DNA of 64,000 bases, taken from positions 1 to 64,000 of the forward strand of contig JAILNQ010000019.1 of assembly GCA_024691425.1 (NCBI GenBank), read 5' to 3'. A program made the translations under genes and the position numbers. This document shows positions 1-64,000 of the stretch, piece by piece (the first letter of the stretch is position 1; each line of letters opens with the position of its first letter). The notes under the pieces are model-generated. The model did no database searches and was not told the DNA's origin. It worked only from the letters and a program-made list of their open reading frames with translations. The DNA comes from Lachnospiraceae bacterium. GTDB taxonomy: Bacteria > Bacillota > Clostridia > Lachnospirales > Lachnospiraceae.

Positions 1-1
1 A

Positions 2-118
2 TTCGGTTTGACAGTGCCAGTTCTTTCATATCCTTTCATTCCGTTAATCGGCTTTTACTATGATAACATAAGAAAAGCCGTATTTACATACGTCTTTTCC
101 AAAGGAATATTCCGATAA
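2..118 (+). CDS. 3' end of an unidentified, probably membrane protein (partial)
   Basis: An open frame enters from the left edge and ends at TAA (116-118), giving 38 residues that begin FGLTVPVLSYPF and end VFSKGIFR. The first half is hydrophobic and the tail is basic, as at the C-terminus of a multi-pass membrane protein. It would be convergent with the secreted-protein gene that ends 12 bases further on, a normal tail-to-tail layout. The family cannot be recognised from so short a piece, and a chance open frame of this length is possible. An 8-bp inverted repeat (49-56 with 73-80) lies inside it. Confidence 0.35.
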   Translation, partial: FGLTVPVLSYPFIPLIGFYYDNIRKAVFTYVFSKGIFR

Positions 119-129
119 AAGATATATCA

Positions 130-972
130 TCAGTCATCTACGTAGATAGCATAGAATGTATGATCGCAGTGAACTCCTTCACCGTCATATCTTCCGCCGT
201 CGCCCTTCTCATAGTGATCGAACTTCTTGTTCTTGTGATGAGGAGGATCAACCCATGCACCTTCGCCGTCACGTACATAAACTACATCGATAGTGTCGCC
301 TGTAAGGTCATCGACGAATTTAAGCCTGTGGTTGATGTAATAGCATGCAGCGATAGCACGGTCTTCAGTAACGCATGTCCAGTCTCCGTCCCATCCTGCG
401 AACTCATAACCTGCAAGGCAGGGATCTGCGGGGGTAGGAAGTGAACCGCCGTAAGGAACTATATCAGTCTTCCAGAGTTCGCCGTTCCATGCATTGTACC
501 AGTGAACTGCACAGGTCTTTCCGGGAACTCCCTTAGGAAGATTAAGTGTTGACCACCATGCGGGCCATTGTGCTGACTTGTTCGTGCTGACTTTCTTGGT
601 ATATATATTGCACGTTGCTACAGGAGGCGTATAGCATGCAACAGGTGCACATACTGCCGGTGCACACGGCAGAGGAACTGCGGCACATACAGGAGCTGCA
701 TCAAGCTTTGCGTAAGCGCCGAGGATTACTCTGTCTTCAGTTACATTTGCGGCATTGCCAACCCATGAAAGGAACAGATATCCCGGAACAGCCGTATCCG
801 TAGGAACAGCTGCATTCTTTCCGTGAGCGACAGGAACTGTAACAATCTTCGTACCGTAAATATACGTTACGTTGTGCATAGTCTTCGCGGATACATCAGT
901 TGTACTGTAAGCTGTAAACAGTACAACTGCCGCTGCCGCGCAGATCAAAAGCTTTTTAATAAATCCCTTCAT
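130..972 (-). CDS. Secreted protein with InlB-type repeats and a Cys/Pro-rich linker
   Basis: A 280-residue exported protein. Residues 1-29 form a signal peptide (basic KK, hydrophobic core, likely cleavage after DVSA). Three modules follow at about 33-88, 154-213 and 216-280; the first two share PGY/AGYEF-x-GW and the repeated VTEDR motif typical of Listeria-Bacteroides (InlB B-type, Flg_new) repeats. Between modules 1 and 2 (about 93-121) lies a proline-rich stretch with five cysteines in CAP/CAxVP patterns. Ten cysteines remain after signal cleavage, unusual for an exported protein of this group. There is no LPXTG motif, lipobox or C-terminal membrane helix, so it is probably released or loosely bound. 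RBS AAAGGGG precedes the ATG. Its ligand or role is unknown. Confidence 0.8.
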   Translation of the reverse strand: MKGFIKKLLICAAAAVVLFTAYSTTDVSAKTMHNVTYIYGTKIVTVPVAHGKNAAVPTDTAVPGYLFLSWVGNAANVTEDRVILGAYAKLDAAPVCAAVPLPCAPAVCAPVACYTPPVATCNIYTKKVSTNKSAQWPAWWSTLNLPKGVPGKTCAVHWYNAWNGELWKTDIVPYGGSLPTPADPCLAGYEFAGWDGDWTCVTEDRAIAACYYINHRLKFVDDLTGDTIDVVYVRDGEGAWVDPPHHKNKKFDHYEKGDGGRYDGEGVHCDHTFYAIYVDD

Positions 973-1021
973 AATATACCCCTTTCGTTATCAGGAAATA
1001 TTCCGATTTTTTGCATAAATG

Positions 1022-1050
1022 ATTATATTAGTTTACATAAAAAATATCAA
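1022..1050 (-). promoter_or_regulatory. Promoter of the secreted repeat protein
   Basis: On the minus strand, TTGATA (1045-1050) and TATAAT (1022-1027) are separated by 17 bases, a near-consensus vegetative promoter. It lies in the AT-rich gap after the his operon, so the secreted protein has its own transcript. No convincing intrinsic terminator for the his operon was seen in the same gap. Confidence 0.75.
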
Positions 1051-1080
1051 GTACTTTTTGAAAAATTTTTTTCAGTATTT

Positions 1081-2346
1081 TCAACGCCTTGCAAGTTCTT
1101 CCATGACATCGGCCCATGTTATGCCCTTTAAAGCCATAAGTACCATAAGATGATAAAGAAGATCGGCAATCTCGTATTTTATCTCTTCAGGCTCCGGATT
1201 TTTAGCCGCGATAACCGTTTCAGCCGCCTCTTCTCCTACTTTCTTGAGAATTTTGTCGAGTCCCTTATCAAAAAGATAATTAGTGTACGATCCTTCCTTC
1301 GGATTTTCTTTTCTGTCGAGAATAATTGACATAACATCCTCGAGAACTGTATATGGATCGGTAGAAACATCATCGGTTTTTAAGATCTCATTGAAGAAGC
1401 AGGAATACTCTCCCGTATGACAGGCATTACCGATCTGTATGACTTTAGCGAGGATCGTATCCTTGTCGCAGTCACAGTATAATGACTTGACATACTGATA
1501 GTGGCCGCTCGTCTCTCCCTTCTTCCAGAGGCACTTCCTCGACCGCGAATAATATGTCATTATTCCCTCTCGGACTGTCTTCTCATATGCTTCTTTGTTC
1601 ATGTAAGCGACCATAAGAACCGCTCCGGTGGCGTGGTCCTGGCATACGACCGGAACAAGTCCTGCACAATCTGTCTTAAGCTCTTCCCACGGTACAGCTG
1701 CAGTTTCAGCAGATGTTTCTATTCCCGCGGCAGATAATTCATCCCTGAATGAGTACATATCAGATGCATGCTCGTTCACTATATCGCCGGAAATGCCGAG
1801 AACGCAGTTTTTCGACAGGATCTCTGCTGCAGAGCACTCTTTATTTATAACCGGAATGACTCCTATCTCGTCAAATTTTTCAACAAAAAGCTTTCCGAGA
1901 AGAAGCGCTCCATCCGTGTTTTCCCTAATGACTTTCAGATTATCGAGTATCTGCTCGAGACTGTCGGCGCATACGAGTATCTTGCTCTTCGAGAAACGTT
2001 TCCCCGCCTCTTCGATAAGATCGATATTCGACTGCTTTGCCATGTTGAGAGCGACTTTCCTGCATCCTGCATAAAGCAGCTTCTTCACGTCCTCGAGACG
2101 CTTTACGTTACCTGCTCCGTAAACAGGCGTATTGATCGCTTTCGTGATCTTTCTTACCGTAAGCAGAGAAAGCTCATGCTCCTCATCACTGTCGGAAAGG
2201 TCAAAGAGAAGTATTGCATCGGCTCCGTTGACCGACAGGAACGAGCAGTATCCCGCCGGGTCATCCGACAGCACTGTATTATCGCCAAAGCCCTTAACGA
2301 GCCTGTCATATTTAAGATATACGCACGGTATTAAGAGTTTTTTCAT
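1081..2346 (-). CDS. hisIE: HisIE with an N-terminal degenerate HisF-like domain
   Basis: A 421-residue fusion. Residues 1 to about 215 resemble the HisF/HisA barrel (start MKKLLIPC, then LVKG and [10 protein letters not shown]), but the catalytic Asp after IPCV is Tyr10, so cyclase activity is unlikely. Residues about 217-322 are the phosphoribosyl-AMP cyclohydrolase HisI (WKKGETSG at 274-281, metal-binding cysteines in CDCD and NACHTGEY). Residues about 333-421 are the phosphoribosyl-ATP pyrophosphatase HisE ([17 protein letters not shown]). The protein therefore catalyses the second and third steps of histidine synthesis in the cytoplasm. Its start overlaps the stop of hisB, so translation is coupled. 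It is the last gene of the his operon here; no hisA, intact hisF, hisH or hisC is in the window. Confidence 0.92.
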
Positions 2347-2948
2347 CAGAGCGTTCCTTTCGTTGAAAGCACATCCGTTATCCTCGGATCATATGAAGTT
2401 GCGGCATCCAATGACCTCGCGAAGCTTTTGAACATCGCCTCGCATATATGATGCGAGTTCCTTCCGGAAATAACCTTTACGTGGATGTTCATCCCTGCGC
2501 TGTAAGCCAAAGCGTGGAAGAATTCCTCAACAAGCTCCGTATCAAGATATCCGATCCTCTCTGTCGGAAAATCGGCTTCAAACGAAAGGTAAGGCCTTCC
2601 GCACAGGTCTACGGCGGTAAGAACAAGAGCATCATCCATCGGCAGGATCATGCTTCCGTACCTTCTGATCCCGATCTTATCGCCGACGGCTTCCTTTATC
2701 GCCTCACCTAACACTATCCCGCAGTCCTCGACCGTGTGATGTCCGTCAACGAGAAGATCCCCTTCGCATGACAGATTAAGGTTGAAAAGTCCGTGCTTTG
2801 CGAAGCTTTCGAGCATATGATCGAAAAAGCCAATGCCGGAATCGATCTTAGCCTCGCCGGTTCCGTCAAGATCAAGCGCAACTTCTATCGAGGTCTCCTT
2901 TGTTTCCCTTTTCTTAGTGCATTCTCTTGATGCAGTCTTTTTTGCCAT
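2346..2948 (-). CDS. hisB: Imidazoleglycerol-phosphate dehydratase
   Basis: A 200-residue monofunctional HisB that dehydrates imidazole-glycerol phosphate to imidazole-acetol phosphate. The two manganese-binding motifs are present: HHTVEDCG near residue 70 and [11 protein letters not shown] near residue 170. There is no N-terminal histidinol-phosphatase domain, as usual in Firmicutes. It sits one base after the hisD stop and overlaps the next gene by one base (TGATG), indicating a tightly coupled operon. Confidence 0.95.
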
Positions 2949-2949
2949 A

Positions 2950-4251
2950 TCACAACACTCCTTTTTGGAATCTTATACCTATAGAATTCGCATGCGCCGT
3001 AAGTCCTTCAGCTTCGGCGAATCTCATTATATCATCACATGCAGCCTCAAGCGCCTGCTTCGAATAGCTTATGATGCTGGTCCTTTTTATGAACGAATCA
3101 ACTCCGAGCGGCGAGAAGAATCTTGCCGTCCCGTTAGTAGGAAGAACGTGATCAGGGCCCGCATAATAATCCCCGAGAGGCTCTGATGAATAAGGTCCTA
3201 AGAAAATCGCGCCGGCATTGTTGAGCTTCGCCATTACAGCGTACGCATCCTCAGTAATTATCTCAACGTGCTCGGATGCTATGGCATTCGCTGCAAAGAT
3301 GGCCGAATCCATATCCTCAGCTATAAGTATGTACCCGTAGTTATCGAGCGATTTTCTGATGATCTCCTCCCTTGAAAGCTTAGATGCGAACTCATCAACG
3401 TATCTGCCGACCTCTTCAGCAAGCTCCGGCGAATCAGTAACTAAAATCGCGCTCGCAAGCTCATCATGCTCTGCCTGCGAAAGAAGGTCGGCCGCAACGA
3501 ATCTAGGGTTCGCGGTCTTGTCGGCTATGACGAGTATTTCGCTCGGACCGGCGATAGAATCGATGCTGACGAATCCGAAAACGGCTTTCTTTGCAAGAGC
3601 GACGAATATGTTGCCGGGCCCTACAATCTTATCAACCTTAGGTACCGATTCCGTGGAAAATGCCATAGCGGCTATTGCCTGCGCGCCTCCGACCTTGTAT
3701 ATCTCATTCACCCCGCACAGCTTTGCCGCAACAAGCGTTGCAGGTGCGACTTTTCCGTCGGCTCCTGCAGGAGTTGTCATTATTATCCTCTTAACGCCTG
3801 CAACCAATGCGGGTATGATGCACATAAGCGTTGAAGACGGATAAGCGGCCTTTCCTCCGGGCACATACACGCCGACAGTTTCTATCGGTGTTATCTTCTG
3901 TCCGAGCATGGTCCCGTCTTCCTTAAGGTCCATCCAGCTGTTCATAAGCTGCTTTTCATGATAGCTTCTTATGTTCGCCGCGGATCTTGTCATAGTTTCG
4001 ATAAGATCCTTATCAAAAGTAGCATAAGCCTCCTCGATCTCAGCTTCAGTAACCCTGATAGATCCTGCATCTATATCGTTCTTATCGAATTTTCTCGAAT
4101 ACTCAAAAAGCGCTCTGTCACCGTTTTCGCGGACATTCTCTATTATGTCTGAAACAGTCTTCTCATATTCACTGTACTGTCCCGGATTGCGTTTCAAAAG
4201 TTCAGACAGTATATCCTTTACGGATTCTTCCGAAAGTCTTACAGTTCTCAT
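2950..4251 (-). CDS. hisD: Histidinol dehydrogenase
   Basis: 433 residues, the normal family length. It oxidises L-histidinol to L-histidine in two NAD-dependent steps using zinc. The NAD-site signature [10 protein letters not shown], the GPGN motif and the catalytic Glu-His of SEHVEI are all present, as is the QAEHDE motif. The ATG overlaps the stop of the hisZ-hisG fusion by four bases (ATGA). It is the second gene of the his operon. Confidence 0.96.
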
Positions 4252-5882
4252 AATTCCTCCTTGACCTTCTCGATGAGTTCAACGATCCTTTTAGAATGAA
4301 GCCTCATAGAGACAGGATTGACGACCATCCTGGCCGATATGTCTACGATCTCCTCTAAAATCACGAGCCCGTTCTCCCGGAGCGTTGAACCGGTCTCAAC
4401 TATATCCACTATAACGTCGGAAAGTCCGACTATCGGCGCAAGCTCGATGCTTCCGTTAAGCTTGATTATATCAACGCTCTGTCTTCTTGCCTCGTTGAAA
4501 TATGTCTTGGCGATCCTCGGGTACTTAGTTGCTATCTTTATCATGCCCTTCGTAGCCAGAAGTTTTCCTGCTTCTTGAGGTCCGCATACGCACATCCTGC
4601 ATTTTCCGAAACCGAGGTCTAGCACCTCGAGTATCTTCCTGTTTTCCTCGCTTATCGTATCGAATCCTACGACACCGATATCAGCGACGCCATGCTCAAC
4701 ATATGTCGGAACATCGGGACCCTTGGCAAGGAAGAACTTGAGCTTTAAGTCTTCATTGACGAAAATGAGCTTTCTCGTGGATTTATCTTTCATCTCCTCG
4801 CATGTTATCCCGGCTTTTTCGAGAAGCTCGAGCGTCTTATCGGCAAGACGTCCTTTAGTCAGTGCAAAAGTCAGATAGTCATTGCTGTCCTTCTTGGAAT
4901 TCTCCTGCTCTGAAAGAGCGATGAGAAGCTCATCGAGCGAAACACCGAATCCGATAGCAGGTGTATCCTTTCCGAATTCCTTTACGAGGTTATCATATCT
5001 GCCGCCCTTCATTATGGCATCTCCGGAGCCGAACGTATAAGCCCTGAAAAGAACTCCGGTATAGTAATCATATTTGTTAAGAAGCCCTAAGTCTATCGAA
5101 ACAAACTTATCTTTCCCTTCTTTTTCAAGAATACCTATAATGTTTATGAGTCTGTCGAGCGCCTCGGTGATTTTTTCATTATCAATCTTTTCTTTCAGGG
5201 CATAGAGCGAATCCTTTGAAGTATAGACATCGGATATGCTCACAATGAGCTCCGAATACTCGGCTTCTATCCCGAGCTCTGACAGAAGTTCTTTTGCTTT
5301 GTACATGTTCCTAGCGGAGATGAGGCGATGAAGCTTCTGTTCGTCTTCTGCGGATATTCCGAGTTTTTCACAGAGCCCTCTGAAGAAATTGCCGTTTCCT
5401 ATAGAAACCACGAATTTATCAAAGCCCGCGGATCTCATGCAGTCTATTACAAGGCTGATCATACCGGCATCAGCTTCGCAGCTGCCGTCATTGTAGAGCT
5501 CCGCACCGATCTGAGTACTCTCCTTCAACATTCCGTTCAGATCGTTACCGTTCACGAATGTGTTTCCGCAGTAACAGAGCTTAACAGGCGCCGTTTCCGT
5601 ATAGAAGAGCTTTGAGAAAGCCCTTGCTATAGCAGGTGTGAAGTCAGGACGCAGAACGAGCGTATTGCCCTCTTTGTCATAGAACTTATACAGTTCCCGC
5701 GACGGAGTAAGTCCGATGTTGTTCGCAAATACGTCAAAATATTCGAAAGACGGGGTCTGCATAAGCATGTACCCCTTATCCTTCATAACTCCTATGAGCC
5801 TGTTCCCTATCTCCAGTTTCTTTTCGAATTCCGATGGTGTGACATCTCTTACACCTTCGGGAGTATGCAGCAGATCCGCCAT
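4248..5882 (-). CDS. hisZG: ATP phosphoribosyltransferase: HisZ regulatory and HisG catalytic parts fused in one chain
   Basis: A single 544-residue frame. Residues 1 to about 325 match HisZ, the histidyl-tRNA-synthetase-like regulatory subunit (start [17 protein letters not shown] near 271, GGRYD near 293, [10 protein letters not shown] near 310). A short polar linker (about 325-335) leads into a short-form HisG (about 336-544: [31 protein letters not shown], and [17 protein letters not shown]). The enzyme commits PRPP and ATP to histidine synthesis. Short HisG normally needs a separate HisZ; here both are in cis with no stop or frameshift between them. It is the first gene of the operon, with RBS GGAGGG five bases before ATG and a consensus promoter 57 bases upstream. 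Confidence 0.93.
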
Positions 5883-5938
5883 ATTCCCTCCACTTTAATG
5901 CGTTAAATTGCTAATTCGTTACTATGCTACTAGACGAA

Positions 5939-5968
5939 ATTATAAAGGAGTGATCAACGTAATGTCAA
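5939..5968 (-). promoter_or_regulatory. his operon promoter
   Basis: Minus-strand TTGACA (5963-5968), an 18-base spacer and TATAAT (5939-5944) match the vegetative consensus exactly. The -35 box lies inside the last codons of recU. The leader is only about 50 bases, too short for a T-box or a His-codon attenuator, and none is visible; control may rest mainly on feedback of the HisZ-HisG enzyme. Confidence 0.85.
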
Positions 5969-6481
5969 ATCTTTTTTGATCCCGTCAAGATACGGAACGA
6001 ATATTCCGTCATGAGGTGTAAGATCAAATTCATCTTCTATTTCGTCGATACGGAAACTTTTACGGCCTCCTTGCGTCATCCTGTCCCAGAACTTCTTCAG
6101 GATTTCAAACCTCATGTAATGAAGCCTGTCAAGATGTGTATAATTGATCAGAATGAAGCTTATCCCGCCCTGCTTTTCGAAATCTTCCATGAACATAACC
6201 TGATGCTCATGGATGTTCGCGAGCGCAAAAGTGTCCGCCGAGCATTCCTTCGCATCAAAGCATACAGGGATCGACTGAACTGCGCCTATGTAGTCAACCG
6301 TGCTCTTCTGGTCAAAATACGCCAGAGTTATCTGTGTATGGTCCTCGTTCATCTTTATCGGAGTGATAGGCGTAGGTATCTTCTGAACAAGCGCTAGAGC
6401 GTGTTCCTTATATATTTCGTTTGTTCTGTTTATGAGTTCCTCGAACGTAGAGCCGCGGAGCCCTCTTGATGTCCATGCCAT
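5954..6481 (-). CDS. recU: Holliday junction resolvase RecU
   Basis: 175 residues, close to the RecU norm. RecU cuts four-way junctions in recombination and chromosome segregation in Gram-positive bacteria. The N-terminal RG-x4-FE-x2-I-x3-N-x2-Y pattern and the nuclease core (VDYIG, then FDAKE with acidic and Lys metal-site residues) are visible. The start is set by RBS AAGGTGATG before ATG at 6481, which places the first 52 bases inside the 3' end of the upstream pseudouridine synthase gene. RuvAB, its usual partner, is encoded elsewhere in this window. Confidence 0.92.
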   Translation of the reverse strand: MAWTSRGLRGSTFEELINRTNEIYKEHALALVQKIPTPITPIKMNEDHTQITLAYFDQKSTVDYIGAVQSIPVCFDAKECSADTFALANIHEHQVMFMEDFEKQGGISFILINYTHLDRLHYMRFEILKKFWDRMTQGGRKSFRIDEIEDEFDLTPHDGIFVPYLDGIKKDLTLR

Positions 6482-7416
6482 TGCATCACCTTTTTGAAAT
6501 CATCGGGAATGTCAGTTTCGCATTCTGCTCCTGCAAGTCCCTTTATCCCGAAATCCTCCGGAAAAGAAAGCCTGTTGCAGACAAGAAGCTGCGAGCTTAT
6601 TCCGAATTCCCTCTTGTATATGTCGTTTACCTTCCTGTCGCCGTACTTATAGTCCCCGATGACAGGATGCCCTACCGAAGCAAGATGCGCGCGTATCTGA
6701 TGAGTCTTGCCGGTTATGAGGTGAACACATAGCCGTGACAGATTTTTGTTCGTCTCAACCGGCATGAAATCGGTTTCTATATATGAGCCTTCATCCTCGG
6801 CTTTTCCGACAGATACAGTATTGTTAGCGCTGTTCTTCGAAAGAGTTCCCGAAAGATGCATTTGATCACTTACAGTTCCTGCAACAACACATTCATAGAA
6901 TTTTCCTATCGTTCTTGCCCTGAGAGCTTCAGCCGTGATCTTGGCGCCCCTGTAAGTTTTTGCGAAAATCACGAGTCCCGCAGTATTGCGGTCGAGCCTG
7001 TTGCATATCGACGGCGTAAAAGCATCAGAAGCTTCAGATGATTTAACGTATGACCTGCATATTTCATTCAAGGATATGCTGCCACCCTCTGACTTCTGGG
7101 AAAGCATGCCCGCCGGCTTATTTACGATCAGTACATCATCATCTTCATACAAAATGGGCGGAAGAAGGTGCGATAAATCTTCTGCAGACTCTTCGCCGGA
7201 TGAAAATTTCGAAAACGTCTCATCCGAAAGATAAAAAACTACAGTATCACCCGCAGACAGCAGCTCACCTCCGCCGGCCTTCTTTCCGTTAAGAACGATG
7301 TTCTTCTTCCGGAGCATCTTATATGCGAATGACGAAGGCGCCTTCTTCAGTATGTTCATAACATACTTATCGAGCCTTCTGCCCGCATCATTTTCGGATA
7401 CAGTATATTCCTTCAT
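6430..7416 (-). CDS. RluA-family pseudouridine synthase
   Basis: 328 residues. An N-terminal S4-type RNA-binding region (about 1-75: GRRLDKYV) is followed by the RluA catalytic domain with the active-site Asp in NRLDRNTAGLV near residue 145, and the KTHQIRAHL motif near 240. It isomerises uridines in rRNA or tRNA; which site is unclear (RluC/RluD-like). It overlaps the previous membrane-protein gene by four bases (ATGA) and recU by 52 bases, so it belongs to the dense run 10020-5954. Confidence 0.9.
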   Translation of the reverse strand: MKEYTVSENDAGRRLDKYVMNILKKAPSSFAYKMLRKKNIVLNGKKAGGGELLSAGDTVVFYLSDETFSKFSSGEESAEDLSHLLPPILYEDDDVLIVNKPAGMLSQKSEGGSISLNEICRSYVKSSEASDAFTPSICNRLDRNTAGLVIFAKTYRGAKITAEALRARTIGKFYECVVAGTVSDQMHLSGTLSKNSANNTVSVGKAEDEGSYIETDFMPVETNKNLSRLCVHLITGKTHQIRAHLASVGHPVIGDYKYGDRKVNDIYKREFGISSQLLVCNRLSFPEDFGIKGLAGAECETDIPDDFKKVMQWHGHQEGSAALRSRNS

Positions 7417-7985
7417 AGTGATACCGCTTTTATCGTTGAAAGTATCAGTTCAGAGGACGAACCCTGATCAGATAACTTTTCGCGAAGTTCTGCCGCACGG
7501 GCTGCAAACCCTTCCTCGTCGGTAAATATCTTTACTGATGCCTTATGCCCTGCCGTCTTAAGAACATACTCGATATGTTCTCTGACCTGATCGATATCCT
7601 TTTTGTCTATATCACCGTATGCAATGACGGTAGCGGCCATGCAGCTTATGACCTGAAGATAAAATGTTCTTGAGCTTGTCGTTAATATATTCTCGAAAAC
7701 AGTCGGTATGCCTTCAGTATAGCGAACAAAGCGTTCATGCACATCATCAGGAAGAGATGAGAACCTCATCAGCATTATTACCCCGACCGCAGACTTGCAG
7801 GCAGGAAGAAGGGCAAGAACAGCAAGAACAGACCATAGGCTTTTCTTCGTACCGAGCGTAAAATAGCCTATGAAAAAAATCCCGAGCGCCATCGCAAACA
7901 GCACGACAGTCTTTACAATCTCGAAAATCCTCTGTTTCCTTATGTATCCCCAGGTTCCCTTCAGTTCCCTGTTAACATACTTCAT
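7413..7985 (-). CDS. Hypothetical two-helix membrane protein
   Basis: 190 residues; the family is not recognised. Two hydrophobic segments lie at about 26-45 and 50-73, followed by a mostly soluble region of about 110 residues with alternating hydrophobic strands and helices (KASVKIFTDEEGFAARAAELREKL). The gene overlaps the HAD phosphatase by 14 bases and the pseudouridine synthase by four bases, so it is co-translated with them. The tight overlaps and intact frame support a real gene. Confidence 0.72.
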   Translation of the reverse strand: MKYVNRELKGTWGYIRKQRIFEIVKTVVLFAMALGIFFIGYFTLGTKKSLWSVLAVLALLPACKSAVGVIMLMRFSSLPDDVHERFVRYTEGIPTVFENILTTSSRTFYLQVISCMAATVIAYGDIDKKDIDQVREHIEYVLKTAGHKASVKIFTDEEGFAARAAELREKLSDQGSSSELILSTIKAVSL

Positions 7986-8640
7986 CTGCTATCTCCTTAT
8001 ATGACATGATGCTGTAGTCAGCCATTCCCCTCTTCATATCCCACTGATAGAGCGAATAGTCATCGTGAACAGCGACGGTCGCCATTCCTGCGTTCTTTCC
8101 CGCTATTATGCCATTGCACAGGTCTTCAAACACAATGCATTTATCGCAACTTACATTAAGCGCCTCAGCGCTCATAAGATATACATCGGGCGCAGGCTTT
8201 CCGGCCGTGCAGTCTTCACTTGTGATGATCGAATCAAAGAAATTGAAAATCCTGTTGTTCTTTAATGTCACATGACACAGAATCCTTGAATTGCTGGTCA
8301 CGATTCCGAGTTTATGACCTGTATTCTTCAGATACTCGAGAAACTGCACGACGCTCGCCTTCGGTTTGACGATATGGGCATAGTGCTCATATGCCATATC
8401 ATTCCATTCCTTCATCATCGTTTCAACGCTTATCCAGTTTATGTAGTTTTCCTGCGTATACTTTGCTGTCTCGTAAAAGCTGAGGCCCTCTATCTCCTGC
8501 TGATAAGTGTCAGGCATATCAAGCGCATATCTAGCAAAATAGTCCATATCTATCTGCCGCCATATCCACATGGAATCAATGACTGTGCCGTCAAGGTCAA
8601 AAAGAACAGCTTCTTTTTCCTGAAAAATTTCTTTCCACAT
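7972..8640 (-). CDS. HAD-superfamily hydrolase (phosphatase or phosphoglucomutase type)
   Basis: 222 residues of HAD subfamily IA. Motif I DLDGT with nucleophile Asp near residue 17, motif II Ser/Asn in IVTSNS near 118, and the motif III/IV region VFEDLCNGIIAGKNAGM near 172 are present, with a helical cap of the beta-phosphoglucomutase type between motifs I and II. The substrate is probably a small phosphorylated metabolite and cannot be named. It starts at the base next to the stop of the upstream methyltransferase. Confidence 0.85.
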   Translation of the reverse strand: MWKEIFQEKEAVLFDLDGTVIDSMWIWRQIDMDYFARYALDMPDTYQQEIEGLSFYETAKYTQENYINWISVETMMKEWNDMAYEHYAHIVKPKASVVQFLEYLKNTGHKLGIVTSNSRILCHVTLKNNRIFNFFDSIITSEDCTAGKPAPDVYLMSAEALNVSCDKCIVFEDLCNGIIAGKNAGMATVAVHDDYSLYQWDMKRGMADYSIMSYKEIADEVC

Positions 8641-10020
8641 CTATCTGTAAACCCATCCTTTTTCGTAAAGGTTCTTGATCTTTGCCCCGTCAGATTTTGC
8701 GAAGCCGAGCGGGAATCTGTCTGCGCATATCATGACATATCCCCTGCCGGAGTATGATCTTCCCAGTGTCTCCCCTTTCAGATACCTGATGGCATCAGGA
8801 TCATCAGCTCCTAGCATAAGAACATTATCGAAGTCCTCCGCGCTCATTGAAAGCGCCAGTGCAGTATGCGGTGTGAATCCGCCTGATTTTGACATCTTCC
8901 CGATGCATGTACCTGTCCGGACATATCTTATGCTTTTGTCATATGTCTCATCAAAGCCAGGCGGCAGCATGTAAATGAAACCGTCTTTATTCGCAAGAAA
9001 TCTTCTGCTCTTGAAGCTTTCACAAAACTCTGCCAAAAAATGTGACGAGAAATCCTTAACGCTCTGGGGCAGTTCAATATATTCAACGCCTGAAACACGA
9101 AGTACAGGTGATTCACTTATCCGATCCTGCGATTTTTTCATAAGCGCTACAAAATGCCCGCCGCATCCCATGGTATGCGGAAACGCATGTGCGCATCCTT
9201 TTATTGAAGGTTCATCCGAGTATTTATCATACGGCCCGCAAAGGCCGTGTATCTTCTCGATTTCACTTACTTCTATGTCATCATGAGCTTTTGTAAATGA
9301 CAGTATTACCTGCTCATCCTCGATATCAGAGAATGTACATGTTGAATACATGATGCTTCCGCCGCCCTTCAGCATCCTGTACGCAAGCTCAAGAAGCCGC
9401 AGCTGAAGCGGCGCATAGTCTTCAGGTTTCTTTTTGGCATATGCTTCGATGAGGCTTCTGTCCTTCCTGAACATTCCTTCGCCAGAGCACGGTGCATCAA
9501 CAGCTATCTTATCGAACCTCTCAGGCCATAGTCTTGCAAGCTTTTCCGGATCCTCGCAGGTAACGTTGCAGTTTGTGCATCCGCTATGCTCAATATTTTT
9601 AACAAGAGCCATGGACCTTGAAAAGCTTATGTCATTGGATATGAGTGTTCTAACTCTCCCGGCTATCGCGGTTGATTTTCCGCCGGGTGCGGCGCACATA
9701 TCGAGCACGCTGTCGTTTTCATCAAGAGGAAATAAGGAGGCAGGAAGCATAGCAGACGCTTCCTGGATATAGAAAAGTCCCGCATGATAGTACGGATGCT
9801 TTGTCCATCCGTCTGCTTCATCGATGTAGAATCCCTCAGGGATGAAATCTATCGGCTCAATTGAAAAAGGGGCGATCCATTTGAATTCATCGACGGAAAT
9901 CTTTGAAGTGTTCACACGCAAAGACCCCCTGAGGGGAACCTCATACGAACTTATGAAGTCATCATATGAACCGCAAAGGAGCGATTTCATCGATTCTTTA
10001 AAATCTCCGGGAAGCTGCAT
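8641..10020 (-). CDS. RsmF/NOL1-NOP2-Sun type RNA cytosine-C5 methyltransferase
   Basis: 459 residues. The SAM site (LDMCAAPGGKST near 107) and both conserved cysteines (DAPCSGEGMFRKD near 176, MYSTCTFS near 225) identify an m5C RNA methyltransferase. The C-terminal about 150 residues (GFTPHTALAL, YVMICADRFPLGFAKSDG) match the RsmF-type substrate-recognition region. The most likely target is 16S rRNA. It lies one base downstream of pepD. Confidence 0.9.
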   Translation of the reverse strand: MQLPGDFKESMKSLLCGSYDDFISSYEVPLRGSLRVNTSKISVDEFKWIAPFSIEPIDFIPEGFYIDEADGWTKHPYYHAGLFYIQEASAMLPASLFPLDENDSVLDMCAAPGGKSTAIAGRVRTLISNDISFSRSMALVKNIEHSGCTNCNVTCEDPEKLARLWPERFDKIAVDAPCSGEGMFRKDRSLIEAYAKKKPEDYAPLQLRLLELAYRMLKGGGSIMYSTCTFSDIEDEQVILSFTKAHDDIEVSEIEKIHGLCGPYDKYSDEPSIKGCAHAFPHTMGCGGHFVALMKKSQDRISESPVLRVSGVEYIELPQSVKDFSSHFLAEFCESFKSRRFLANKDGFIYMLPPGFDETYDKSIRYVRTGTCIGKMSKSGGFTPHTALALSMSAEDFDNVLMLGADDPDAIRYLKGETLGRSYSGRGYVMICADRFPLGFAKSDGAKIKNLYEKGWVYR

Positions 10021-10021
10021 G

Positions 10022-11470
10022 TTAAATGGCCTTTAATATCTCAAGCAGATACTCGTACACCCTGGCTGCGCTTGAAACGCTGAGCCTCTCTTTCGGAGTA
10101 TGTATGTTGCTTATATCAGGACCGAAGGAAATGATGTCGATACCTTCGATCTTCTTGAAGAAAATTCCGCATTCCAGTCCCGCATGGAATCCCCGAAGTT
10201 TTGGATTTCTGCCGTAAATATGCTGGAATATGTCAAACGCAAGATCCCGCAGCTTTGAGGACTTCTCATATTCCCATGCTGGATAGTCGTATTCTTCAAT
10301 GTACTTTCCGCCTATTGTCTCCATGAGATACTCGATCTTATCAGCTAATGCCTCCTTTTCTGATTCTGCAAGGCTCCGCATATTTATGATCAGATTGAAT
10401 TCCTTTTCGTTAAGCTTCATTATCCCGCAGTTTAAGGAAGTACGCACAAGGCCTTCGTTCTTGCGGCTCATCTTGATTATTCCGTCCGGAACGGTATTCA
10501 GCAGAAATCCTATGCGGCGCATCGACTCATTTTCAAGGCACATGGCAGAGTCTTCACCCTTGTTCTCAGCATATATCATCATGTTCTCTTCAATGCCTTC
10601 GAATTCGTCGCAGATGATCCTTGAATACTTCTCAACTATGTTCTCAAGCGTATCAGAATCTTTTGCGTCTATTATGATCTCGGCCTTCGCCTCACGGGGG
10701 ATAGCCGAATCAGTAAGACCTCCGCCTATATACTTCAGAGAATACGGCACTTTCTTTGAAACAGTATGAAGAATACGGCCGAGCAGCAGATTCGCATTCC
10801 CGCGGCCTTTATCTATCTCCATTCCTGAGTGACCGCCTGCGAGACCGCATATAATGATATCATATGCAGTCCCCGAAACCTTTTCGTATTTAACAGGAAG
10901 CGAACACTTTACCCGTTTCCCGCCGGCCGAACATGTTATGATCTCGCCTTCTATTTCGTGATCGAGGTTGATCAGCATGCGGCCCTTCAGCTCGGAAGTA
11001 TCAAATGCCATGGCGCCTTTCATGCCATCTTCCTCATCAACGGTAAATAATGCTTCTATCCCGGGAAGATCGAGACTGTCATCATCAAGCAGCGAGAGCA
11101 TGTAAGCAACGGCGATTCCGTCATCAGCGCCGAGCGTGGTGCCTTTCGCATAAATAAAGTCATCAAGAAGGCAGAGCTTCAGAGGATCCTTGGAAAAATC
11201 ATGCCTTGCATCATAGTCATAGCTCTTCTCGCAGACCATATCCATGTGCCCCTGCAGTATGACATAAGGACTGTCCGGGCGTTTAGAAGGCTTTCTGATA
11301 AGAACATTCAGCTTTTCATCCTGCATGACGAAAAGACCGCGCTCCTTTGCAAAAGATACAACATAATCGCTGATCTTATTGCATTTTCCCGGTTGTCTCG
11401 GTATCCTTGAAATCTCCTCGAAATAATGAAATACACTTTCGGGCTTCAGCCCGGCAAGTACATCATTCAT
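10022..11470 (-). CDS. pepD: Aminoacyl-histidine dipeptidase (M20C, PepD)
   Basis: 482 residues, typical for PepD. It hydrolyses Xaa-His and other dipeptides in the cytoplasm. Dizinc ligands are visible in ILQGHMDMV (near 77), GADDGIA (near 116) and VDEEDGM (near 146); HSGMEIDKGRGNAN is the lid-domain His region. RBS GAGAGG precedes the ATG. It starts a five- or six-gene run that continues through recU; no strong promoter could be picked in the 50 bases upstream. Confidence 0.93.
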   Translation of the reverse strand: MNDVLAGLKPESVFHYFEEISRIPRQPGKCNKISDYVVSFAKERGLFVMQDEKLNVLIRKPSKRPDSPYVILQGHMDMVCEKSYDYDARHDFSKDPLKLCLLDDFIYAKGTTLGADDGIAVAYMLSLLDDDSLDLPGIEALFTVDEEDGMKGAMAFDTSELKGRMLINLDHEIEGEIITCSAGGKRVKCSLPVKYEKVSGTAYDIIICGLAGGHSGMEIDKGRGNANLLLGRILHTVSKKVPYSLKYIGGGLTDSAIPREAKAEIIIDAKDSDTLENIVEKYSRIICDEFEGIEENMMIYAENKGEDSAMCLENESMRRIGFLLNTVPDGIIKMSRKNEGLVRTSLNCGIMKLNEKEFNLIINMRSLAESEKEALADKIEYLMETIGGKYIEEYDYPAWEYEKSSKLRDLAFDIFQHIYGRNPKLRGFHAGLECGIFFKKIEGIDIISFGPDISNIHTPKERLSVSSAARVYEYLLEILKAI

Positions 11471-11521
11471 CTCATTTTCCTCTCATACATTTTTCAGATA
11501 GTTCGGTTGATGATATATAAA

Positions 11522-11548
11522 AAGCGGAACCTTTATGCGGTTCCGCTT
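11522..11548 (-). terminator. Terminator after the parE-parC-rsmD-coaD operon
   Basis: A perfect 10-bp stem (11522-11531 with 11539-11548) and a seven-base loop are followed on the minus strand by a T-rich tail (GCTTTTTATAT). It lies just after the stop of the coiled-coil protein and separates that operon from pepD. Confidence 0.9.
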
Positions 11549-11555
11549 CAATATG

Positions 11556-12197
11556 CTAGATAGGATCAACACCTTTGCCGCCGCCTTCTGTTTTGCCTCC
11601 CTTATTGCCTGCATCGGTAGGATATCCTTCCAATGCCGCTATATCATTTTCAAGTTCGACCTGCGGATAAAGCTGCGACCTGTCCTGCGCTATGATGTTC
11701 GCACATTCCCGGAGCCTTGCTATGAGGTCTCCGTATTTCGCATCCGCAGTACCTATCGCGTGATCAATGATGTTCTGAAGCGTTGCAAGCTGTCCGAATG
11801 TGTACTCCATTGCGGACTGTCTGATGTTGTTCGCTTCAACCGTAGCCATGTCGACTATCTGCTGTGCCTGGTCTGTTGCCTGTTTGACAACCTCGCCCGC
11901 CTGAGCATACGCCTGTTGCATGATCTCATTCTCATCAACCATCCTGACGGTTTCTGCCTGTGCGATATTCAGCATCGCATCGGCTTTGTCCCTCGCATCC
12001 TGAAGTATCCGCTCCTTGTTGCTGATGATCTTCTGATACTTCTTGATCTCTTCCGGAGTACGCATGCGCAGGTCGCGCAGAAGGTCATCCATCCGGTCTT
12101 TGTCAACGATGATGTTCGTTGATGAAAATGTCTGGTACTTGCATTCGGAAATAAATAATTCTATTTCGTCGATTACCTGTTCAATTCTGCTGCTCAT
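11556..12197 (-). CDS. Coiled-coil protein of the V-ATPase subunit H/DivIVA-like type
   Basis: 213 residues, mostly helical. From about 75 to 190 it is a long Ala/Gln/Glu-rich coiled coil (ERILQDARDKADAMLNIAQAET, AGEVVKQATDQAQQIVD), ending in a Gly-rich disordered tail. Such proteins are often found next to coaD in Clostridia and are loosely named ATPase or DivIVA-like proteins; no nucleotide-binding motif is present. A structural or division-related role is possible but not shown. It starts at the base after the coaD stop and ends the operon. Confidence 0.75.
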   Translation of the reverse strand: MSSRIEQVIDEIELFISECKYQTFSSTNIIVDKDRMDDLLRDLRMRTPEEIKKYQKIISNKERILQDARDKADAMLNIAQAETVRMVDENEIMQQAYAQAGEVVKQATDQAQQIVDMATVEANNIRQSAMEYTFGQLATLQNIIDHAIGTADAKYGDLIARLRECANIIAQDRSQLYPQVELENDIAALEGYPTDAGNKGGKTEGGGKGVDPI

Positions 12198-12695
12198 TTA
12201 CACTCTCCTGTTACATTCAATGCCGAATTTTTCATATGTAAGCTTTTCAACAAGCGGCGGTACGAACTTGGCGATATCGCCGCCGTAACTCGCTACTTCC
12301 CTTACAGTTGAGCTTGAAAGATATGCATATTTCAACGAAGTCGTAAGAAAAACAGTATCAACGCCTTTGTTCAGCACGTTGTTCGTCTGCGCCAGCTGGA
12401 GTTCATACTCAAAATCTGTTACGGCCCGAAGTCCCCTGACTATAACGTTAGCATTGTTAGCCACCGCAAAATCAACAAGCAGGCCCTCATAGCTGACGAT
12501 CCTGATATTCGGCAGATCATGCAGAACTTCATTTAATATATTAACACGTTCATCTACAGAAAACAACGGAGTTTTAGCCTTGTTGCACAGAACCGCGACA
12601 ATAAGTTCATCAAAAATTTCTGATGCCCTTTTGATAATATCAATATGGCCATAGGTTACAGGGTCAAAACTTCCGGGATAAATAGCTCTTTTCAT
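12198..12695 (-). CDS. coaD: Phosphopantetheine adenylyltransferase
   Basis: 165 residues from the chosen ATG ([12 protein letters not shown]), placed after RBS GGAGG; a longer in-frame start at 12731 would add 12 residues that overlap rsmD and do not match the family. The enzyme makes dephospho-CoA from phosphopantetheine and ATP. The nucleotidyltransferase motif SFDPVTYGH (near 9-17) and the C-terminal SSSTVREVA motif are present. It follows rsmD directly, the standard rsmD-coaD pair. Confidence 0.95.
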
Positions 12696-12696
12696 A

Positions 12697-13260
12697 TCAT
12701 TCCTCCGATGAAGAAAGCCGCAGGAAAACATGCTTGTTGTTCTTGTATTCCTTTATGCGTGCCACCGTAAATCCAAGTCCTGCCGCGAAAGCAAAGTCCG
12801 TATCTTCTGCAGCTTCAATAATGATAAGTGTATCCTCATTAATTATATCAAGCCTTGTCAGTATTGAAAGGACCTGTTTTTCAAACCCGCTGTCATAAGG
12901 AGGGTCCATGAAAATGATATCATAGCATTCCAAAGGATGAAGATTATAAAGCGATGTCAGCACATCATGCGCGAGCACCAGAGATTTATCTGTAAAATGC
13001 GTCGTCTCAAGATTCTTTTTTATGCAGTTTACTGCTTCCTTATCCTTCTCAATGAATGTGCAGCTTTTTGCGCCGCGCGACAGTGCTTCTATCCCGATCC
13101 CGCCGCTTCCTGCGAAAAGATCGAGAAAAGATGCGTCATAAAGTTCGGGCGCAAGAATATTGAAAAGCGTTTCCTTGACTTTGTCTCTCGTAGGCCTTGT
13201 GGCCATTCCTTTTGGTGCCAGAAGCTTAAGCCGTCTGGCAGATCCTGCAATAACTCTCAT
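12697..13260 (-). CDS. rsmD: 16S rRNA (guanine-966-N2)-methyltransferase
   Basis: 187 residues. It methylates G966 of 16S rRNA. The opening [13 protein letters not shown], the motif RPT[12 protein letters not shown], the SAM site [19 protein letters not shown] (near 42) and the catalytic DPPY (near 122) identify it. The gene lies three bases after parC and one base before the chosen coaD start. Confidence 0.95.
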
Positions 13261-13263
13261 AGA

Positions 13264-15528
13264 TCAACCCCGAAGCTTGCTTCCCTTTGTGTCCCTGCCG
13301 GCAGTCCGAAGCCTTGAAAGAAGGACATCACGGTTACCGACCTTGACCATTGTATCGTCTTCCTCGAAAAGGTAATATACATGCTCAACTTTATCCGCTC
13401 CAGTGAGCTTGATCGCACGGACGCCTATCGCGCCCTTTTTCTTCTCCGGTATCTCATCAAGCTGGAATTTCAGGAATATATCGAATTCCGTCTGAAGAAC
13501 TACATATTTCTGATCGGTCACGGGGAATACGTTGATCAGTTCATCGCCATCAAGAAGCGATGTAGCGGCAACCGTTCTCTTGATCACATCAAATTCCGTA
13601 CCGTAAACCTGCTTGAACATGCCCTTCTTCGTTCCGAACATGAGCTTCTGCATTACAAGCTCGGTCATCGGAAGAACGTAAACTATAGTTTCATCGGCCG
13701 AATTGAAATTACTCACATTATCGATCGGAATGCCTTTATCACGGAGCTTTCCGAACGGCAGATCCGATACTTTAATGGAATGCATGACACCCCTGTTGGT
13801 GAACACGCATATCCTGCTCGTATTCAGTGTGGTGAATCTTGTAGGGAATTCTGCTTCTATCGTATCACGGTTCCGCTCAAAAGTCGGAACATCGACAGTC
13901 TTGGCGTATCCGAAGCGGTCCATAAGGAACACAACATCCATTTCCTCTATCTTCTTCTCTTCATAAACTGCCTCATCCGAGTTTTCAATGACGGTACGGC
14001 GGCTTCTGCCGTACATTTTCTTTATCGCATCGAGCTCCTTCATGATCACGGAATCCATCTTGGAAGATTTCGTCAGTATTTCCTTATATTCCGCTATATC
14101 CTTAAGAGTCTTCTCATGCTCTGCGATAAGAGCTTCCATTTCAAGACCTATGAGCTTATAGAGCCTCATCTCAAGTATCGCAGATGCCTGACGCTCGGTA
14201 AAACGGAGCTGGGAGGCGACTTTCTCAGTAATTCTAGACTTGAACTTAATGCCAGAAGTTGTGCCTTCCATAAGACATGCTTTTGCCATCTTGACATCCT
14301 TCGAACCTCGAAGGATCTCGATGATGACATCAATGACATCTACTGCCTTTATGAGACCTTCCTGTATCTCTTTCTTATCAAGCTCCCTCTGAAGAAGCGT
14401 CTTGTATTTCCTTGTAGCGAGCTCGCGAAGGAATTTGACATGATGTGAAATGATCGCGCGCAGTCCTAAAACTTCGGGCCTTCCGTCACAGATAGCGAGC
14501 ATGTTGACGCCGAAAGTATCCTCGAGCCTCGTCTTTTTAAGAAGCATGTTTCGGACATTCTCTACGTCAGCATCTTTTTTAAGTTCAATGACAATGCGGA
14601 TCCCCTCTTTGCTCGACTGGTTTGATATATCAGCTATATCATTCGTTTTCTTTGCATCGATGAGCGCAACTATATCGAGAAGGAACTTCGCAATATTGGC
14701 GCCGATCATAGGATATGGTATCTCAGTAACAACAAGTGAAGTCTTTCCGCCTTTTCCGACCTCAATTTCAACCTTTCCACGGATCTTGATCTTACCGGTT
14801 CCGGTCTCATATATCTCGAGAAGCTCATCTTTGTTCGTGACTATCCCGCCTGTCGGAAAATCAGGCCCGGGCATGATCTCAAGGAGCTCCTCGGTAGTAA
14901 TATTACTGTTCTTCATGAAAGCCTTTTCAGCGTCTATTACTTCGCATAGGTTGTGAGGCGGCATGCTCGTTGCCATACCGACCGCTATGCCTTCAGAACC
15001 GTTCACAAGAAGGTTTGGGAACTTGGCAGGAAGAACGACAGGTTCTTTGCCGGTCTCATCATAATTCGGCATGAAATCGACAACATCCTTATCGAGATCG
15101 GAAAGCATCTCTTCCTGCGATATCCTGCACAGCCTTGCTTCCGTATATCTCATGGCGGCCGCGCCGTCACCTTCGATAGATCCGAAATTGCCATGGCCGT
15201 CAACTAATGCCATTCCTTTCTTGAATTCCTGGCTCATTACGACAAGACAGTCATATATAGAACTGTCGCCGTGAGGATGGTATTTACCCATCGTATCGCC
15301 TACTATACGGGCTGACTTGAGATGCGGTCTGTCATATCTGTTGTTGAGCTCGTACATATCATAGAGCGTTCTTCTCTGAACGGGTTTGAGTCCGTCGCGA
15401 ACGTCCGGAAGCGCTCTTGATATAATGACGCTCATTGCATAGTCGATGTATGACTTCTGCATCACTTCAGAGTATTCGGTTTTGATAATAGTCTCTTCTA
15501 TAGGCTCTTTTACTGCTTTTCTGGCCAT
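13264..15528 (-). CDS. parC: DNA topoisomerase IV subunit A (GyrA/ParC family)
   Basis: 754 residues. The breakage-reunion domain has the catalytic Tyr128 in AMRYTEAR, the quinolone-region motif KYHPHGDSS (wild-type Ser), and the QRRTLYDM region. The C-terminal beta-propeller has only a degenerate gyrase box ([12 protein letters not shown]), which favours ParC over GyrA, but the two cannot be fully separated without a tree. It forms the ATP-dependent type II topoisomerase with ParE encoded 26 bases upstream and should decatenate chromosomes. Confidence 0.88.
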
Positions 15529-15554
15529 TTTCTGCTCACTTTCGGTTATTCTTA

Positions 15555-17477
15555 TCAGTAATCAAGTGCTGCTTCCTGCGCATGCCTGTATATGAAATCC
15601 TTACGGGGCGCAACGTCGGTACCCATCAGCATCTCAGTAGTGTTGCTCGCAAGTCTCGCATCCTCTATCTCAACTAATTTCAGTCTTCTTGCGGCCGGGT
15701 CAAGCGTCGTCTCCCAGAGCTGCTGGGCATCCATCTCACCAAGACCTTTATACCGCTGCAGTTTGAAATTGGTGTGATCCTTCCTGTATGCGGCAAGTGC
15801 CTTATCGTCATACAGATACTCTTCCTGTCCCTTGGACGGCATTGCCTTATAAAGCGGAGGCATAGCGATGTAAACGTGTCCTTCATATATGAGCTCGGGC
15901 ATGAAACGGTAGAACAGCGTCAGCAGCAGAGTTGAAATATGCGCGCCGTCGACATCAGCGTCTGCCATTATTATGATCTTGTCATACCGAAGCTTTGATA
16001 TGTCAAAGTCATTGCCGTAACCTTCAGAAAAACCGCATCCGAACGCATTGATCATTGTTTTTATCTCGGCATTGGCGAGCACCTTGTCTATGCTTGCCTT
16101 TTCAACGTTCAATATCTTTCCCCTGATAGGAAGTATTGCCTGGTAATTCCTGTTTCTTGCGGTTTTCGCGCTGCCGCCGGCCGAATCACCCTCGACTATG
16201 AATATCTCGCATTTCTTCGGATCGCGGCTCTCACAGTTAGCAAGCTTACCGTTCGAATCGAACGAGTATTTCTGCTTCGTGAGCATGTTGGTCTTGGCTT
16301 TTTCTTCGCTCTTCCTGATTTTCGCCGCTTTCTCGGCGCATGCAAGAACAGCCTTAAGCTCATCAAGATTCCTGTCAAAATAATGCGGAAGCTCATCCCC
16401 TGTTACTTTTGAGACTGCCTTTGCGGCATCCTGGTTATCAAGTTTCGTCTTCGTCTGTCCTTCAAATCTGGGATCGGGATGCTTTATCGACACAATGGCA
16501 GTCATGCCGTTTCTTATGTCCGCACCTGTGAAGTTCTGGTCCTTATCTTTAAGGATTCCGAGCTCACGCGCATAATTATTCATCACGTTCGTGAACATCG
16601 ATTTGAAGCCGGTAAGATGCGTACCGCCTTCGGAATTGTATATGTTGTTGCAGAATCCGAGAACATTCTCATGGAATTCATTGACATACTGGAAAGCGAT
16701 CTCGATGTTGATGCCGTCGCATGTGCCGGAGAAATAGACAGGCTGGCATACTGCCTCCTTATGCTGGTCAAGGTCATTGACAAACCCTATGATGCCCTCA
16801 GGCTCGTGGAATTCAATCTTCTCATGAGGTATGACTCTCTTATCACAGTAGTATATTGTAAGCTCAGGATTTAAATATGCGGTCTCGTGGAGCCTGGACT
16901 TGATATCCTCTTCGCGGAATCGCGTCTTCTCGAAAATCTCACCGTCAGGCATGAAATTGATCTTCGTACCAGTGCTCCTGCACTTTCCTATTACAGGAAG
17001 CAGGCCCTTTTCGAGCTCGATAACGGGGATGCCCCTTGCATATCTGTCATGATAAATATTGCCGTCACGGCGCACTTCTATATCAAGGTATTCGGACAGA
17101 GCATTGACAACCGATGAACCTACACCGTGAAGTCCGCCGCTCGTCTTATACACTTCATTGCCGAATTTACCGCCAGCATGCAGTGTCGTAAAAACAACTC
17201 TTTCAGCGCTGACGCCTTTTTCCTTATGCATATCAACAGGAATGCCGCGCCCGTTGTCTTCTATTGTTGCCGATCCGTCATTTTCCAATGTCACCCAGAT
17301 GCTGCTGCACGATCCGGCAAGATGTTCATCTACGGAATTATCTACGATCTCATAGATCAGATGGTTAAGACCTTTTGTCGTGGTGCTTCCGATGTACATG
17401 CCCGGACGCGCCCTGACAGGATCCAACCCTTCAAGGACTGTGATGCTTTTTGCATCATAATTTGATTTAGGACTCAT
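15555..17477 (-). CDS. parE: DNA topoisomerase IV subunit B (GyrB/ParE family)
   Basis: 640 residues, usual for ParE. A GHKL ATPase domain (EIVDNSVDEHLAG near 42, EDNGRGIPVD near 74, TSGGLHGVGSSVVNALS near 112), a transducer domain, and the TOPRIM region (IVEGDSAGGSAK near 430, DADVDGAHI near 507) are present. RBS AAGGGG precedes the ATG. It heads the operon parE-parC-rsmD-coaD-coiled coil. This topoisomerase pair lies between recG and rsmD. Confidence 0.9.
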   Translation of the reverse strand: MSPKSNYDAKSITVLEGLDPVRARPGMYIGSTTTKGLNHLIYEIVDNSVDEHLAGSCSSIWVTLENDGSATIEDNGRGIPVDMHKEKGVSAERVVFTTLHAGGKFGNEVYKTSGGLHGVGSSVVNALSEYLDIEVRRDGNIYHDRYARGIPVIELEKGLLPVIGKCRSTGTKINFMPDGEIFEKTRFREEDIKSRLHETAYLNPELTIYYCDKRVIPHEKIEFHEPEGIIGFVNDLDQHKEAVCQPVYFSGTCDGINIEIAFQYVNEFHENVLGFCNNIYNSEGGTHLTGFKSMFTNVMNNYARELGILKDKDQNFTGADIRNGMTAIVSIKHPDPRFEGQTKTKLDNQDAAKAVSKVTGDELPHYFDRNLDELKAVLACAEKAAKIRKSEEKAKTNMLTKQKYSFDSNGKLANCESRDPKKCEIFIVEGDSAGGSAKTARNRNYQAILPIRGKILNVEKASIDKVLANAEIKTMINAFGCGFSEGYGNDFDISKLRYDKIIIMADADVDGAHISTLLLTLFYRFMPELIYEGHVYIAMPPLYKAMPSKGQEEYLYDDKALAAYRKDHTNFKLQRYKGLGEMDAQQLWETTLDPAARRLKLVEIEDARLASNTTEMLMGTDVAPRKDFIYRHAQEAALDY

Positions 17478-17522
17478 AAAACACCCCTTAATACATTAAA
17501 TACATATATTCCCACCCTCAAG

Positions 17523-17550
17523 ATTATACCACAAAACAGCGTCATTTCAA
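17523..17550 (-). promoter_or_regulatory. parE operon promoter
   Basis: Minus-strand TTGAAA (17545-17550), a 16-base spacer and an extended -10 TGGTATAAT (TATAAT at 17523-17528). This fits a strong vegetative promoter about 45 bases before the parE start. The upstream flank carries the 16-bp inverted repeat listed separately. Confidence 0.8.
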
Positions 17551-17558
17551 GAAGAAAA

Positions 17559-17603
17559 CACAATAAATTGTGCCGATTCACCCATTGGGTACAATTTATT
17601 GTG
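17559..17603 (-). terminator. AT-rich inverted repeat between recG and parE, probable recG terminator
   Basis: Arms 17559-17574 and 17588-17603 pair over 16 bp with one wobble around a 13-base loop. On the minus strand the repeat is followed by TTTTCTTCTT, so it can act as a terminator for the asp23-fakA-recG operon. Each arm is itself close to palindromic (CACAAT-AA-ATTGTG and TACAAT-TT-ATTGTG), so the site could also be a pair of operators for the parE promoter just downstream. Confidence 0.6.
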
Positions 17604-17607
17604 CATC

Positions 17608-19614
17608 CTATAATGTGGAGTCAAGTTCAGAAAGAATCCCCGATTCAAAAACCTCGGCGCGCAACAGTTCGTGCTCAGGCGCCGAAAGATCCGGGTCCTT
17701 TGATAGAATTGCAGATGCCTCGTCGCTGGCTTTTTTCAGTATAGCTGCATCAGAATATATATCCGCGAGCCTGAAGCTTACGTCGCCCGACTGTCGTATT
17801 CCGAACATATCACCTGGTCCTCTTGTCTTTAAGTCCTCCTCGGCGATCTTAAATCCGTCATTTGAGTTCTTCAGTATGTCGAGCCGCTTCATCGTATCAG
17901 GATTCGTGCTCGAACTCATGAATATGCAGTAAGACTGCGCTTCGCCCCTTCCTATGCGTCCGCGCAGCTGATGGAGCGCGGCAAGCCCGAACCTGTCCGC
18001 GTTCTCTATCATCATGACCGTCGCATTCGGAACGTTCACGCCTACTTCTACAACTGTTGTCGATACGAGTATGTTAATATCCCCTCTTGCGAAACTGTCC
18101 ATCACTTTTAGCTTATCGGCAGGCCTCATGCGCCCATGCAGTATTCCGACGCTGACAGAATTGTCAAAACAGGATGAAAGCTCACCTGCAGTATCAATGA
18201 CATTCTTGGCATCATTTCCCTCACTTTCCTCGATGAGCGGACAGATCACGTACACCTGATGTCCGGCCATAATTTCCTTAAGAAAGAACTTATATGCGGT
18301 ATTCCTGTAGCTTTCGTTTACAACCGCATTTTTAATCGGTTTCTTATGCGCCGGAAGCTCGTCTATGATCGAGATGTCAAGATCGCCGTACACTATCATA
18401 GCAAGCGTGCGAGGTATCGGTGTTGCGCTCATAACGAGAACATTCGCAGGACTTTCGGTGTTCTTTGACGAAAGGCTGCTCCTCTGGTTCACACCGAACC
18501 TGTGCTGTTCATCCGTCACAACGAGCGCAAGTCGGTCATACACGACTTTTTCCTGGAACAGCGCATGCGTACCGATTATAATGTCCGCGCTTCCATCCTC
18601 TATCATTTCCCTGACTCCCCTTTTGGCAGACGCAGACATTGAGCCGGTAAGAAGCACGGGATTGAGATCTATTGAATTATCAAAGAGCAGCTGCCTGATA
18701 AAGTGGTAATGCTGCTCGGCAAGAATCTCCGTAGGTGCCATTATCGCGCTCTGATAGCCGTTCATCCCGGTCATTATCGCAGCAAGCGCGGCAAGTATCG
18801 TCTTCCCGGAGCCGACATCCCCCTGTACGAGCCTTCGCATCGAATACGGCGAGCACAGATCGTTCTTGATCTCGTTCCATACTCTCAGCTGAGCACCGGT
18901 AAGCCTGTAAGGAAGTCTTTCAATGACTCTTTCGGCCTCGGCTGTCTCTATCATGCCGAAAGCATCCTTTGCCTTTTCGCTTTTATCCCTCATGAGTCTG
19001 AGCCGCAGAATGAATATCAGAAACTCATCAAAGACGAGCGCGTTTCTCGCCGCCTTAAGCGTTTCCTCATCCTTCGGAAAATGCATGTCATATAGTTCCT
19101 GCCTGTAGCTGCCGTCAAGATACTCAAAGCATTTCTTTACAGTCTTTGAGACCGATGAGTTGGTAAGTCCTTTTGTAAGCGGATAAACAGGATTTATACG
19201 CCCTAATAGTTCTTCATACTGTTCTTTTGTGAAAATCTGGGGTTGCCTGATATGATAGTGATCGCCTTCATGCGTCAGCGTGCCGCGGAACACGTAAGTG
19301 CTTCCGGCTTTCAGGCTTGATGGCAGATATGGCATGTTGAACCATGTTGAAGTAATATGGATGCCGCCGCAGTTCATGTCGGCACCAACTACCGAGAGGC
19401 GTTTTACTCTTTTAAGGGTTGGACGCCTTACTATTTCTGCCTCAAAAGCAACAATACGGTCCGCACACAATTCATGCGGACCGCTTATCTCTTCATAAGA
19501 AATATAATCCCTCGGGAAGTAATACAGGGCAGATTCAGCGGTTTTTATGCCGAGCTTTGCATAAAGCTTCGCATTCTTTTCGCCTATGCCTTTTATAACG
19601 GTAAGATCTGTCAT
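17608..19614 (-). CDS. recG: ATP-dependent DNA helicase RecG
   Basis: 668 residues. RecG regresses stalled forks and branch-migrates Holliday junctions. An N-terminal OB-type wedge domain is followed by superfamily 2 motifs: Walker A GDVGSGKT near 275, motif II DEQHR near 373, SATPIPRT near 400, and the C-terminal QLRGRIGRG near 555. It begins one base before fakA ends upstream, in the standard Firmicutes order asp23-fakA-recG. Confidence 0.96.
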   Translation of the reverse strand: MTDLTVIKGIGEKNAKLYAKLGIKTAESALYYFPRDYISYEEISGPHELCADRIVAFEAEIVRRPTLKRVKRLSVVGADMNCGGIHITSTWFNMPYLPSSLKAGSTYVFRGTLTHEGDHYHIRQPQIFTKEQYEELLGRINPVYPLTKGLTNSSVSKTVKKCFEYLDGSYRQELYDMHFPKDEETLKAARNALVFDEFLIFILRLRLMRDKSEKAKDAFGMIETAEAERVIERLPYRLTGAQLRVWNEIKNDLCSPYSMRRLVQGDVGSGKTILAALAAIMTGMNGYQSAIMAPTEILAEQHYHFIRQLLFDNSIDLNPVLLTGSMSASAKRGVREMIEDGSADIIIGTHALFQEKVVYDRLALVVTDEQHRFGVNQRSSLSSKNTESPANVLVMSATPIPRTLAMIVYGDLDISIIDELPAHKKPIKNAVVNESYRNTAYKFFLKEIMAGHQVYVICPLIEESEGNDAKNVIDTAGELSSCFDNSVSVGILHGRMRPADKLKVMDSFARGDINILVSTTVVEVGVNVPNATVMMIENADRFGLAALHQLRGRIGRGEAQSYCIFMSSSTNPDTMKRLDILKNSNDGFKIAEEDLKTRGPGDMFGIRQSGDVSFRLADIYSDAAILKKASDEASAILSKDPDLSAPEHELLRAEVFESGILSELDSTL

Positions 19615-19615
19615 T

Positions 19616-21367
19616 CTACTCCACGGATACTATGTAATAATATATCGGCTGCCCGCCGGAATGAAGCTCGACGGAAATGTCCGGATACTTCTGCTCGACG
19701 TTTGCGGCAAAATCATTGGCGATCTCTTCATCGACCTCGTCGCCGAAATAAATGCTGACGATCTCAGATTCATCGTCGATCATCTTCTCGAGCATTTCCA
19801 TCGTCGTATCTTCTACGACCGTTCCGACTGCAAGAATCTCATGGTCGCCGATTCCCATGATATTGCCCTTCTGTATGCTCATTCCGCCTATTGAAGTATC
19901 TCTTACTGCATAAGTCACCTGGCCGGTCTTGACGCGTGAAATCGCATCATTCATAGCCGTTTCATTGTCTGAAGGAGTTGCATCATTCATATAGGTGATG
20001 AGCGCCGTGATACCCTGCGGGATCGTCTTCGTAGGAATCACTATTATTTCCTTGTCCTCAACAAGGTACTGCGCCTGATTGGCCGCAAGTATGATGTTCT
20101 TATTGTTCGGCAGTATGAATACGGTCTTCGCATCAACCTTATCGATGGCATTTATCATGTCATCTGTTGACGGATTCATCGTCTGACCACCTGTTATCAG
20201 CGAATCGACTCCAAGGCTTATGAATATCTCATCAAGTCCCTTTCCGCATGAAACTGCTACAAAGCCCATCTCTTTTGAAGGCTCTTTTTTCTCCGTTTTC
20301 ACTGGTGCCTTTTCTTCGCTTTCAGCTGCCGGCGCCTTCTCTTCTGAGCGCGCGTCAGGCTCTGACGTAACGGGGATCGGCTTATCTGCAGGCTCTGCAG
20401 GTTTTTCAACAGTTCCGGCCCCTAAAGGGTTCTTATCTTCTTCGAGAACGGGTGTTATTTCATCCTTATCCCACGGCTTTATGACTACATCATCGATAGA
20501 GCCGAATGAAAGGCATTTTGACACTATACGCCCCGGCTCTTCAGTAAATACGGAAACTGAAAGCTTATCTCCGAGATCGTTGAGCTTAACGCCCGTTCCG
20601 TAAGCATCGAGATATTCAGAAAGTGCACTTCCGTCATCATCACCGAATGAGCTCTTTTTGAAAACAGTAAGCGAAGTTTCATATGTAATGATCTTATCTT
20701 TTACGACGGCACCGGCTGCAGGCTTTGAAACCTCGAAAATCTCATCTGCGTTCTCGCCCGAGTATGCCTCATACCCGCCTTTTAAGATCTCTAAAAGTCC
20801 CTGTCCGCCTGAATCCACGACTCCCGCTTCCTTGAGCACAGGAAGCATTTCCGGCGTCTTCTGCAGGACTTCTTCCGCATAATAAATGATATCCTTGAAA
20901 TATGAATCAAAATCTTCGGCATCCTCAACTGCAAGCGCACGTTCTGCAACGCCTCTTGCAACTGTCAGGATCGTGCCTTCCTTCGGCTTCATGACGGCCT
21001 TGTATGCTGTCTCAACTGCTTTCTGAAGCGCCTGGGTGAAAACATCCATATCAAGCTCTTCGCTGTCTTTTATGACCTTCGTGAATCCGCGGAAAAGCTG
21101 TGAAAGTATGACACCCGAGTTACCTCTCGCACCGCGCAATGAGCCCGATGATATGGCCTTTGAAAGGGTCGCCATGTTCATATCGGTGATCGCCTCAACC
21201 TCATTCACTGCCGACATGATGGTAAGCGACATGTTAGTACCCGTATCACCGTCAGGAACCGGGAACACATTCAGTTCATTTATTATTTCTTTACAGCTCT
21301 CAAGCCTTTTTGCACCGGCCAGAAACATTTTTGCCAGTGTTTGGGCATCGATATTATTTGACTGCAC
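19616..21367 (-). CDS. fakA: DAK2-domain fatty acid kinase subunit (FakA/YloV)
   Basis: 583 residues. The N-terminal DAK2 ATP-binding domain (VPDGDTGTNMS near 36, GARGNSGVILSQL near 78) is followed by a DegV-interacting C-terminal half (GGQTMNPSTDDM, PNNKNIILAANQA). FakA phosphorylates fatty acids held by FakB for phospholipid synthesis. A charged Pro/Glu/Lys-rich linker of about 50 residues near 310-360 makes it slightly longer than usual. The start is GTG with RBS AAAGGAGG nine bases upstream. FakB is not in the window. Confidence 0.92.
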   Translation of the reverse strand: MQSNNIDAQTLAKMFLAGAKRLESCKEIINELNVFPVPDGDTGTNMSLTIMSAVNEVEAITDMNMATLSKAISSGSLRGARGNSGVILSQLFRGFTKVIKDSEELDMDVFTQALQKAVETAYKAVMKPKEGTILTVARGVAERALAVEDAEDFDSYFKDIIYYAEEVLQKTPEMLPVLKEAGVVDSGGQGLLEILKGGYEAYSGENADEIFEVSKPAAGAVVKDKIITYETSLTVFKKSSFGDDDGSALSEYLDAYGTGVKLNDLGDKLSVSVFTEEPGRIVSKCLSFGSIDDVVIKPWDKDEITPVLEEDKNPLGAGTVEKPAEPADKPIPVTSEPDARSEEKAPAAESEEKAPVKTEKKEPSKEMGFVAVSCGKGLDEIFISLGVDSLITGGQTMNPSTDDMINAIDKVDAKTVFILPNNKNIILAANQAQYLVEDKEIIVIPTKTIPQGITALITYMNDATPSDNETAMNDAISRVKTGQVTYAVRDTSIGGMSIQKGNIMGIGDHEILAVGTVVEDTTMEMLEKMIDDESEIVSIYFGDEVDEEIANDFAANVEQKYPDISVELHSGGQPIYYYIVSVE

Positions 21368-21382
21368 TTTAAGTTTCCTCCT

Positions 21383-21739
21383 TTAATCGATAACTCGAAC
21401 ACCTTCAACAAAAACGTTTATCTTGTCGATCTCAAATCCGGTGTATTCCTCAACCTTGTATTTTACGTTGTTTACAAGATTAGCGGCGACCGCCCTGATA
21501 TTGACACCATAGCTCACGATAACGTGAAAATCGAGAACCAGCTTATTATTTATCATTTCAACGTTGATTCCTCTTGTAAGGTTTTCCTTCTTGAGCATTT
21601 TTGCTATACCGTCCGACATGCTGACAGCTGCCATGCCAACTATACCGAAGCATTCAACCGCTACGCTTCCCGCATACTGAGCAACGACATCAACGTCGAT
21701 TATCAGATTACCGGAACCTGTTGATAAAGTTTCCTTCAT
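21383..21739 (-). CDS. Asp23/Gls24 family envelope stress protein
   Basis: 118 residues from ATG 21739, chosen because AGGAGG lies six bases upstream; an upstream in-frame extension covers the promoter and is unlikely. The core GNLIIDVDVVAQYAGSVAVECFGIVGMA and the C-terminal VKYKVEEYTGFEIDKINVFVEGVRV are the Asp23 (YloU-type) signature. The protein is thought to be peripheral to the membrane. It leads the asp23-fakA-recG operon. Confidence 0.92.
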   Translation of the reverse strand: MKETLSTGSGNLIIDVDVVAQYAGSVAVECFGIVGMAAVSMSDGIAKMLKKENLTRGINVEMINNKLVLDFHVIVSYGVNIRAVAANLVNNVKYKVEEYTGFEIDKINVFVEGVRVID

Positions 21740-21815
21740 ACGAAACCTCCTTTGATCGAATATAGACAGGGGAATTCCTATCTGCATTAACCATTCTATG
21801 GGATAAAACATAAAT

Positions 21816-21844
21816 ATTATACACGCAATTACAATTATTGAAAA
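21816..21844 (-). promoter_or_regulatory. Promoter of asp23-fakA-recG
   Basis: A minus-strand TATAAT (21816-21821) with a weak -35 (TTTTCA, about 21839-21844) at 17 bases. It is divergent from the rpmB promoter. The -10 is exact but the -35 is poor, so confidence is moderate. Confidence 0.55.
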
Positions 21845-21877
21845 CAGAAAAAATCGCACAGCCTTGCAAACTTTTGC

Positions 21878-21906
21878 TTGCAAAGGATATGAACATTTGA
21901 TAAAAT
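21878..21906 (+). promoter_or_regulatory. rpmB promoter
   Basis: TTGCAA and TAAAAT (21901-21906) are separated by about 17 bases, about 60 bases ahead of rpmB. RBS AAGGAGG precedes the ATG at 21965. The exact left edge may be off by one base. Confidence 0.65.
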
Positions 21907-21964
21907 ACCCGTGTTGCGTAAAAATTCCATTATTTACATAGATAGTTTTAAGGAGGCACAAAAA

Positions 21965-22150
21965 ATGGCTAAATGTGATATCTGCGGAAAAGGCGTGCAT
22001 TTCGGAAATAACGTGAGCCATTCTCACAGAAGATCAAACCGTATCTTTCATTCGAATGTAAAGCGTGTTAAATGCATGGTTAAAGGAACGCCTACTACTC
22101 TTCATGTATGCTCAAGATGCCTTAAGTCAGACAAAGTAGAAAGAGCATAA
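21965..22150 (+). CDS. rpmB: 50S ribosomal protein L28
   Basis: 61 residues from ATG 21965 (MAKCDICGKG), chosen because AAGGAGG is eight bases upstream; an in-frame ATG further upstream has no such site. It is the zinc-binding form of L28, with CDIC near the start and CSRC near the end. The motif SHSHRRSNRIFHSNVKR is the L28 rRNA-binding core. It is divergent from asp23, the usual Firmicutes layout. Confidence 0.96.
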   Translation: MAKCDICGKGVHFGNNVSHSHRRSNRIFHSNVKRVKCMVKGTPTTLHVCSRCLKSDKVERA

Positions 22151-22166
22151 AATAATTTCAGGCGAT

Positions 22167-22197
22167 AAAAAAAGAACCTTCATGAGGTTCTTTTTTT
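22167..22197. terminator. Bidirectional terminator between rpmB and the MCP-like gene
   Basis: A perfect 13-bp stem (22167-22179 with 22185-22197), five-base loop, and A/T runs that supply a U-tract on both strands. It ends rpmB on the plus strand and the gerW/MCP-like operon on the minus strand. Confidence 0.93.
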
Positions 22198-22210
22198 ATG
22201 CCGTGCATTA

Positions 22211-22780
22211 TTACTTAACGCTCGAGATCATCTTAGAAACAGTTGCGATCATCTGCTCGATCTCATCCGCTTTTTCCATGAGCTTCTTCGTTACTGCCTC
22301 AAGATCCGATGTCTGTTCATTAAGTTCATCTATGTTGTTGAGGAATTCCGATGTTTCTTCATTAAGAGCTTTTATGGAAGGATAAAGCTGCGCACTCTGC
22401 TGCTTTCCATTGGATACGGCATCCTTTGACTGCTCAGACAGTTCCTTGACTCTGTTGGCGATAACCGTGAAGCCTCTTCCCGCTTCACCTGTCCTTGCCG
22501 CTTCTATTCCGGCGTTGAGAGCAAGCATCGATGTCTGATTTGAAATCTTTATGATGGAATCATTGACCTCATCAAATCCGTGAACCGAATTCTCAACTTC
22601 CTCAAGAGACTCCCTTAAGTCATTACCGTACTTTGAAAGTCCGCTGATAGCACCTGCAATTGCCGTTGTTTCAGCTACGGTCTTCTTATTGCATTCAACC
22701 AGTTCCTTCATTGTGGCGCTTATCTTATTGATGCAGTCCCTTAATTCCCTGTAATCATTGTCAGCAAACTCGTATCCCAT
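22211..22780 (-). CDS. Short cytosolic methyl-accepting chemotaxis-like protein
   Basis: 189 residues, all helical, with no membrane segment or sensor domain. The centre ([23 protein letters not shown], about 83-105) is the hairpin tip that binds CheA and CheW in chemoreceptors, and [13 protein letters not shown] continues the pattern. Both coiled-coil arms are short. It could join receptor arrays or act as a standalone adaptor. It starts just after gerW (22784), so the two are co-transcribed, which is an odd pairing of sporulation and chemotaxis-type genes. Confidence 0.85.
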
Positions 22781-22783
22781 TCA

Positions 22784-23182
22784 TCATTCCTCCGTGTCTT
22801 CTTCAAAATCCGTTGCTCTGAGGACTTCCTCATCAGAAACGGTTGTTTCCTTCTTTGCGGTAATCTTGTTCATTATCTCTGGAACCATATCGATTATCTT
22901 CGTTACGGTATCCTGATTCTTTATGCTGACGACTCTTGTGGAATTGTTCTGAACCACGAGAACCGCTGAAGGCGTCATTTTTCCGGTAAGCCCGCCGGCT
23001 CCGTTGTCCTTCTTGTCGCCTCGAAACGTTCCGGCTCCTACTCCGAAGGATACGTCAACAAAAGGTATCAGTATAGTATCTCCTACTGTTACCGGCTCTC
23101 CTACCACCGTCTTGCTCGAAAGGAAACCTTCCATTCCCTCGAGAAGTGAATTCACTACTGAATTGAAACTGCTTTCCGCCAT
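22784..23182 (-). CDS. gerW: GerW-family protein (YtfJ)
   Basis: 132 residues. The family core GEPVTVGDTILIPFVDVSFGVGAG (about 28-51), a Gly-rich stretch and AVLVVQNNSTRVVSI are conserved in YtfJ/GerW, a sporulation protein needed for normal germination in Bacillus. Its presence suggests spore-forming ancestry but does not prove sporulation. The DUF2953 gene just upstream is the usual ytfI-ytfJ pair. Confidence 0.93.
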   Translation of the reverse strand: MAESSFNSVVNSLLEGMEGFLSSKTVVGEPVTVGDTILIPFVDVSFGVGAGTFRGDKKDNGAGGLTGKMTPSAVLVVQNNSTRVVSIKNQDTVTKIIDMVPEIMNKITAKKETTVSDEEVLRATDFEEDTEE

Positions 23183-23208
23183 TTTTATCCTCCATGCAGA
23201 ATTATATG

Positions 23209-24117
23209 TTATTTCTCCGAATGCCTTTTATAAAGACGCCACATTCTCTTGCAGTCCTTATTGAACATGAGCTTTAAGAAGCATACGGCGGGAACGATAA
23301 GAGCAATATGTCCCTTTATGAGTATATTCCCGTATATATCGGTATCCTCGAACCCCGGATCTATCCACAGTTTCTTAGGAAGGATCGGATAAACGAGAGA
23401 AAGATACATCAGAACCTTCCCGGTCGTTGCAGGATCATCGAACCCGAAGTGCACAAACCCCTTAACCTTCCGAGGCGCCAGCTTCCTGAGAAGTCTGATC
23501 ACCTGTTTCTTTACGACAGCCATCGCTTCTTTGTTACGGCTGTCATCTGCCATCTTTTTCCAGAAGTGTATATTGCTCTTGATGCCTTTATACTTATCGC
23601 ACAGGCTTTCATATTTTTCAGATATAGAATCTATTATTTCCGAAATCTTATCGGTGATGTCTTTTTCATCGGACTCATCCGGACCGTCGGATGATGAAAA
23701 ACCTTCGGCTTCTTTATCTTCATCGTTCCAGTCTATGGCAAAATCATCTTCAGTGATCTCTTCATTTATTTCAGGAACTGTCTCTTCTTTATCGGACTCT
23801 TTATAAGCCTCTCCGGTTTCTTCTTTTCTGTCTTTTTTCTTTTCCTTCTTTTCTTTCTTTGGCCAGACCTTTATACCGAATATCTTAAGCCATTTGTCTG
23901 TTTTCTCATCATATTCGAAGCATCCGCTTGCTATGTGCAGAAGGTAAGTGACTTTTGCGAGCACATACGGACTGCCGGACGGATCATCCCTTTTTGCCGT
24001 TATCTTATATCTTATCGGTACGAACAGAATGAGTGATAGAATAAGAAGTATCAGCCCTATGAGCGCTAAGAGCACTATGCCGGTGATCTTTAATATTGTC
24101 AGTAAAACTGCGGCCAT
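23209..24117 (-). CDS. DUF2953 membrane protein (YtfI-like)
   Basis: 302 residues. One N-terminal membrane helix (about 5-32) is followed by the DUF2953 core (VPIRYKITAKRDD, LLHIASGCFEYDE) and a very charged Lys/Glu then Asp/Glu linker (about 88-165). The C-terminal part has GFVHFGFDDPATTGKVLMYLSLVYPILP, a family signature, and a second hydrophobic stretch. It is found beside gerW in many clostridia; the function is unknown. Its ATG overlaps the stop of the upstream small gene. Confidence 0.88.
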   Translation of the reverse strand: MAAVLLTILKITGIVLLALIGLILLILSLILFVPIRYKITAKRDDPSGSPYVLAKVTYLLHIASGCFEYDEKTDKWLKIFGIKVWPKKEKKEKKKDRKEETGEAYKESDKEETVPEINEEITEDDFAIDWNDEDKEAEGFSSSDGPDESDEKDITDKISEIIDSISEKYESLCDKYKGIKSNIHFWKKMADDSRNKEAMAVVKKQVIRLLRKLAPRKVKGFVHFGFDDPATTGKVLMYLSLVYPILPKKLWIDPGFEDTDIYGNILIKGHIALIVPAVCFLKLMFNKDCKRMWRLYKRHSEK

Positions 24118-24449
24118 TATATATGATCCTTAATGAACTTCTCGAAATAGCCGCGTATGTCAGAAAGATCGCCGCAGGCATTAAGGCATTCATTTACCAT
24201 CTGCTCGATCAGTTCAAAAGCCGATGACGAGCTATCGGCTATGCCTATTATCACGCGGTCGCTCTTCCTGATGCTCTTCTGCTTGAATACTGCTGCGGGA
24301 TAAATATCGAACAGATCCCTGCCGTTATCAGAAAGCGTTATGAAATGCAGCCTCGTCATACCTATTCCGCAGGCCATTTTCCATTTAACGGAAGATAATT
24401 TTGGCTTTACGGCCTCTGAAACGTACGGCTCATCCACAAATCGTACCAC
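24117..24449 (-). CDS. Small conserved hypothetical protein at the head of the gerW operon
   Basis: 110 residues, soluble, not recognised. It contains a pattern of beta strands (MTRLHFITLSDNGRDLFDIYPAAVF) and a C-terminal helix pair. The start is GTG, eight bases after AAGGAG; an ATG in another frame overlaps that RBS and stops after 16 codons. It shares one base with the DUF2953 gene and is the first gene behind the promoter at 24486-24514. Confidence 0.7.
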   Translation of the reverse strand: MVRFVDEPYVSEAVKPKLSSVKWKMACGIGMTRLHFITLSDNGRDLFDIYPAAVFKQKSIRKSDRVIIGIADSSSSAFELIEQMVNECLNACGDLSDIRGYFEKFIKDHI

Positions 24450-24485
24450 TTAGCCATCTCCTTTAAGTCGTATGAAGACTTTATG

Positions 24486-24514
24486 ATTATAACAAAAAAA
24501 AGCAAAAAAGTTAA
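24486..24514 (-). promoter_or_regulatory. Promoter of the gerW operon
   Basis: Minus-strand TTAACT (24509-24514), 17-base poly-T-rich spacer and TATAAT (24486-24491). It is divergent from the HD-GYP promoter, with the two -35 boxes only about 10 bases apart. No sporulation sigma consensus was recognised. Confidence 0.6.
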
Positions 24515-24523
24515 TCCTTATTA

Positions 24524-24552
24524 TTGACAGAAAACAATGTGATTTTTATACT
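24524..24552 (+). promoter_or_regulatory. Promoter of the HD-GYP gene
   Basis: TTGACA (24524-24529), 17-base spacer and TATACT (24547-24552) form a near-perfect vegetative promoter 25 bases before the start codon. Confidence 0.85.
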
Positions 24553-24576
24553 AAAGCCATACGAGGGGGAAAAAGC

Positions 24577-25638
24577 ATGGAACTTAAAGCCGTTATAGCT
24601 CTGACACCCGGCGCAGTAGTTGCCGAGGATGTGCTCGACCATAAGGGTAACGTCATAATCAAGAAGAACACTGCTCTTGATAAATTCCTCATTCAGAAAC
24701 TGAACATAGCGAAGATAACCTGCGTTAACATCAAGGAGCCGGAGGATTTCTTCACTACGTATTTCGAAAAGATAAAGGTCAGCCGCACGTTCAAGCAGTT
24801 CTTTGAAATCTATTCCAAGAATTTCTTCGAATACAAGGAAATGATGTCTAAGTTCCTTGAGTCCGGTGTTCCCATCGAATCGGACAAGCTTTACGAGATC
24901 ATCAATGAGATCACCGCTCCGTTCAAGCACAGCAAGATCACTATTCTTGACATGCTCGCAGTTCTAGAGACTGCGGAAGCCGATTTTCTTTATACGCATT
25001 CAATAAACGTAGCCCTGATATGCAGTTATACAGCCAAATGGTTCCGCCTTGACGACGAGGACGCCAAATCTCTCGTTCTTTGCGGATTCTTCTATGATAT
25101 CGGAAAATTCATGATCCCGACGGATATTCTTCTTAGACAGGGACGACTTACGGATGAAGAATTCGATCTGATAAAATCCCATACGGTAAAGGGATATCAG
25201 ATGCTCCAGTCATATGACATAGATGAGAGGATCAAGCTGTGTGCGCTCATGCACCATGAAAGGATCGACGGAAGCGGATACCCCAAAAAGCTTGTTGATG
25301 AGCAGATCGATCAGTTTGCGAAGATCATCGCCATTCTCGACAGTTATGAGGCGATGACGAGCTACAGGTCATACCGCGCTCCTCTGTGTCCGTTCACTGT
25401 CATAGAGATTTTCGAAAAAGACGGTTACGGAAAATATGACACGGGGTGTTACATGACTTTCCTCGAGAGAATGGTCGAGGAATACATCGGAAAGGAAGTC
25501 CAGCTGAACGACGGAACGATATGCGTCGTAGTACTGATAAACAAACAGAAGTATTCGCGTCCGATGGTGAAGACCGAAGACGGCAAATACATAGATCTTG
25601 CAACACAGAAGAACTTATCAATAAAAGCTCTGGTATGA
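24577..25638 (+). CDS. HD-GYP domain protein with an altered HD dyad
   Basis: 353 residues, cytosolic. An N-terminal region of about 120 residues is followed by an HD-GYP domain (about 125-300), the fold that hydrolyses c-di-GMP. Conserved pieces include HSINVA, IKSHTVKGYQML, HHERIDGSGYP and LDSYEAMTSYRSYR. The central metal-binding HD is YD here (GFFYDIGK, family norm LLHDIGK), so catalysis may be lost or changed while the GYP motif remains. A C-terminal tail of about 50 residues (GKEVQLNDGTICVVV) resembles the add-on beta domain of related proteins. It is transcribed alone. Confidence 0.9.
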   Translation: MELKAVIALTPGAVVAEDVLDHKGNVIIKKNTALDKFLIQKLNIAKITCVNIKEPEDFFTTYFEKIKVSRTFKQFFEIYSKNFFEYKEMMSKFLESGVPIESDKLYEIINEITAPFKHSKITILDMLAVLETAEADFLYTHSINVALICSYTAKWFRLDDEDAKSLVLCGFFYDIGKFMIPTDILLRQGRLTDEEFDLIKSHTVKGYQMLQSYDIDERIKLCALMHHERIDGSGYPKKLVDEQIDQFAKIIAILDSYEAMTSYRSYRAPLCPFTVIEIFEKDGYGKYDTGCYMTFLERMVEEYIGKEVQLNDGTICVVVLINKQKYSRPMVKTEDGKYIDLATQKNLSIKALV

Positions 25639-25652
25639 ACCGGAGCTTTTTT
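25623..25652. terminator. Terminator between the HD-GYP and NUDIX genes
   Basis: An 11-bp stem with one wobble (25623-25633 with 40-50 of the same line) and a six-base loop, followed by TTTTTT on the plus strand; the minus strand also has TTTT. The HD-GYP stop codon lies in the loop. It serves convergent genes. Confidence 0.85.
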
Positions 25653-26091
25653 ATTGATCCCATTTCTGCTGTCTTTTCAGTTTTTTGTAGATCCTGTATC
25701 CCTGCTCTAAAATATAACGCTCATTGTCGAATTTGAGCAGATGATAGGCTTCGTGATACTTATAGTATCCGCTGTCCCTGAAATACTCTTCGGTCTGGGG
25801 CTTGCTGTCATAGCTCTCGGATCTCATAAGATACCAATGTACCTCTTTTGAAACCGTATCTTCCGGAACTACGAATGAATAGATCGTCTTGTCTATGTAT
25901 TCTACGATCACTCCGTCGACTCCGGATTCTTCCTTGACCTCACGGAGCGCTGTGGCTTCATGTGTCTCTCCTTCTTCAACGGTACCTTTCGGCAGCACCC
26001 ATCCTTCGTATCTGTTATTGTAGTTTTTGTATAATAGCAGAATCTTGCCCCTGTGAATGACAAGACCTCCGCAGCTTACTGCTTCTATCAT
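25651..26091 (-). CDS. NUDIX hydrolase
   Basis: 146 residues from ATG 26091 (MIEAVSCGG), preceded by GGGGAAG; a longer start at 26178 would run into the PBP gene and lacks an RBS. The Nudix box G-x5-E-x7-REV-x-EESG is complete near residues 38-60. Such enzymes cleave nucleoside diphosphates linked to another group, for example oxidised dNTPs or Ap4A; the substrate is not clear. It is last in the U32-FtsW-PBP operon. Confidence 0.88.
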   Translation of the reverse strand: MIEAVSCGGLVIHRGKILLLYKNYNNRYEGWVLPKGTVEEGETHEATALREVKEESGVDGVIVEYIDKTIYSFVVPEDTVSKEVHWYLMRSESYDSKPQTEEYFRDSGYYKYHEAYHLLKFDNERYILEQGYRIYKKLKRQQKWDQ

Positions 26092-26131
26092 TTTCTTCCC
26101 CGGATAAAACTGTATTGAACTAATGATATCA

Positions 26132-27601
26132 TTAGTTAAAATACGCGTCAAATACTCTTTTTGCGACAGGCACCGCAACCGACCCGCCGGAGCCTCCGCC
26201 CTCGACTATGACGGTAACTGCTATCTCCGGCTCTTCTTCGCCGGCGAACCCGGTGAACCATGCGTGCGATAAAGACTTGTTGGATGAATATTCGGCCGAA
26301 CCGGTTTTACCGGATATCAAATAGCCTTCGGTATCGAAAGCACGCCTTCCTGTACCATTGACTACAACTTCTCTCATCATCTTTCTTAAGCTTTCGGCAT
26401 GGTTTTCATCGATGAGCCTGCCGTATTCCCTTGCTTTTGTTTTCTTTATAGTTCCTCCGTCAGCGTTTTTTATCTCGCTTATGACATAGGGCTTCATCAG
26501 AACGCCATCATTTGCTATAGCGGAAGTTATCATGAGCATATGGATCGGACTTATAGTCGTCCTGCCCTGCCCGATTCCTGTCTGTAGAAGGTCATCCGTT
26601 GACGAGGAAGGTCCTATATCAGAATATGCCATCGAATATTTGAAAGGAAGCGGAAGCTCTTTATTGAACATGAGGTCTGAAAGAGTTGATGCGAACTTCT
26701 TTTTGTCGAGCTTAGACGAGATGTTCGCGAAGCTCGAGTTGCAGGACTGAGCGAAGCTGTCATCGAAATTAACCCACCCGTGGCTTGTCTCATTGAAGCA
26801 GTTGATGAGCGAGCCTTTATATTCAAAGCTTCCCTTGCATTCGAATCCATAGTCGCTGACGTTTCCGCCGTGCTCTTTTAAGTATTCGAGCGCAGTGACT
26901 ATCTTGAATGTCGAGCCGGGAGGATAGCTTCCGAGAAAAGCCCTGTTAAGAAGAGGACTGTTTTCAGTATCCTCATTCAGGCGGTCCCAGCGTCCTATGA
27001 CCTCGTTGGGGTCAAAATCAGGTTTAGATACAACACACAGTATCTCCCCTGTTTTCACATTCATCGCAACGACGGCGCCTTTCCTGTCATCCATCGCATC
27101 ATACGCCGCTTCCTGCATTTTCGTGTTGAGCGTGGTGTATACGTTGTCTCCGTGATTCTTGACTCCCTCAAGATCGTTCTTTATTCTTCTTACAATGTTT
27201 CCGTCGCATGTAAGCAGAGTATAATTTTCCATGCTCTCTATACCGAGCACGCCGTGTGTCGAATATCCGACTATGTGAGCAAACGTGTTCCTGTAAGGGT
27301 AGCTTCTGAAATAGCCGCCTTCACCGTCAGAAACATTCGTTGCCAGCACGTTGCCGTCAGCAGAAATGATGTCGCCTCTTACTATGCGCGACTCAAGCAG
27401 CGTCTGACGTTTGTTATAGTTGCTGTTGATTATATTCTTAGCGCTGATCTGCGTAAAGTAACCGAGATATATGAGCATAGCAACAAAAACCGCAAGGAAA
27501 ACATAGGTGATCACGCTGATCTCACGGTTGTTGTCGTAATGATGACGGCGCCTGTTCTCTTTTTTCTTTTCGGTCTTTTCTGACCAGAACCTGATTTTCA
27601 T
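26132..27601 (-). CDS. Class B penicillin-binding protein (transpeptidase)
   Basis: 489 residues. One membrane anchor (about 29-49) leads into a short dimerisation region and a transpeptidase domain with all three motifs: STFK (near 230), SCN (near 285) and KTG (SGKTGSAEYSS near 430). It crosslinks peptidoglycan outside the membrane. It overlaps the upstream FtsW/RodA gene by four bases, the classical SEDS-PBP pairing, and resembles the PbpA type of actinobacteria and clostridia rather than full-length FtsI. No PASTA domain is present. Confidence 0.92.
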   Translation of the reverse strand: MKIRFWSEKTEKKKENRRRHHYDNNREISVITYVFLAVFVAMLIYLGYFTQISAKNIINSNYNKRQTLLESRIVRGDIISADGNVLATNVSDGEGGYFRSYPYRNTFAHIVGYSTHGVLGIESMENYTLLTCDGNIVRRIKNDLEGVKNHGDNVYTTLNTKMQEAAYDAMDDRKGAVVAMNVKTGEILCVVSKPDFDPNEVIGRWDRLNEDTENSPLLNRAFLGSYPPGSTFKIVTALEYLKEHGGNVSDYGFECKGSFEYKGSLINCFNETSHGWVNFDDSFAQSCNSSFANISSKLDKKKFASTLSDLMFNKELPLPFKYSMAYSDIGPSSSTDDLLQTGIGQGRTTISPIHMLMITSAIANDGVLMKPYVISEIKNADGGTIKKTKAREYGRLIDENHAESLRKMMREVVVNGTGRRAFDTEGYLISGKTGSAEYSSNKSLSHAWFTGFAGEEEPEIAVTVIVEGGGSGGSVAVPVAKRVFDAYFN

Positions 27602-28962
27602 TCGATCTCCAGTATATCAAGCTTCTCTGTTTTAAAATCGGCCGGGGCCGGAATATGTCCGTTGTCACGTCCTTTGGCTATGTACAGTCCCTGTATGACG
27701 GCAAATACGCAGCAGGTCACAACGACCGAAGTTCCGCCGTAGCTGACAAGCGGCAGCGTAACTCCTGTAAGCGGGATGAACTTAGTAACGCCTCCTATCG
27801 TAAGCAGTACCTGGAAAATATAGGCGACCGCAAGACCGAGCGCTACGAGTTTGAAGAACGGATCCTCGAATTTTATCGCTATATTCATGAACATGATAAA
27901 GCACGATAGGCATAAAAGGACAAGACACATCCCGAATACGACGCCGAGCTCTTCGCAAATGGCGGAAAATATGAAGTCCGCCGCAACGACGGGTATTGTT
28001 GTAGGCGCGCCCTGGCCTATTCCCATACCGAGCCATCCGCCCGTTCCTATCGCAAAAAGGCTCTGAGCTATCTGATATCCCTCTCCGCTTATGTGCCCCA
28101 TCGGGTCAAGAAATGCAGTCACCCTGACCCTGACATGGCTGAAGAGCCTGTATCCCATGTATGCTCCGACAGCTCCGGCAAAAAGCCCTAAAAGGTAATA
28201 GATGAGATTCTTCGACGCGACATAGAGCATCGCAAAGTAAACCACGAAGAAAATGACAGCGCTTCCGAGGTCTTTAGACAGAACAAGCATGATAATATGA
28301 GCCATTGCGATAACAGCACTTATTATGATGTCTTTCAGCTGATGGTTCCTAGCGAGAATGGACGCTATCGCGAATACGAATACAATTTTCACGTATTCGG
28401 AAGGCTGGAACGTGTAGCTCGCGATGTGGATATTGAGCTTCGAACCGTTGATCACCGTCGAGAAAAGAAGCACCGCGGCTAGCGAGCCGAGTCCTATGCC
28501 TACATACAGCCACTTGAACTTCTCGAAGAACCTTATCCTGCTTATGATGAACGGAACGGCAAGAGTTACTGCAGATGCCCCCATAACGATATAGAACTGC
28601 CTCATCGCCCTGTCATAAGATATCCTCGTTAAGATCAACAGACCTATCGTGATAAGCATGCACATATTGTTTATGATCAGAGTATTGGCCCGGGGATATA
28701 TGAACCTGTATGCAAAAAGAATAACAAGAACGCCGAGCTGTTGGATAAGATAAGCTTTGAAATATCTTATATCGAGTTTCTGCGCATACAAAGAAGCGAA
28801 CCCCATGAAATGGATCATGACCATGAAGAAATTCTGGCGCAGGTATATGCCCTTGCGGTCATATTCGTTTCCGAACCGGAATACCGCAAAGCACTGGATC
28901 GTATATACTGCCATGCATATGATGATCAGATAACGGCAGATTTCAATGATTATCTTTTCCAA
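27598..28962 (-). CDS. FtsW/RodA/SpoVE family peptidoglycan polymerase
   Basis: 454 residues with about 12 membrane segments. The family features GMGIGQGAPTTIPVVAADFIFSAICEE (near 310-335) and LPLVSYGGTSVV (near 410) are present. SEDS proteins polymerise lipid II with a class B PBP, which is encoded immediately downstream. Whether it serves division, elongation or sporulation cannot be told from sequence. It starts one base before the U32 peptidase ends. Confidence 0.93.
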   Translation of the reverse strand: MEKIIIEICRYLIIICMAVYTIQCFAVFRFGNEYDRKGIYLRQNFFMVMIHFMGFASLYAQKLDIRYFKAYLIQQLGVLVILFAYRFIYPRANTLIINNMCMLITIGLLILTRISYDRAMRQFYIVMGASAVTLAVPFIISRIRFFEKFKWLYVGIGLGSLAAVLLFSTVINGSKLNIHIASYTFQPSEYVKIVFVFAIASILARNHQLKDIIISAVIAMAHIIMLVLSKDLGSAVIFFVVYFAMLYVASKNLIYYLLGLFAGAVGAYMGYRLFSHVRVRVTAFLDPMGHISGEGYQIAQSLFAIGTGGWLGMGIGQGAPTTIPVVAADFIFSAICEELGVVFGMCLVLLCLSCFIMFMNIAIKFEDPFFKLVALGLAVAYIFQVLLTIGGVTKFIPLTGVTLPLVSYGGTSVVVTCCVFAVIQGLYIAKGRDNGHIPAPADFKTEKLDILEIE

Positions 28963-31113
28963 TCAGTCTACTCCCCTTTTTATATGTCCTCTTGTGTATT
29001 TTTCAGTTATAGGCTCATCAGTCGAACCGTTCTTATGCCTATTTGACATATATATGTCAAGGATTCTTCCGGCTTCGTCAGGCTCCTCGTCCGTGAAAAC
29101 GAATCTTACCGATGAAGGCCTTATTGCATCAAATACATCGGCGCAGTCCGTAATGCACAAGCTGACGCTGTTGTATATGACATTCATGCATTCACTGCAT
29201 ATGCACGATACATAAAGCTTCTCATTTTTCCTGTCTGTCAGGTAAAAATCATGCCCGGCATCTCTATTTTCGCATCCTCTCGAAGAAGAATACACGCAGT
29301 TAGCGCTTATCATCATCGGAAGATGTCCGTATACTATAAGCTCCTCTCCTGTTACCTGGCGGCTTTTGAGCTCTCGCTCATTAAGCTCGGATGGCACGGT
29401 AAGGCCTGTGCATCCGTTCTCTTTATAAAAAGCATAAGCCTCGCGGTTATATGCATATAAATGAATATCGCCTATGACCTCGCCGTCATATCCGCATTCA
29501 TTAAGGAGCTGCAATGATTCATTGTTCGATACATAGAAGCCTGATATTTCATCAGAAGCCATTACGGAATTTATGAACTTCCTGACATTATCAGGGCTGT
29601 TCACACGGGATTCTTCTCTTATAACATAAGGCAATGCCGCATAGATTCTGCAGTTTCCCGTCGAAATCTTTCGCCATGCTTCCTGAAGCAGAAGCCGCAT
29701 CGGAACGATGACGGCATCAGCTCGGCTCAGAACTGCCGCTTTCAGCTGTCCTTCATTAAGAACGCTGACCCTGACCTTGGGATATTCTTCCGAGCAGCGC
29801 GGTGCGCATCTATCAAGAACTGCCGGTGAATATTGTACAGCATCAGATCTTCTGAAGCCTTCGAGGATTTTATGCGTAAAACCTTCAAGCCCCTGCCTTC
29901 TTATCTCGTTTATCCGCCCATTAGGTATGAACAGGCCGGGCTCAATATCTGCTGCTGCCGATCCGGCCTCAAAAACCGTTCCTCCGGTCCTGATGAGCTG
30001 CTTTTTCACATCATCTTCAGTAACAACGCGGTTTATGGCTCGCTCGGGAATCACATCTGTAACGGTTTTTGCAGCAATTCCGTCATTTTCTACCGATATT
30101 TCAGCAGGACATCCCTCTTTTAGCGTACAGCTGATCCTGACTTTCATCTTAGGAAGCTCGTATTTCTTCAGAGGTTTAGCCGATGATGAATTTTCAGAAA
30201 CATAAGCCGGAGAATCAGGCGTTATCATGCTCTTCCCGTTATGCCTGAAGTAATACCCGTCGCATCCTCCGCTCCTCGTATGCTTTTTTATAAGCTCTTT
30301 CAGGTCGGTATCATCGACATTGTATTCATTATTCTCATAATATCTGTCTATATATTTTCTGTATAAGGACGTTACCGAATGGACATAGCCGCTGTCCTTC
30401 ATCCTGCCTTCAATCTTGAAAGAAGTTATCCCGGCATCGATAAGCTTCGGAAGCATCTTGACCGTACACATGTCCTTGAGGCTCAGCGGATAAGCTCCGC
30501 TATATGGAAGCCGGCACGGCTGCGCGCATCTTCCCCTGTTCCCGCTCCTTCCGCCTATGAACGATGACATAAGGCATTTACCCGAATAACAGTAGCACAT
30601 GCTGCCATGCACGAAGCATTCGATCTCAAGTCCTGTGCGGCTCTTTAAAAGCTTTATCTCCTCAAGAGAAAGCTCCCTTGCAGGAACGATCCTGGTTGCA
30701 CCGAGCTTTTTAAGAAGCATCGCCCCTTCAGATGATGTTATCGCGGCCTGCGTGCTGACATGCACCGGAAGATGCGGTAAACATTTCCTTATAGCCGAAA
30801 TCACACCCGGATCCTGCACTATGACGCCGTCAAGGCCTCGGCAGTACGGCTCATAGAGGAAATCATAGAGCTCATCTATCTCGCTGTCCTTGAAGAGCGT
30901 ATTGACCGTAAGATATATCTTTCTGCCGAGAATATGTGAAATATCAAGTGCCTCAAAAAGTTCTTTGCGCGAAAGATTGCCCGCATAAGCTCTCGCACCG
31001 AACTTATCGAGCCCGAGATATACGGCATCTGCTCCCGCACTTAGCGCGGCAAGAAAGCATTCGTAATCTCCCGCAGGAGAAAGAAGTTCCACTTTTTTCA
31101 ATCGTTCCACCAT
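28963..31113 (-). CDS. U32 family peptidase / RlhA-like protein
   Basis: 716 residues. The N-terminal half is the U32 barrel (VELLSPAGDYECF, GADAVYLGL, HVSTQAAITS) with the conserved Cys-rich motif (GSMCYCYSGKCLMSS, RGRCAQPC) near 170-200; RlhA members use this region in hydroxylating 23S rRNA. The C-terminal half matches the DUF3656 and trailing region. Start choice is uncertain: ATG at 31113 has no RBS and overlaps a TATAAT, whereas TTG at 31101 has GGTGG five bases upstream and gives MKKVELLSPAG, a typical U32 opening. It leads the cell-wall operon. Confidence 0.88.
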   Translation of the reverse strand: MVERLKKVELLSPAGDYECFLAALSAGADAVYLGLDKFGARAYAGNLSRKELFEALDISHILGRKIYLTVNTLFKDSEIDELYDFLYEPYCRGLDGVIVQDPGVISAIRKCLPHLPVHVSTQAAITSSEGAMLLKKLGATRIVPARELSLEEIKLLKSRTGLEIECFVHGSMCYCYSGKCLMSSFIGGRSGNRGRCAQPCRLPYSGAYPLSLKDMCTVKMLPKLIDAGITSFKIEGRMKDSGYVHSVTSLYRKYIDRYYENNEYNVDDTDLKELIKKHTRSGGCDGYYFRHNGKSMITPDSPAYVSENSSSAKPLKKYELPKMKVRISCTLKEGCPAEISVENDGIAAKTVTDVIPERAINRVVTEDDVKKQLIRTGGTVFEAGSAAADIEPGLFIPNGRINEIRRQGLEGFTHKILEGFRRSDAVQYSPAVLDRCAPRCSEEYPKVRVSVLNEGQLKAAVLSRADAVIVPMRLLLQEAWRKISTGNCRIYAALPYVIREESRVNSPDNVRKFINSVMASDEISGFYVSNNESLQLLNECGYDGEVIGDIHLYAYNREAYAFYKENGCTGLTVPSELNERELKSRQVTGEELIVYGHLPMMISANCVYSSSRGCENRDAGHDFYLTDRKNEKLYVSCICSECMNVIYNSVSLCITDCADVFDAIRPSSVRFVFTDEEPDEAGRILDIYMSNRHKNGSTDEPITEKYTRGHIKRGVD

Positions 31114-31117
31114 TATA
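31112..31117 (-). promoter_or_regulatory. Extended -10 element for the U32-FtsW-PBP operon
   Basis: A minus-strand TGATATAAT extended -10 (TATAAT 31112-31117) follows the zapA terminator. No good -35 is visible. If used, transcription would begin near 31105, making the TTG start nearly leaderless. Confidence 0.4.
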
Positions 31118-31126
31118 TCAACTAAA

Positions 31127-31148
31127 AAGGATGTCCGAAGACATCCTT
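31127..31148 (-). terminator. zapA terminator
   Basis: A perfect 9-bp stem (31127-31135 with 31140-31148) capped by a UUCG tetraloop on the minus strand and followed by TTTTT. It is five bases after the zapA stop. Confidence 0.93.
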
Positions 31149-31152
31149 GTAA

Positions 31153-31500
31153 TCATTTGCCCTGAAAATTCCTGATCTGCTTTTCCTTGCTCTCCAGCTT
31201 TATCTGCGAAGCAATAAGCTCATGCTTCAGGTCATATAGTTCACGGTCCTTAGCTTCTATCTCCTTCTGCAGTTCTTCAATCTGCTTCGCGGTCTTGAAA
31301 TAATCGTCCGCGATGTTCAGAAGGAGCAGAACGTTCTGCATGTCGGCCGGCTGTCTTCTGAAGGAATCCACATTATTGTATTCCGCTATCTTGTTGTTAA
31401 TATATGAGCTGACTTTCTGTAAGTATTCCTCGCTCTCGTTGCCGCTGAGAGTGATCACCTTACCGCCGATTACGACTTCAATATCATTGTTTCCTATCAT
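31153..31500 (-). CDS. zapA: Cell division protein ZapA
   Basis: 115 residues. The N-terminal ZapA fold (EVVIGGKVITLSGNESEEYLQKVSSYINNKIAE) is followed by a coiled coil with Glu/Lys heptads (KQIEELQKEIEAKDRELYDL). ZapA bundles FtsZ filaments at the division ring. It has its own promoter and terminator. RBS GGAGG is eight bases before ATG. Confidence 0.9.
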   Translation of the reverse strand: MIGNNDIEVVIGGKVITLSGNESEEYLQKVSSYINNKIAEYNNVDSFRRQPADMQNVLLLLNIADDYFKTAKQIEELQKEIEAKDRELYDLKHELIASQIKLESKEKQIRNFQGK

Positions 31501-31529
31501 TGCTGCCTCCGATGTCCCCCTATCAGCAT

Positions 31530-31558
31530 ATTATAATAAAATCACCCCCTAAAAACAA
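31530..31558 (-). promoter_or_regulatory. zapA promoter
   Basis: Minus-strand TTGTTT (31553-31558), 17-base spacer and TATAAT (31530-31535), just after the ruvB stop. No ruvB terminator was found, so zapA may also receive read-through from the ruv operon. Confidence 0.7.
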
Positions 31559-31561
31559 CCT

Positions 31562-32569
31562 TTATTTGGAATCGCCGTCTATGCCCTCTATTCCGAAGTG
31601 TCTGTAGCATAGAGGGGTTATCATCCTTCCCTGCGGCGTTCGGTTTATGAATCCGTTCTGAATAAGATACGGTTCGATAACATCTGATATTGTACCCGCA
31701 TCCTCACCGATTGCTGCTGATATCGTATCAAGGCCTACCGGTCCTCCTGAAAACTTATGGATCATCGTAAGCAGAAGGTTCCTGTCAGACATGTCGAGTC
31801 CCATCGGATCTACTCCCATCAGATCAAGAGCTTCTATCGCTATACTCTCAGTGATCACGCCGTCATGTCTTACCTGAGCATAATCCCTGACTCTTTTCAG
31901 CAGGCGGTTGGCAAGCCTCGGCGTTCCGCGGCTCCGCCTTGCGAGCTCATATGCACCGTCCCTGCCTATCTCAACATCGAGTATCCTTGCAGAATGAAGA
32001 ATTATAGTCGCGAGGTCATCAGTGTTATAGAACTCGAGCCTGTGAATGACTCCGAACCTGTCACGGAGCGGCGCCGTAAGAAGTCCGGCCCGTGTAGTTG
32101 CTCCGACAAGAGTGAACTTCGGAAGGTCGAGCCTTATAGAGCGTGCTGAAGGCCCCTTTCCGACCATGATGTCTATCGCATAATCCTCCATCGCGGGATA
32201 CAGCACCTCTTCAACCTGCCTGTTGAGTCTGTGTATCTCATCGATGAACAGTACATCGCCTTCTGAAAGTCCGTTCAGTATCGCGGCCATTTCGCCGGGT
32301 TTTTCGATCGCAGGACCGCTCGTCGTCTTGATATGTACGCCCATTTCGTTTGCTATAATGCAAGCAAGCGTTGTCTTGCCGAGTCCGGGCGGGCCGTAAA
32401 GGAGCACATGATCGAGCGGATCTCCTCTGCGCCTTGCCGCTTCGATATATATATTGAGATTTTCCCTGACCTTAGGCTGGCCTATATACTCATCAAGCTT
32501 CTGAGGTCTTAAGCTTCCCTCGATCTTTATATCTTCATCAGTAAGATTCGTTTCTATCGTTCTCTTCAT
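31562..32569 (-). CDS. ruvB: Holliday junction branch migration helicase RuvB
   Basis: 335 residues, family length. AAA+ motor with Walker [12 protein letters not shown] near 59, Walker B LFIDEIHR near 108, sensor region [18 protein letters not shown] near 153, and a winged-helix C-terminus (TPQGR). RuvB drives branch migration with RuvA, encoded eight bases upstream. RuvC is absent here; RecU is the likely resolvase. Confidence 0.97.
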
Positions 32570-32577
32570 ATGATCAC

Positions 32578-33183
32578 CTAAAACCTGGACATTTTCGTGA
32601 GCGCTTCTTTGAGCACTGACTCAACATCATCGCAATTCTCTACGCTTCTTACCGCCTTATAGCTTTCGGTCTGCGAATATCCGAGCGCTACGAGTGCCTC
32701 CGCAGCTTCCTCGAGCACTTTGTTCATCATCCTTTTGCCTGACGGCTCATCATCCCTGGCCGGAACATCAAATGCCAGAGCCGGCTCCACCTTGTCCTTA
32801 AGGTCGATGATGAGGCGCTGCGCAGTCTTCGGGCCGATACCCGGGGCCTTTCCTATCTGTTTTGAATCGCCTGAAAGAATCGCGAAACGGAGCTCATCGA
32901 CAGTCATGACTGAAAGCAGCGCAAGAGCGCCTTTAGGTCCTATACCGTTGACAGTTATGAGCTTCTTGTAAAAATCCAGATCGTCTTTCGTAAGAAATCC
33001 GTACAGAAGAAGTGCGTCTTCGCGTACAAGAAGATATGTATATATCTTGACTTCTGAACCTATGCCGTCGATGAGTTCGAGCGAACTGGCCGGCATATAG
33101 ATGTTATAGCCTATTCCGCCGACTTCGAGAACGATCCTGTCCTCGTATATGCCGGCAACTTCCCCTTTAAGATAACCGATCAT
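32578..33183 (-). CDS. ruvA: Holliday junction DNA-binding protein RuvA
   Basis: 201 residues from ATG 33183 (MIGYLKGEV), chosen because GAGGGG lies four bases upstream; a GTG 12 bases earlier would put the RBS inside the gene. Domain I (OB fold), the HhH pair ([14 protein letters not shown] near 84 and [16 protein letters not shown] near 117) and a UBA-like C-terminal domain ([16 protein letters not shown]) are present. It overlaps the Gx transporter by 17 bases. Confidence 0.96.
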
Positions 33184-33715
33184 TTTTCCCCTCACTTTCA
33201 GTGCTTCTAAAAAATCTGCCGAGCTTCCTGATCAGGACATCTGAAAGGAATCCTATCAGAAGTCCGGCTATTACCCCTGCGATAATGAGTGCAGGAAGAT
33301 AATAAACTACATAAACGCTTCCTACAAGGACACATGCAGCTGCTATCTGAGCAATGTTATGAACTGCCGCTCCGAAAACGCTTACGCCGTATACTGAAAA
33401 ACCGCGCTTTGACAGGAAAAGCATCCCGGCAAATGCAAAAACCGCGCCTGTGATGCTATATATGAAGCTTACAGGGCTTCCGAACAGCAGCGCAGAAAGC
33501 GCAACACGGATAAAAAGGACAGCTGCTGCCTCTGCGGGGTTAAGAAGATAAATGCCAAGAACCGTGATTATATTCGCAAGTCCGATCCGGAGTCCCGGAA
33601 CGCGTATCGGAATGACAATGAAAGATTCGATGTACCCGAGCATTATCCCGACAGCCGAAAGTGCGGCAGACACCGTTATTCTTCTACTTGGTGATCGCAT
33701 CATAACCCGTATCAT
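33167..33715 (-). CDS. Gx transporter family / heptaprenyl diphosphate synthase component I-like membrane protein
   Basis: 182 residues with five or six membrane helices and the signature PGLRIGLANIITVLGIYLLNP (about 39-59). The family is annotated either as Gx transporter or as component I of heptaprenyl diphosphate synthase, and is usually next to a NusG domain II protein, as here (32-base overlap). It may take part in a transport or isoprenoid/quinone-related process; the substrate is unknown. The exact start among three close ATGs is uncertain. Confidence 0.85.
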   Translation of the reverse strand: MIRVMMRSPSRRITVSAALSAVGIMLGYIESFIVIPIRVPGLRIGLANIITVLGIYLLNPAEAAAVLFIRVALSALLFGSPVSFIYSITGAVFAFAGMLFLSKRGFSVYGVSVFGAAVHNIAQIAAACVLVGSVYVVYYLPALIIAGVIAGLLIGFLSDVLIRKLGRFFRSTESEGKNDRLS

Positions 33716-34043
33716 CCTCTCCCCGGATCAGCATGAGAACACCGGAAGGCGCGCAGCATATGCTCTCGCCGTTGCGGCTTATACGGCCGTTCATGCAGAG
33801 TTTCTCGGGACATGTTGCATACTTCATGAAAGCCGTGCCGTTTTCTATCCTTATGTCATTGACCGTTCCATCCGGGCTTTCAAGATGAATGTCGCGATCT
33901 TCAGAAAGGTCATATGTACCGTAGAGCTCTCCCTTTACGTAAAGATAAGCGGTGCTCCCGCCTTTTCGGAACAGTCCGGGAATGATGCATGCAGTCGCTG
34001 CGATAAGCAGTACGAATATGAGCATCAGATCCTTTTTTTTCAT
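33684..34043 (-). CDS. NusG domain II-containing exported protein
   Basis: 119 residues. One N-terminal membrane anchor or signal (about 7-25) precedes a NusG-II-type beta domain with two Cys near CPEKLCMNG and CCAPSGV. Such proteins accompany Gx transporters. The ATG at 34043 falls at the predicted transcription start; an in-frame ATG at 34025 with AAAAAGGA upstream is the alternative, but removes the basic residues before the helix. First gene of the LexA-boxed operon leading to ruvAB. Confidence 0.85.
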   Translation of the reverse strand: MKKKDLMLIFVLLIAATACIIPGLFRKGGSTAYLYVKGELYGTYDLSEDRDIHLESPDGTVNDIRIENGTAFMKYATCPEKLCMNGRISRNGESICCAPSGVLMLIRGEDDTGYDAITK

Positions 34044-34049
34044 AAAACT

Positions 34050-34078
34050 ATAATACTACACGAACATATGTTTGTAAA
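34050..34078 (-). promoter_or_regulatory. Promoter of the NusG-II / Gx / ruvAB operon
   Basis: Minus-strand TTTACA (34073-34078), 17-base spacer and TATTAT (34050-34055). The spacer contains the LexA-type box, an arrangement that would let the repressor block RNA polymerase. Confidence 0.7.
34061..34074. promoter_or_regulatory. LexA (SOS) box
   Basis: CGAACATATGTTTG matches the Gram-positive LexA/DinR consensus CGAAC-RNRY-GTTYC at all but the last base. It overlaps the -35/-10 spacer of the operon containing ruvA and ruvB, which are SOS genes in Bacillus. A second palindrome AAACATGTTT (34076-34085) abuts it. It lies 40 bases upstream of the -35 of the divergent diguanylate cyclase, so repression of that gene is less likely. 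Confidence 0.75.
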
Positions 34079-34113
34079 CATGTTTTTGGTGTCGGGAAAG
34101 CTCATATATGCGT

Positions 34114-34142
34114 TTGTGGTATAAAAAAAATGATGATATAAT
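34114..34142 (+). promoter_or_regulatory. Promoter of the diguanylate cyclase gene
   Basis: TTGTGG (34114-34119), 17-base A-rich spacer and extended -10 TGATATAAT (TATAAT at 34137-34142). RBS GGAGG precedes the ATG at 34161. Confidence 0.75.
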
Positions 34143-34160
34143 ATGTGACGGAGGCATGAA

Positions 34161-35255
34161 ATGTTACAGAATCTTCTTTATGGTCACCAGGGGGACTCAC
34201 AGACTAATTATGATGCGATGCGGTATTCGGCCATTCTTTCCGGTTCTGCAATAATTCATTTCATTTTCATGGTCTTCTTTTATATCATGGGTGTATACCC
34301 GGTCGCCATATACAACACGGCGATAGTCATAATGTACTTCTATATTGCGAAGATAGTTTCCAATATCAAACTTTATACGCACCTGTACCTTATCGTCATG
34401 GCCGAGGTTGTTCTGCATTCATGCCTTGCCACGCTGTTTGTCGGATGGGGGTTCGGTTTCATGTTCTACCTTTCAAGCCTTATTCCGATATCTTTCTATC
34501 TTGCATTTTCAATCACCTCGTTCAGACGCCGGCTCATATATCCTTTTGTTACTGCGGGGACCGTATTTGTCGCCTATCTTGTGATGCGTGGCTTAACTTT
34601 CGGAATTGAGCCTATTTCCGGAAAGTTCCCTATAGGATTTGAAGTTCTGTTCAATTACATGAATATCATTATAGGACTTGCGCTGACGTTTGTTTTCTCT
34701 GCATTGTTCGCAGTAGAAGTCAATTCGATGCAGCTGCGCATGGAGACCGAACAGGAACGTCTTGAGGATGAGGCGAGCTATGATCCTCTGACGCATTTCC
34801 TGAACAGACGCAGCATGGATGAGCGGCTCAATCATACACATCGAAATGCGATAATAAATGATATGCCCTATAGCCTTATAATGGGCGATATAGACCACTT
34901 CAAGATATTCAACGATACATACGGGCATGACTGCGGCGACTTCGTCCTGCAGAACATAAGCAGGATTATTTCCGCGCAGATAAGATCAAAAGACAGCGCA
35001 TGCCGCTGGGGCGGCGAGGAATTCCTGATACTCGTCAATGACGGCCCCGACATCGCCGTTGAGGTTGCTAACCGTATAAGGGCGGCCATAGAATCATTTG
35101 AGTTCAATTACGAAGGCAAGGCTCTGCATGTCACTATAACGCTCGGAGTTTCCGGCTACTACTCTTCCGCAAAAGTAAAGACGCTCATCGAGATCGCCGA
35201 CAAACGTCTGTACAAAGGCAAATCCAACGGAAGGAACCAGGTTGTAAGTTCGTGA
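34161..35255 (+). CDS. Membrane-bound diguanylate cyclase
   Basis: 364 residues. Six or so membrane helices (about 22-195) form a sensor region of unknown ligand. A short coiled coil (METEQERLEDEA) joins a complete GGDEF domain: DPLTHFLNRRSMDERL, DIDHFKIFND, the active site GGEEF, and an RxxD inhibitory I-site (RSKD) five residues before it. It makes c-di-GMP from two GTP and should be product-inhibited. It is monocistronic, divergent from the ruv operon. Confidence 0.93.
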   Translation: MLQNLLYGHQGDSQTNYDAMRYSAILSGSAIIHFIFMVFFYIMGVYPVAIYNTAIVIMYFYIAKIVSNIKLYTHLYLIVMAEVVLHSCLATLFVGWGFGFMFYLSSLIPISFYLAFSITSFRRRLIYPFVTAGTVFVAYLVMRGLTFGIEPISGKFPIGFEVLFNYMNIIIGLALTFVFSALFAVEVNSMQLRMETEQERLEDEASYDPLTHFLNRRSMDERLNHTHRNAIINDMPYSLIMGDIDHFKIFNDTYGHDCGDFVLQNISRIISAQIRSKDSACRWGGEEFLILVNDGPDIAVEVANRIRAAIESFEFNYEGKALHVTITLGVSGYYSSAKVKTLIEIADKRLYKGKSNGRNQVVSS

Positions 35256-35309
35256 TATAAATGTTATCCGTGGCAGATCGATCACAATGATCTGCATACT
35301 ATAAAGCAG

Positions 35310-35340
35310 GAAATCCCGCCGTTTATTCCGGCGGGATTTC
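35310..35340. terminator. Terminator between the diguanylate cyclase and the EF-G-like gene
   Basis: A perfect 12-bp GC-rich stem (35310-35321 with 35329-35340), seven-base loop and T-rich flank on the plus strand. A smaller hairpin (35273-35279 with 35289-35295) lies just before it. It serves convergent genes. Confidence 0.88.
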
Positions 35341-35377
35341 AATTTATTTCAGTTTATATCATATATGTGTCAGATGA

Positions 35378-37471
35378 TCATTCTGCCGCTTCGTCAGTCA
35401 GCTGGCTTGCTCTTGCGGCAACTTCCTTCTCCTGAACATCCGCAGGACACTGCTCGTAACGTACAAACTCGTATTCATATACGCCGCGTCCGCCGGTCAT
35501 CGAACGGAGAACTGTGCAGTAGCCGTAAAGTCCTGTCATAGGTATCTCGGCCTCAACAACCTGCTTTCCGCCGCCGATAGGATTCATTCCGAGAACCCTT
35601 CCGCGCCTCTTATTGAGATCGCCCATTACATCACCCGTGTACTGATCGGGAACTGTAACCTTAAGGGAAGCTATAGGCTCAAGAAGTACAGGACCTGCAT
35701 CCATGAAGCCCTTCTTGAAGGCCATGATAGTAGCCATCTTGAATGCCTGCTCCGAAGAGTCAACCGGATGATAAGATCCATCATAGAGAACAGCCTTTAC
35801 GCCGACAACGGGATATGCCGCCATAGGTCCCTTCTGAACTGATTCTGCAAGTCCTTTTTCTACTGCAGGGAAATAGTTCTTAGGAACAGCACCGCCGACG
35901 ACTACCTGCTCGAACTCGAACGCCTTGTCCATCTCTCCGAGAGGTTCGAACCTCATCTTTACATGTCCGTACTGTCCGTGTCCGCCGGACTGCTTCTTGT
36001 ACTTTCCTTCAACGTCAGAATTCTTCCTGATCGTCTCTCTGTATGCAACCTTAGGCTCTTCAAGCTCTATCTCGACCTTGTATACGTTCGCAAGACGGCT
36101 TGCTACTATCTCTATAGCCTGATCGCCGAGTGCATAAATAAGTGTCTGCCTGTTCTCTGCATCATTTACGTTCTTAACGGTCTGGTCTTCTTCCATGATC
36201 TTTGCAAGAGCAGATGAAACCTTATCGATATCACCTTTGTTCTTAGCTTTGTATCTCATGTATGTATAAGGCTTGCTGATCTCAGTCTTAGGATACTGCA
36301 CAGGTGTAGCCTTCGTTGATAGCGTATCGCCTGTCTTAACGCTCGTAAGCTTAGCAAGAGCTCCGATATCACCCGCCTGAAGCTCAGGAACCTCAATTGG
36401 CTTATTTCCGCGGAGCAGATAGAGCTTTCCGATCCTCTCCTCAGAGTTCTTGTCCGCATTGAACAGCGTGTCGTCTGACTTGAGAACGCCTGAGCAGACT
36501 TTGATGAGCGAATACTTACCGATGAACGGATCTACTATAGTCTTCCATACGTATGCCGACTTAGGCTTAGAGAAATCATAATTAGCCTCGAAGATCTCGC
36601 CGGTCTTCTGGTTGATTCCGTTGAGCTGTCTCTGGTCAGGGCTCTTGAAGTACTTGATGATGTCATCCATGAGCGTATAGACGCCGCGGCACTGTATTCC
36701 TGAACCCATCGTTACAGGAACTATCGTACCGTCATTTATGTTCGCATAAAGGGCTGAACGGATCTCAGCATCAGAGAATGTCTCGCCTGCGAAATATCTT
36801 TCCATGAAATCTTCGCTCGTCTCTGCAACTGCTTCCATAAGGGACTCTTTATAGCCTTCAAGATCAGCCTTGCATGCATCAGGAACATCACATTCGTCAG
36901 CCTTGCCGGCATCTGTCCATCTGAAGCCCTTCTCGCTTACTACGTTAACGTATCCGACGAGCTTCTCGTTCTCACGTATAGGCAGATGGAAAGGAGCGAT
37001 CTTCTTTCCGTACATACCCTCAAGATCATCAACTATCTTCTTGAAGTTCGCATTGTCAACGTCCATATCCGTTACGAAGAAAATCCTAGGAAGCTTATAT
37101 TTCTCGCAGATCTCCCAGGCCTTCTCAGTTCCGACTTCTACTCCGGCCTTTCCTGATACGACTATGATCGCGCCTGCAGCTGCTCCGACTGCCTCTTCAA
37201 CTTCGCCTACAAAATCGAAATAGCCGGGAGTGTCGAGCACGTTGACCTTGCAGTCATCCCATTCGATCGGGATAACGCTCGTGCCGATCGAGAAATGACG
37301 CTTCTGCTCTTCCTTATCGTAATCGCTTATCGTATTACCGTCATCGGTCTTACCCATTCTCGTGGTAATTCCCGCCAAAAAGGCCATAGCCTCCGTCAAT
37401 GTTGTCTTTCCGCATCCGCCATGTCCTAGAATAACGACATTACGTATCTTATTGCTTGGGTATACCTTCAT
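35378..37471 (-). CDS. Elongation factor G-like GTPase (EF-G2 type)
   Basis: 697 residues from ATG 37471 after GGAGGAG; an upstream in-frame start lacks an RBS. EF-G domain order is intact (G domain, domains II-V), but it is a paralog: the switch II motif is DTPGY (80-84) where EF-G has DTPGH, and the guanine-specificity motif NKxD is TDMD (134-137). The P-loop GHGGCGKT (16-23) is intact. A role in translation or a ribosome-associated stress function is likely, but GTP hydrolysis and specificity may differ. The main fusA is not in the window. Confidence 0.88.
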   Translation of the reverse strand: MKVYPSNKIRNVVILGHGGCGKTTLTEAMAFLAGITTRMGKTDDGNTISDYDKEEQKRHFSIGTSVIPIEWDDCKVNVLDTPGYFDFVGEVEEAVGAAAGAIIVVSGKAGVEVGTEKAWEICEKYKLPRIFFVTDMDVDNANFKKIVDDLEGMYGKKIAPFHLPIRENEKLVGYVNVVSEKGFRWTDAGKADECDVPDACKADLEGYKESLMEAVAETSEDFMERYFAGETFSDAEIRSALYANINDGTIVPVTMGSGIQCRGVYTLMDDIIKYFKSPDQRQLNGINQKTGEIFEANYDFSKPKSAYVWKTIVDPFIGKYSLIKVCSGVLKSDDTLFNADKNSEERIGKLYLLRGNKPIEVPELQAGDIGALAKLTSVKTGDTLSTKATPVQYPKTEISKPYTYMRYKAKNKGDIDKVSSALAKIMEEDQTVKNVNDAENRQTLIYALGDQAIEIVASRLANVYKVEIELEEPKVAYRETIRKNSDVEGKYKKQSGGHGQYGHVKMRFEPLGEMDKAFEFEQVVVGGAVPKNYFPAVEKGLAESVQKGPMAAYPVVGVKAVLYDGSYHPVDSSEQAFKMATIMAFKKGFMDAGPVLLEPIASLKVTVPDQYTGDVMGDLNKRRGRVLGMNPIGGGKQVVEAEIPMTGLYGYCTVLRSMTGGRGVYEYEFVRYEQCPADVQEKEVAARASQLTDEAAE

Positions 37472-37521
37472 ATGTAACTCCTCCGAAAAATGATTATTCG
37501 GCGCACGCACGCCTAGGTAAC

Positions 37522-37550
37522 ATTATAAAAAAATACGGATTTGTTTGCAA
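37522..37550 (-). promoter_or_regulatory. Promoter of the EF-G-like gene
   Basis: Minus-strand TTGCAA (37545-37550), 17-base spacer and TATAAT (37522-37527). The -35 and spacer coincide with the right arm and U-tract of the gpmI terminator. Confidence 0.7.
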
Positions 37551-37583
37551 GCAGATTATGCAATATTCACAAACAAATCCGTA
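37534..37583 (-). terminator. gpmI terminator
   Basis: Arms 37534-37547 and 37570-37583 form a perfect 14-bp stem with a 22-base loop, followed by TTTTTTT on the minus strand, 27 bases after the gpmI stop. Confidence 0.88.
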
Positions 37584-37609
37584 CTTATGTTTATATGAGC
37601 TATCACGTT

Positions 37610-39151
37610 CTATTTCTTGATGAGCAGTGATTTCCCGGTCATCTCACGAGGCTGAGGAATTCCCATGCACTCAAGAAGCGTCGGTACTATGTCGGCAAGA
37701 CATCCGCCCTCGCGGAGCGTATAGTCCTTGTCATAATTGACGAGTATGAACGGAACCGGGTTGGTCGTGTGGGCCGTATAAGGCTCTTTGCTGTCAGGAT
37801 CGATCATTACTTCGGCATTTCCATGATCCGCGCACACGAAAAGGAGTCCATCGACTTCCTTTACTGCCTCGTATGCCATTCCTACGCATTCGTCAACAGC
37901 TTCTATCGCTTTTACCGCGGCAGGAAGAACGCCTGTATGCCCTACCATGTCCGGATTGGCGAAATTGATTATGATCACATCGTATTTGTCAGACTTTATT
38001 GCCTTAACGAGATTATCGCAGACTTCATATGCGCTCATCTCAGGCTTTAAGTCATAAGTCGCGACCTTCGGTGATTTTACGAGTATTCTCGTCTCACCCT
38101 GGTTCGGCTCCTCAACGCCGCCGTTGAAGAAGAACGTTACATGAGCGTACTTCTCGGTTTCTGCTATCCTGGCCTGAGTCATTCCGAGGGATGCAAGGTA
38201 TTCTCCGAACGTGTTCGTGACCGCAACTTTCTCGAAAGCGACAAATTTGTTCTCGATGAGCGGATCGTAATCCGTGAAGCATACATACACGATGTCGAGC
38301 TTCTTCTCGCGCTTGAAAGATCTGAAATCGTCATCGCAGAACGCGTGCGTAATCTCTCTTGCCCTGTCAGGCCTGAAGTTGAAGAATATTATCGAATCGT
38401 CATCGTTTATAGTTCCGACCGGAACACCGCCGTTGACAATGACAGTAGGCTTTACGAACTCATCGGTCTCATCACGGTCATAAGATGCTGAAACAGCTTC
38501 TTCCGCATTGGCCGCCTTAAGTCCCTCACCTTTCGTGAGCGCAAGATAAGCCATCTTTACGCGGTCATAGTTATTATCCCTGTCCATCGCGTAATACCTT
38601 CCCGTAACGGAAGCTATCTCACCGATGCCGATCTGTCTCATCTGTCTCTGAAGGTCCCTTACGAAATCAAGACCTGATGTCGGAGGCGTGTCTCTTCCGT
38701 CAAGGAAGCAGTGTATATAGACTTTGCGCAGTTCATTGCGCTTCGCGAGCTCGAGCAGGCCATAGAGATGCGTTATATGGCTGTGCACGCCACCGTCGCT
38801 GAGAAGGCCGTAGATATGAAGCGATGAATCCTTCTCCTTGCAGTTGTTGATCGCGCGAAGAAGATTTTCGTTCCTGAAGAACTCTCCGTCTTCTATCTCC
38901 TTCGTGATCCTCGTAAGTTCCTGATAAACGATCCTGCCGGCGCCCATATTGAGGTGTCCGACCTCGGAATTTCCCATCTGTCCGTCGGGAAGTCCTACTG
39001 CCATACCGCTCGCAAGTCCCTTTACGCACGGATAGCCGCGCATGAGGGAGTCGATCACGGGTTTCTTCGCCAGACGGACCGCATTTCCCTCTGTCTCATC
39101 AGAAATGCCGAATCCATCCAGGATCATCAGTACCGTTGGTTTTTTACTCAT
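37610..39151 (-). CDS. gpmI: 2,3-bisphosphoglycerate-independent phosphoglycerate mutase
   Basis: 513 residues, family length. It interconverts 3- and 2-phosphoglycerate in glycolysis with two manganese ions. The alkaline-phosphatase-type core LDGFG (near 11), the nucleophile Ser in GNSEVGHLNMG (near 60), GRDTPPTSG and CADHGNAE (near 445) are present. The gene lies 12 bases after the PilZ gene and probably shares its promoter. Confidence 0.97.
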   Translation of the reverse strand: MSKKPTVLMILDGFGISDETEGNAVRLAKKPVIDSLMRGYPCVKGLASGMAVGLPDGQMGNSEVGHLNMGAGRIVYQELTRITKEIEDGEFFRNENLLRAINNCKEKDSSLHIYGLLSDGGVHSHITHLYGLLELAKRNELRKVYIHCFLDGRDTPPTSGLDFVRDLQRQMRQIGIGEIASVTGRYYAMDRDNNYDRVKMAYLALTKGEGLKAANAEEAVSASYDRDETDEFVKPTVIVNGGVPVGTINDDDSIIFFNFRPDRAREITHAFCDDDFRSFKREKKLDIVYVCFTDYDPLIENKFVAFEKVAVTNTFGEYLASLGMTQARIAETEKYAHVTFFFNGGVEEPNQGETRILVKSPKVATYDLKPEMSAYEVCDNLVKAIKSDKYDVIIINFANPDMVGHTGVLPAAVKAIEAVDECVGMAYEAVKEVDGLLFVCADHGNAEVMIDPDSKEPYTAHTTNPVPFILVNYDKDYTLREGGCLADIVPTLLECMGIPQPREMTGKSLLIKK

Positions 39152-39163
39152 CCTTCTGACTCC

Positions 39164-39511
39164 TTAAAAATCATTATTATTCGCGGCAGCGAAAAGCTCA
39201 TGTATGTTGAACTTCGATGTGTCATTCCCGGGCATGCCCACGAAATTGCCACCGTAAATATATACATCATCCTTGCTGTTATCAAATCTTACGATATTGA
39301 TAAGAGCATCTACTACATCCCCCGTCCAGATCTTGAGCTGAATCTTATATACCGAGTTCATCTCAAGAATCTCCTTGCATGAAAATCCTACGCCCGAGCC
39401 TGAAACATCGATAACGTTTATCGGAACGAGGCGGTTTTTCGAACCGTCAACTCTTTCCATAGCGATGGTTGCCTCAAGAACGAACCTTTTGCTTTTTCTT
39501 TTTTCCTGCAT
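39164..39511 (-). CDS. PilZ domain c-di-GMP-binding protein
   Basis: 115 residues, a single PilZ domain. The ligand motifs RKSKR (RxxxR, near 4-9) and DVSGSGVGF (D/NxSxxG, near 29-37) are intact, and a later GGNFVGM matches the family. It should bind c-di-GMP and act through a partner that is not evident. RBS GGAGAGG precedes ATG. It is followed by gpmI after 12 bases, which suggests co-transcription. Confidence 0.9.
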   Translation of the reverse strand: MQEKRKSKRFVLEATIAMERVDGSKNRLVPINVIDVSGSGVGFSCKEILEMNSVYKIQLKIWTGDVVDALINIVRFDNSKDDVYIYGGNFVGMPGNDTSKFNIHELFAAANNNDF

Positions 39512-39554
39512 AGATACCTCTCCTTACATGTTAAAGCTTTGAAATACCCCAAAT

Positions 39555-39583
39555 ATCATAGTACAAAAATCGCTTAAAAACAA
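39555..39583 (-). promoter_or_regulatory. Promoter of the PilZ-gpmI unit
   Basis: Minus-strand TTGTTT (39578-39583), 17-base spacer and TATGAT (39555-39560), directly after the queA stop. This makes PilZ-gpmI a separate unit. Confidence 0.6.
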
Positions 39584-39584
39584 G

Positions 39585-40613
39585 TTATCTTTGAGGAAGT
39601 ATGAACATCGCATCCCCGAATGAGAAGAACCTGTACCTCTCTTTGATGGCTTCTTCATAGGCAGAGATGATATTATCTTTTCCGGCAAGAGCCGATACCA
39701 GCATGAGAAGCGTGCTCTCAGGAAGGTGGAAATTCGTGATAAGGCCGTCAAGAACCTTGAATCTGTATCCGGGATATATGAATATGTCCGTATCCGCGCT
39801 GCCTGCTATGACCTTTCCGGATTCATCGCATGCGCTCTCTATCGTACGGCAGCTCGTTGTTCCTACGCAGATGATACGTCCTTTTGCCGCTTTCGTGTCA
39901 TTTATCATGTCCGCCGACTCTTCCGGGATACAGTACCATTCGCTGTGCATGTGATGCTCGCTTATGTCCTCGCATTTTACCGGCCGGAAAGTCCCGAGTC
40001 CTACATGAAGCGTGACATTGCATATTCTGACGCCCATATCCTTTATGCGGATTAAAAGTTCGGGCGTAAAATGAAGCCCGGCCGTTGGAGCCGCGCAGCT
40101 TCCCTCATTCTTTGCATAGACAGTCTGATATCTGTCCTTATCTTTGAGTTTATGGGTGATGTAAGGCGGAAGCGGCATCTGTCCGAGTCTGTCGAGTATC
40201 TCCTCGAAAATCCCGTCATAGAAAAACTTTACAAGCCTGTTGCCGTCAGGCAGACATTCGATGATCTCACATGTAAGGAGCCCGTCCCCGAATGATACGC
40301 GCGCTCCTTCACGGAGCTTCTTTCCGGGCTTTACGAGAGTCTCCCATATACCGTCTTTCCTCTTCTTCAAGAGAAAAACCTCGGCGGCGGAACCGGTATC
40401 GCACTTGCTTCCGAGAAGGCGTGCAGGAATGACTTTCGTATCATTTATGACAAGGCAGTCACCTGGCATCAGGTAATCAGTCAGATCTGAAAATACCCGA
40501 TGCTCAATATTGCTGCCGTCAAGGACCATAAGCCTTGATGATGATCTGTCCGCTAGCGGATCCTGCGCGATGAGCTCTTTCGGCAGATCATAATAAAAAT
40601 CCGATGTCTTCAT
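39585..40613 (-). CDS. queA: tRNA preQ1-34 S-adenosylmethionine ribosyltransferase-isomerase
   Basis: 342 residues. QueA transfers and isomerises the ribosyl group of SAM onto preQ1 at tRNA position 34 to form epoxyqueuosine. The start [38 protein letters not shown] (near 170) and [18 protein letters not shown] (near 290) are diagnostic. It lies one base after pheT, at the end of the yihY-pheS-pheT-queA run. Confidence 0.96.
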
Positions 40614-40614
40614 G

Positions 40615-42981
40615 CTAAACCCTTAGCGCAACTCCGAGCTTTCCGAGCTTTTCGATGATAACGTCGATCCTCTTCTGGACTTCTTCACCTGTGAGAGTCC
40701 TGTCATCAAGAACGAATGAGAATCTTATCGTTATGCTCTTAGTGCTTGCTGAATCATAAATATCTATTACGCTGACGCCTGAAAGCTCAGGATTATCGTC
40801 TTTTTGCCAGCAATCTGCCATCTCCTCGAACCTGACTCCGTCAGGAACGACGAGTGAAAGGTCATAGTCGACCGCAGGGAATCTTGAAGGCTCAGCAAAT
40901 CCGAGCTCACCTGATGCTATCTCATCAAAAACATCCATGTCGATCTCGATGCAGACTGCAACGCAGTTCTTCGCGATCTTCTTGAGTGTTGAAGGATGAA
41001 GCGTATTAAGCACGCCGAAATCTTTTCCGTCGACAGACAGGCTTGCCGTGTTCTTCGGATGTTGCCAGTCATGGTCTGTCTCGCATTTCGTATATCTGAC
41101 GCTCTTATGCTTAAGTTCAGATACTATGGTGTTGACTATGTCAACGCCCAGCATATAAAGGGATTTCTCGCTTTTCTCCTTGCTGTAGAGCACTATGCCG
41201 AGCATCCTTCTCTCGTCAGCAGTTCCGTCGCTCTTTTCGCCGTATACGCACCTTCCTATCTCGAAGATTCCGAATGAATCCGAAAAGCTCCTGTTCTCAT
41301 ATACGAAAGGAAGGAGGCACTGCATCATGGAAGTGCGGAGTATTCCGGTCTCCTTCTCTTCTGATGCGCCGAGGAGCTTGACGTTATTTTCGGGCGAAAG
41401 ACCGAGGTTCTTAAGATCATCAGGATCGCACCATATTCTCGAGTGAACCTCATGAAGAGCATATCTCTTTACAAGGCAGTCCTTTATGCTGTTCTCGTTC
41501 GTCTTAAGAAGCGTTCTCCTTGCGGGAAGAAGCGGTTCATAAGTCGTCTTTATCTCAAAGTTGTCATAGCCGTATATTCTCGTGATCTCTTCGACGATAT
41601 CAGCCTGCATGCTGACATCCTTCGTCGCACGGAATGACGGAACTTTTATAGTAAATTCATCGCCGGACCTTTCGATGCCGAAGCCGAGGCTTATGAGCGT
41701 TTCTTCGATCCTGTCGCTTGAAATGTCGATTCCCGTATACCTGTCGAGGAACTTCTTTGTAAACGGTACAGTTATCTCGGGATACTTCTTCACATATACA
41801 TCTGTGATCCCTGTAACGAACCTGATCCCGTCATCTGAATCATGCAGAAGCTTCATAAAACGTTTTGCGGCAGTCATTGTCATTTCAGGATCGAGCGTCT
41901 TCTCGTATCTTGCGGATGCATCAGTACGAAGCGCCATGCGGCTTGCGCTCTTTCTTACGCATACGCCGTCGAAGTTAGCCGACTCGAGAACGAGCGTATC
42001 TGTATCGTCGACGATCTCGCTGTCAAGTCCGCCCATGATACCGGCGATAGCAACCGGCTCTTTATCATCATAGATCATGAGCGTATCAGTTGTTATCTCT
42101 CTTTCGTTTCCGTCGAGTGTAGTGAACGTGAACGGCTTATCAGGCGTATCTATGACAATTCTGCTTATCTTCTTTCCGTCGAAAGCATGCATGGGCTGTC
42201 CGAGCTCGAGCATGATATAGTTCGTTATATCAGCGAGCAGATTGATCGCACGTGATCCGCAGTAATAAAGCCTTATCTGCATTTCCATCGGGCTGACATG
42301 CTTCGTAATGTTCTCTATGCGGACCGATGTATAGCGGAAACACAGATCGGACTTCGCGATGGTTACATCGACCTTAGCATCACCCGTATAAGGATTCTCC
42401 ATTACCTGAAGCTCTTTTAACGGATTGCCTGTAAGTGCCGCGAACTCTCTTGCTATGCCGTAATGTCCCCAGAGGTCAGGCCTGTTTGTGAGCGATTTGT
42501 TGTCAACTTCGAATATGACATCATCTATCGGGAAGATATCCTTGATATCCGTTCCGTTTTTAAGCGATGCATCAAGTTCCATGATACCGGAATGGTCGTC
42601 GCTTATGCCGAGCTCTTTTGCCGAGCAGCACATGCCGTATGACATGACGCCGCGAAGCTTGGCAGGCTTTATCTCCATACCGCACACACTGCCGCCCGTC
42701 TTCGCGAAAGCAGTCTTTATGCCTACCCTTGCATTAGGCGCTCCGCATACGACATCGAACACTTCAGACCCGGCATCAACTTTCAGAACGTGAAGATGAT
42801 CCGAATCGGGATGATTTTCACATGATGTGATCTCGCCGACAACAACTGACTGTACGTCCTTTCCTTTATATTCGATGCCTTCTACCTCGGCAGTCGAAAG
42901 CGTGAACCTGTGGATGAGCTGCTCTATGTCACACCCGTCAAGATCCACGAAATCTTTAATCCAATTCATTGAAACAAACAT
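40615..42981 (-). CDS. pheT: Phenylalanine-tRNA ligase beta subunit
   Basis: 788 residues. It has an N-terminal tRNA-binding (EMAP-like) domain with the [17 protein letters not shown] region near 52, B3/B4 editing, B5 domains, a catalytically inactive synthetase core, and a C-terminal ferredoxin-type anticodon-binding domain ([20 protein letters not shown]). It forms an alpha2-beta2 enzyme with PheS encoded 25 bases upstream. Confidence 0.97.
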
Positions 42982-43006
42982 TATGACTTCCTCCTATAGA
43001 TGCGGA

Positions 43007-44071
43007 TCATCTGCTGACGAACTGTGAGAGTGCCCGCAGATCGCCTTCGTTGAATGTACGTATGTCCTTAACGCCGTATTTCATCATGGCAAGCCTCGTA
43101 AGACCGAGACCAAATGCGAATCCCGTGTATTCATAAGGATCCTCTTCACTGTTGATCCCGCCGTACTTGAGTACGTTCGGATGGATCATGCCGCACGGGC
43201 AGAGCTCAAGCCATCCTGAATTCTTGCAGGAAGGACATCCTTTTCCGCCGCAGATGCTGCACTGTATGTCTAGCTCGAAGCCGGGTTCGACAAAGGGGAA
43301 GAATCCGGGACGGAGCCTTACCGTCACATCCCTTTCGAAAACCTCCGAGAGCATCGTCTTCATGAAATATATAAGGTTTGAGATCGAAATATCCTTGTCG
43401 ATCATTATTCCTTCCATCTGGAAGAATGTGTTCTCATGGCACGCATCTATCGCCTCGTTCCTGAAGCATCTTCCGGGGAAGACGGCTCTTATAGGCCGGC
43501 CGTTCTCCTTTAAAAGCTTTCCGTATTTATGCATGATCGAATTCTGGGCTGCGGAAGTATGGCTCTTAAGAAGCTGGTTTCTGGTCGAAAGGTAATATGT
43601 ATCCTGCATGTCTCTGGCCGGATGGAACTTAGGGATGTTGAGCGCCTCAAAGCAGTGATAATCATCGACTATCTCGCTGTAGTCCTCCACATCAAATCCC
43701 ATGGACCCGAAAATATCCTCAAGCTCGCGCTGAACGAGCGTTATAGGATGATAAGATCCTTTCTTTATGTTCTCGGGAAGCGATTCGTCGTAGCTTTCGG
43801 CAGAATTTATCAGGCACTCCTCTTCAAGCTTTTTCATCTCCTCGAGTTTCTGATCGAAACGGGCGGACACTTCCTGCTTGAACGAATTGATGAGCTGTCC
43901 TGCTTCCTTCTTCTGCTCATTCGGTATCTTCGCAAGCTCCTGCATGAGCAGAGAGACCTGCCCCTTCTTGCTCAGGAAGGAAAGCCTGAGTTCCTCGAGC
44001 GACTGCTTGTCCGTAACCTTTGAAAGCTCGCTTGCGAACCTTTCCTTGAGTTCATTGATCCGTTGTTTCAT
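43007..44071 (-). CDS. pheS: Phenylalanine-tRNA ligase alpha subunit
   Basis: 354 residues. An N-terminal coiled coil (about 1-85) precedes the class II catalytic core: HPITLVQRELEDIFGSMGF, the phenylalanine/ATP region FRNEAIDACHENTFFQMEG, and motif 3 AFGLGLTRLAMMKYG. The CSICGGKGCPSCKNSGW stretch is the Cys-rich insertion seen in many bacterial PheS. It overlaps the yihY stop by 20 bases, so it depends on the upstream transcript. No T-box was found. Confidence 0.97.
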   Translation of the reverse strand: MKQRINELKERFASELSKVTDKQSLEELRLSFLSKKGQVSLLMQELAKIPNEQKKEAGQLINSFKQEVSARFDQKLEEMKKLEEECLINSAESYDESLPENIKKGSYHPITLVQRELEDIFGSMGFDVEDYSEIVDDYHCFEALNIPKFHPARDMQDTYYLSTRNQLLKSHTSAAQNSIMHKYGKLLKENGRPIRAVFPGRCFRNEAIDACHENTFFQMEGIMIDKDISISNLIYFMKTMLSEVFERDVTVRLRPGFFPFVEPGFELDIQCSICGGKGCPSCKNSGWLELCPCGMIHPNVLKYGGINSEEDPYEYTGFAFGLGLTRLAMMKYGVKDIRTFNEGDLRALSQFVSR

Positions 44072-44894
44072 TTTTCAAACCTTTCCTGGAAGATATGGCC
44101 TCGTTGACCATCGCTCCCATAAACATTATATACATACCGCCATAAAGCCATATCCCTATCACAAGGATCACGGCGAAACCGCCGTACATGCTGTATCCTT
44201 TGAACGTCGAAAGATAAAACGAGAATATCTTTGTAAATCCTATCCAGATAGCGCTCGATAGCGCCGCTCCGATAATCTGCGTTCTCAACCTGATCTTCTT
44301 TGCCGGCAGCACGCAGAACAGAAAAAGGAACAGCAGAAAGAGCACGCAGAACATTATGACGTTCCTTACCGATATGATGCTCACTATTTCATCAGGGATA
44401 ACAACATGCCTGGTCACGATCGAGATTATCCCGTTTCCGAAAACAGATATGATGAGCATCAGCACCATAGCCATCATAAGGGAAACCGTACAGATCGCGC
44501 TCCTTACCCTTAAATATACATTGCTCTTCTCGCCTGATAGACCGTGTATCTCATTAAGCCCTTTCGTGATCCCGAAAACTCCCTTTGCAGAAGCCCAGAC
44601 AGTCGCAATTACCGATATCGAAAGTATTCCGATGCCGCGGTTGTAAAGCTCATCGATTATAAACACAATGATCTCATTGAGATCTATCGGAAGTACGGTG
44701 TCAATGAAATCGAGAAGATCCTGTTTCGAAAAAGGCAGATACTTTATGAGGGAAAGCATGATCAGCGTGAACGGGATGAATGACATGAAGATATAGAATG
44801 CTGCACATGCGCTGTAAATATCTATTCTCTTATCAGCTGCGTCAGTAAAAAAATCCCTGACCTTATGATACAGTTTGATTATACGTTCGTTCAT
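44052..44894 (-). CDS. YihY/UPF0761 family membrane protein
   Basis: 280 residues with six membrane helices. Family features are YSACAAFYIFMSFIPF (near 28-43), WASAKGVFGITKGLNEIH (near 103-120) and GIWLYGGMYIMFMGAMVNE at the end. Function is not established (old annotations as ribonuclease BN are wrong). It is the first gene of the pheST-queA operon. Confidence 0.92.
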   Translation of the reverse strand: MNERIIKLYHKVRDFFTDAADKRIDIYSACAAFYIFMSFIPFTLIMLSLIKYLPFSKQDLLDFIDTVLPIDLNEIIVFIIDELYNRGIGILSISVIATVWASAKGVFGITKGLNEIHGLSGEKSNVYLRVRSAICTVSLMMAMVLMLIISVFGNGIISIVTRHVVIPDEIVSIISVRNVIMFCVLFLLFLFLFCVLPAKKIRLRTQIIGAALSSAIWIGFTKIFSFYLSTFKGYSMYGGFAVILVIGIWLYGGMYIMFMGAMVNEAISSRKGLKNETTDQ

Positions 44895-44922
44895 GCCCTG
44901 CCCTTAACTTTTCAACTAATGA

Positions 44923-44950
44923 ATTTTAGCATAAATACGGAAAAAATCAA
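44923..44950 (-). promoter_or_regulatory. Promoter of yihY-pheST-queA
   Basis: Minus-strand TTGATT (44945-44950), 16-base spacer and TAAAAT (44923-44928), right after the 6S RNA terminator. Confidence 0.6.
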
Positions 44951-44958
44951 ACAAAAAA

Positions 44959-44981
44959 GATTCTATAGAAACTATAGAATC
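44959..44981 (-). terminator. Terminator of the 6S RNA
   Basis: A perfect 10-bp stem (44959-44968 with 44972-44981), AAA loop, and TTTTTT on the minus strand. Confidence 0.9.
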
Positions 44982-44984
44982 CAT

Positions 44985-45165
44985 TGCCCCCGAAATGCCG
45001 ATTCCTGTATTTTGACTCCTAGCGTAATGCCAGGTGGGTAACCGCAACCGTATCTTCTGCCTTCCACCGAAAAGTTTGAGGCCTGACATCCGATCGGCGA
45101 TATAGGAATCCCGTTTAAAGTGATGTAGGTTCAAAATTACAAGAATTGACCGAACATTTCAGGTT
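44985..45165 (-). ncRNA. ssrS: 6S RNA (SsrS-type regulator of RNA polymerase)
   Basis: An unannotated, non-coding stretch of about 180 bases between a perfect promoter and a terminator. Its ends pair as in 6S RNA: CCTGAAATG (45155-45163) with CATTTCGGG (44989-44997), and the 5' side reads AAATGTTCGGTCA and the 3' side GGCATTTCGGGGG, like the conserved closing stem of 6S. Internal helices include GGGATTCCT with AGGAATC and GGTGG with CCCACC around a large central bubble region. 6S RNA mimics an open promoter and binds the housekeeping RNA polymerase. The assignment rests on pattern recognition; a covariance search would settle it. Exact ends are estimates. Confidence 0.75.
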
Positions 45166-45171
45166 AATTAG

Positions 45172-45200
45172 ATTATAACGGAAAACGTCTTAATTTACAA
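45172..45200 (-). promoter_or_regulatory. Promoter of the 6S RNA
   Basis: Minus-strand TTGTAA (45195-45200), 17-base spacer and TATAAT (45172-45177). Predicted 5' end near 45165. Confidence 0.8.
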
Positions 45201-45238
45201 GGAATAAAGCAAGATTTTTTACGATCGATTCATCATTT

Positions 45239-46462
45239 TCAGTAAATGATGTCGACTTCCTTGCCTTCCCATGTGAAAAGCTTAACATGCTCATCATCAG
45301 ATTCCTCGATATACTTCGGAAGAAGCGGTATCTTGCCGAGTCCGTGCGGAGCATTGAGTATGTACTGAGGTATGGCAAGCCCTGACGTATGGCCGCGCAG
45401 GTACTTCATTATCTTGAGTCCTTCATCGACGGTTATCTCAAAATGCCTCGTTCCCTTAACCTGTTTCGGATGGAAAATATAGTATGGCCTTACTCTTGCT
45501 TTTAACAGTCCTTCGTTGAGAAGCTGGACAATGTATTTGTCGTTGTTTATGCCTTTTAAGAATACCATCTGGTTTCCCATCGGGATACCTGCGTTCACAA
45601 TGCGTTCGCACGCCCTTACGGCATCATCCGTCAGCTCACCCGGATGATTGAACTGCGTATTGATAAAGAGCGGATGATACTTCTTCAGCATATCGCAGAG
45701 CTCATCGGTTATGCGCTGAGGCATCGTGACCGGAAGTCTCGTTCCTATCCTGATTATCTCTACATGGCTTATAGCCCTGACAGAACTTATTATCTTCTCC
45801 AGCATCTCATCGGGAAGCATGAGCGGATCTCCGCCCGTAATAAGGACATCCCTGATCTCTTTAGTGTTCTCTATGTACTTTATCGCGCTCTCGATGTTCT
45901 CCTCAGACTCGATCCGGTCGCACTCTCCGATCCTTCTTCGTCTCTGGCAGTGTCTGCAGAACATCGCGCATGAACTCGTCACGTTGATAATGAGCCTGTT
46001 AGGATACCTTCTTGTGATGCATGGTGCAGGATTTGTGTATTCTTCGCTCATAGGATCGAGCTCGCCGCTCTCGTCATTCTCCTCGGCCGAAGGCAATGCC
46101 ATCATGTTTATCGGATATGTCATATCCTCATAATCCATCAGCGACAGATAATAAGGCGTCGTTGCCCAGCGGAATTTCTTTGACACTTCCTCGAACATAG
46201 CATACCTGCTTTCCGAAAGCTTGATGAATTTGGAAAGCAGAGATACAGAACTTATGCGGTGGCGCAGCTGCCAGTGCCAGTCGTTCCAGTCGTTCTCATC
46301 GGCATCAAAATAGTTCATCAGCTCTTCTTTATGCTTCTTCGAAAGCACATCCCTTATCTCGGCCGTCTCGCGCAGGAAATCTTCCTTGAATGCCAGATAA
46401 TCCTCTATTTCCCTGTGCAGCTCATCCGCTCGCTCGAGAGATATTCTCCTCTTTTCGTCCAT
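45239..46462 (-). CDS. eam: Glutamate 2,3-aminomutase (radical SAM, PLP)
   Basis: 407 residues. The Cx3Cx2C cluster motif (C165, C169, C172), GGDPLML, and the PLP Lys377 in GLGKIPLLP define the lysine 2,3-aminomutase family. The two Asp residues that hold the lysine side chain in that enzyme are replaced by Lys333 (HPKQVKG) and Asn370 (ILNAPHG). This Lys/Asn pair is the known mark of glutamate 2,3-aminomutase, which converts L-glutamate to beta-glutamate. It is the last gene of the tyrS-dlt-like operon, 12 bases after the SGNH gene. Beta-glutamate is best known as a compatible solute; a link to the neighbouring acyl-transfer genes is speculative. Confidence 0.88.
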   Translation of the reverse strand: MDEKRRISLERADELHREIEDYLAFKEDFLRETAEIRDVLSKKHKEELMNYFDADENDWNDWHWQLRHRISSVSLLSKFIKLSESRYAMFEEVSKKFRWATTPYYLSLMDYEDMTYPINMMALPSAEENDESGELDPMSEEYTNPAPCITRRYPNRLIINVTSSCAMFCRHCQRRRRIGECDRIESEENIESAIKYIENTKEIRDVLITGGDPLMLPDEMLEKIISSVRAISHVEIIRIGTRLPVTMPQRITDELCDMLKKYHPLFINTQFNHPGELTDDAVRACERIVNAGIPMGNQMVFLKGINNDKYIVQLLNEGLLKARVRPYYIFHPKQVKGTRHFEITVDEGLKIMKYLRGHTSGLAIPQYILNAPHGLGKIPLLPKYIEESDDEHVKLFTWEGKEVDIIY

Positions 46463-46474
46463 AACAGTTTTCCT

Positions 46475-47479
46475 CTATTTCTTACTCCAGTACCTGTCGT
46501 ATTTCTTTGCGTCTCTTCTGTCGCTGACCTCATAGTTCGCATTGATGTAATCACCGAGGTATTCTGAGAACTTCTCCGCACCCGTATGATTCAGATGGCT
46601 TCCCATATCTGGTGTATCTTCCTTGAAATTGAGACCTATATCCCTTCCGTATCTGTCAAAGTTTATATAAGTGATCCCGTATTCATCGGCTATCGCCGAA
46701 ATCTGTACATCAAGCGCATCAGACCAGTTGCTCGAAAGCGAAGGTGTCTTGAAAAGCAGCAGCTGAACACCATTATCAGCACACAGCTCTATCGTCTTTC
46801 TAAGGTATTCTTCATTCTTCGGGCTGATCTTCTGATCCGGGGAGCCAGCATAAGTCAGGTCCTCGGTCTCCGCGGGCCCGACCTCATAGTCCGCTATGTA
46901 GCCGTTCATAGTAACGGGGGAAAGGTACCATGCATATCTGATGTCATCCCATGTAAACTCTTTCCACCTCGAATGGAACCGAAGGATCGGGATCAAGTAC
47001 TCAACAAGCCTTTCATCTTCTCCCATCGAAGCAAGTGCGCACTCTATCTTTGATGAAGAAAGCCGCATGCCGTCAACTGATTTTCGTGTGCTCGGCTCCT
47101 CGACGAAATCATCATCATACTTGATGAAAGTCATGTCGAGGCATACGAGCTCGGGTTTATGGCATTTAATGGCATCTTCTGTCATGTAATATGATATCCA
47201 CATCGTCTGCGAGGCATTAGCGCGCACAAATGCGGATATCCCGTCGCGCTCCCATAAAACCTTCGGGTCGATCCCGGAAAAGACGACTGAAGACCCGACA
47301 AAAAGGACATCAGAGACGGATGACGCCGGATAGTATTCCTGTGTTATCCTGCCGTCCTTGCTCTCCTCGTCGAGGTACTTCGGCATCATTATCCTTGTAA
47401 GCGTTACCGCGAGAAATACAATGAGAATGATTTTCAGCAGGACCGTTATTATGTTTTTGATAAGTTTCTTTAGCTTCAT
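46475..47479 (-). CDS. SGNH-type exported protein, DltD/AlgJ-like partner of MBOAT
   Basis: 334 residues. A basic N-terminus and membrane anchor (about 10-30) is followed by an extracellular SGNH hydrolase fold: GSS at 62-64 holds the likely nucleophile Ser and GSHLNHTGAEKFSEYL near the end supplies the His. Such proteins complete O-acyl transfer onto cell-surface polymers with an MBOAT protein. It resembles DltD only loosely. It starts six bases after the MBOAT gene. Confidence 0.82.
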   Translation of the reverse strand: MKLKKLIKNIITVLLKIILIVFLAVTLTRIMMPKYLDEESKDGRITQEYYPASSVSDVLFVGSSVVFSGIDPKVLWERDGISAFVRANASQTMWISYYMTEDAIKCHKPELVCLDMTFIKYDDDFVEEPSTRKSVDGMRLSSSKIECALASMGEDERLVEYLIPILRFHSRWKEFTWDDIRYAWYLSPVTMNGYIADYEVGPAETEDLTYAGSPDQKISPKNEEYLRKTIELCADNGVQLLLFKTPSLSSNWSDALDVQISAIADEYGITYINFDRYGRDIGLNFKEDTPDMGSHLNHTGAEKFSEYLGDYINANYEVSDRRDAKKYDRYWSKK

Positions 47480-47485
47480 CCTTAT

Positions 47486-49081
47486 CTAGAACGCTCCGTA
47501 TATGAACGATGCCGCATCAAATCCCGGCCCGTAGTATCCGAATACCGAAACTGCAAGGACAAGCAGCGATAGGAAACACCACTGCACCGGAACAGGAAGA
47601 GCGAAAATCTTTGCACGAACGCTCCCTCTTCTTTGTATCAGATCGACGATGAACATTATCACAATGGCAATCGCGGCAACGATCATCTCCTCCATCGGAA
47701 GCGAAAGATTCTCAAAAATCCTGTTTATATCGAAATGCCCCCATCCCTGGAAGACATACGAAAATGCCGTGAAAGCATCCTTCACGTCTCGGTTTATGTC
47801 AAAAAGCCTAAGAAACGACATGAGCCAGAAAGTCTTGCCGGCCCTGTACGCTCTCATGACAAAATCGCTTTCAACAAGAGTGAGCTTTGCTGTTATTTTC
47901 TTCGACAGAGGCTCGAGTTCGGTTCCGAGCACTATGAATACGAAATTGAAAAGTCCCCAGACGACATAACGGCTTTCTGAGCCGTGCCACATTCCGGTCA
48001 GAGTCCAGACAAAGAGCATCGGCACATATATCGGTATCCGCTTTCCGAGAGCAGTCATCTTTTGCTCTCTTGCGATCCTGCCGAGTTTGATGATCCCCTT
48101 GTTCAGCGACAGAGGATAGAAAATGTAATCCTTGAACCACGTCCCGAGCGTTATATGCCATCTCTGCCAGTATTCCGATATCGACTTCGAGAAGAACGGC
48201 CTCTCGAAATTCTCAGGAAGCTTTATCCCGAACATCTCGGCGACACCGAGCGCCACATCTATACCGCCTGAGAAATCGCCGTAGATCTGCATGGAATAAG
48301 CAAATATCGCTATGACTATGTAGAAACCTCTGTATGCGTCCTTCTGTGCCATCGTTTCAGAGACAAAACCCGCAAGCCTGTCCGCGATCACGAGTTTCTT
48401 AAAAAGTCCCCACATTATCCTGTAGAATCCCGACTTTAATCTGGCAAAATCGAAGTCTGCACCTTCATAAAGCTGAGACGCGATCTGTCCGAACCGGCTG
48501 ATAGGACCCTGCACGACCTGCGGGAAGAATGACACATAGAGAGCGAACTTGAAGAAATTGCGCTCCCTGCCGTATTTACCGTAGTAAATGTCGATAAGAT
48601 ACCCCATCGTCTGAAACGTATAAAATGAAATGCCAAGAGGAAGCAGAAAATCCCTGAATGGTATGAAATCCGTCCTGCCGTAATGAGTCAGGCGGAAAAG
48701 GTTGATATACGCTATCGTTATATTGGCATATTTAAGATATGCGAGAATTCCGAAATTCAGAAGAAGTCCGGCAATAAGGATAAGTTTCTGCCGCTTCTTT
48801 ACGCCGGCTTTATATGCCTTCTTCTCCTCCTTGGAAATGTCCGCGCCCTTATCATGAAGATACGCATCCATTCCCTCCTTTTTCTTCTCGATGAGGAATG
48901 CGCATATATATGCCGAAACTGTCGTGACGGCTATGTATATCAGATTTTCGGTTCCGCTCTGAGCGTAGAACGCATAGCTTGCAACAAGAAGAACTATCCA
49001 TCTGAACTTCTTCGGAACAGCAAAGTAAATCAGAAGAGCCAGACAAACGAACAGAGCAAAGTCGATGGAGATCAGTGACAT
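47486..49081 (-). CDS. AlgI-type MBOAT O-acyltransferase
   Basis: 531 residues with about 11 membrane helices. LPLGISFYTFQTMGYLIDIY (about 148-166), FPQVVQGPI and the two conserved His, H309 in WQRWHITLGTWF and H366 in MWHGSES, mark the MBOAT family. The long AlgI-type body, and not the shorter DltB, fits best. It should move acyl or aminoacyl groups from the carrier protein across the membrane. Genes for the carrier and the SGNH partner flank it within a few bases. Confidence 0.9.
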   Translation of the reverse strand: MSLISIDFALFVCLALLIYFAVPKKFRWIVLLVASYAFYAQSGTENLIYIAVTTVSAYICAFLIEKKKEGMDAYLHDKGADISKEEKKAYKAGVKKRQKLILIAGLLLNFGILAYLKYANITIAYINLFRLTHYGRTDFIPFRDFLLPLGISFYTFQTMGYLIDIYYGKYGRERNFFKFALYVSFFPQVVQGPISRFGQIASQLYEGADFDFARLKSGFYRIMWGLFKKLVIADRLAGFVSETMAQKDAYRGFYIVIAIFAYSMQIYGDFSGGIDVALGVAEMFGIKLPENFERPFFSKSISEYWQRWHITLGTWFKDYIFYPLSLNKGIIKLGRIAREQKMTALGKRIPIYVPMLFVWTLTGMWHGSESRYVVWGLFNFVFIVLGTELEPLSKKITAKLTLVESDFVMRAYRAGKTFWLMSFLRLFDINRDVKDAFTAFSYVFQGWGHFDINRIFENLSLPMEEMIVAAIAIVIMFIVDLIQRRGSVRAKIFALPVPVQWCFLSLLVLAVSVFGYYGPGFDAASFIYGAF

Positions 49082-49084
49082 TGC

Positions 49085-49312
49085 TTATTCTTCCTCAAGT
49101 GTTCTCACAAGCTCCGCTATGGCCTCGGCCGAATTGAAGTTCTCAGGTATCATATGTTCCGCGGTTATCTCTATGTCGAATTCATCCATGAGCTCACCGA
49201 CTATAGTCACAACATCGAACGAGTCGAAGATCCTCTTATCGATAAGACCTGTTTCAGTCTCATAGTCCACCTCGGGATGAACTGCTTTTAAAATTTCGAT
49301 TATCCTGTCCAT
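49085..49312 (-). CDS. Acyl/aminoacyl carrier protein (DltC-like)
   Basis: 75 residues, acidic, four-helix carrier fold. Ser31 in FDSFDVVTIVGELMDEF is the site for phosphopantetheine (canonical DSL). It should carry the amino acid activated by the adjacent ligase. Adjacent genes are 13 and three bases away. Confidence 0.88.
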   Translation of the reverse strand: MDRIIEILKAVHPEVDYETETGLIDKRIFDSFDVVTIVGELMDEFDIEITAEHMIPENFNSAEAIAELVRTLEEE

Positions 49313-49325
49313 AATATCCTCCGTT

Positions 49326-50831
49326 TCAGATCATTTCCTTAAGCTTCACCCTGTCGGCTTTGCCGCTCTTCAGCATCGGGAATTCATCAAGTTTTTTCGT
49401 TACGTTCGGTATCATGTACCGCTGCAGGCGCTTCTTGAGCGCCTCAGTAAGCGACATGTCATCATAGGCATCCGTTTCATAGAAGAGAACTATCTTATCC
49501 TTTGCGCTGTCATAAACGCAGCATGCGTTCTTCATGTCGGGAAGCGCCATGACCGCGGTCTCTATTTCGCCGAGCTCGATACGGTGCCCCATGTGCTTTA
49601 TCTGAAAATCCTTGCGCGATACGAATACGAGCTCATGCCTGTCATTGTATTTCGCAAGGTCTCCGGTTCTGTATATCTTCTCGCTGTAGTAGCTGTTGAG
49701 CGGATTCTGTACGAAAACCTCATCGCTCCTTTCCCTTGCGTTGTAGTATCCCATTGCAAGGCAGCTTCCTTTTACACATATCTCTCCGACAGTGCCGCTG
49801 CGGCTTATCAGCCGGTCTTCATCATCGAGAAGGAACACTTCGGTGTTCCTGAAAGCTTTTCCGATAGGGATAGTCTCGTCGTCAGAATAGTCCCTGTCGA
49901 CGATATGATACGTGCATACGCCGGTTATTTCCGTAGGACCGTATATCTGCACGAAAACAGCATCCGGATAGTTGGCTTTCCAGTAGTTGTATACCTTTAC
50001 GGGCATCGATTCAGCACCGAAAATGATCTTGCGCAGCTTTTTGGGCTTCAGCGACTTGAACCCGTTGAAGACAGACACCATCTTCATTGCGGAAGGTACC
50101 CATCTTATCGTTGTGACGTTATATTTTTCGAGAAATTCCAGAAGGCGCAGCGGTACGGAGAAATAGTCAAGGGGCACTATTCCCATCGAAGCATGCGCAT
50201 AGACCGTGCAGTATATATCAATGAGCGAAGCATCAAAGTAGAACGGCGCCTGATTCGCGATAACGTCGTCTTCAGTAATACCGATCTCATTGCAGAACTG
50301 CTCAACATAGTCGATGAGCGAGCGGTGGCTGACTACTACACCTTTAGGAACACCGGTAGAGCCGGATGTATAAAGAACATAGACAGGATCAGTATCGATA
50401 GAGGTCGCAAGCCTCTCTGATAGCAGGTTCTCATCGACAGGCGTCTCCGTCATCTCCTCATAAAGGAAAACGTTGTTAGAGAACTTGCGCGCCATGTCGT
50501 AATAAGTCATGTCGGTAATAACTGCGGCCGGCTTGAGGTTTTCGACTATGAGCCGGATTCTCATCTCCGGCATCCCTGTGTCTATCGGGACATAGAAATT
50601 CCTGCTGTAGACACAGCCCCAGAACGCGGCTATGACAGCGGGCGATTTATCCATGTAAACAAGCACAGGCCTGCATTTTACGTTAAGCTTTGTAATGAGT
50701 TTCGTGCCTATCGCCTTTACGGCCTTCAGCATCCTGTCATACGAAAAGCTTATCTGCTCGTCGAAATAGGCCGCCTTGTCAGGACAGGCTTTTGCACTTT
50801 CAAATAAATATTCAAGTATATTAGTTTTCAT
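49326..50831 (-). CDS. DltA-like amino acid-activating ligase
   Basis: 501 residues, the length of DltA. Adenylation motifs: YTSGSTGVPKG (154-164), amino-group-binding Asp200 in FYFDAS, YGPTE near 298, YRTGDLAKY, and the terminal Lys in KSGKADR. It adenylates an amino acid and loads it onto the adjacent carrier. In DltA the D-alanine pocket is lined by a Cys in FCGE; here the same position is Gly272 in IFGAESMP, so the substrate may not be D-alanine. It follows tyrS by ten bases. Confidence 0.85.
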   Translation of the reverse strand: MKTNILEYLFESAKACPDKAAYFDEQISFSYDRMLKAVKAIGTKLITKLNVKCRPVLVYMDKSPAVIAAFWGCVYSRNFYVPIDTGMPEMRIRLIVENLKPAAVITDMTYYDMARKFSNNVFLYEEMTETPVDENLLSERLATSIDTDPVYVLYTSGSTGVPKGVVVSHRSLIDYVEQFCNEIGITEDDVIANQAPFYFDASLIDIYCTVYAHASMGIVPLDYFSVPLRLLEFLEKYNVTTIRWVPSAMKMVSVFNGFKSLKPKKLRKIIFGAESMPVKVYNYWKANYPDAVFVQIYGPTEITGVCTYHIVDRDYSDDETIPIGKAFRNTEVFLLDDEDRLISRSGTVGEICVKGSCLAMGYYNARERSDEVFVQNPLNSYYSEKIYRTGDLAKYNDRHELVFVSRKDFQIKHMGHRIELGEIETAVMALPDMKNACCVYDSAKDKIVLFYETDAYDDMSLTEALKKRLQRYMIPNVTKKLDEFPMLKSGKADRVKLKEMI

Positions 50832-50840
50832 ATCAAAGCC

Positions 50841-52070
50841 TCAGGAGAACAGCGCTTTCTTGAAATTCTTCTTTCCTTTCCTTATGACACGGCCCTCGCC
50901 GAAGTCATCTGCCTTCAGCGAATAGAACGGATCGCTTATCTTCTCGCCGTCTATAGAAACACCGCCGCCGTCAACGCATCTTCTTGCATCAGAACGTGAT
51001 GTCGCAAAACCGCACTTTATGAGCAGCGCCTGTATATCTATCGTACCGTCGCGGAGGTCTTCTTCATGTATCTCAACTGTAGGCATGTCTGCGGAGTCAC
51101 CTGAAGAAAAGATCGCTCTTGAAGCGCTCTTGGCCTTCTCGGCTTCCTCTTCGCCGTGCACGAGCTTGGTGAGCTCATATGCGAGTATCTCCTTTGCCTC
51201 GTTGAGCTGAGCGCCCTCCCATGAGTCCATCTTGTCAATTTCCTCAAGCGGAAGGAACGTGAGCATGCGTATGCATTTTAATACATCGGCGTCATCGACA
51301 TTTCTCCAGTACTGGTAGAACTCGTAAGGGCTCGTCTTATCAGGATCGAGCCATACTGCACCGCCTACGGTCTTGCCCATCTTCTGTCCCTCGGAATTGA
51401 GAAGCAGCGTTATCGTCATCGCATCCGCCTTCTTCTCACCGTACTTCTTCCTGATGAGCTCTCTGCCCCCGAGCATATTGCTCCACTGGTCGTCTCCGCC
51501 GAACTGAAGGTTGCAGCCGTATCTTCTGTAGAGCTCAAGGAAATCGTAGCTCTGCATTATCATGTAGTTGAATTCAAGGAAAGAAAGTCCTCCGTCCCTC
51601 TCAAGCCTCTGCTTGTAGCATTCGGCTCTCAGCATGTTGTTGACATGGAAATCCGCGCCGACTTCACGAAGAAGTTCAACGTAGTTGAGCTTTAAAAGCC
51701 AGTCGGCATTGTTGACCATTATCGCCTTGCCGTCCGAAAAATCGATGAAACGGCTCATCTGCTTCCTGAAGCATTCTATGTTATGCTCTATCGTTTCGAC
51801 CGTCATCATCTTCCTCATTTCGGTCTTTCCGGAAGGGTCCCCGATCATTCCGGTTCCTCCGCCAAGAAGCGCTATAGGCTTATTGCCGGCCATCTGGAGT
51901 CTCTTCATAAGGCAGAGCGCCATGAAATGACCGACATGAAGGCTGTCGGCCGTCGGATCGAATCCTATATAGAACGTAGCCTCTCCGTTGTTCACAAGCT
52001 CTTTTATACGTTCCTCATCAGTAACCTGAGCTATGAGACCTCTGGCTACCAGTTCTTCATAAATCTTCAT
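50841..52070 (-). CDS. tyrS: Tyrosine-tRNA ligase
   Basis: 409 residues, class I. The HIGH-type motif HVGHFM near 46, [11 protein letters not shown] near 195, and KMGKT near 232 (KMSKS equivalent) are present, with a C-terminal S4 RNA-binding domain. RBS GGAGG lies before ATG. It is the first gene of the operon that continues into the dlt-like genes. The 144-base upstream region is too short for a T-box and shows none. Confidence 0.97.
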
Positions 52071-52104
52071 AACAATCCTCCGTCACATAGTGTATCAGTA
52101 TAAA

Positions 52105-52132
52105 ATTATAGCATTAAAGCCGTTTAAGTCAA
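52105..52132 (-). promoter_or_regulatory. Promoter of the tyrS-dlt-like-eam operon
   Basis: Minus-strand TTGACT (52127-52132), 16-base spacer and TATAAT (52105-52110), about 35 bases before tyrS. It is the only convincing promoter found ahead of the six-gene run. Confidence 0.78.
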
Positions 52133-52170
52133 TGCCTGCAATACCTGTCCGGTATGATATTCAGCCCAAG

Positions 52171-52198
52171 AAAAATGCCCCGCGGATTTCCGCGGGGC
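52171..52198 (-). terminator. pckA terminator
   Basis: A perfect 9-bp GC-rich stem (52177-52185 with 52190-52198), four-base loop, and TTTTT on the minus strand. Confidence 0.93.
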
Positions 52199-52214
52199 CT
52201 TCATTACATATCGA

Positions 52215-53828
52215 TCAAAGCTTCGGGCCTGCAGCAACTAATGCCTTACCCTTCTCGTTCGTCTCGTACTTCTTGAAGTTCTTGATGAACCTTCCTGCGA
52301 GATCTTTAGCTTTCTCCTCCCACTGTGAAGGATCGCTGTATGTATCTCTAGGATCAAGGATTTCCGTGCTTACGCCGGGAAGCTCTGTAGGAACCTCGAA
52401 ATCGAAGTAAGGAATCTTCTTCGTAGGTGCATTCTTGATGTCTCCGTTGAGGATAGCATCGATGATACCTCTCGTATCAGGAATGGAGATTCTCTTGCCT
52501 GTTCCGTTCCAGCCCGTGTTAACGAGGTAAGCCTTAGCTCCGCTCTTCTGCATCTTCTTTACAAGCTCCTCGCCGTACTTCGTAGGATGAAGCTCAAGGA
52601 ATGCCTGGCCGAAGCAAGCTGAGAATGTAGGTGTAGGCTCTGTGATTCCGCGCTCTGTTCCGGCAAGCTTTGCAGTGAATCCTGAAAGGAAGTAATACTG
52701 CGTCTGCTCCGGTGTAAGGATTGAAACAGGAGGAAGCACTCCGAATGCATCAGCTGAAAGGAAGATAACGTTCTCTGCATCAGGACCTGATGAAATTCCG
52801 TTAACGTTCTTAGCGATGTTCTTGATGTGCTCTATAGGATAAGAAACACGTGTGTTCTCTGTTACGGACTTGTCAGCAAAATCGATCTTGCCGGCTGCGT
52901 CAACAGTAACGTTCTCGAGAAGAGCGTCTCTCTTGATAGCGCCATAGATGTCAGGCTCGTTCTCCTTTGAAAGGTTGATGACTTTCGCATAGCATCCGCC
53001 CTCGAAGTTGAATACGCCGTTGTCATCCCAGCCGTGCTCGTCATCACCGATGAGGAGTCTTTTCGGATCTGTGGAAAGCGTTGTCTTACCTGTTCCGGAA
53101 AGTCCGAAGAAGATAGCCGTATGCTTACCTTCCATATCAGTGTTTGCAGAACAGTGCATTGAAGCCATTCCGTCAAGAGGAAGGAAGTAGTTCATCATTG
53201 AGAACATACCTTTCTTCATCTCTCCGCCGTACCATGTGTTCAGGATAACCTGCTCACGGCTCGTTACGTTGAAGAGAACAGCGGTCTCAGAATTGAGGCC
53301 GAGCTCTTTATAATTTTCAACCTTAGCCTTAGAAGCCGTATATACTACGAAGTTAGGCTCGAATGCAGCCTCTTCCTCTGCTGTGGGCTTGATGAACATG
53401 TTTCTTACGAAATGAGCCTGCCAAGCAACTTCCATTATGAAGCGGACAGACATTCTTGAATCCTTGTTTGCACCGCAGAATGCATCGACTACGAAAAGTC
53501 TCTTGTCTGAAAGCTCTTTGATAGCAAGCTTCTTACACTCTTCCCATGCATGCTGTGTTGCAGGATGGTTATCGTTGGGATACTCCTCGCTCGTCCACCA
53601 TACGGTCTCGCGTGCCTTCTCATCATCAACGATGAACTTGTCTTTAGGAGAACGTCCCGTGTAGATACCCGTCATAACGTTGACGGCGTCAAGCTCGGTA
53701 AGAACACCCTTGTCATAACCGGTAAGCTCGGGCTTCATTTCCTCTTCAAAAAGAAACTCATTTGAAGGGTTGTAGATAACCTCGGTCGTTCCGGTGATGC
53801 CATACTTGGTAAGATCAATGTTAGCCAT
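52215..53828 (-). CDS. pckA: Phosphoenolpyruvate carboxykinase (ATP)
   Basis: 537 residues. It interconverts oxaloacetate plus ATP and PEP plus CO2; in anaerobes it often runs toward oxaloacetate. The kinase motif [11 protein letters not shown] near 240, the RSPKDKFIV region near 59, [16 protein letters not shown] and the acidic metal site IGDDEHGW near 260 identify the ATP type. RBS AAGGAG is before ATG. It is transcribed alone. Confidence 0.97.
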
Positions 53829-53868
53829 AATATATCACTCCTTTTCTTAAACTGTTTATGATATCCAA

Positions 53869-53911
53869 TAAACCGCATAAGATTATAATACAAAAGCAGC
53901 GGTTTACGCAA
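53869..53911 (-). promoter_or_regulatory. pckA promoter inside an inverted repeat
   Basis: Minus-strand TTGCGT (53906-53911), 18-base spacer and TATAAT (53882-53887). The -10 lies between perfect 8-bp arms TAAACCGC (53869-53876) and GCGGTTTA (53899-53906), a possible operator with arm centres 30 bases apart. Confidence 0.6.
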
Positions 53912-55661
53912 TATCAATATAATCTTTCAGCCATATTCTCTCTTTTTCATCAAGAACCGGCGAAATCTTCTCCCATATGAGCATATTGTAGTCATTAAGG
54001 ATCGACTGCTCTTTTGGGGTCAGAAGCGAAGCATCTATCGCTTCTTTATCAAAAGGAACGAGCGTCAGAGGCTCAAATGAGCACATCCCATGCCCATCTG
54101 CAGATCCAGCGTCTACCGTAAGAAGAAGGTTCTCAAGACGCACACCGAAGGCCCCCTCTATATAAACGCCGGGCTCATCGCTGACTATGACTCCCGGATG
54201 GAATGCGCACTCATGCTCTGCGGAATTTCTCGATATCCTTGCTTCTGATTCATGCACTGACAGGTAATGCCCGACTCCGTGACCGATGCCGTGTCCGCAG
54301 TAATAACCTTTTTCCCATAAGGGCGTCTCTGCAGCCGCATCAAGCAGAGCTCCCTTGAATCCTTCAGGAAATACCATATCCATGAGCCTTAAATTGCCCT
54401 TAAGAACTGCTGTATATACTTCCTTTTCTTCTTTGCTTACCGGTCCTAACGATACCGTCCTCGTTATATCCGTAGTACCTTCGAACATGTACTGCCCGCC
54501 GGAATCAACAAGGACGAACCCGTGCGGCTCAAGAGGCTTTGCCGTATCTTTATCGGCCGTGTAGTGAACAATTGCCGCGTTCTTGCCGTATGCGCATATA
54601 GTCGAAAACGAAAGCGACGGACATTTTGCAAGCCTCATGTCATCAAGCATCGCTCCGAGCTCATATTCATCTGGAAGGTTATTGTTTTCTGCCATCTCCT
54701 TGACGCGCATTATGAAACGTATCATTACCGCCGCATCCTCTATATGGCAGCGCCTCATTCCTTCGATCTCCGCGCTGTTCTTCACGGCCTTTCTTATAAG
54801 CTCGGTATCAGAGCACTCGATAAACTCATGGTTTTCGCAAGACGATATTATCTCGCAGTTATTATGTTCAATATCCGCTATCGCAAACTCATCGGGAAGC
54901 TTTCCGATATCATCATAAAACAGAGCATAATCTCTTACGAAAACGCCGGATGAGATCAGGCTTCTGTCGTCTATTGCCCCCTTTTCGACATAGAGGATTG
55001 CTGAGGAATCACGTATTATCGCATAAGAATATGCAACAGGAACGTAGCTGATATCGCTCCCCCGCAGGTTGAAAAGCCACATGATCGATGCCATATCCGA
55101 TAGAACATACATGTAATCGCCTGAAGGAACATATTTCTTTCGGATGAGCGATCTGACTTTTGCGATCTTGTCCGATGCACCAAGGCCAGCAGCATCATCC
55201 GGCATATAGACTATATTCTCATGATGTCTTCCGGGAAGATCGGCGCATTCATGAAGAATGCCGCTTCCGTCTTTAATATCGCAGTTCCTTACAAGCTTTG
55301 CGATATTTCTGTACTTGGCGTATGAGAGCGTCTTCTTATCAAAAGAGACCGTAAGACCTTTGGCAAGACAGTCTCCGATGTAATCTTCAGGCCTTATAAC
55401 ACCGGGCATGCCGGACTTCATAAGCTTGATATTGCTGCCCGAAAGCTGCGCATCTGCCTGTACGTAGTATCTGCTGTCCGTCCAGAGCCTGGCTTCATCC
55501 TTCTCGACGACCAGAGTTCCCGCCGAACCGGTAAAACCAGAAAGCGCTGCTATGTATTTATCGCAAGCCCCGGTATATTCAGAAAGATGCGGATCCTCCA
55601 TGAACACGGCAAAAACATCTATGCCATGTTCGTTCATAAGCCTTCTTAATCTTTTCAGCAT
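53904..55661 (-). CDS. Xaa-Pro aminopeptidase-type M24 metallopeptidase
   Basis: 585 residues, the long three-domain aminopeptidase P form. Two creatinase-like N-terminal domains precede a pita-bread domain with dinuclear ligands: VDSGGQY, GTTDITR, HGIGHGVGH near 460, DEPGVY and GVRLENL. It removes N-terminal residues before proline in the cytoplasm. It overlaps deoC by seven bases. Confidence 0.92.
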   Translation of the reverse strand: MLKRLRRLMNEHGIDVFAVFMEDPHLSEYTGACDKYIAALSGFTGSAGTLVVEKDEARLWTDSRYYVQADAQLSGSNIKLMKSGMPGVIRPEDYIGDCLAKGLTVSFDKKTLSYAKYRNIAKLVRNCDIKDGSGILHECADLPGRHHENIVYMPDDAAGLGASDKIAKVRSLIRKKYVPSGDYMYVLSDMASIMWLFNLRGSDISYVPVAYSYAIIRDSSAILYVEKGAIDDRSLISSGVFVRDYALFYDDIGKLPDEFAIADIEHNNCEIISSCENHEFIECSDTELIRKAVKNSAEIEGMRRCHIEDAAVMIRFIMRVKEMAENNNLPDEYELGAMLDDMRLAKCPSLSFSTICAYGKNAAIVHYTADKDTAKPLEPHGFVLVDSGGQYMFEGTTDITRTVSLGPVSKEEKEVYTAVLKGNLRLMDMVFPEGFKGALLDAAAETPLWEKGYYCGHGIGHGVGHYLSVHESEARISRNSAEHECAFHPGVIVSDEPGVYIEGAFGVRLENLLLTVDAGSADGHGMCSFEPLTLVPFDKEAIDASLLTPKEQSILNDYNMLIWEKISPVLDEKERIWLKDYIDIA

Positions 55662-56296
55662 AAGTCACCTACGACCGAGCTTGCTCCTACCCTGTCGCAT
55701 CCGAGCTTTATGTACTCTTCGGCCTGAGCCGCGGTCTTGATCCCGCCTGCGGCTTTTATCTTTACATTCTCTCCTATCTCTTCGGTAAACAGCTTCACAT
55801 CATCGAGAGTAGCTCCCGCCGTTCCGAATCCTGTCGATGTCTTGATGTAGTCCGCCCCGGCAGCTGTCACGCACTTGCAGAGCTTTCTCTTCTCATCATC
55901 CGTAAGATAGCAAGTCTCGATGATGACCTTGAGTATCTTCCCTTTTGTGACTGCACGGAGCTGTCTGATCTCATCCTCAACAAAATCGAAGTTGCCGTTC
56001 TTGACCTCACATATATTGATCACCATATCGATCTCGTCAACGCCGTCCTCGATGCACTGCTGACTGTCCTTTATTTTCGCCGCCGTAGTCTCGTATCCGA
56101 GAGGGAAGCCTACGACCGTGCAGATCGTAAGATCCGGAAAGTTCTCGCGTATTCTCTTTACATAGCACGGAGGAACGCAGACGCTTGCGGTCTTATGCTC
56201 CACCGCTTCCTTGCAGAGCTTTTCGATCATTTCCCACGTGGCAAAAGGCTTCAGAAGTGTATGATCGATCCTTGACAGTATTTCATTCTTTTCCAT
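55655..56296 (-). CDS. deoC: Deoxyribose-phosphate aldolase
   Basis: 213 residues. It splits deoxyribose-5-phosphate into glyceraldehyde-3-phosphate and acetaldehyde. The Schiff-base Lys in ADYIKTSTGF near 155, the second Lys in KIKAAGGIKT near 185 and EIDMVINI near 88 are present. RBS AAGGAGG is before ATG. It is divergent from cheY and co-translated with the M24 peptidase gene. Confidence 0.95.
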   Translation of the reverse strand: MEKNEILSRIDHTLLKPFATWEMIEKLCKEAVEHKTASVCVPPCYVKRIRENFPDLTICTVVGFPLGYETTAAKIKDSQQCIEDGVDEIDMVINICEVKNGNFDFVEDEIRQLRAVTKGKILKVIIETCYLTDDEKRKLCKCVTAAGADYIKTSTGFGTAGATLDDVKLFTEEIGENVKIKAAGGIKTAAQAEEYIKLGCDRVGASSVVGDLC

Positions 56297-56363
56297 TCGT
56301 AACCTCCTTGATGATGCTGGTTTTTTTATATTTCCATCATCTGTATTTTAAACACAAACTTCT

Positions 56364-56391
56364 TTGAAGTACAGTTCTTTTATGTTAAAAT
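56364..56391 (+). promoter_or_regulatory. Promoter of cheY-cheX
   Basis: TTGAAG (56364-56369), 16-base spacer and TAAAAT (56386-56391), about 35 bases before the start; RBS GGAGG follows. Confidence 0.65.
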
Positions 56392-56424
56392 CAATAAGGG
56401 AGTTATTTTAGCGGAGGTTACACT

Positions 56425-56793
56425 ATGAACAAGGATTTAAAGATTCTTGTATGTGATGATTCAATTCTTGCAAGAAAAAATCTTACTACTGTGCTTACAG
56501 GTTTCGGTTATACCGATATCAGCGAGGTCAACAACGGTGAAGATGCAGTCAGCTACTGCAGACAGAACAGACCGGATCTCGTTTTTCTCGATATAGTTAT
56601 GCCCATCAAGGATGGAGTTACTGCTACGCAGGAGATAATGGAGATGAATCCGGATTCGAAGATAATCATCGTATCTTCTGTCGGAACACAGACTCATCTC
56701 AAAGAAGCCATTAAGGCCGGCGCGAAGGATTTTATTCAGAAACCTATCGATACTGATCTTCTGAAGCAGGTACTGGAGAACATAAATGGATAA
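56425..56793 (+). CDS. CheY-like response regulator
   Basis: 122 residues, a single receiver domain with no output domain. Acidic pocket D11/D12, phosphoacceptor Asp56 in LVFLDIVMP, Ser84/85 and Lys106 in QKPID are all present. It overlaps the CheX-like gene by eight bases, so the two act together. It could control motor rotation or another target; no histidine kinase is nearby. Confidence 0.92.
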   Translation: MNKDLKILVCDDSILARKNLTTVLTGFGYTDISEVNNGEDAVSYCRQNRPDLVFLDIVMPIKDGVTATQEIMEMNPDSKIIIVSSVGTQTHLKEAIKAGAKDFIQKPIDTDLLKQVLENING

Positions 56794-57301
56794 CAAGGGA
56801 TCTTATTCCAAAATTCTTGAAGCCTCGAACTATCTGACGGTCACGGGAATGTCGGATTTCGTCAGAACGTATATCGAGAAGTTAGTTTACAATATCAGCA
56901 TGTATGTGGATGCGGATTTTTCTCTCGGAAAGGTAGAGATACTTAATGAGTATTCAGGCAGATGCGAGCTATCGCAGGCCATAACCGGAATACCGAGCGC
57001 ATTCTCGTGCGTGGAAGGCCGTGAAGATACTCTTGCAGAATTTGCAAAGCGGTATTCTCAGCTCGAGATAACATCATACGATCTTCTCGCACGCGAGTCC
57101 CTTCTCGATTTTCTCAATCTGCACAACGGGCTTTTTGTTGTAATGCTGAGCAAGAACAATATATGCGAGCTGTCTATCGATGCACCTGAGCAGAACCAGA
57201 ACGGGAACCCCACCATTGATCTTTCCGAAGCAAAGTCAATAACTGTGATTCCCGTAATTTTTGAATATGGAACTGTGAAATTCTATCTGTGCGAACTGTG
57301 A
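56786..57301 (+). CDS. CheX-like phosphatase/chemotaxis protein
   Basis: 171 residues. The predicted alpha/beta fold and the motif LLDFLNLHNGLF (near 108-119), with acidic-x-x-Asn, match the CheX/CheC active-site helix that dephosphorylates CheY. It probably turns off the CheY-like partner. Its stop is immediately followed by the thrC stop on the other strand, with no gap. The family match is moderate, since sequence similarity in this group is low. Confidence 0.72.
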   Translation: MDNKGSYSKILEASNYLTVTGMSDFVRTYIEKLVYNISMYVDADFSLGKVEILNEYSGRCELSQAITGIPSAFSCVEGREDTLAEFAKRYSQLEITSYDLLARESLLDFLNLHNGLFVVMLSKNNICELSIDAPEQNQNGNPTIDLSEAKSITVIPVIFEYGTVKFYLCEL

Positions 57302-58774
57302 TCAGCTGATCGCAAGCCAGCTTGTCACAGTCTTTTCCATTTCTGACGGACTGCAGACGCTGTCATGCAATACCTTGGCATTTCTTATGGAAGTAACCGC
57401 GGGAGGGATCGGAACGCCGGAAAGCTCACAGAGCCTATCCGCCATATCAAAATCATCATCTCCTACCCTATCCGGTGCTATTGCATTAAGGACGCTTCCT
57501 ACGAACTTATAAGGACTAGCAGTCGACACAACGACAGACACTCCTCTGTCGTTCTTTTTATTCTCTTTATCTGCAAAAGCCGCAACAGCAGTATGCGTAT
57601 CAATGACATATCCACAGTCTTCATAAATATTTCTGATCGTTTCCTTCACCTGATCTTCTGTCGCATATATACCGACAAAATCATCCATGAACTTTCTGCT
57701 GCTCTCATCTACTGAATAAACGCCCTTTTCAGCTAGCTCCTTCATGAGCTTCGCATTCTTATCTGCATCATCCCCCACCGAATGATAGATGAGTCTTTCA
57801 AGATTGCTGGAGATAAGTATATCCATGGACGGCGATGTCGTCAGTATGAAGTCTCTGTTTCTGTCATAAGTGCCGCTTTTAAAGAAATCGAACAGCACCT
57901 TGTTCTCGTTCGATGCGCACACGAGCTTTCCGATAGGCACGCCGATCTTCTTTGCATAGAAAGCCGCAAGTATGTTTCCGAAATTGCCGGTAGGAACCGT
58001 GAAGTTAAGCGGACCGTGAAGTACCCCGGATTCCATCATCTTCACATATGAATACACATAATAGACCACCTGCGGAATGAGTCTTCCTATATTGATCGAA
58101 TTGGCGGACGAAAACCTGTATCCGTTTTCAGCAAGCAGGTCTTTGAGCGCCGGATCGCTGAACATCTTCTTGACGCCGGTCTGGCAGTCATCAAAGTTTC
58201 CAGATACCCCTACAACTTTCGTGTTCGCACCTTTCTGGGTGACCATCTGGAGCTCCTGTATATGAGACACTCCGCCCTTCGGATAGAACACGATTATCTT
58301 CGTATTCTCGACATCGGCAAAAGCAGAAAGCGCTGCCTTTCCTGTATCTCCGCTCGTAGCCGTCATGATGACGACTTTTTCCTTTATTCCGTTCTTTTTG
58401 AGCGCAACGGTAAGAAGGTGCGGTAGAATCGAAAGAGCCATGTCCTTGAAGGCGATCGTCGGGCCATGGAAAAGCTCGAGGAAAAACTGCCCTCCGTGCT
58501 CACAGACAGCTGCGATCTCTTCAGTATCGAACTTCTGATCATATGCGGCATTTATACAACCTTTAAGCTCTTCTTCTGTATAGTCATCAAAGAAAAGCTT
58601 CATCACTTCATATGCGATCTCTCTGTAGCCGCATCCTTTTAAAGATTCAAGGGGAACTGAAAGCTTCGGAAAGCTTTCGGGAACGAAAAGTCCTCCGTCA
58701 TCGGCAAGGCCGCGAATAACGGCCTCCGAGGCGCTATAACACGTTCCCTCTCCTCTCGTGCTTACGTATTTCAT
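57302..58774 (-). CDS. thrC: Threonine synthase
   Basis: 490 residues. PLP enzyme converting O-phosphohomoserine to threonine. The PLP Lys in TIAFKDMALS near 112, ATSGDTGKAALSAF near 139 and PTGNFGNILAAF near 255 fit the yeast-like long type. It starts directly after the stop of the small membrane protein (TAA-ATG), indicating coupling. Confidence 0.96.
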   Translation of the reverse strand: MKYVSTRGEGTCYSASEAVIRGLADDGGLFVPESFPKLSVPLESLKGCGYREIAYEVMKLFFDDYTEEELKGCINAAYDQKFDTEEIAAVCEHGGQFFLELFHGPTIAFKDMALSILPHLLTVALKKNGIKEKVVIMTATSGDTGKAALSAFADVENTKIIVFYPKGGVSHIQELQMVTQKGANTKVVGVSGNFDDCQTGVKKMFSDPALKDLLAENGYRFSSANSINIGRLIPQVVYYVYSYVKMMESGVLHGPLNFTVPTGNFGNILAAFYAKKIGVPIGKLVCASNENKVLFDFFKSGTYDRNRDFILTTSPSMDILISSNLERLIYHSVGDDADKNAKLMKELAEKGVYSVDESSRKFMDDFVGIYATEDQVKETIRNIYEDCGYVIDTHTAVAAFADKENKKNDRGVSVVVSTASPYKFVGSVLNAIAPDRVGDDDFDMADRLCELSGVPIPPAVTSIRNAKVLHDSVCSPSEMEKTVTSWLAIS

Positions 58775-58924
58775 TTACTCTTCCTCTTGCCCGCTCTCGC
58801 GCGCTTCCTTTGCATCTTTTGCATCCCTCAGCTTCTTGCCGCAGAAAACTCCCGCGACGATTATAGCCGCAGAAAAAATGACAAGTATGAGGTACGAAAG
58901 AAAAGTATTGATAAAAGCTATCAT
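58775..58924 (-). CDS. Very small single-pass membrane protein
   Basis: 49 residues (51 if the ATG at 58930 is used). Residues 2-28 are a hydrophobic helix (INTFLSYLILVIFSAAIIVAG, shortened here), then a charged Lys/Arg/Glu tail ending GQEEE. GGAGG lies eight bases before ATG 58924, and the TAA stop abuts the thrC ATG. RBS, composition and tight coupling support a real gene. Family not recognised. Confidence 0.6.
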   Translation of the reverse strand: MIAFINTFLSYLILVIFSAAIIVAGVFCGKKLRDAKDAKEARESGQEEE

Positions 58925-58962
58925 CTGCATGTCCTCCAGCTATTTGATTTATAAGAATATCA

Positions 58963-59436
58963 TCAATTAACGGCATCGTCCAGCAGGTCTGATGAGAGCG
59001 CCGCTTCAACTGCCATTTTATCACATCTTTCATTCTCGGGGTGATCCGCATGCCCTTTTACCCATGTAAATTTCACGTTATGATCTTTTTTTGCCTCTAA
59101 AAGCCTTTTCCACAGATCGACGTTGAGAACCGGCTTCTTATCAGCCTTCTTCCATCCGTTCCGAAGCCAGGAGTCTATCCACTTCTGATTGAAGGCATCG
59201 GTCACATACTTGCTGTCCGAGATCACTTCGACGTCGCACGGTCTGTTGAGGCTTTCCAGACCGACGATCACTCCCATGAGCTCCATCCGGTTATTCGTCG
59301 TTTTTTTGTATCCGGCGCTTTTCGAGCTCTCATGAAGCACGCCCTTCGGATCGATATAATGAAGTATCACACCGTATCCGCCGGGGCCGTCAGGATTGCC
59401 TCTGGCGCTTCCGTCCGTATATATAGTGACTTTCAT
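58963..59436 (-). CDS. rnhA: Ribonuclease HI
   Basis: 157 residues. It cuts the RNA strand of RNA-DNA hybrids. The DEDD residues are in YTDGSARGNPDG near 7, NRMELMG near 48, SDSKYV near 71 and the C-terminal HADHPENERCDKMA near 130. It follows the MutS-like gene with no gap. Confidence 0.95.
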   Translation of the reverse strand: MKVTIYTDGSARGNPDGPGGYGVILHYIDPKGVLHESSKSAGYKKTTNNRMELMGVIVGLESLNRPCDVEVISDSKYVTDAFNQKWIDSWLRNGWKKADKKPVLNVDLWKRLLEAKKDHNVKFTWVKGHADHPENERCDKMAVEAALSSDLLDDAVN

Positions 59437-61080
59437 CTATGACCACTTCCCTGTTTCATTATATCGCGCAACTAATGCATCTGCACCCTCGACGATCCCG
59501 CCGTCGAATCCGAGCATAGCAAGAAGCCTTATCGCGTTCGTCCTGTCGGACCTTCCTTTCTTTATCACGAACGGGAATGTTACATTGTCCCCGCTGATCT
59601 CTTCTGTGAAATAGTAAAGATCCATCTTTTCCTCAAGAATGTACGTAAGCTCCCTGTCGTGAGTTGCAGCAAAACAGAGCATCTGCGGCTTGCAGAGGTA
59701 CTCAAGTATCTTCGAGCTTGCCGCTATCCTCTCGACGGTGTTCGTGCCCCTTAGAACCTCGTCAATGAGGCACAGGGTTTTTCTGCCATCCGCCGCATCG
59801 CATATACGTTTTATCGACTTTGCTTCAACTACGTAGTAGCTCTCGTTTCCCAAAAGATCATCCGCGAGCGCCATCGAAGTATAGAGCGCATCGACACCGG
59901 TTACGAAGCTGTCCGCGAACGCAAACCCGAAGCTTTTCGCGAACAGGGCGCTGATGCCTATGGCCTTTAAGAACGTCGATTTCCCTGATGCGTTCGAACC
60001 TGTCAGAACCACTCCTCTTTCGGCGCGAAAATCATTGCATACCGGATCTTTAACAAGCGGATGATAAAGGCCTTTAACATCAAGCAGGTCAGATTCCGCA
60101 GTATTTATCCGGCAGTGTTTCCTGCTTGTAAGGTAAGACGCCAGAGCAAGTGCCGTATCAAGTCTTCCGATGCTTAAATATATGCCCGTCAGGGAATCGA
60201 TATGCTTCTTGACCTTGGCAAGCTTTATCTTATATACGATAAGATCCACATGAGTTATCATCCTCACGTAATCGAAAATGAGCGAAAGCGGATCTGATAC
60301 GCTCTGATCCTTATACGGAATAAGAAAGCTTCCGGACCTCATGCCGAAAATGCTTCTGTACTGTTCAAAACGGGATACTCCGGCATTGGCAAGTTCCGAT
60401 GCGCATCCGATGAGCTTCAGCGAAAGCGACAGACCTTTGAGGTTACGCTCCATCGATCTTTTTCCGCCGAAATACGTGTATACGCATACCCCGATCATCA
60501 CGATAGCCGCGATAACAGCCGGAACAGGGAAAAATACCGTCATAACAAGCGATATAATAAGCGCCGCAAACGGAAGCAGATCGGAAATGATCCCCTTTTC
60601 CTCCGCAGAGGATAAAGCACGTAGCAGAGCGAATTCATCCGTCCCTGAGCGTTTCCCGTACCCGTCAAGAATATCAAGGAGCATTACGGCTCTTCCCTTA
60701 TCGGCGATGAAGCTGTGCATGATGTCGTACAGCTTGTCATCAGCGTTCTTTGGCATTATGCGCATCATGCAGTAAAGCACGTCTTCTCCTGCAGATGTTA
60801 CGCATCGGTTAAGCCTCGAATAGATGTCCCGAAGGCCTAAGTCATTTGAGGTGATATCATCTATTGCGAAATCATCGGGAGATTGTGCCGTCATATGTTC
60901 AAGCAGCGACGGGACATTGTCAAACCTGTCCGTATCGTGACAGCCATCCTCAGCTGCTCCGAAGGAATCCTTTATAGCCTGTCTTCTTTCGGCAATCTTC
61001 CTTCTTTCATGAAGAAATGTGGACGTTATGAGCGCTGCGATAAGCAGCGCGGAGCATACCCCAAAAACCGCTGAAGCCAT
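59437..61080 (-). CDS. Membrane-anchored MutS-family ATPase
   Basis: 547 residues. Residues 1-22 and about 170-205 are membrane segments; the C-terminal third is a MutS ATPase with Walker A GSNASGKSTFLKA near 365, the ADDLLGNESYYVVEAKSIK region, Walker B LCLIDEVLRGTNT near 445 and the signature ATHDREL. It lacks the mismatch-recognition domain I of MutS and the Smr domain of MutS2. It belongs to the poorly studied MutS-like membrane group. It sits between the amidohydrolase and rnhA with three-base and zero-base gaps. Confidence 0.82.
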   Translation of the reverse strand: MASAVFGVCSALLIAALITSTFLHERRKIAERRQAIKDSFGAAEDGCHDTDRFDNVPSLLEHMTAQSPDDFAIDDITSNDLGLRDIYSRLNRCVTSAGEDVLYCMMRIMPKNADDKLYDIMHSFIADKGRAVMLLDILDGYGKRSGTDEFALLRALSSAEEKGIISDLLPFAALIISLVMTVFFPVPAVIAAIVMIGVCVYTYFGGKRSMERNLKGLSLSLKLIGCASELANAGVSRFEQYRSIFGMRSGSFLIPYKDQSVSDPLSLIFDYVRMITHVDLIVYKIKLAKVKKHIDSLTGIYLSIGRLDTALALASYLTSRKHCRINTAESDLLDVKGLYHPLVKDPVCNDFRAERGVVLTGSNASGKSTFLKAIGISALFAKSFGFAFADSFVTGVDALYTSMALADDLLGNESYYVVEAKSIKRICDAADGRKTLCLIDEVLRGTNTVERIAASSKILEYLCKPQMLCFAATHDRELTYILEEKMDLYYFTEEISGDNVTFPFVIKKGRSDRTNAIRLLAMLGFDGGIVEGADALVARYNETGKWS

Positions 61081-61083
61081 CGA

Positions 61084-62373
61084 TCATTCCCTGTACTTGT
61101 TCATTATTCTGTTGGCCGTATCGTATATCTTCTCGGCATCCACGTCGCCGAGGAACTCGCCGTTCTCATACCTTATGACACCGTCGCACATTGTCATGAT
61201 GACGTTTGCTCTGCTTCCGGAATAAACGATATTGTCAGCGATGTTGTTTATAGGCTGCATGTTCGGCTGATGCATGTCTATCATGATGATGTCCGCCTTC
61301 TTGCCGGGAGCAAGAACATCCGAATCCTGAAGTCCCATGCATCTGCTGCCGTTAACAGTTGCCATCTCTAGCACCTTTGAAGGAACCGCCGCAGCGGCGT
61401 CCATATCATGAAGCTTCGCAAGTCCAGTTACAAGGAACATCTCTCTGAACATATCGAGACTGTTGTTTGATGAAGGTCCGTCGGTTCCTATCGCGATGTT
61501 TATGCCGTTATCAAGATATTTCGTTATCGGCGCTATTCCGCTTGCGAGCTTCGTGTTCGAACCGGGATTGGTGACTATCGTAAGATCATGCTTCTTGAAC
61601 ACCTCAATGTCCTCATCCGTAAGATATACGCAGTGGTATCCGCCGCCTCCGTTCCTGAACATGTCAAGGCTCTCGAAAAGCTGGGTCGGAGTCATGCCAT
61701 GCCGCTCAATACATTCGTCCACTTCTTTTCTTGTCTCTGAATTATGCGTAAATACCGGGGATCCGAGCTGGGCCGCAAGATCGCTTAAGTCTTTCAGCAG
61801 TTCCTTCGTGCATGTATACTCGGCATGAAAGCCAACAAAATACTTCGAAAAACCGTCATCGGTGTTAAGTCTCTTATATCTTTTCTCGACCTCGGAAAAA
61901 TCAGGTCCGAACTTGTTTATGTCACAGCACCCGACAAAGCGGATTCCCATCTCTCGGCATGCCCTTGCAGTCTCATCAGGCGCCTGGTACATATCGAATA
62001 CCGCAGTAACGCCGCCTGCAAGATACTCGAGCATGGCAAGCTTCGAGAATTCATATACATCCTCGTTCGTAAGCTTTGCTTCGAGCGGGAATATCTTCGT
62101 TGACAGCCAGTCCCACAGCGGCATGTCATCCGCATAAGACCTCATTCCGGTCATCGCTGAATGAGTATGCGCATTTTTGAAACTCGGCATCAGAACGTTG
62201 CCCCTGCAGTCTTTCTGTATGTCGAATTTTATTCCTTTTTTGGAAATGTCATCAGCAGCTGCAGCGTTGCCGACATAGCTTATCCTGTCATTCTCGATCC
62301 ATATCTCGCCGTCTGTGACTTTACTGCCGTCTGCCATCGACATGATACGGGCATTATACAGTCTTGTGTTCAT
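61084..62373 (-). CDS. Amidohydrolase, 5'-methylthioadenosine/S-adenosylhomocysteine deaminase type
   Basis: 429 residues. Metal-dependent TIM-barrel amidohydrolase with HTHSA near 69, FHAEYTC near 188, the barrel His/Asp in GTDGPSSNNSLDMFREM near 305, and the C-terminal MDMHQPNMQPINN typical of MtaD/SAH deaminases. It probably deaminates a modified adenosine. It lies next to cytidine deaminase and a nucleoside-binding lipoprotein, which supports a nucleoside salvage role. Confidence 0.85.
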   Translation of the reverse strand: MNTRLYNARIMSMADGSKVTDGEIWIENDRISYVGNAAAADDISKKGIKFDIQKDCRGNVLMPSFKNAHTHSAMTGMRSYADDMPLWDWLSTKIFPLEAKLTNEDVYEFSKLAMLEYLAGGVTAVFDMYQAPDETARACREMGIRFVGCCDINKFGPDFSEVEKRYKRLNTDDGFSKYFVGFHAEYTCTKELLKDLSDLAAQLGSPVFTHNSETRKEVDECIERHGMTPTQLFESLDMFRNGGGGYHCVYLTDEDIEVFKKHDLTIVTNPGSNTKLASGIAPITKYLDNGINIAIGTDGPSSNNSLDMFREMFLVTGLAKLHDMDAAAAVPSKVLEMATVNGSRCMGLQDSDVLAPGKKADIIMIDMHQPNMQPINNIADNIVYSGSRANVIMTMCDGVIRYENGEFLGDVDAEKIYDTANRIMNKYRE

Positions 62374-62410
62374 CAGTTTACCTCCGTTAATGTCTGTTTC
62401 GGTACATTTA

Positions 62411-62830
62411 TTATTTCAGATGGTCCGGTCCGAAGCTTTCGGGCAGAAGCTCTGCTAATGTGAATTCCTTTATGTCATCAACCGATCTTCCGACATATAT
62501 CTTGAAGCTTTTTGGATCTGCGAATTCACGCATCACCTGCCTGCAGATTCCGCATGGCATGGCGTAGCCGGAAAGGACGTCTTTTTCATCCTCAGCACCG
62601 CCGGCGATCGCTATCGCCAAAAAACGTCTTTTCCCGGAAGATGCCGCTGCAGATATTGCAGATCGTTCCGCGCATATCGAAGCGGGATATGAAGCGTTCT
62701 CTATATTTGAGCCGCACACGACGGTTCCGTCATCGCAAAGAAGCGCCGCACCGACATTATAATGTGAATAAGGTGCATAGGAATTCGCTCTCGCACCGAT
62801 CGCATATCTCATAAGTTCCCTGCTGTCCAT
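62411..62830 (-). CDS. cdd: Cytidine deaminase
   Basis: 139 residues. Zinc-dependent deamination of cytidine and deoxycytidine. Catalytic CAERSAI near 53 (HAE/CAE type) and the PCGICRQVMREF zinc motif near 91 are present, as is the SHYNVGAAL substrate loop. It is part of the nucleoside salvage group. Confidence 0.95.
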   Translation of the reverse strand: MDSRELMRYAIGARANSYAPYSHYNVGAALLCDDGTVVCGSNIENASYPASICAERSAISAAASSGKRRFLAIAIAGGAEDEKDVLSGYAMPCGICRQVMREFADPKSFKIYVGRSVDDIKEFTLAELLPESFGPDHLK

Positions 62831-62863
62831 TTACTATTCCTCTTTCCTATAAATACTTTCCCG

Positions 62864-63958
62864 TCAGAATTCTATGAACGTAACCTCAGTGTTGACGAGG
62901 CTCAGCTCCTCGCATGTTGCGATGTTAGTCTCCTTGTAAGGAACTATCATCCCGTCTACAAGATGCGAATAGATCGTGTTGTAGCTGTCAATGTCAAACT
63001 TCTCGAATCTTGACGTCTCCATCGGAAGACAGACTCCATCATCTTTTGCCGTCACATTCGTTTCCGCGCCTCCGTTAAACGTCCCGTCATAATACGATTT
63101 AACGCCGTTGTAGACCGACGACCTTATATCCTTCATCGCAGATGTCAGAACAGTTTCCGACTCAGCGGACTGATCGACGTCAACGCCGATGACTTTTCCG
63201 TCATGACTTTCTGCCGCACGGATAACTGACTTTCCTATCGAACCTCCGCATGCGAAGATCACCTTCGTATCATCATCATACCAGGCGCCTGCGAGCTCTT
63301 CTATGGCAGGTTCATCGCTGAAAGTGTTTGTGTATGTGTATCTTATATGCACGCCTACACCCATTTCAATAGCCGCATAATCAGCACCCTGCACAAATCC
63401 GTAGCCATATCTGATGACCGGATCTATCGGCATTCCGCCGACAAAACCGAGCCCACGGTATCCTTCCCTGACTGCCGCATATCCTGCAAGGAATCCTGCC
63501 TGTTCCTCAGCGAAAGTTATCGATGACGTATTATCGCCGATCTTTGATTCCGTCGAATCCTCATCATGAGGAATACCGTCAACGAGTATGAAGCTGGCCT
63601 TGCCGTACTTCTTCTGTGCGTTATATACAGGCACCTCGAGCATGTTGCCGGGGCATACGAAAAGCCGCGCACCGTTACCGTAGCCTCTTTTGAACTGCGC
63701 CATTATGCTGTCAATGTCTGTATCCTCGGGATGATAATACTCGTATGCTATTCCCGATTCTTCCGCATACTGTTTTATGCCTTCCCATGCGAGCTGGTTG
63801 AAGGAATTGTCATCTATCGTGCCGAAATCGGTGATCAGGACGATATCAACAGGCTTATCCTCTTCACCGCTTTTCTTCCCGCAGCCGGAAATAGGCATCG
63901 CAAGAAGCGAAATAGCCGCAAGGCCTATTATGGTTTTTCTTGTTATTGTCTTAAGCAA
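62864..63958 (-). CDS. BMP/PnrA-family nucleoside-binding lipoprotein
   Basis: 364 residues. A signal peptide ends at lipobox ISGC (Cys26), so it is a lipoprotein on the outer face of the membrane. The BMP fold shows DNSFNQLAWEG near 52, GDNTSSITFAEEQAGFLAGY near 150, GFVGGMPID near 168 and ACGGSIGKSV near 233. Homologues bind purine nucleosides for an ABC transporter. The start is TTG with GGAG ten bases upstream. The ABC partner genes are not in the window. Confidence 0.88.
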   Translation of the reverse strand: MLKTITRKTIIGLAAISLLAMPISGCGKKSGEEDKPVDIVLITDFGTIDDNSFNQLAWEGIKQYAEESGIAYEYYHPEDTDIDSIMAQFKRGYGNGARLFVCPGNMLEVPVYNAQKKYGKASFILVDGIPHDEDSTESKIGDNTSSITFAEEQAGFLAGYAAVREGYRGLGFVGGMPIDPVIRYGYGFVQGADYAAIEMGVGVHIRYTYTNTFSDEPAIEELAGAWYDDDTKVIFACGGSIGKSVIRAAESHDGKVIGVDVDQSAESETVLTSAMKDIRSSVYNGVKSYYDGTFNGGAETNVTAKDDGVCLPMETSRFEKFDIDSYNTIYSHLVDGMIVPYKETNIATCEELSLVNTEVTFIEF

Positions 63959-64000
63959 TATTATAATGCTCCGATCCTTATGATTGTTTCACGCACTATC

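Follow-up and report, generated by a model that had tools for sequence, protein, structure and literature searches.

A gut-type bacterium of the Lachnospiraceae seems to make beta-glutamate and to tag its own surface polymer with it using Dlt-related genes. In the window, the whole stretch of 64,000 nucleotides of contig JAILNQ010000019.1 that we analyzed, a Dlt-like cassette is predicted to make its own amino acid, beta-glutamate, and then to esterify a surface polymer with it, a reading to which we give a probability of about 0.6. Seen in the sequence are the gene content, the protein families, the conserved catalytic and motif residues, the lock-step of the aminomutase gene eam with one ligase type, and the changes in ligase code and shuttle motif in relatives without eam.

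Operon layout and predicted functions

The minus strand carries all six ORFs, in the transcriptional order tyrS, ligase, carrier, MBOAT, SGNH, and eam, with intergenic gaps of 9, 13, 3, 6, and 12 bases. These ORF coordinates confirmed the six-gene operon with gaps of 3–13 bases that had been described in the sequence-only reading. The single upstream promoter proposed there found a candidate in a sigma-70-like site at 52132-52105, the top of 15 promoter-like sites in 44900-52400, compared with 10.4 (sd 3.6) in shuffles. The features were as follows:

44983..45168, minus strand: 6S RNA directly behind the operon, outside the cassette (RF00013, 58.9 bits)
45239..46462, minus strand: eam, predicted glutamate 2,3-aminomutase (radical SAM, PLP), 407 aa (TIGR04368)
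46475..47479, minus strand: SGNH-type transferase, 334 aa, with Ser64, Asp291, and His295 (weak Lipase_GDSL_2 match)
47486..49081, minus strand: MBOAT acyltransferase, 531 aa (PF03062, 74 bits, cut-off 27)
47489..47506, minus strand: acyl-shuttle hexapeptide FIYGAF at the MBOAT C-terminus, residues 526-531 (FXYXXF motif)
49085..49312, minus strand: 75-aa carrier protein with Ser31 of DSFD as its attachment residue (NF003464 DltC, PF00550)
49326..50831, minus strand: amino-acid ligase (adenylation enzyme), 501 aa, code DAIRIGIGV (TIGR01733)
49944..49946, minus strand: ligase I296 codon (GrsA position 322), Asn in three eam-less relatives (code table, alignment)
50103..50105, minus strand: ligase R243 codon (GrsA position 278), possible carboxylate anchor (conservation)
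50220..50222, minus strand: ligase I204 codon (GrsA position 239), Val in three eam-less relatives (code table, alignment)
50841..52070, minus strand: tyrS, tyrosyl-tRNA synthetase, passenger at the operon head (TIGR00234, 403 bits, cut-off 114)
52105..52132, minus strand: candidate sigma-70-like promoter site TTGACT-16-TATAAT (consensus scan, 11/12, extended -10)

A part for tyrS in the system, which had been counted among its genes, was unsupported, as it is the only tyrS in the genome and in many relatives lies away from the cassette. It is a passenger, and the remaining five genes are the cassette. The 6S RNA occurred at the equivalent place in seven of the eight relatives searched, the eighth (L178) ending at a contig edge, and this flank marks the boundary of the eam slot.

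The predicted aminomutase scored 599.7 bits against TIGR04368, under the curated cut-off of 650 but still 172 bits ahead of any other of the nine families compared; the lysine aminomutase family reached 427.5 bits (cut-off 525). Eam has a CxxxCxxC motif at 165, and its Lys333 and Asn370 occupy the substrate sites held by Asp293 and Asp330 in lysine aminomutase. This Lys/Asn pair was found in all 30 cassette eams and in 19/19 other eams, and we take it to be the same as in the Eam of C. difficile; its significance reportedly goes back to Ruzicka and Frey (2007).

The ligase scored 322 bits against TIGR01733 (cut-off 317). Arg243 was invariant in 34/34 ligases of the DAIR-I type and is a possible carboxylate anchor. 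The same residue was present in three DAVR-N ligases from eam-less relatives, and Arg243 alone is therefore no sign of beta-glutamate; read by itself, the ligase code makes beta-Glu, Glu, and Asp indistinguishable. The best NCBIfam match of the carrier was the DltC model NF003464 at 28 bits (under the cut-off of 68), and its PF00550 score of 19.4 bits was also under the cut-off of 20.8.

The MBOAT had His309 and His366 invariant in an alignment of 24/24 relatives, as were Phe526 and Tyr528 of the shuttle motif. Its description as AlgI-type stood in part. The C-terminal shuttle hexapeptide FXYXXF is that of PatA-type MBOATs and is absent from DltB according to excerpts of PMC12148441, whereas the only solved relatives that we found were the DltB chains 8jem and 6bug (E 2e-35), and AlgI was dropped as the closest MBOAT on that account. 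The score against the DltB model TIGR04091 was 150 bits, under its cut-off of 375. The SGNH protein had no NCBIfam match and scored 18 bits against Lipase_GDSL_2 (under the cut-off of 33), and Asp291, His295, and Asn297 were invariant in 29/29 SGNH proteins. A PDB profile search with the SGNH alignment returned nothing usable, only an unrelated short chain at 0.006 and two GDSL lipase-like chains at 0.36.

In the mechanism that we propose, Eam would convert L-glutamate to beta-glutamate, which the ligase would activate with ATP and load onto the 75-aa carrier. The MBOAT would take the acyl group to the other side of the membrane and place it on the Tyr of its own C-terminal FIYGAF, and the SGNH protein would take it from this Tyr to esterify a hydroxyl of the surface polymer. 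Beta-glutamate as the loaded group, the ester, and the polymer are those parts of the scheme that we infer, and for the acyl-tyrosine step we rely on homology with PatA and DltX. The basis of the shuttle mechanism is PMC12148441, as excerpted.

Linkage of eam to one ligase type

Among 299 genomes of the family, eam was present in four, in each of them behind the cassette and with the ligase code DAIR-I-G-I-G; eam and the DAIR-I ligase shared the same 4/299 genomes and neither occurred elsewhere in this sample (Fisher p 3e-9, uncorrected for descent). Every named record with a DAIR-I ligase that we came across was a MAG. Within the genus, 29 of the 30 genomes bearing the cassette or pieces of it had eam, and in the thirtieth, G007, the contig broke off behind the MBOAT. 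No eam was found in G100, which has a DAIR-I ligase and a cassette running off its contig, and the four genus genomes without either ligase type were all without eam. Outside the Lachnospiraceae, eams that stand alone are common. They belong to the same protein family as the cassette eam and have the same Lys/Asn substrate sites, but the cassette eam sits in an operon and is tied to one ligase type. We examined 20 contexts of such outside eams, and none held relatives of the ligase, carrier, MBOAT, or SGNH protein; eam was therefore recruited, and the cassette eams formed one clade.

The coupling of eam to the ligase that had been suspected from co-localization thus holds, with eam in all four family genomes with the cassette and no such association in the 20 outside contexts. 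Persistence of eam in homologous clusters had been set beforehand as the check on this coupling. Eam persisted in clusters whose ligase is of this type (4/4 family and 29/30 genus genomes), and over all family ligase relatives it did not (0/80 other ligase genomes), other amino-acid enzymes being found there, class by class.

Three close relatives, G010, G025, and G031, had no eam at the corresponding place. Compared with the eam-bearing set, defined as 34 DAIR-I ligases including those of G007 and G100 (eam unseen, cassette off contig), their ligases differed at two of 133 otherwise invariant positions, both of them substrate-code positions (p 0.0024; wider pocket 0.043), the I-to-N change having already been noticed in the code table before all positions were tested. 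Their MBOATs differed at one of 101 invariant positions, within the shuttle motif, and the sole SGNH change was an alignment gap with no substitution. Ligase, MBOAT, and SGNH trees united the three genomes, but the flanking genes rejected a single clade for them (p-AU 2.5e-51) and put the eam-less cassette version in two separate lineages. The presence of eam therefore tracks the cassette and not the species, and a scenario in which eam was lost once along the species tree was rejected by the flanking genes. The eam-less type arose a single time, so we have one instance of the pocket change, and with two arrivals of this type an independent-pairs test (n = 2) was not significant, two pairs being too few for it to become so.

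Alternative readings and known systems

The same cassette mechanism could operate with a different acidic amino acid as the substrate of the ligase (L-Glu, D-Glu, or Asp), the beta-glutamate from eam having another use, for instance as an osmolyte. This would agree with Arg243 in the eam-less ligases, with the stand-alone eams outside the family, and with the osmotic role proposed for eam elsewhere (excerpts of PMC9337991 and PMC7835215). However, eam in the family never occurred without the DAIR-I ligase type (4/4), its absence coincided with altered code residues, and an osmolyte enzyme has no need to track a ligase allele between lineages, so we judge this alternative rather unlikely. That the cassette is an ordinary D-alanine Dlt system, with eam and tyrS as chance passengers, seems highly improbable. 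The logic of ligase, carrier, MBOAT, and SGNH protein is indeed that of Dlt, and the MBOAT is closest to DltB. Against this, the ligase scored only 272 bits with the DltA model TIGR01734 (cut-off 560), and 0/99 ligase relatives reached E 1e-100 for the DltA equivalog, a level that the B. subtilis and L. lactis controls do reach; from its sequence the ligase is not DltA. At the positions of the DltA cavity it presumably reads Ala201, Ile204, and Gly272, as placed by motif. The D-Ala cavity residues of B. cereus DltA are Leu, Met, and Cys in excerpts of PMC8972799, which also speaks against D-alanine, as do the conserved eam linkage and the lack of any match to the DltD family PF04914 at E 0.01 among 29 SGNH proteins. 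A secreted small molecule containing beta-glutamate, with no polymer ester, would have precedent in the stand-alone beta-amino-acid ligase/carrier pairs of macrolactam pathways (PMC11284099, in part), but the operon contains no synthetase for a larger molecule, no decarboxylase, and no polyketide synthase, and the combination of MBOAT, SGNH protein, and shuttle motif is a known polymer-acylation layout in excerpts of PMC12148441; we give this possibility very little credence. 

The original suggestion that an amino acid is transferred, perhaps one other than D-alanine, fits all of the sequence evidence gathered. Counted against esterification with beta-glutamate, our best reading, were the scores of eam, carrier, and MBOAT under curated NCBIfam cut-offs, the DAIR-I genome G100 without a detected eam, the single-origin pocket change, Arg243 in eam-less ligases, and the osmotic role of eam elsewhere.

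Like the teichoic-acid D-alanylation pathway (DltX, DltA, DltB, DltC, DltD), the cassette has a ligase, a carrier, a DltB-near MBOAT, an SGNH-type partner, and an acyl-tyrosine shuttle motif. It differs in a ligase that is far under the DltA cut-off and without the D-Ala cavity residues, in a shuttle fused to the MBOAT with no separate DltX, in an SGNH protein without a DltD match, in the gene order A-C-MBOAT-SGNH, and in having eam in the operon; the gaps of 3–13 bases leave no room for DltX within it. PatA/PatB peptidoglycan O-acetylation and AlgI-type pairs likewise combine an MBOAT bearing C-terminal FXYXXF with a separate SGNH protein (PMC12148441, in part), but they use an acyl-CoA donor and no carrier, whereas here a ligase and carrier precede the MBOAT. 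The macrolactam systems (VinN, IdnL1; IdnL4) share a stand-alone ligase and carrier and a radical SAM enzyme proposed for beta-glutamate; this enzyme, IdnL4, is probably a glutamate 2,3-aminomutase, and no activity of it was seen in vitro (excerpts of PMC11284099). In the macrolactam pathways decarboxylation of beta-glutamate precedes loading, and the product becomes part of a polyketide; the cassette has neither decarboxylase nor polyketide synthase, and membrane transfer genes come next.

In the open-licence PMC literature we found nothing that combined an MBOAT with an aminomutase. Nothing on point appeared there, among the matches listed, for aspartate racemase with DltA or teichoic acid or for Lachnospiraceae MBOAT with teichoic acid, in the portions of text available for Butyrivibrio lipoteichoic acid or dlt, or in the best 10 of 88 matches for teichoic acid, beta-amino acid, and carrier protein ligase.

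Teichoic acids carry D-alanine as their established amino-acid ester, and D-serine has reportedly been observed on those of MRSA (PMC12071552). A beta-glutamate ester would keep a free carboxylate beside its amino group and would therefore be near neutral. If our reading is correct, such an ester would not reduce surface negative charge as D-alanine does, and eam, so far tied to osmoprotection, would gain a second use.

Related cassettes in Lachnospiraceae

Other Lachnospiraceae cassettes (DAKC.., DVK..) had the same gene layout and related proteins, with ligases 42–50% identical, but a racemase or a PLP enzyme replaced eam. The racemase class includes cultured Pseudobutyrivibrio (L050, L060). 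We consider it an even bet that the Lachnospiraceae carry interchangeable cassettes in place of Dlt, each tuned to a self-made non-standard amino acid (beta-glutamate, probably D-aspartate/D-glutamate, and a third) and swapped whole at one chromosomal place, which would change surface chemistry. If this wider rule holds, the surface chemistry of gut Lachnospiraceae could be mapped from their ligase codes. The proposed makers are the aminomutase for beta-glutamate, the racemase for what is probably D-aspartate or D-glutamate, and the PLP enzyme for the third amino acid. Across 97 ligase loci, three code classes paired with three amino-acid enzymes, with 56/70 matching and none crossed.

Operon, cassette proteins and predicted pathway

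The gene order tyrS, ligase, carrier, MBOAT, SGNH, eam (glutamate 2,3-aminomutase) proposed in the sequence-only reading was borne out, as were its gaps, with 9, 13, 3, 6, and 12 bases between ORFs. The operon and the features around it are:

52132 down to 45239, minus strand, operon
52132-52105, minus strand, good promoter-like site of the operon
45200-45172, promoter-like site belonging to the 6S RNA
44983-45168, 6S RNA behind eam
44982-44958, terminator-like stem at the 6S RNA

SGNH, eam, 6S RNA is the order in the window's near relatives, and a 6S RNA lies behind the cassette at the same place in loci L145, L146, L147, L167, L171, L179, and L180. The ligase's nearest named records (81–82% identical) are Lachnospiraceae MAGs, several with rumen-sample names, which makes an uncultured rumen-type Lachnospiraceae the most likely host. 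Genes for tRNA synthetases (tyrS, pheS, pheT) are plentiful around the cassette. By eye, a tryptophanyl-tRNA-synthetase-like gene sits between SGNH and eam in L151 (14400–15539) and L153 (10160–11305), with the same placement in L155 (10612–11796) and L175 (4771–5880).

TyrS is ordinary and is the sole tyrS copy in the window's genome. The ligase belongs to the amino-acid adenylation enzymes and scores far under the DltA cut-off, and the carrier has Ser31 within DSFD. DltB chains were the only solved relatives found for the MBOAT, whose C-terminal end, FIYGAF, matches the FXYXXF acyl-shuttle hexapeptide. Passages of PMC12148441 assign that hexapeptide to DltX, describe its fusion to MBOATs such as PatA, and give the carrier protein as absent from MBOAT/SGNH pathways other than Dlt; unlike those pathways, the window cassette combines a carrier with a fused shuttle motif. 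SGNH residues Ser64, Asp291, and His295 sit in the expected blocks, and Asp291, His295, and Asn297 are invariant (29/29 sequences), while Pfam recognises the family weakly (21/29 at E 0.01). The nucleophile column, that of Ser64 (alignment A2), holds Ser (GSS) in DAIR cassettes, named like all classes here by ligase substrate code; it reads GPS in eam-less cassettes, and most members of the DAKC class show Cys (GDC) there. Against the glutamate 2,3-aminomutase model (cut-off 650) Eam reached a score of 599.7, compared with 427.5 for the lysine aminomutase model, and its Lys333/Asn370 stand where lysine aminomutase (2a5h) has Asp293/Asp330. Carrier and MBOAT, like Eam, stay under curated model cut-offs.

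In the proposed pathway Eam would make beta-glutamate, the ligase would load it onto the carrier, the MBOAT would transfer it to a tyrosine of its own on the outside, and SGNH would hand it on to a polymer. DAIR and DAVR ligases contain R243 (GrsA 278), with no equivalent seen in the other ligase classes whose codes were read; this residue may hold a free carboxylate. Asp-activating domains have a Lys at GrsA position 278. Two proteins of the window's genome fuse YidC-like (PF02096) and sulfatase (PF00884) domains (L308 136–2739, L309 190–2760). One adjoins a second cassette (L141) on the opposite strand, a faint hint of a phosphoglycerol polymer.

By its predicted proteins the cassette works like Dlt yet is not a Dlt member, since ligase score, ligase pocket, the DltD family (no match for SGNH), and a separate DltX inside the operon all fail. 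The fused shuttle is common to the cassette and PatA, whereas the acyl-CoA donor is PatA's alone. According to PMC11284099, incednine synthesis passes through beta-glutamate, which is decarboxylated prior to loading, and PMC9337991 and PMC7835215 link eam to osmoprotection. No paper on an MBOAT together with an aminomutase was found in the open-licence literature.

Association of eam with one ligase type

We searched 37 genus-level genomes (G000–G036) for ligase and eam; several of the genomes compared are incomplete MAGs. The suggestion that eam stays with the window's ligase type held in 29 of the 30 genus genomes bearing that cassette, or pieces of it, and in 4/4 family eam bearers. Within the genus, eam was on the ligase's contig in 21 genomes, on another contig in 7, and in G021, where the contig starts at the carrier and the ligase was not found. 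The contig of the thirtieth genome, G007, stops behind MBOAT. Three genomes (G010, G025, and G031) had the cassette without eam, and G005, G027, G028, and G029 had neither, G027 being just 59% complete.

Among 299 genomes from 298 genera of the family (eam E 1e-118, ligase E 1e-120), 84 contained a ligase relative and four eam. These four (G000, the window's genome, G129, G317, and G349) had ligase, carrier, MBOAT, SGNH, and eam in that order within 6 kb, with identical ligase code. G025 was a fifth genome of this sample with a near ligase, and was missing eam. Beyond the sample, contig ends split the cassette of G099 and G101, with eam past the break; in G100 the cassette runs into a contig end after SGNH, and elsewhere that genome showed just a 33%-identical relative of eam.

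Outside the family, eam occurred in 12/392 genomes at order level and 43/391 at class level. No ligase, carrier, MBOAT, or SGNH relative was present in 20/20 order/class eam contexts examined (BLAST E 1e-6), nor in three further contexts (L157–L159). A branch with support of 99 in a quick tree split 30 complete cassette eams from 19 stand-alone eams.

Eam-less cassettes and their apparent exchange

The 6S RNA starts 50 (G010), 36 (G025), and 36 (G031) bases after SGNH in the eam-less genomes, and completeness is 99% for both G010 and G025. The tyrS of G031 consists of two overlapping ORFs (L147 204–1085 and 1082–1999), either an assembly fault or a broken gene. We read the ligase code at positions 235, 236, 239, 278, 299, 301, 322, 330, and 331 in what we take to be GrsA numbering. 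The 34 ligases of the DAIR type read DAIR(I/V)GIG(V/I), against DAVRIGNGV for the eam-less three. Of 133 positions invariant in the 34, two were changed in all three, I204V and I296N, both substrate-code positions; the chance of both hitting the 7 invariant code positions is 0.0024, rising to 0.043 if 28 first-shell positions are counted. The MBOAT had one change among 101 positions invariant in 32 sequences, at the last shuttle-motif residue (FIYGAF to FIYGNI). Invariant positions were unchanged in TyrS (0/249) and carrier (0/22), and the one differing in SGNH (1/38) was an alignment gap. Relative to a core of six eam bearers, identity between groups fell from 78.8 to 68.3% for the ligase, 71.3 to 62.4% for MBOAT, 83.7 to 79.4% for the carrier, and 65.0 to 61.7% for SGNH, and was 88.4% vs 87.4% within the core for TyrS.

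In a tree of flanking genes (pheT, pheS, queA, pckA, gpmI, and tyrS; 2728 columns, 9 genomes), G010 grouped with G033, an eam bearer, and G025/G031 with another bearer, G004. The flanking genes rejected a single clade for the eam-less three (p-AU 2.5e-51). Cassette trees united them (ligase 100/100, MBOAT 100/100, SGNH 100/99) while the flanks separated them, and thus it seems that a cassette without eam, carrying a different ligase code, passed from lineage to lineage in one piece. The eam-less type has one origin and two arrivals, a single evolutionary event. Comparing L145–L147 with L178 and L179, the whole eam-less cassette appears to have been exchanged at one place between two lineages.

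Ligase classes and neighboring amino-acid enzymes

Other ligase classes adjoin other amino-acid enzymes. This pairing was suggested by an initial sample of 80 named loci, where eam lay within 7 kb in 8/17 DAIR-I loci; two of the other nine had eam farther away (L151 and L152) and seven were cut by contig ends. DAVR-N had eam in 0/2, DNLF no enzyme in three, DAKC/DARC a racemase in 28/42 and a PLP enzyme in two, and DVK a PLP enzyme in 12/16. The second sample, 97 ligase loci from 84 family genomes, had eam in 4/4 DAIR-I loci, a PF01177/TIGR00035 racemase in 24/28 DAKC..LGM loci, and a PLP enzyme in 28/38 DVK loci, the last of ornithine/DAP decarboxylase type (PF02784/PF00278) under the lysA cut-off. 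The remainder comprised DAKC..LG[VI] (one racemase and one PLP enzyme in three loci), DAVR-N (0/1), DNLF (0/6), SM.Y (0/9), and others (one PLP enzyme in eight).

Across the three main classes 56/70 loci matched, none bearing another class's enzyme, vs a mean of 19.1 and maximum of 33 in 20000 label shuffles. The classes are ligase subfamilies, and descent contributes to the match; the shuffles leave it uncorrected. Minus first-sample loci and DAIR/DAVR, 47 matches remained among 85 loci vs 17.7 by shuffling. Carrier and MBOAT were both within 6 kb in 4/4 DAIR-I, 24/28 DAKC..LGM, and 29/38 DVK loci, which leaves some loci short of a full cassette. We give about even odds to a family of self-supplied, swappable cassettes.

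The racemase gene next to DAKC..LGM ligases (L050 8280–8999, L021 8235–8954) is of Asp/Glu type, and that of L050 also clears the cysteate racemase cut-off; this neighbor suggests ester-bound D-Asp or D-Glu. The second cassette of the window's genome (L141, contig G000:C74) has a DVKIMSLCN-class ligase, carrier, SGNH-like gene, MBOAT, PLP enzyme, and phosphonopyruvate decarboxylase (TIGR03297 442 bits, cut-off 312). SM.Y-class ligases (9/97 loci, including L251 and L302) have Ser in place of the amino-group-holding Asp, with carrier and MBOAT adjoining in 7/9, and their substrate is perhaps no amino acid at all. In L046 (5529–8873) and L075 the PLP enzyme shares a single long ORF with a membrane protein that is, by eye, transglutaminase-like, and many DAKC loci have a similar transglutaminase-like protein alone, upstream of the racemase.
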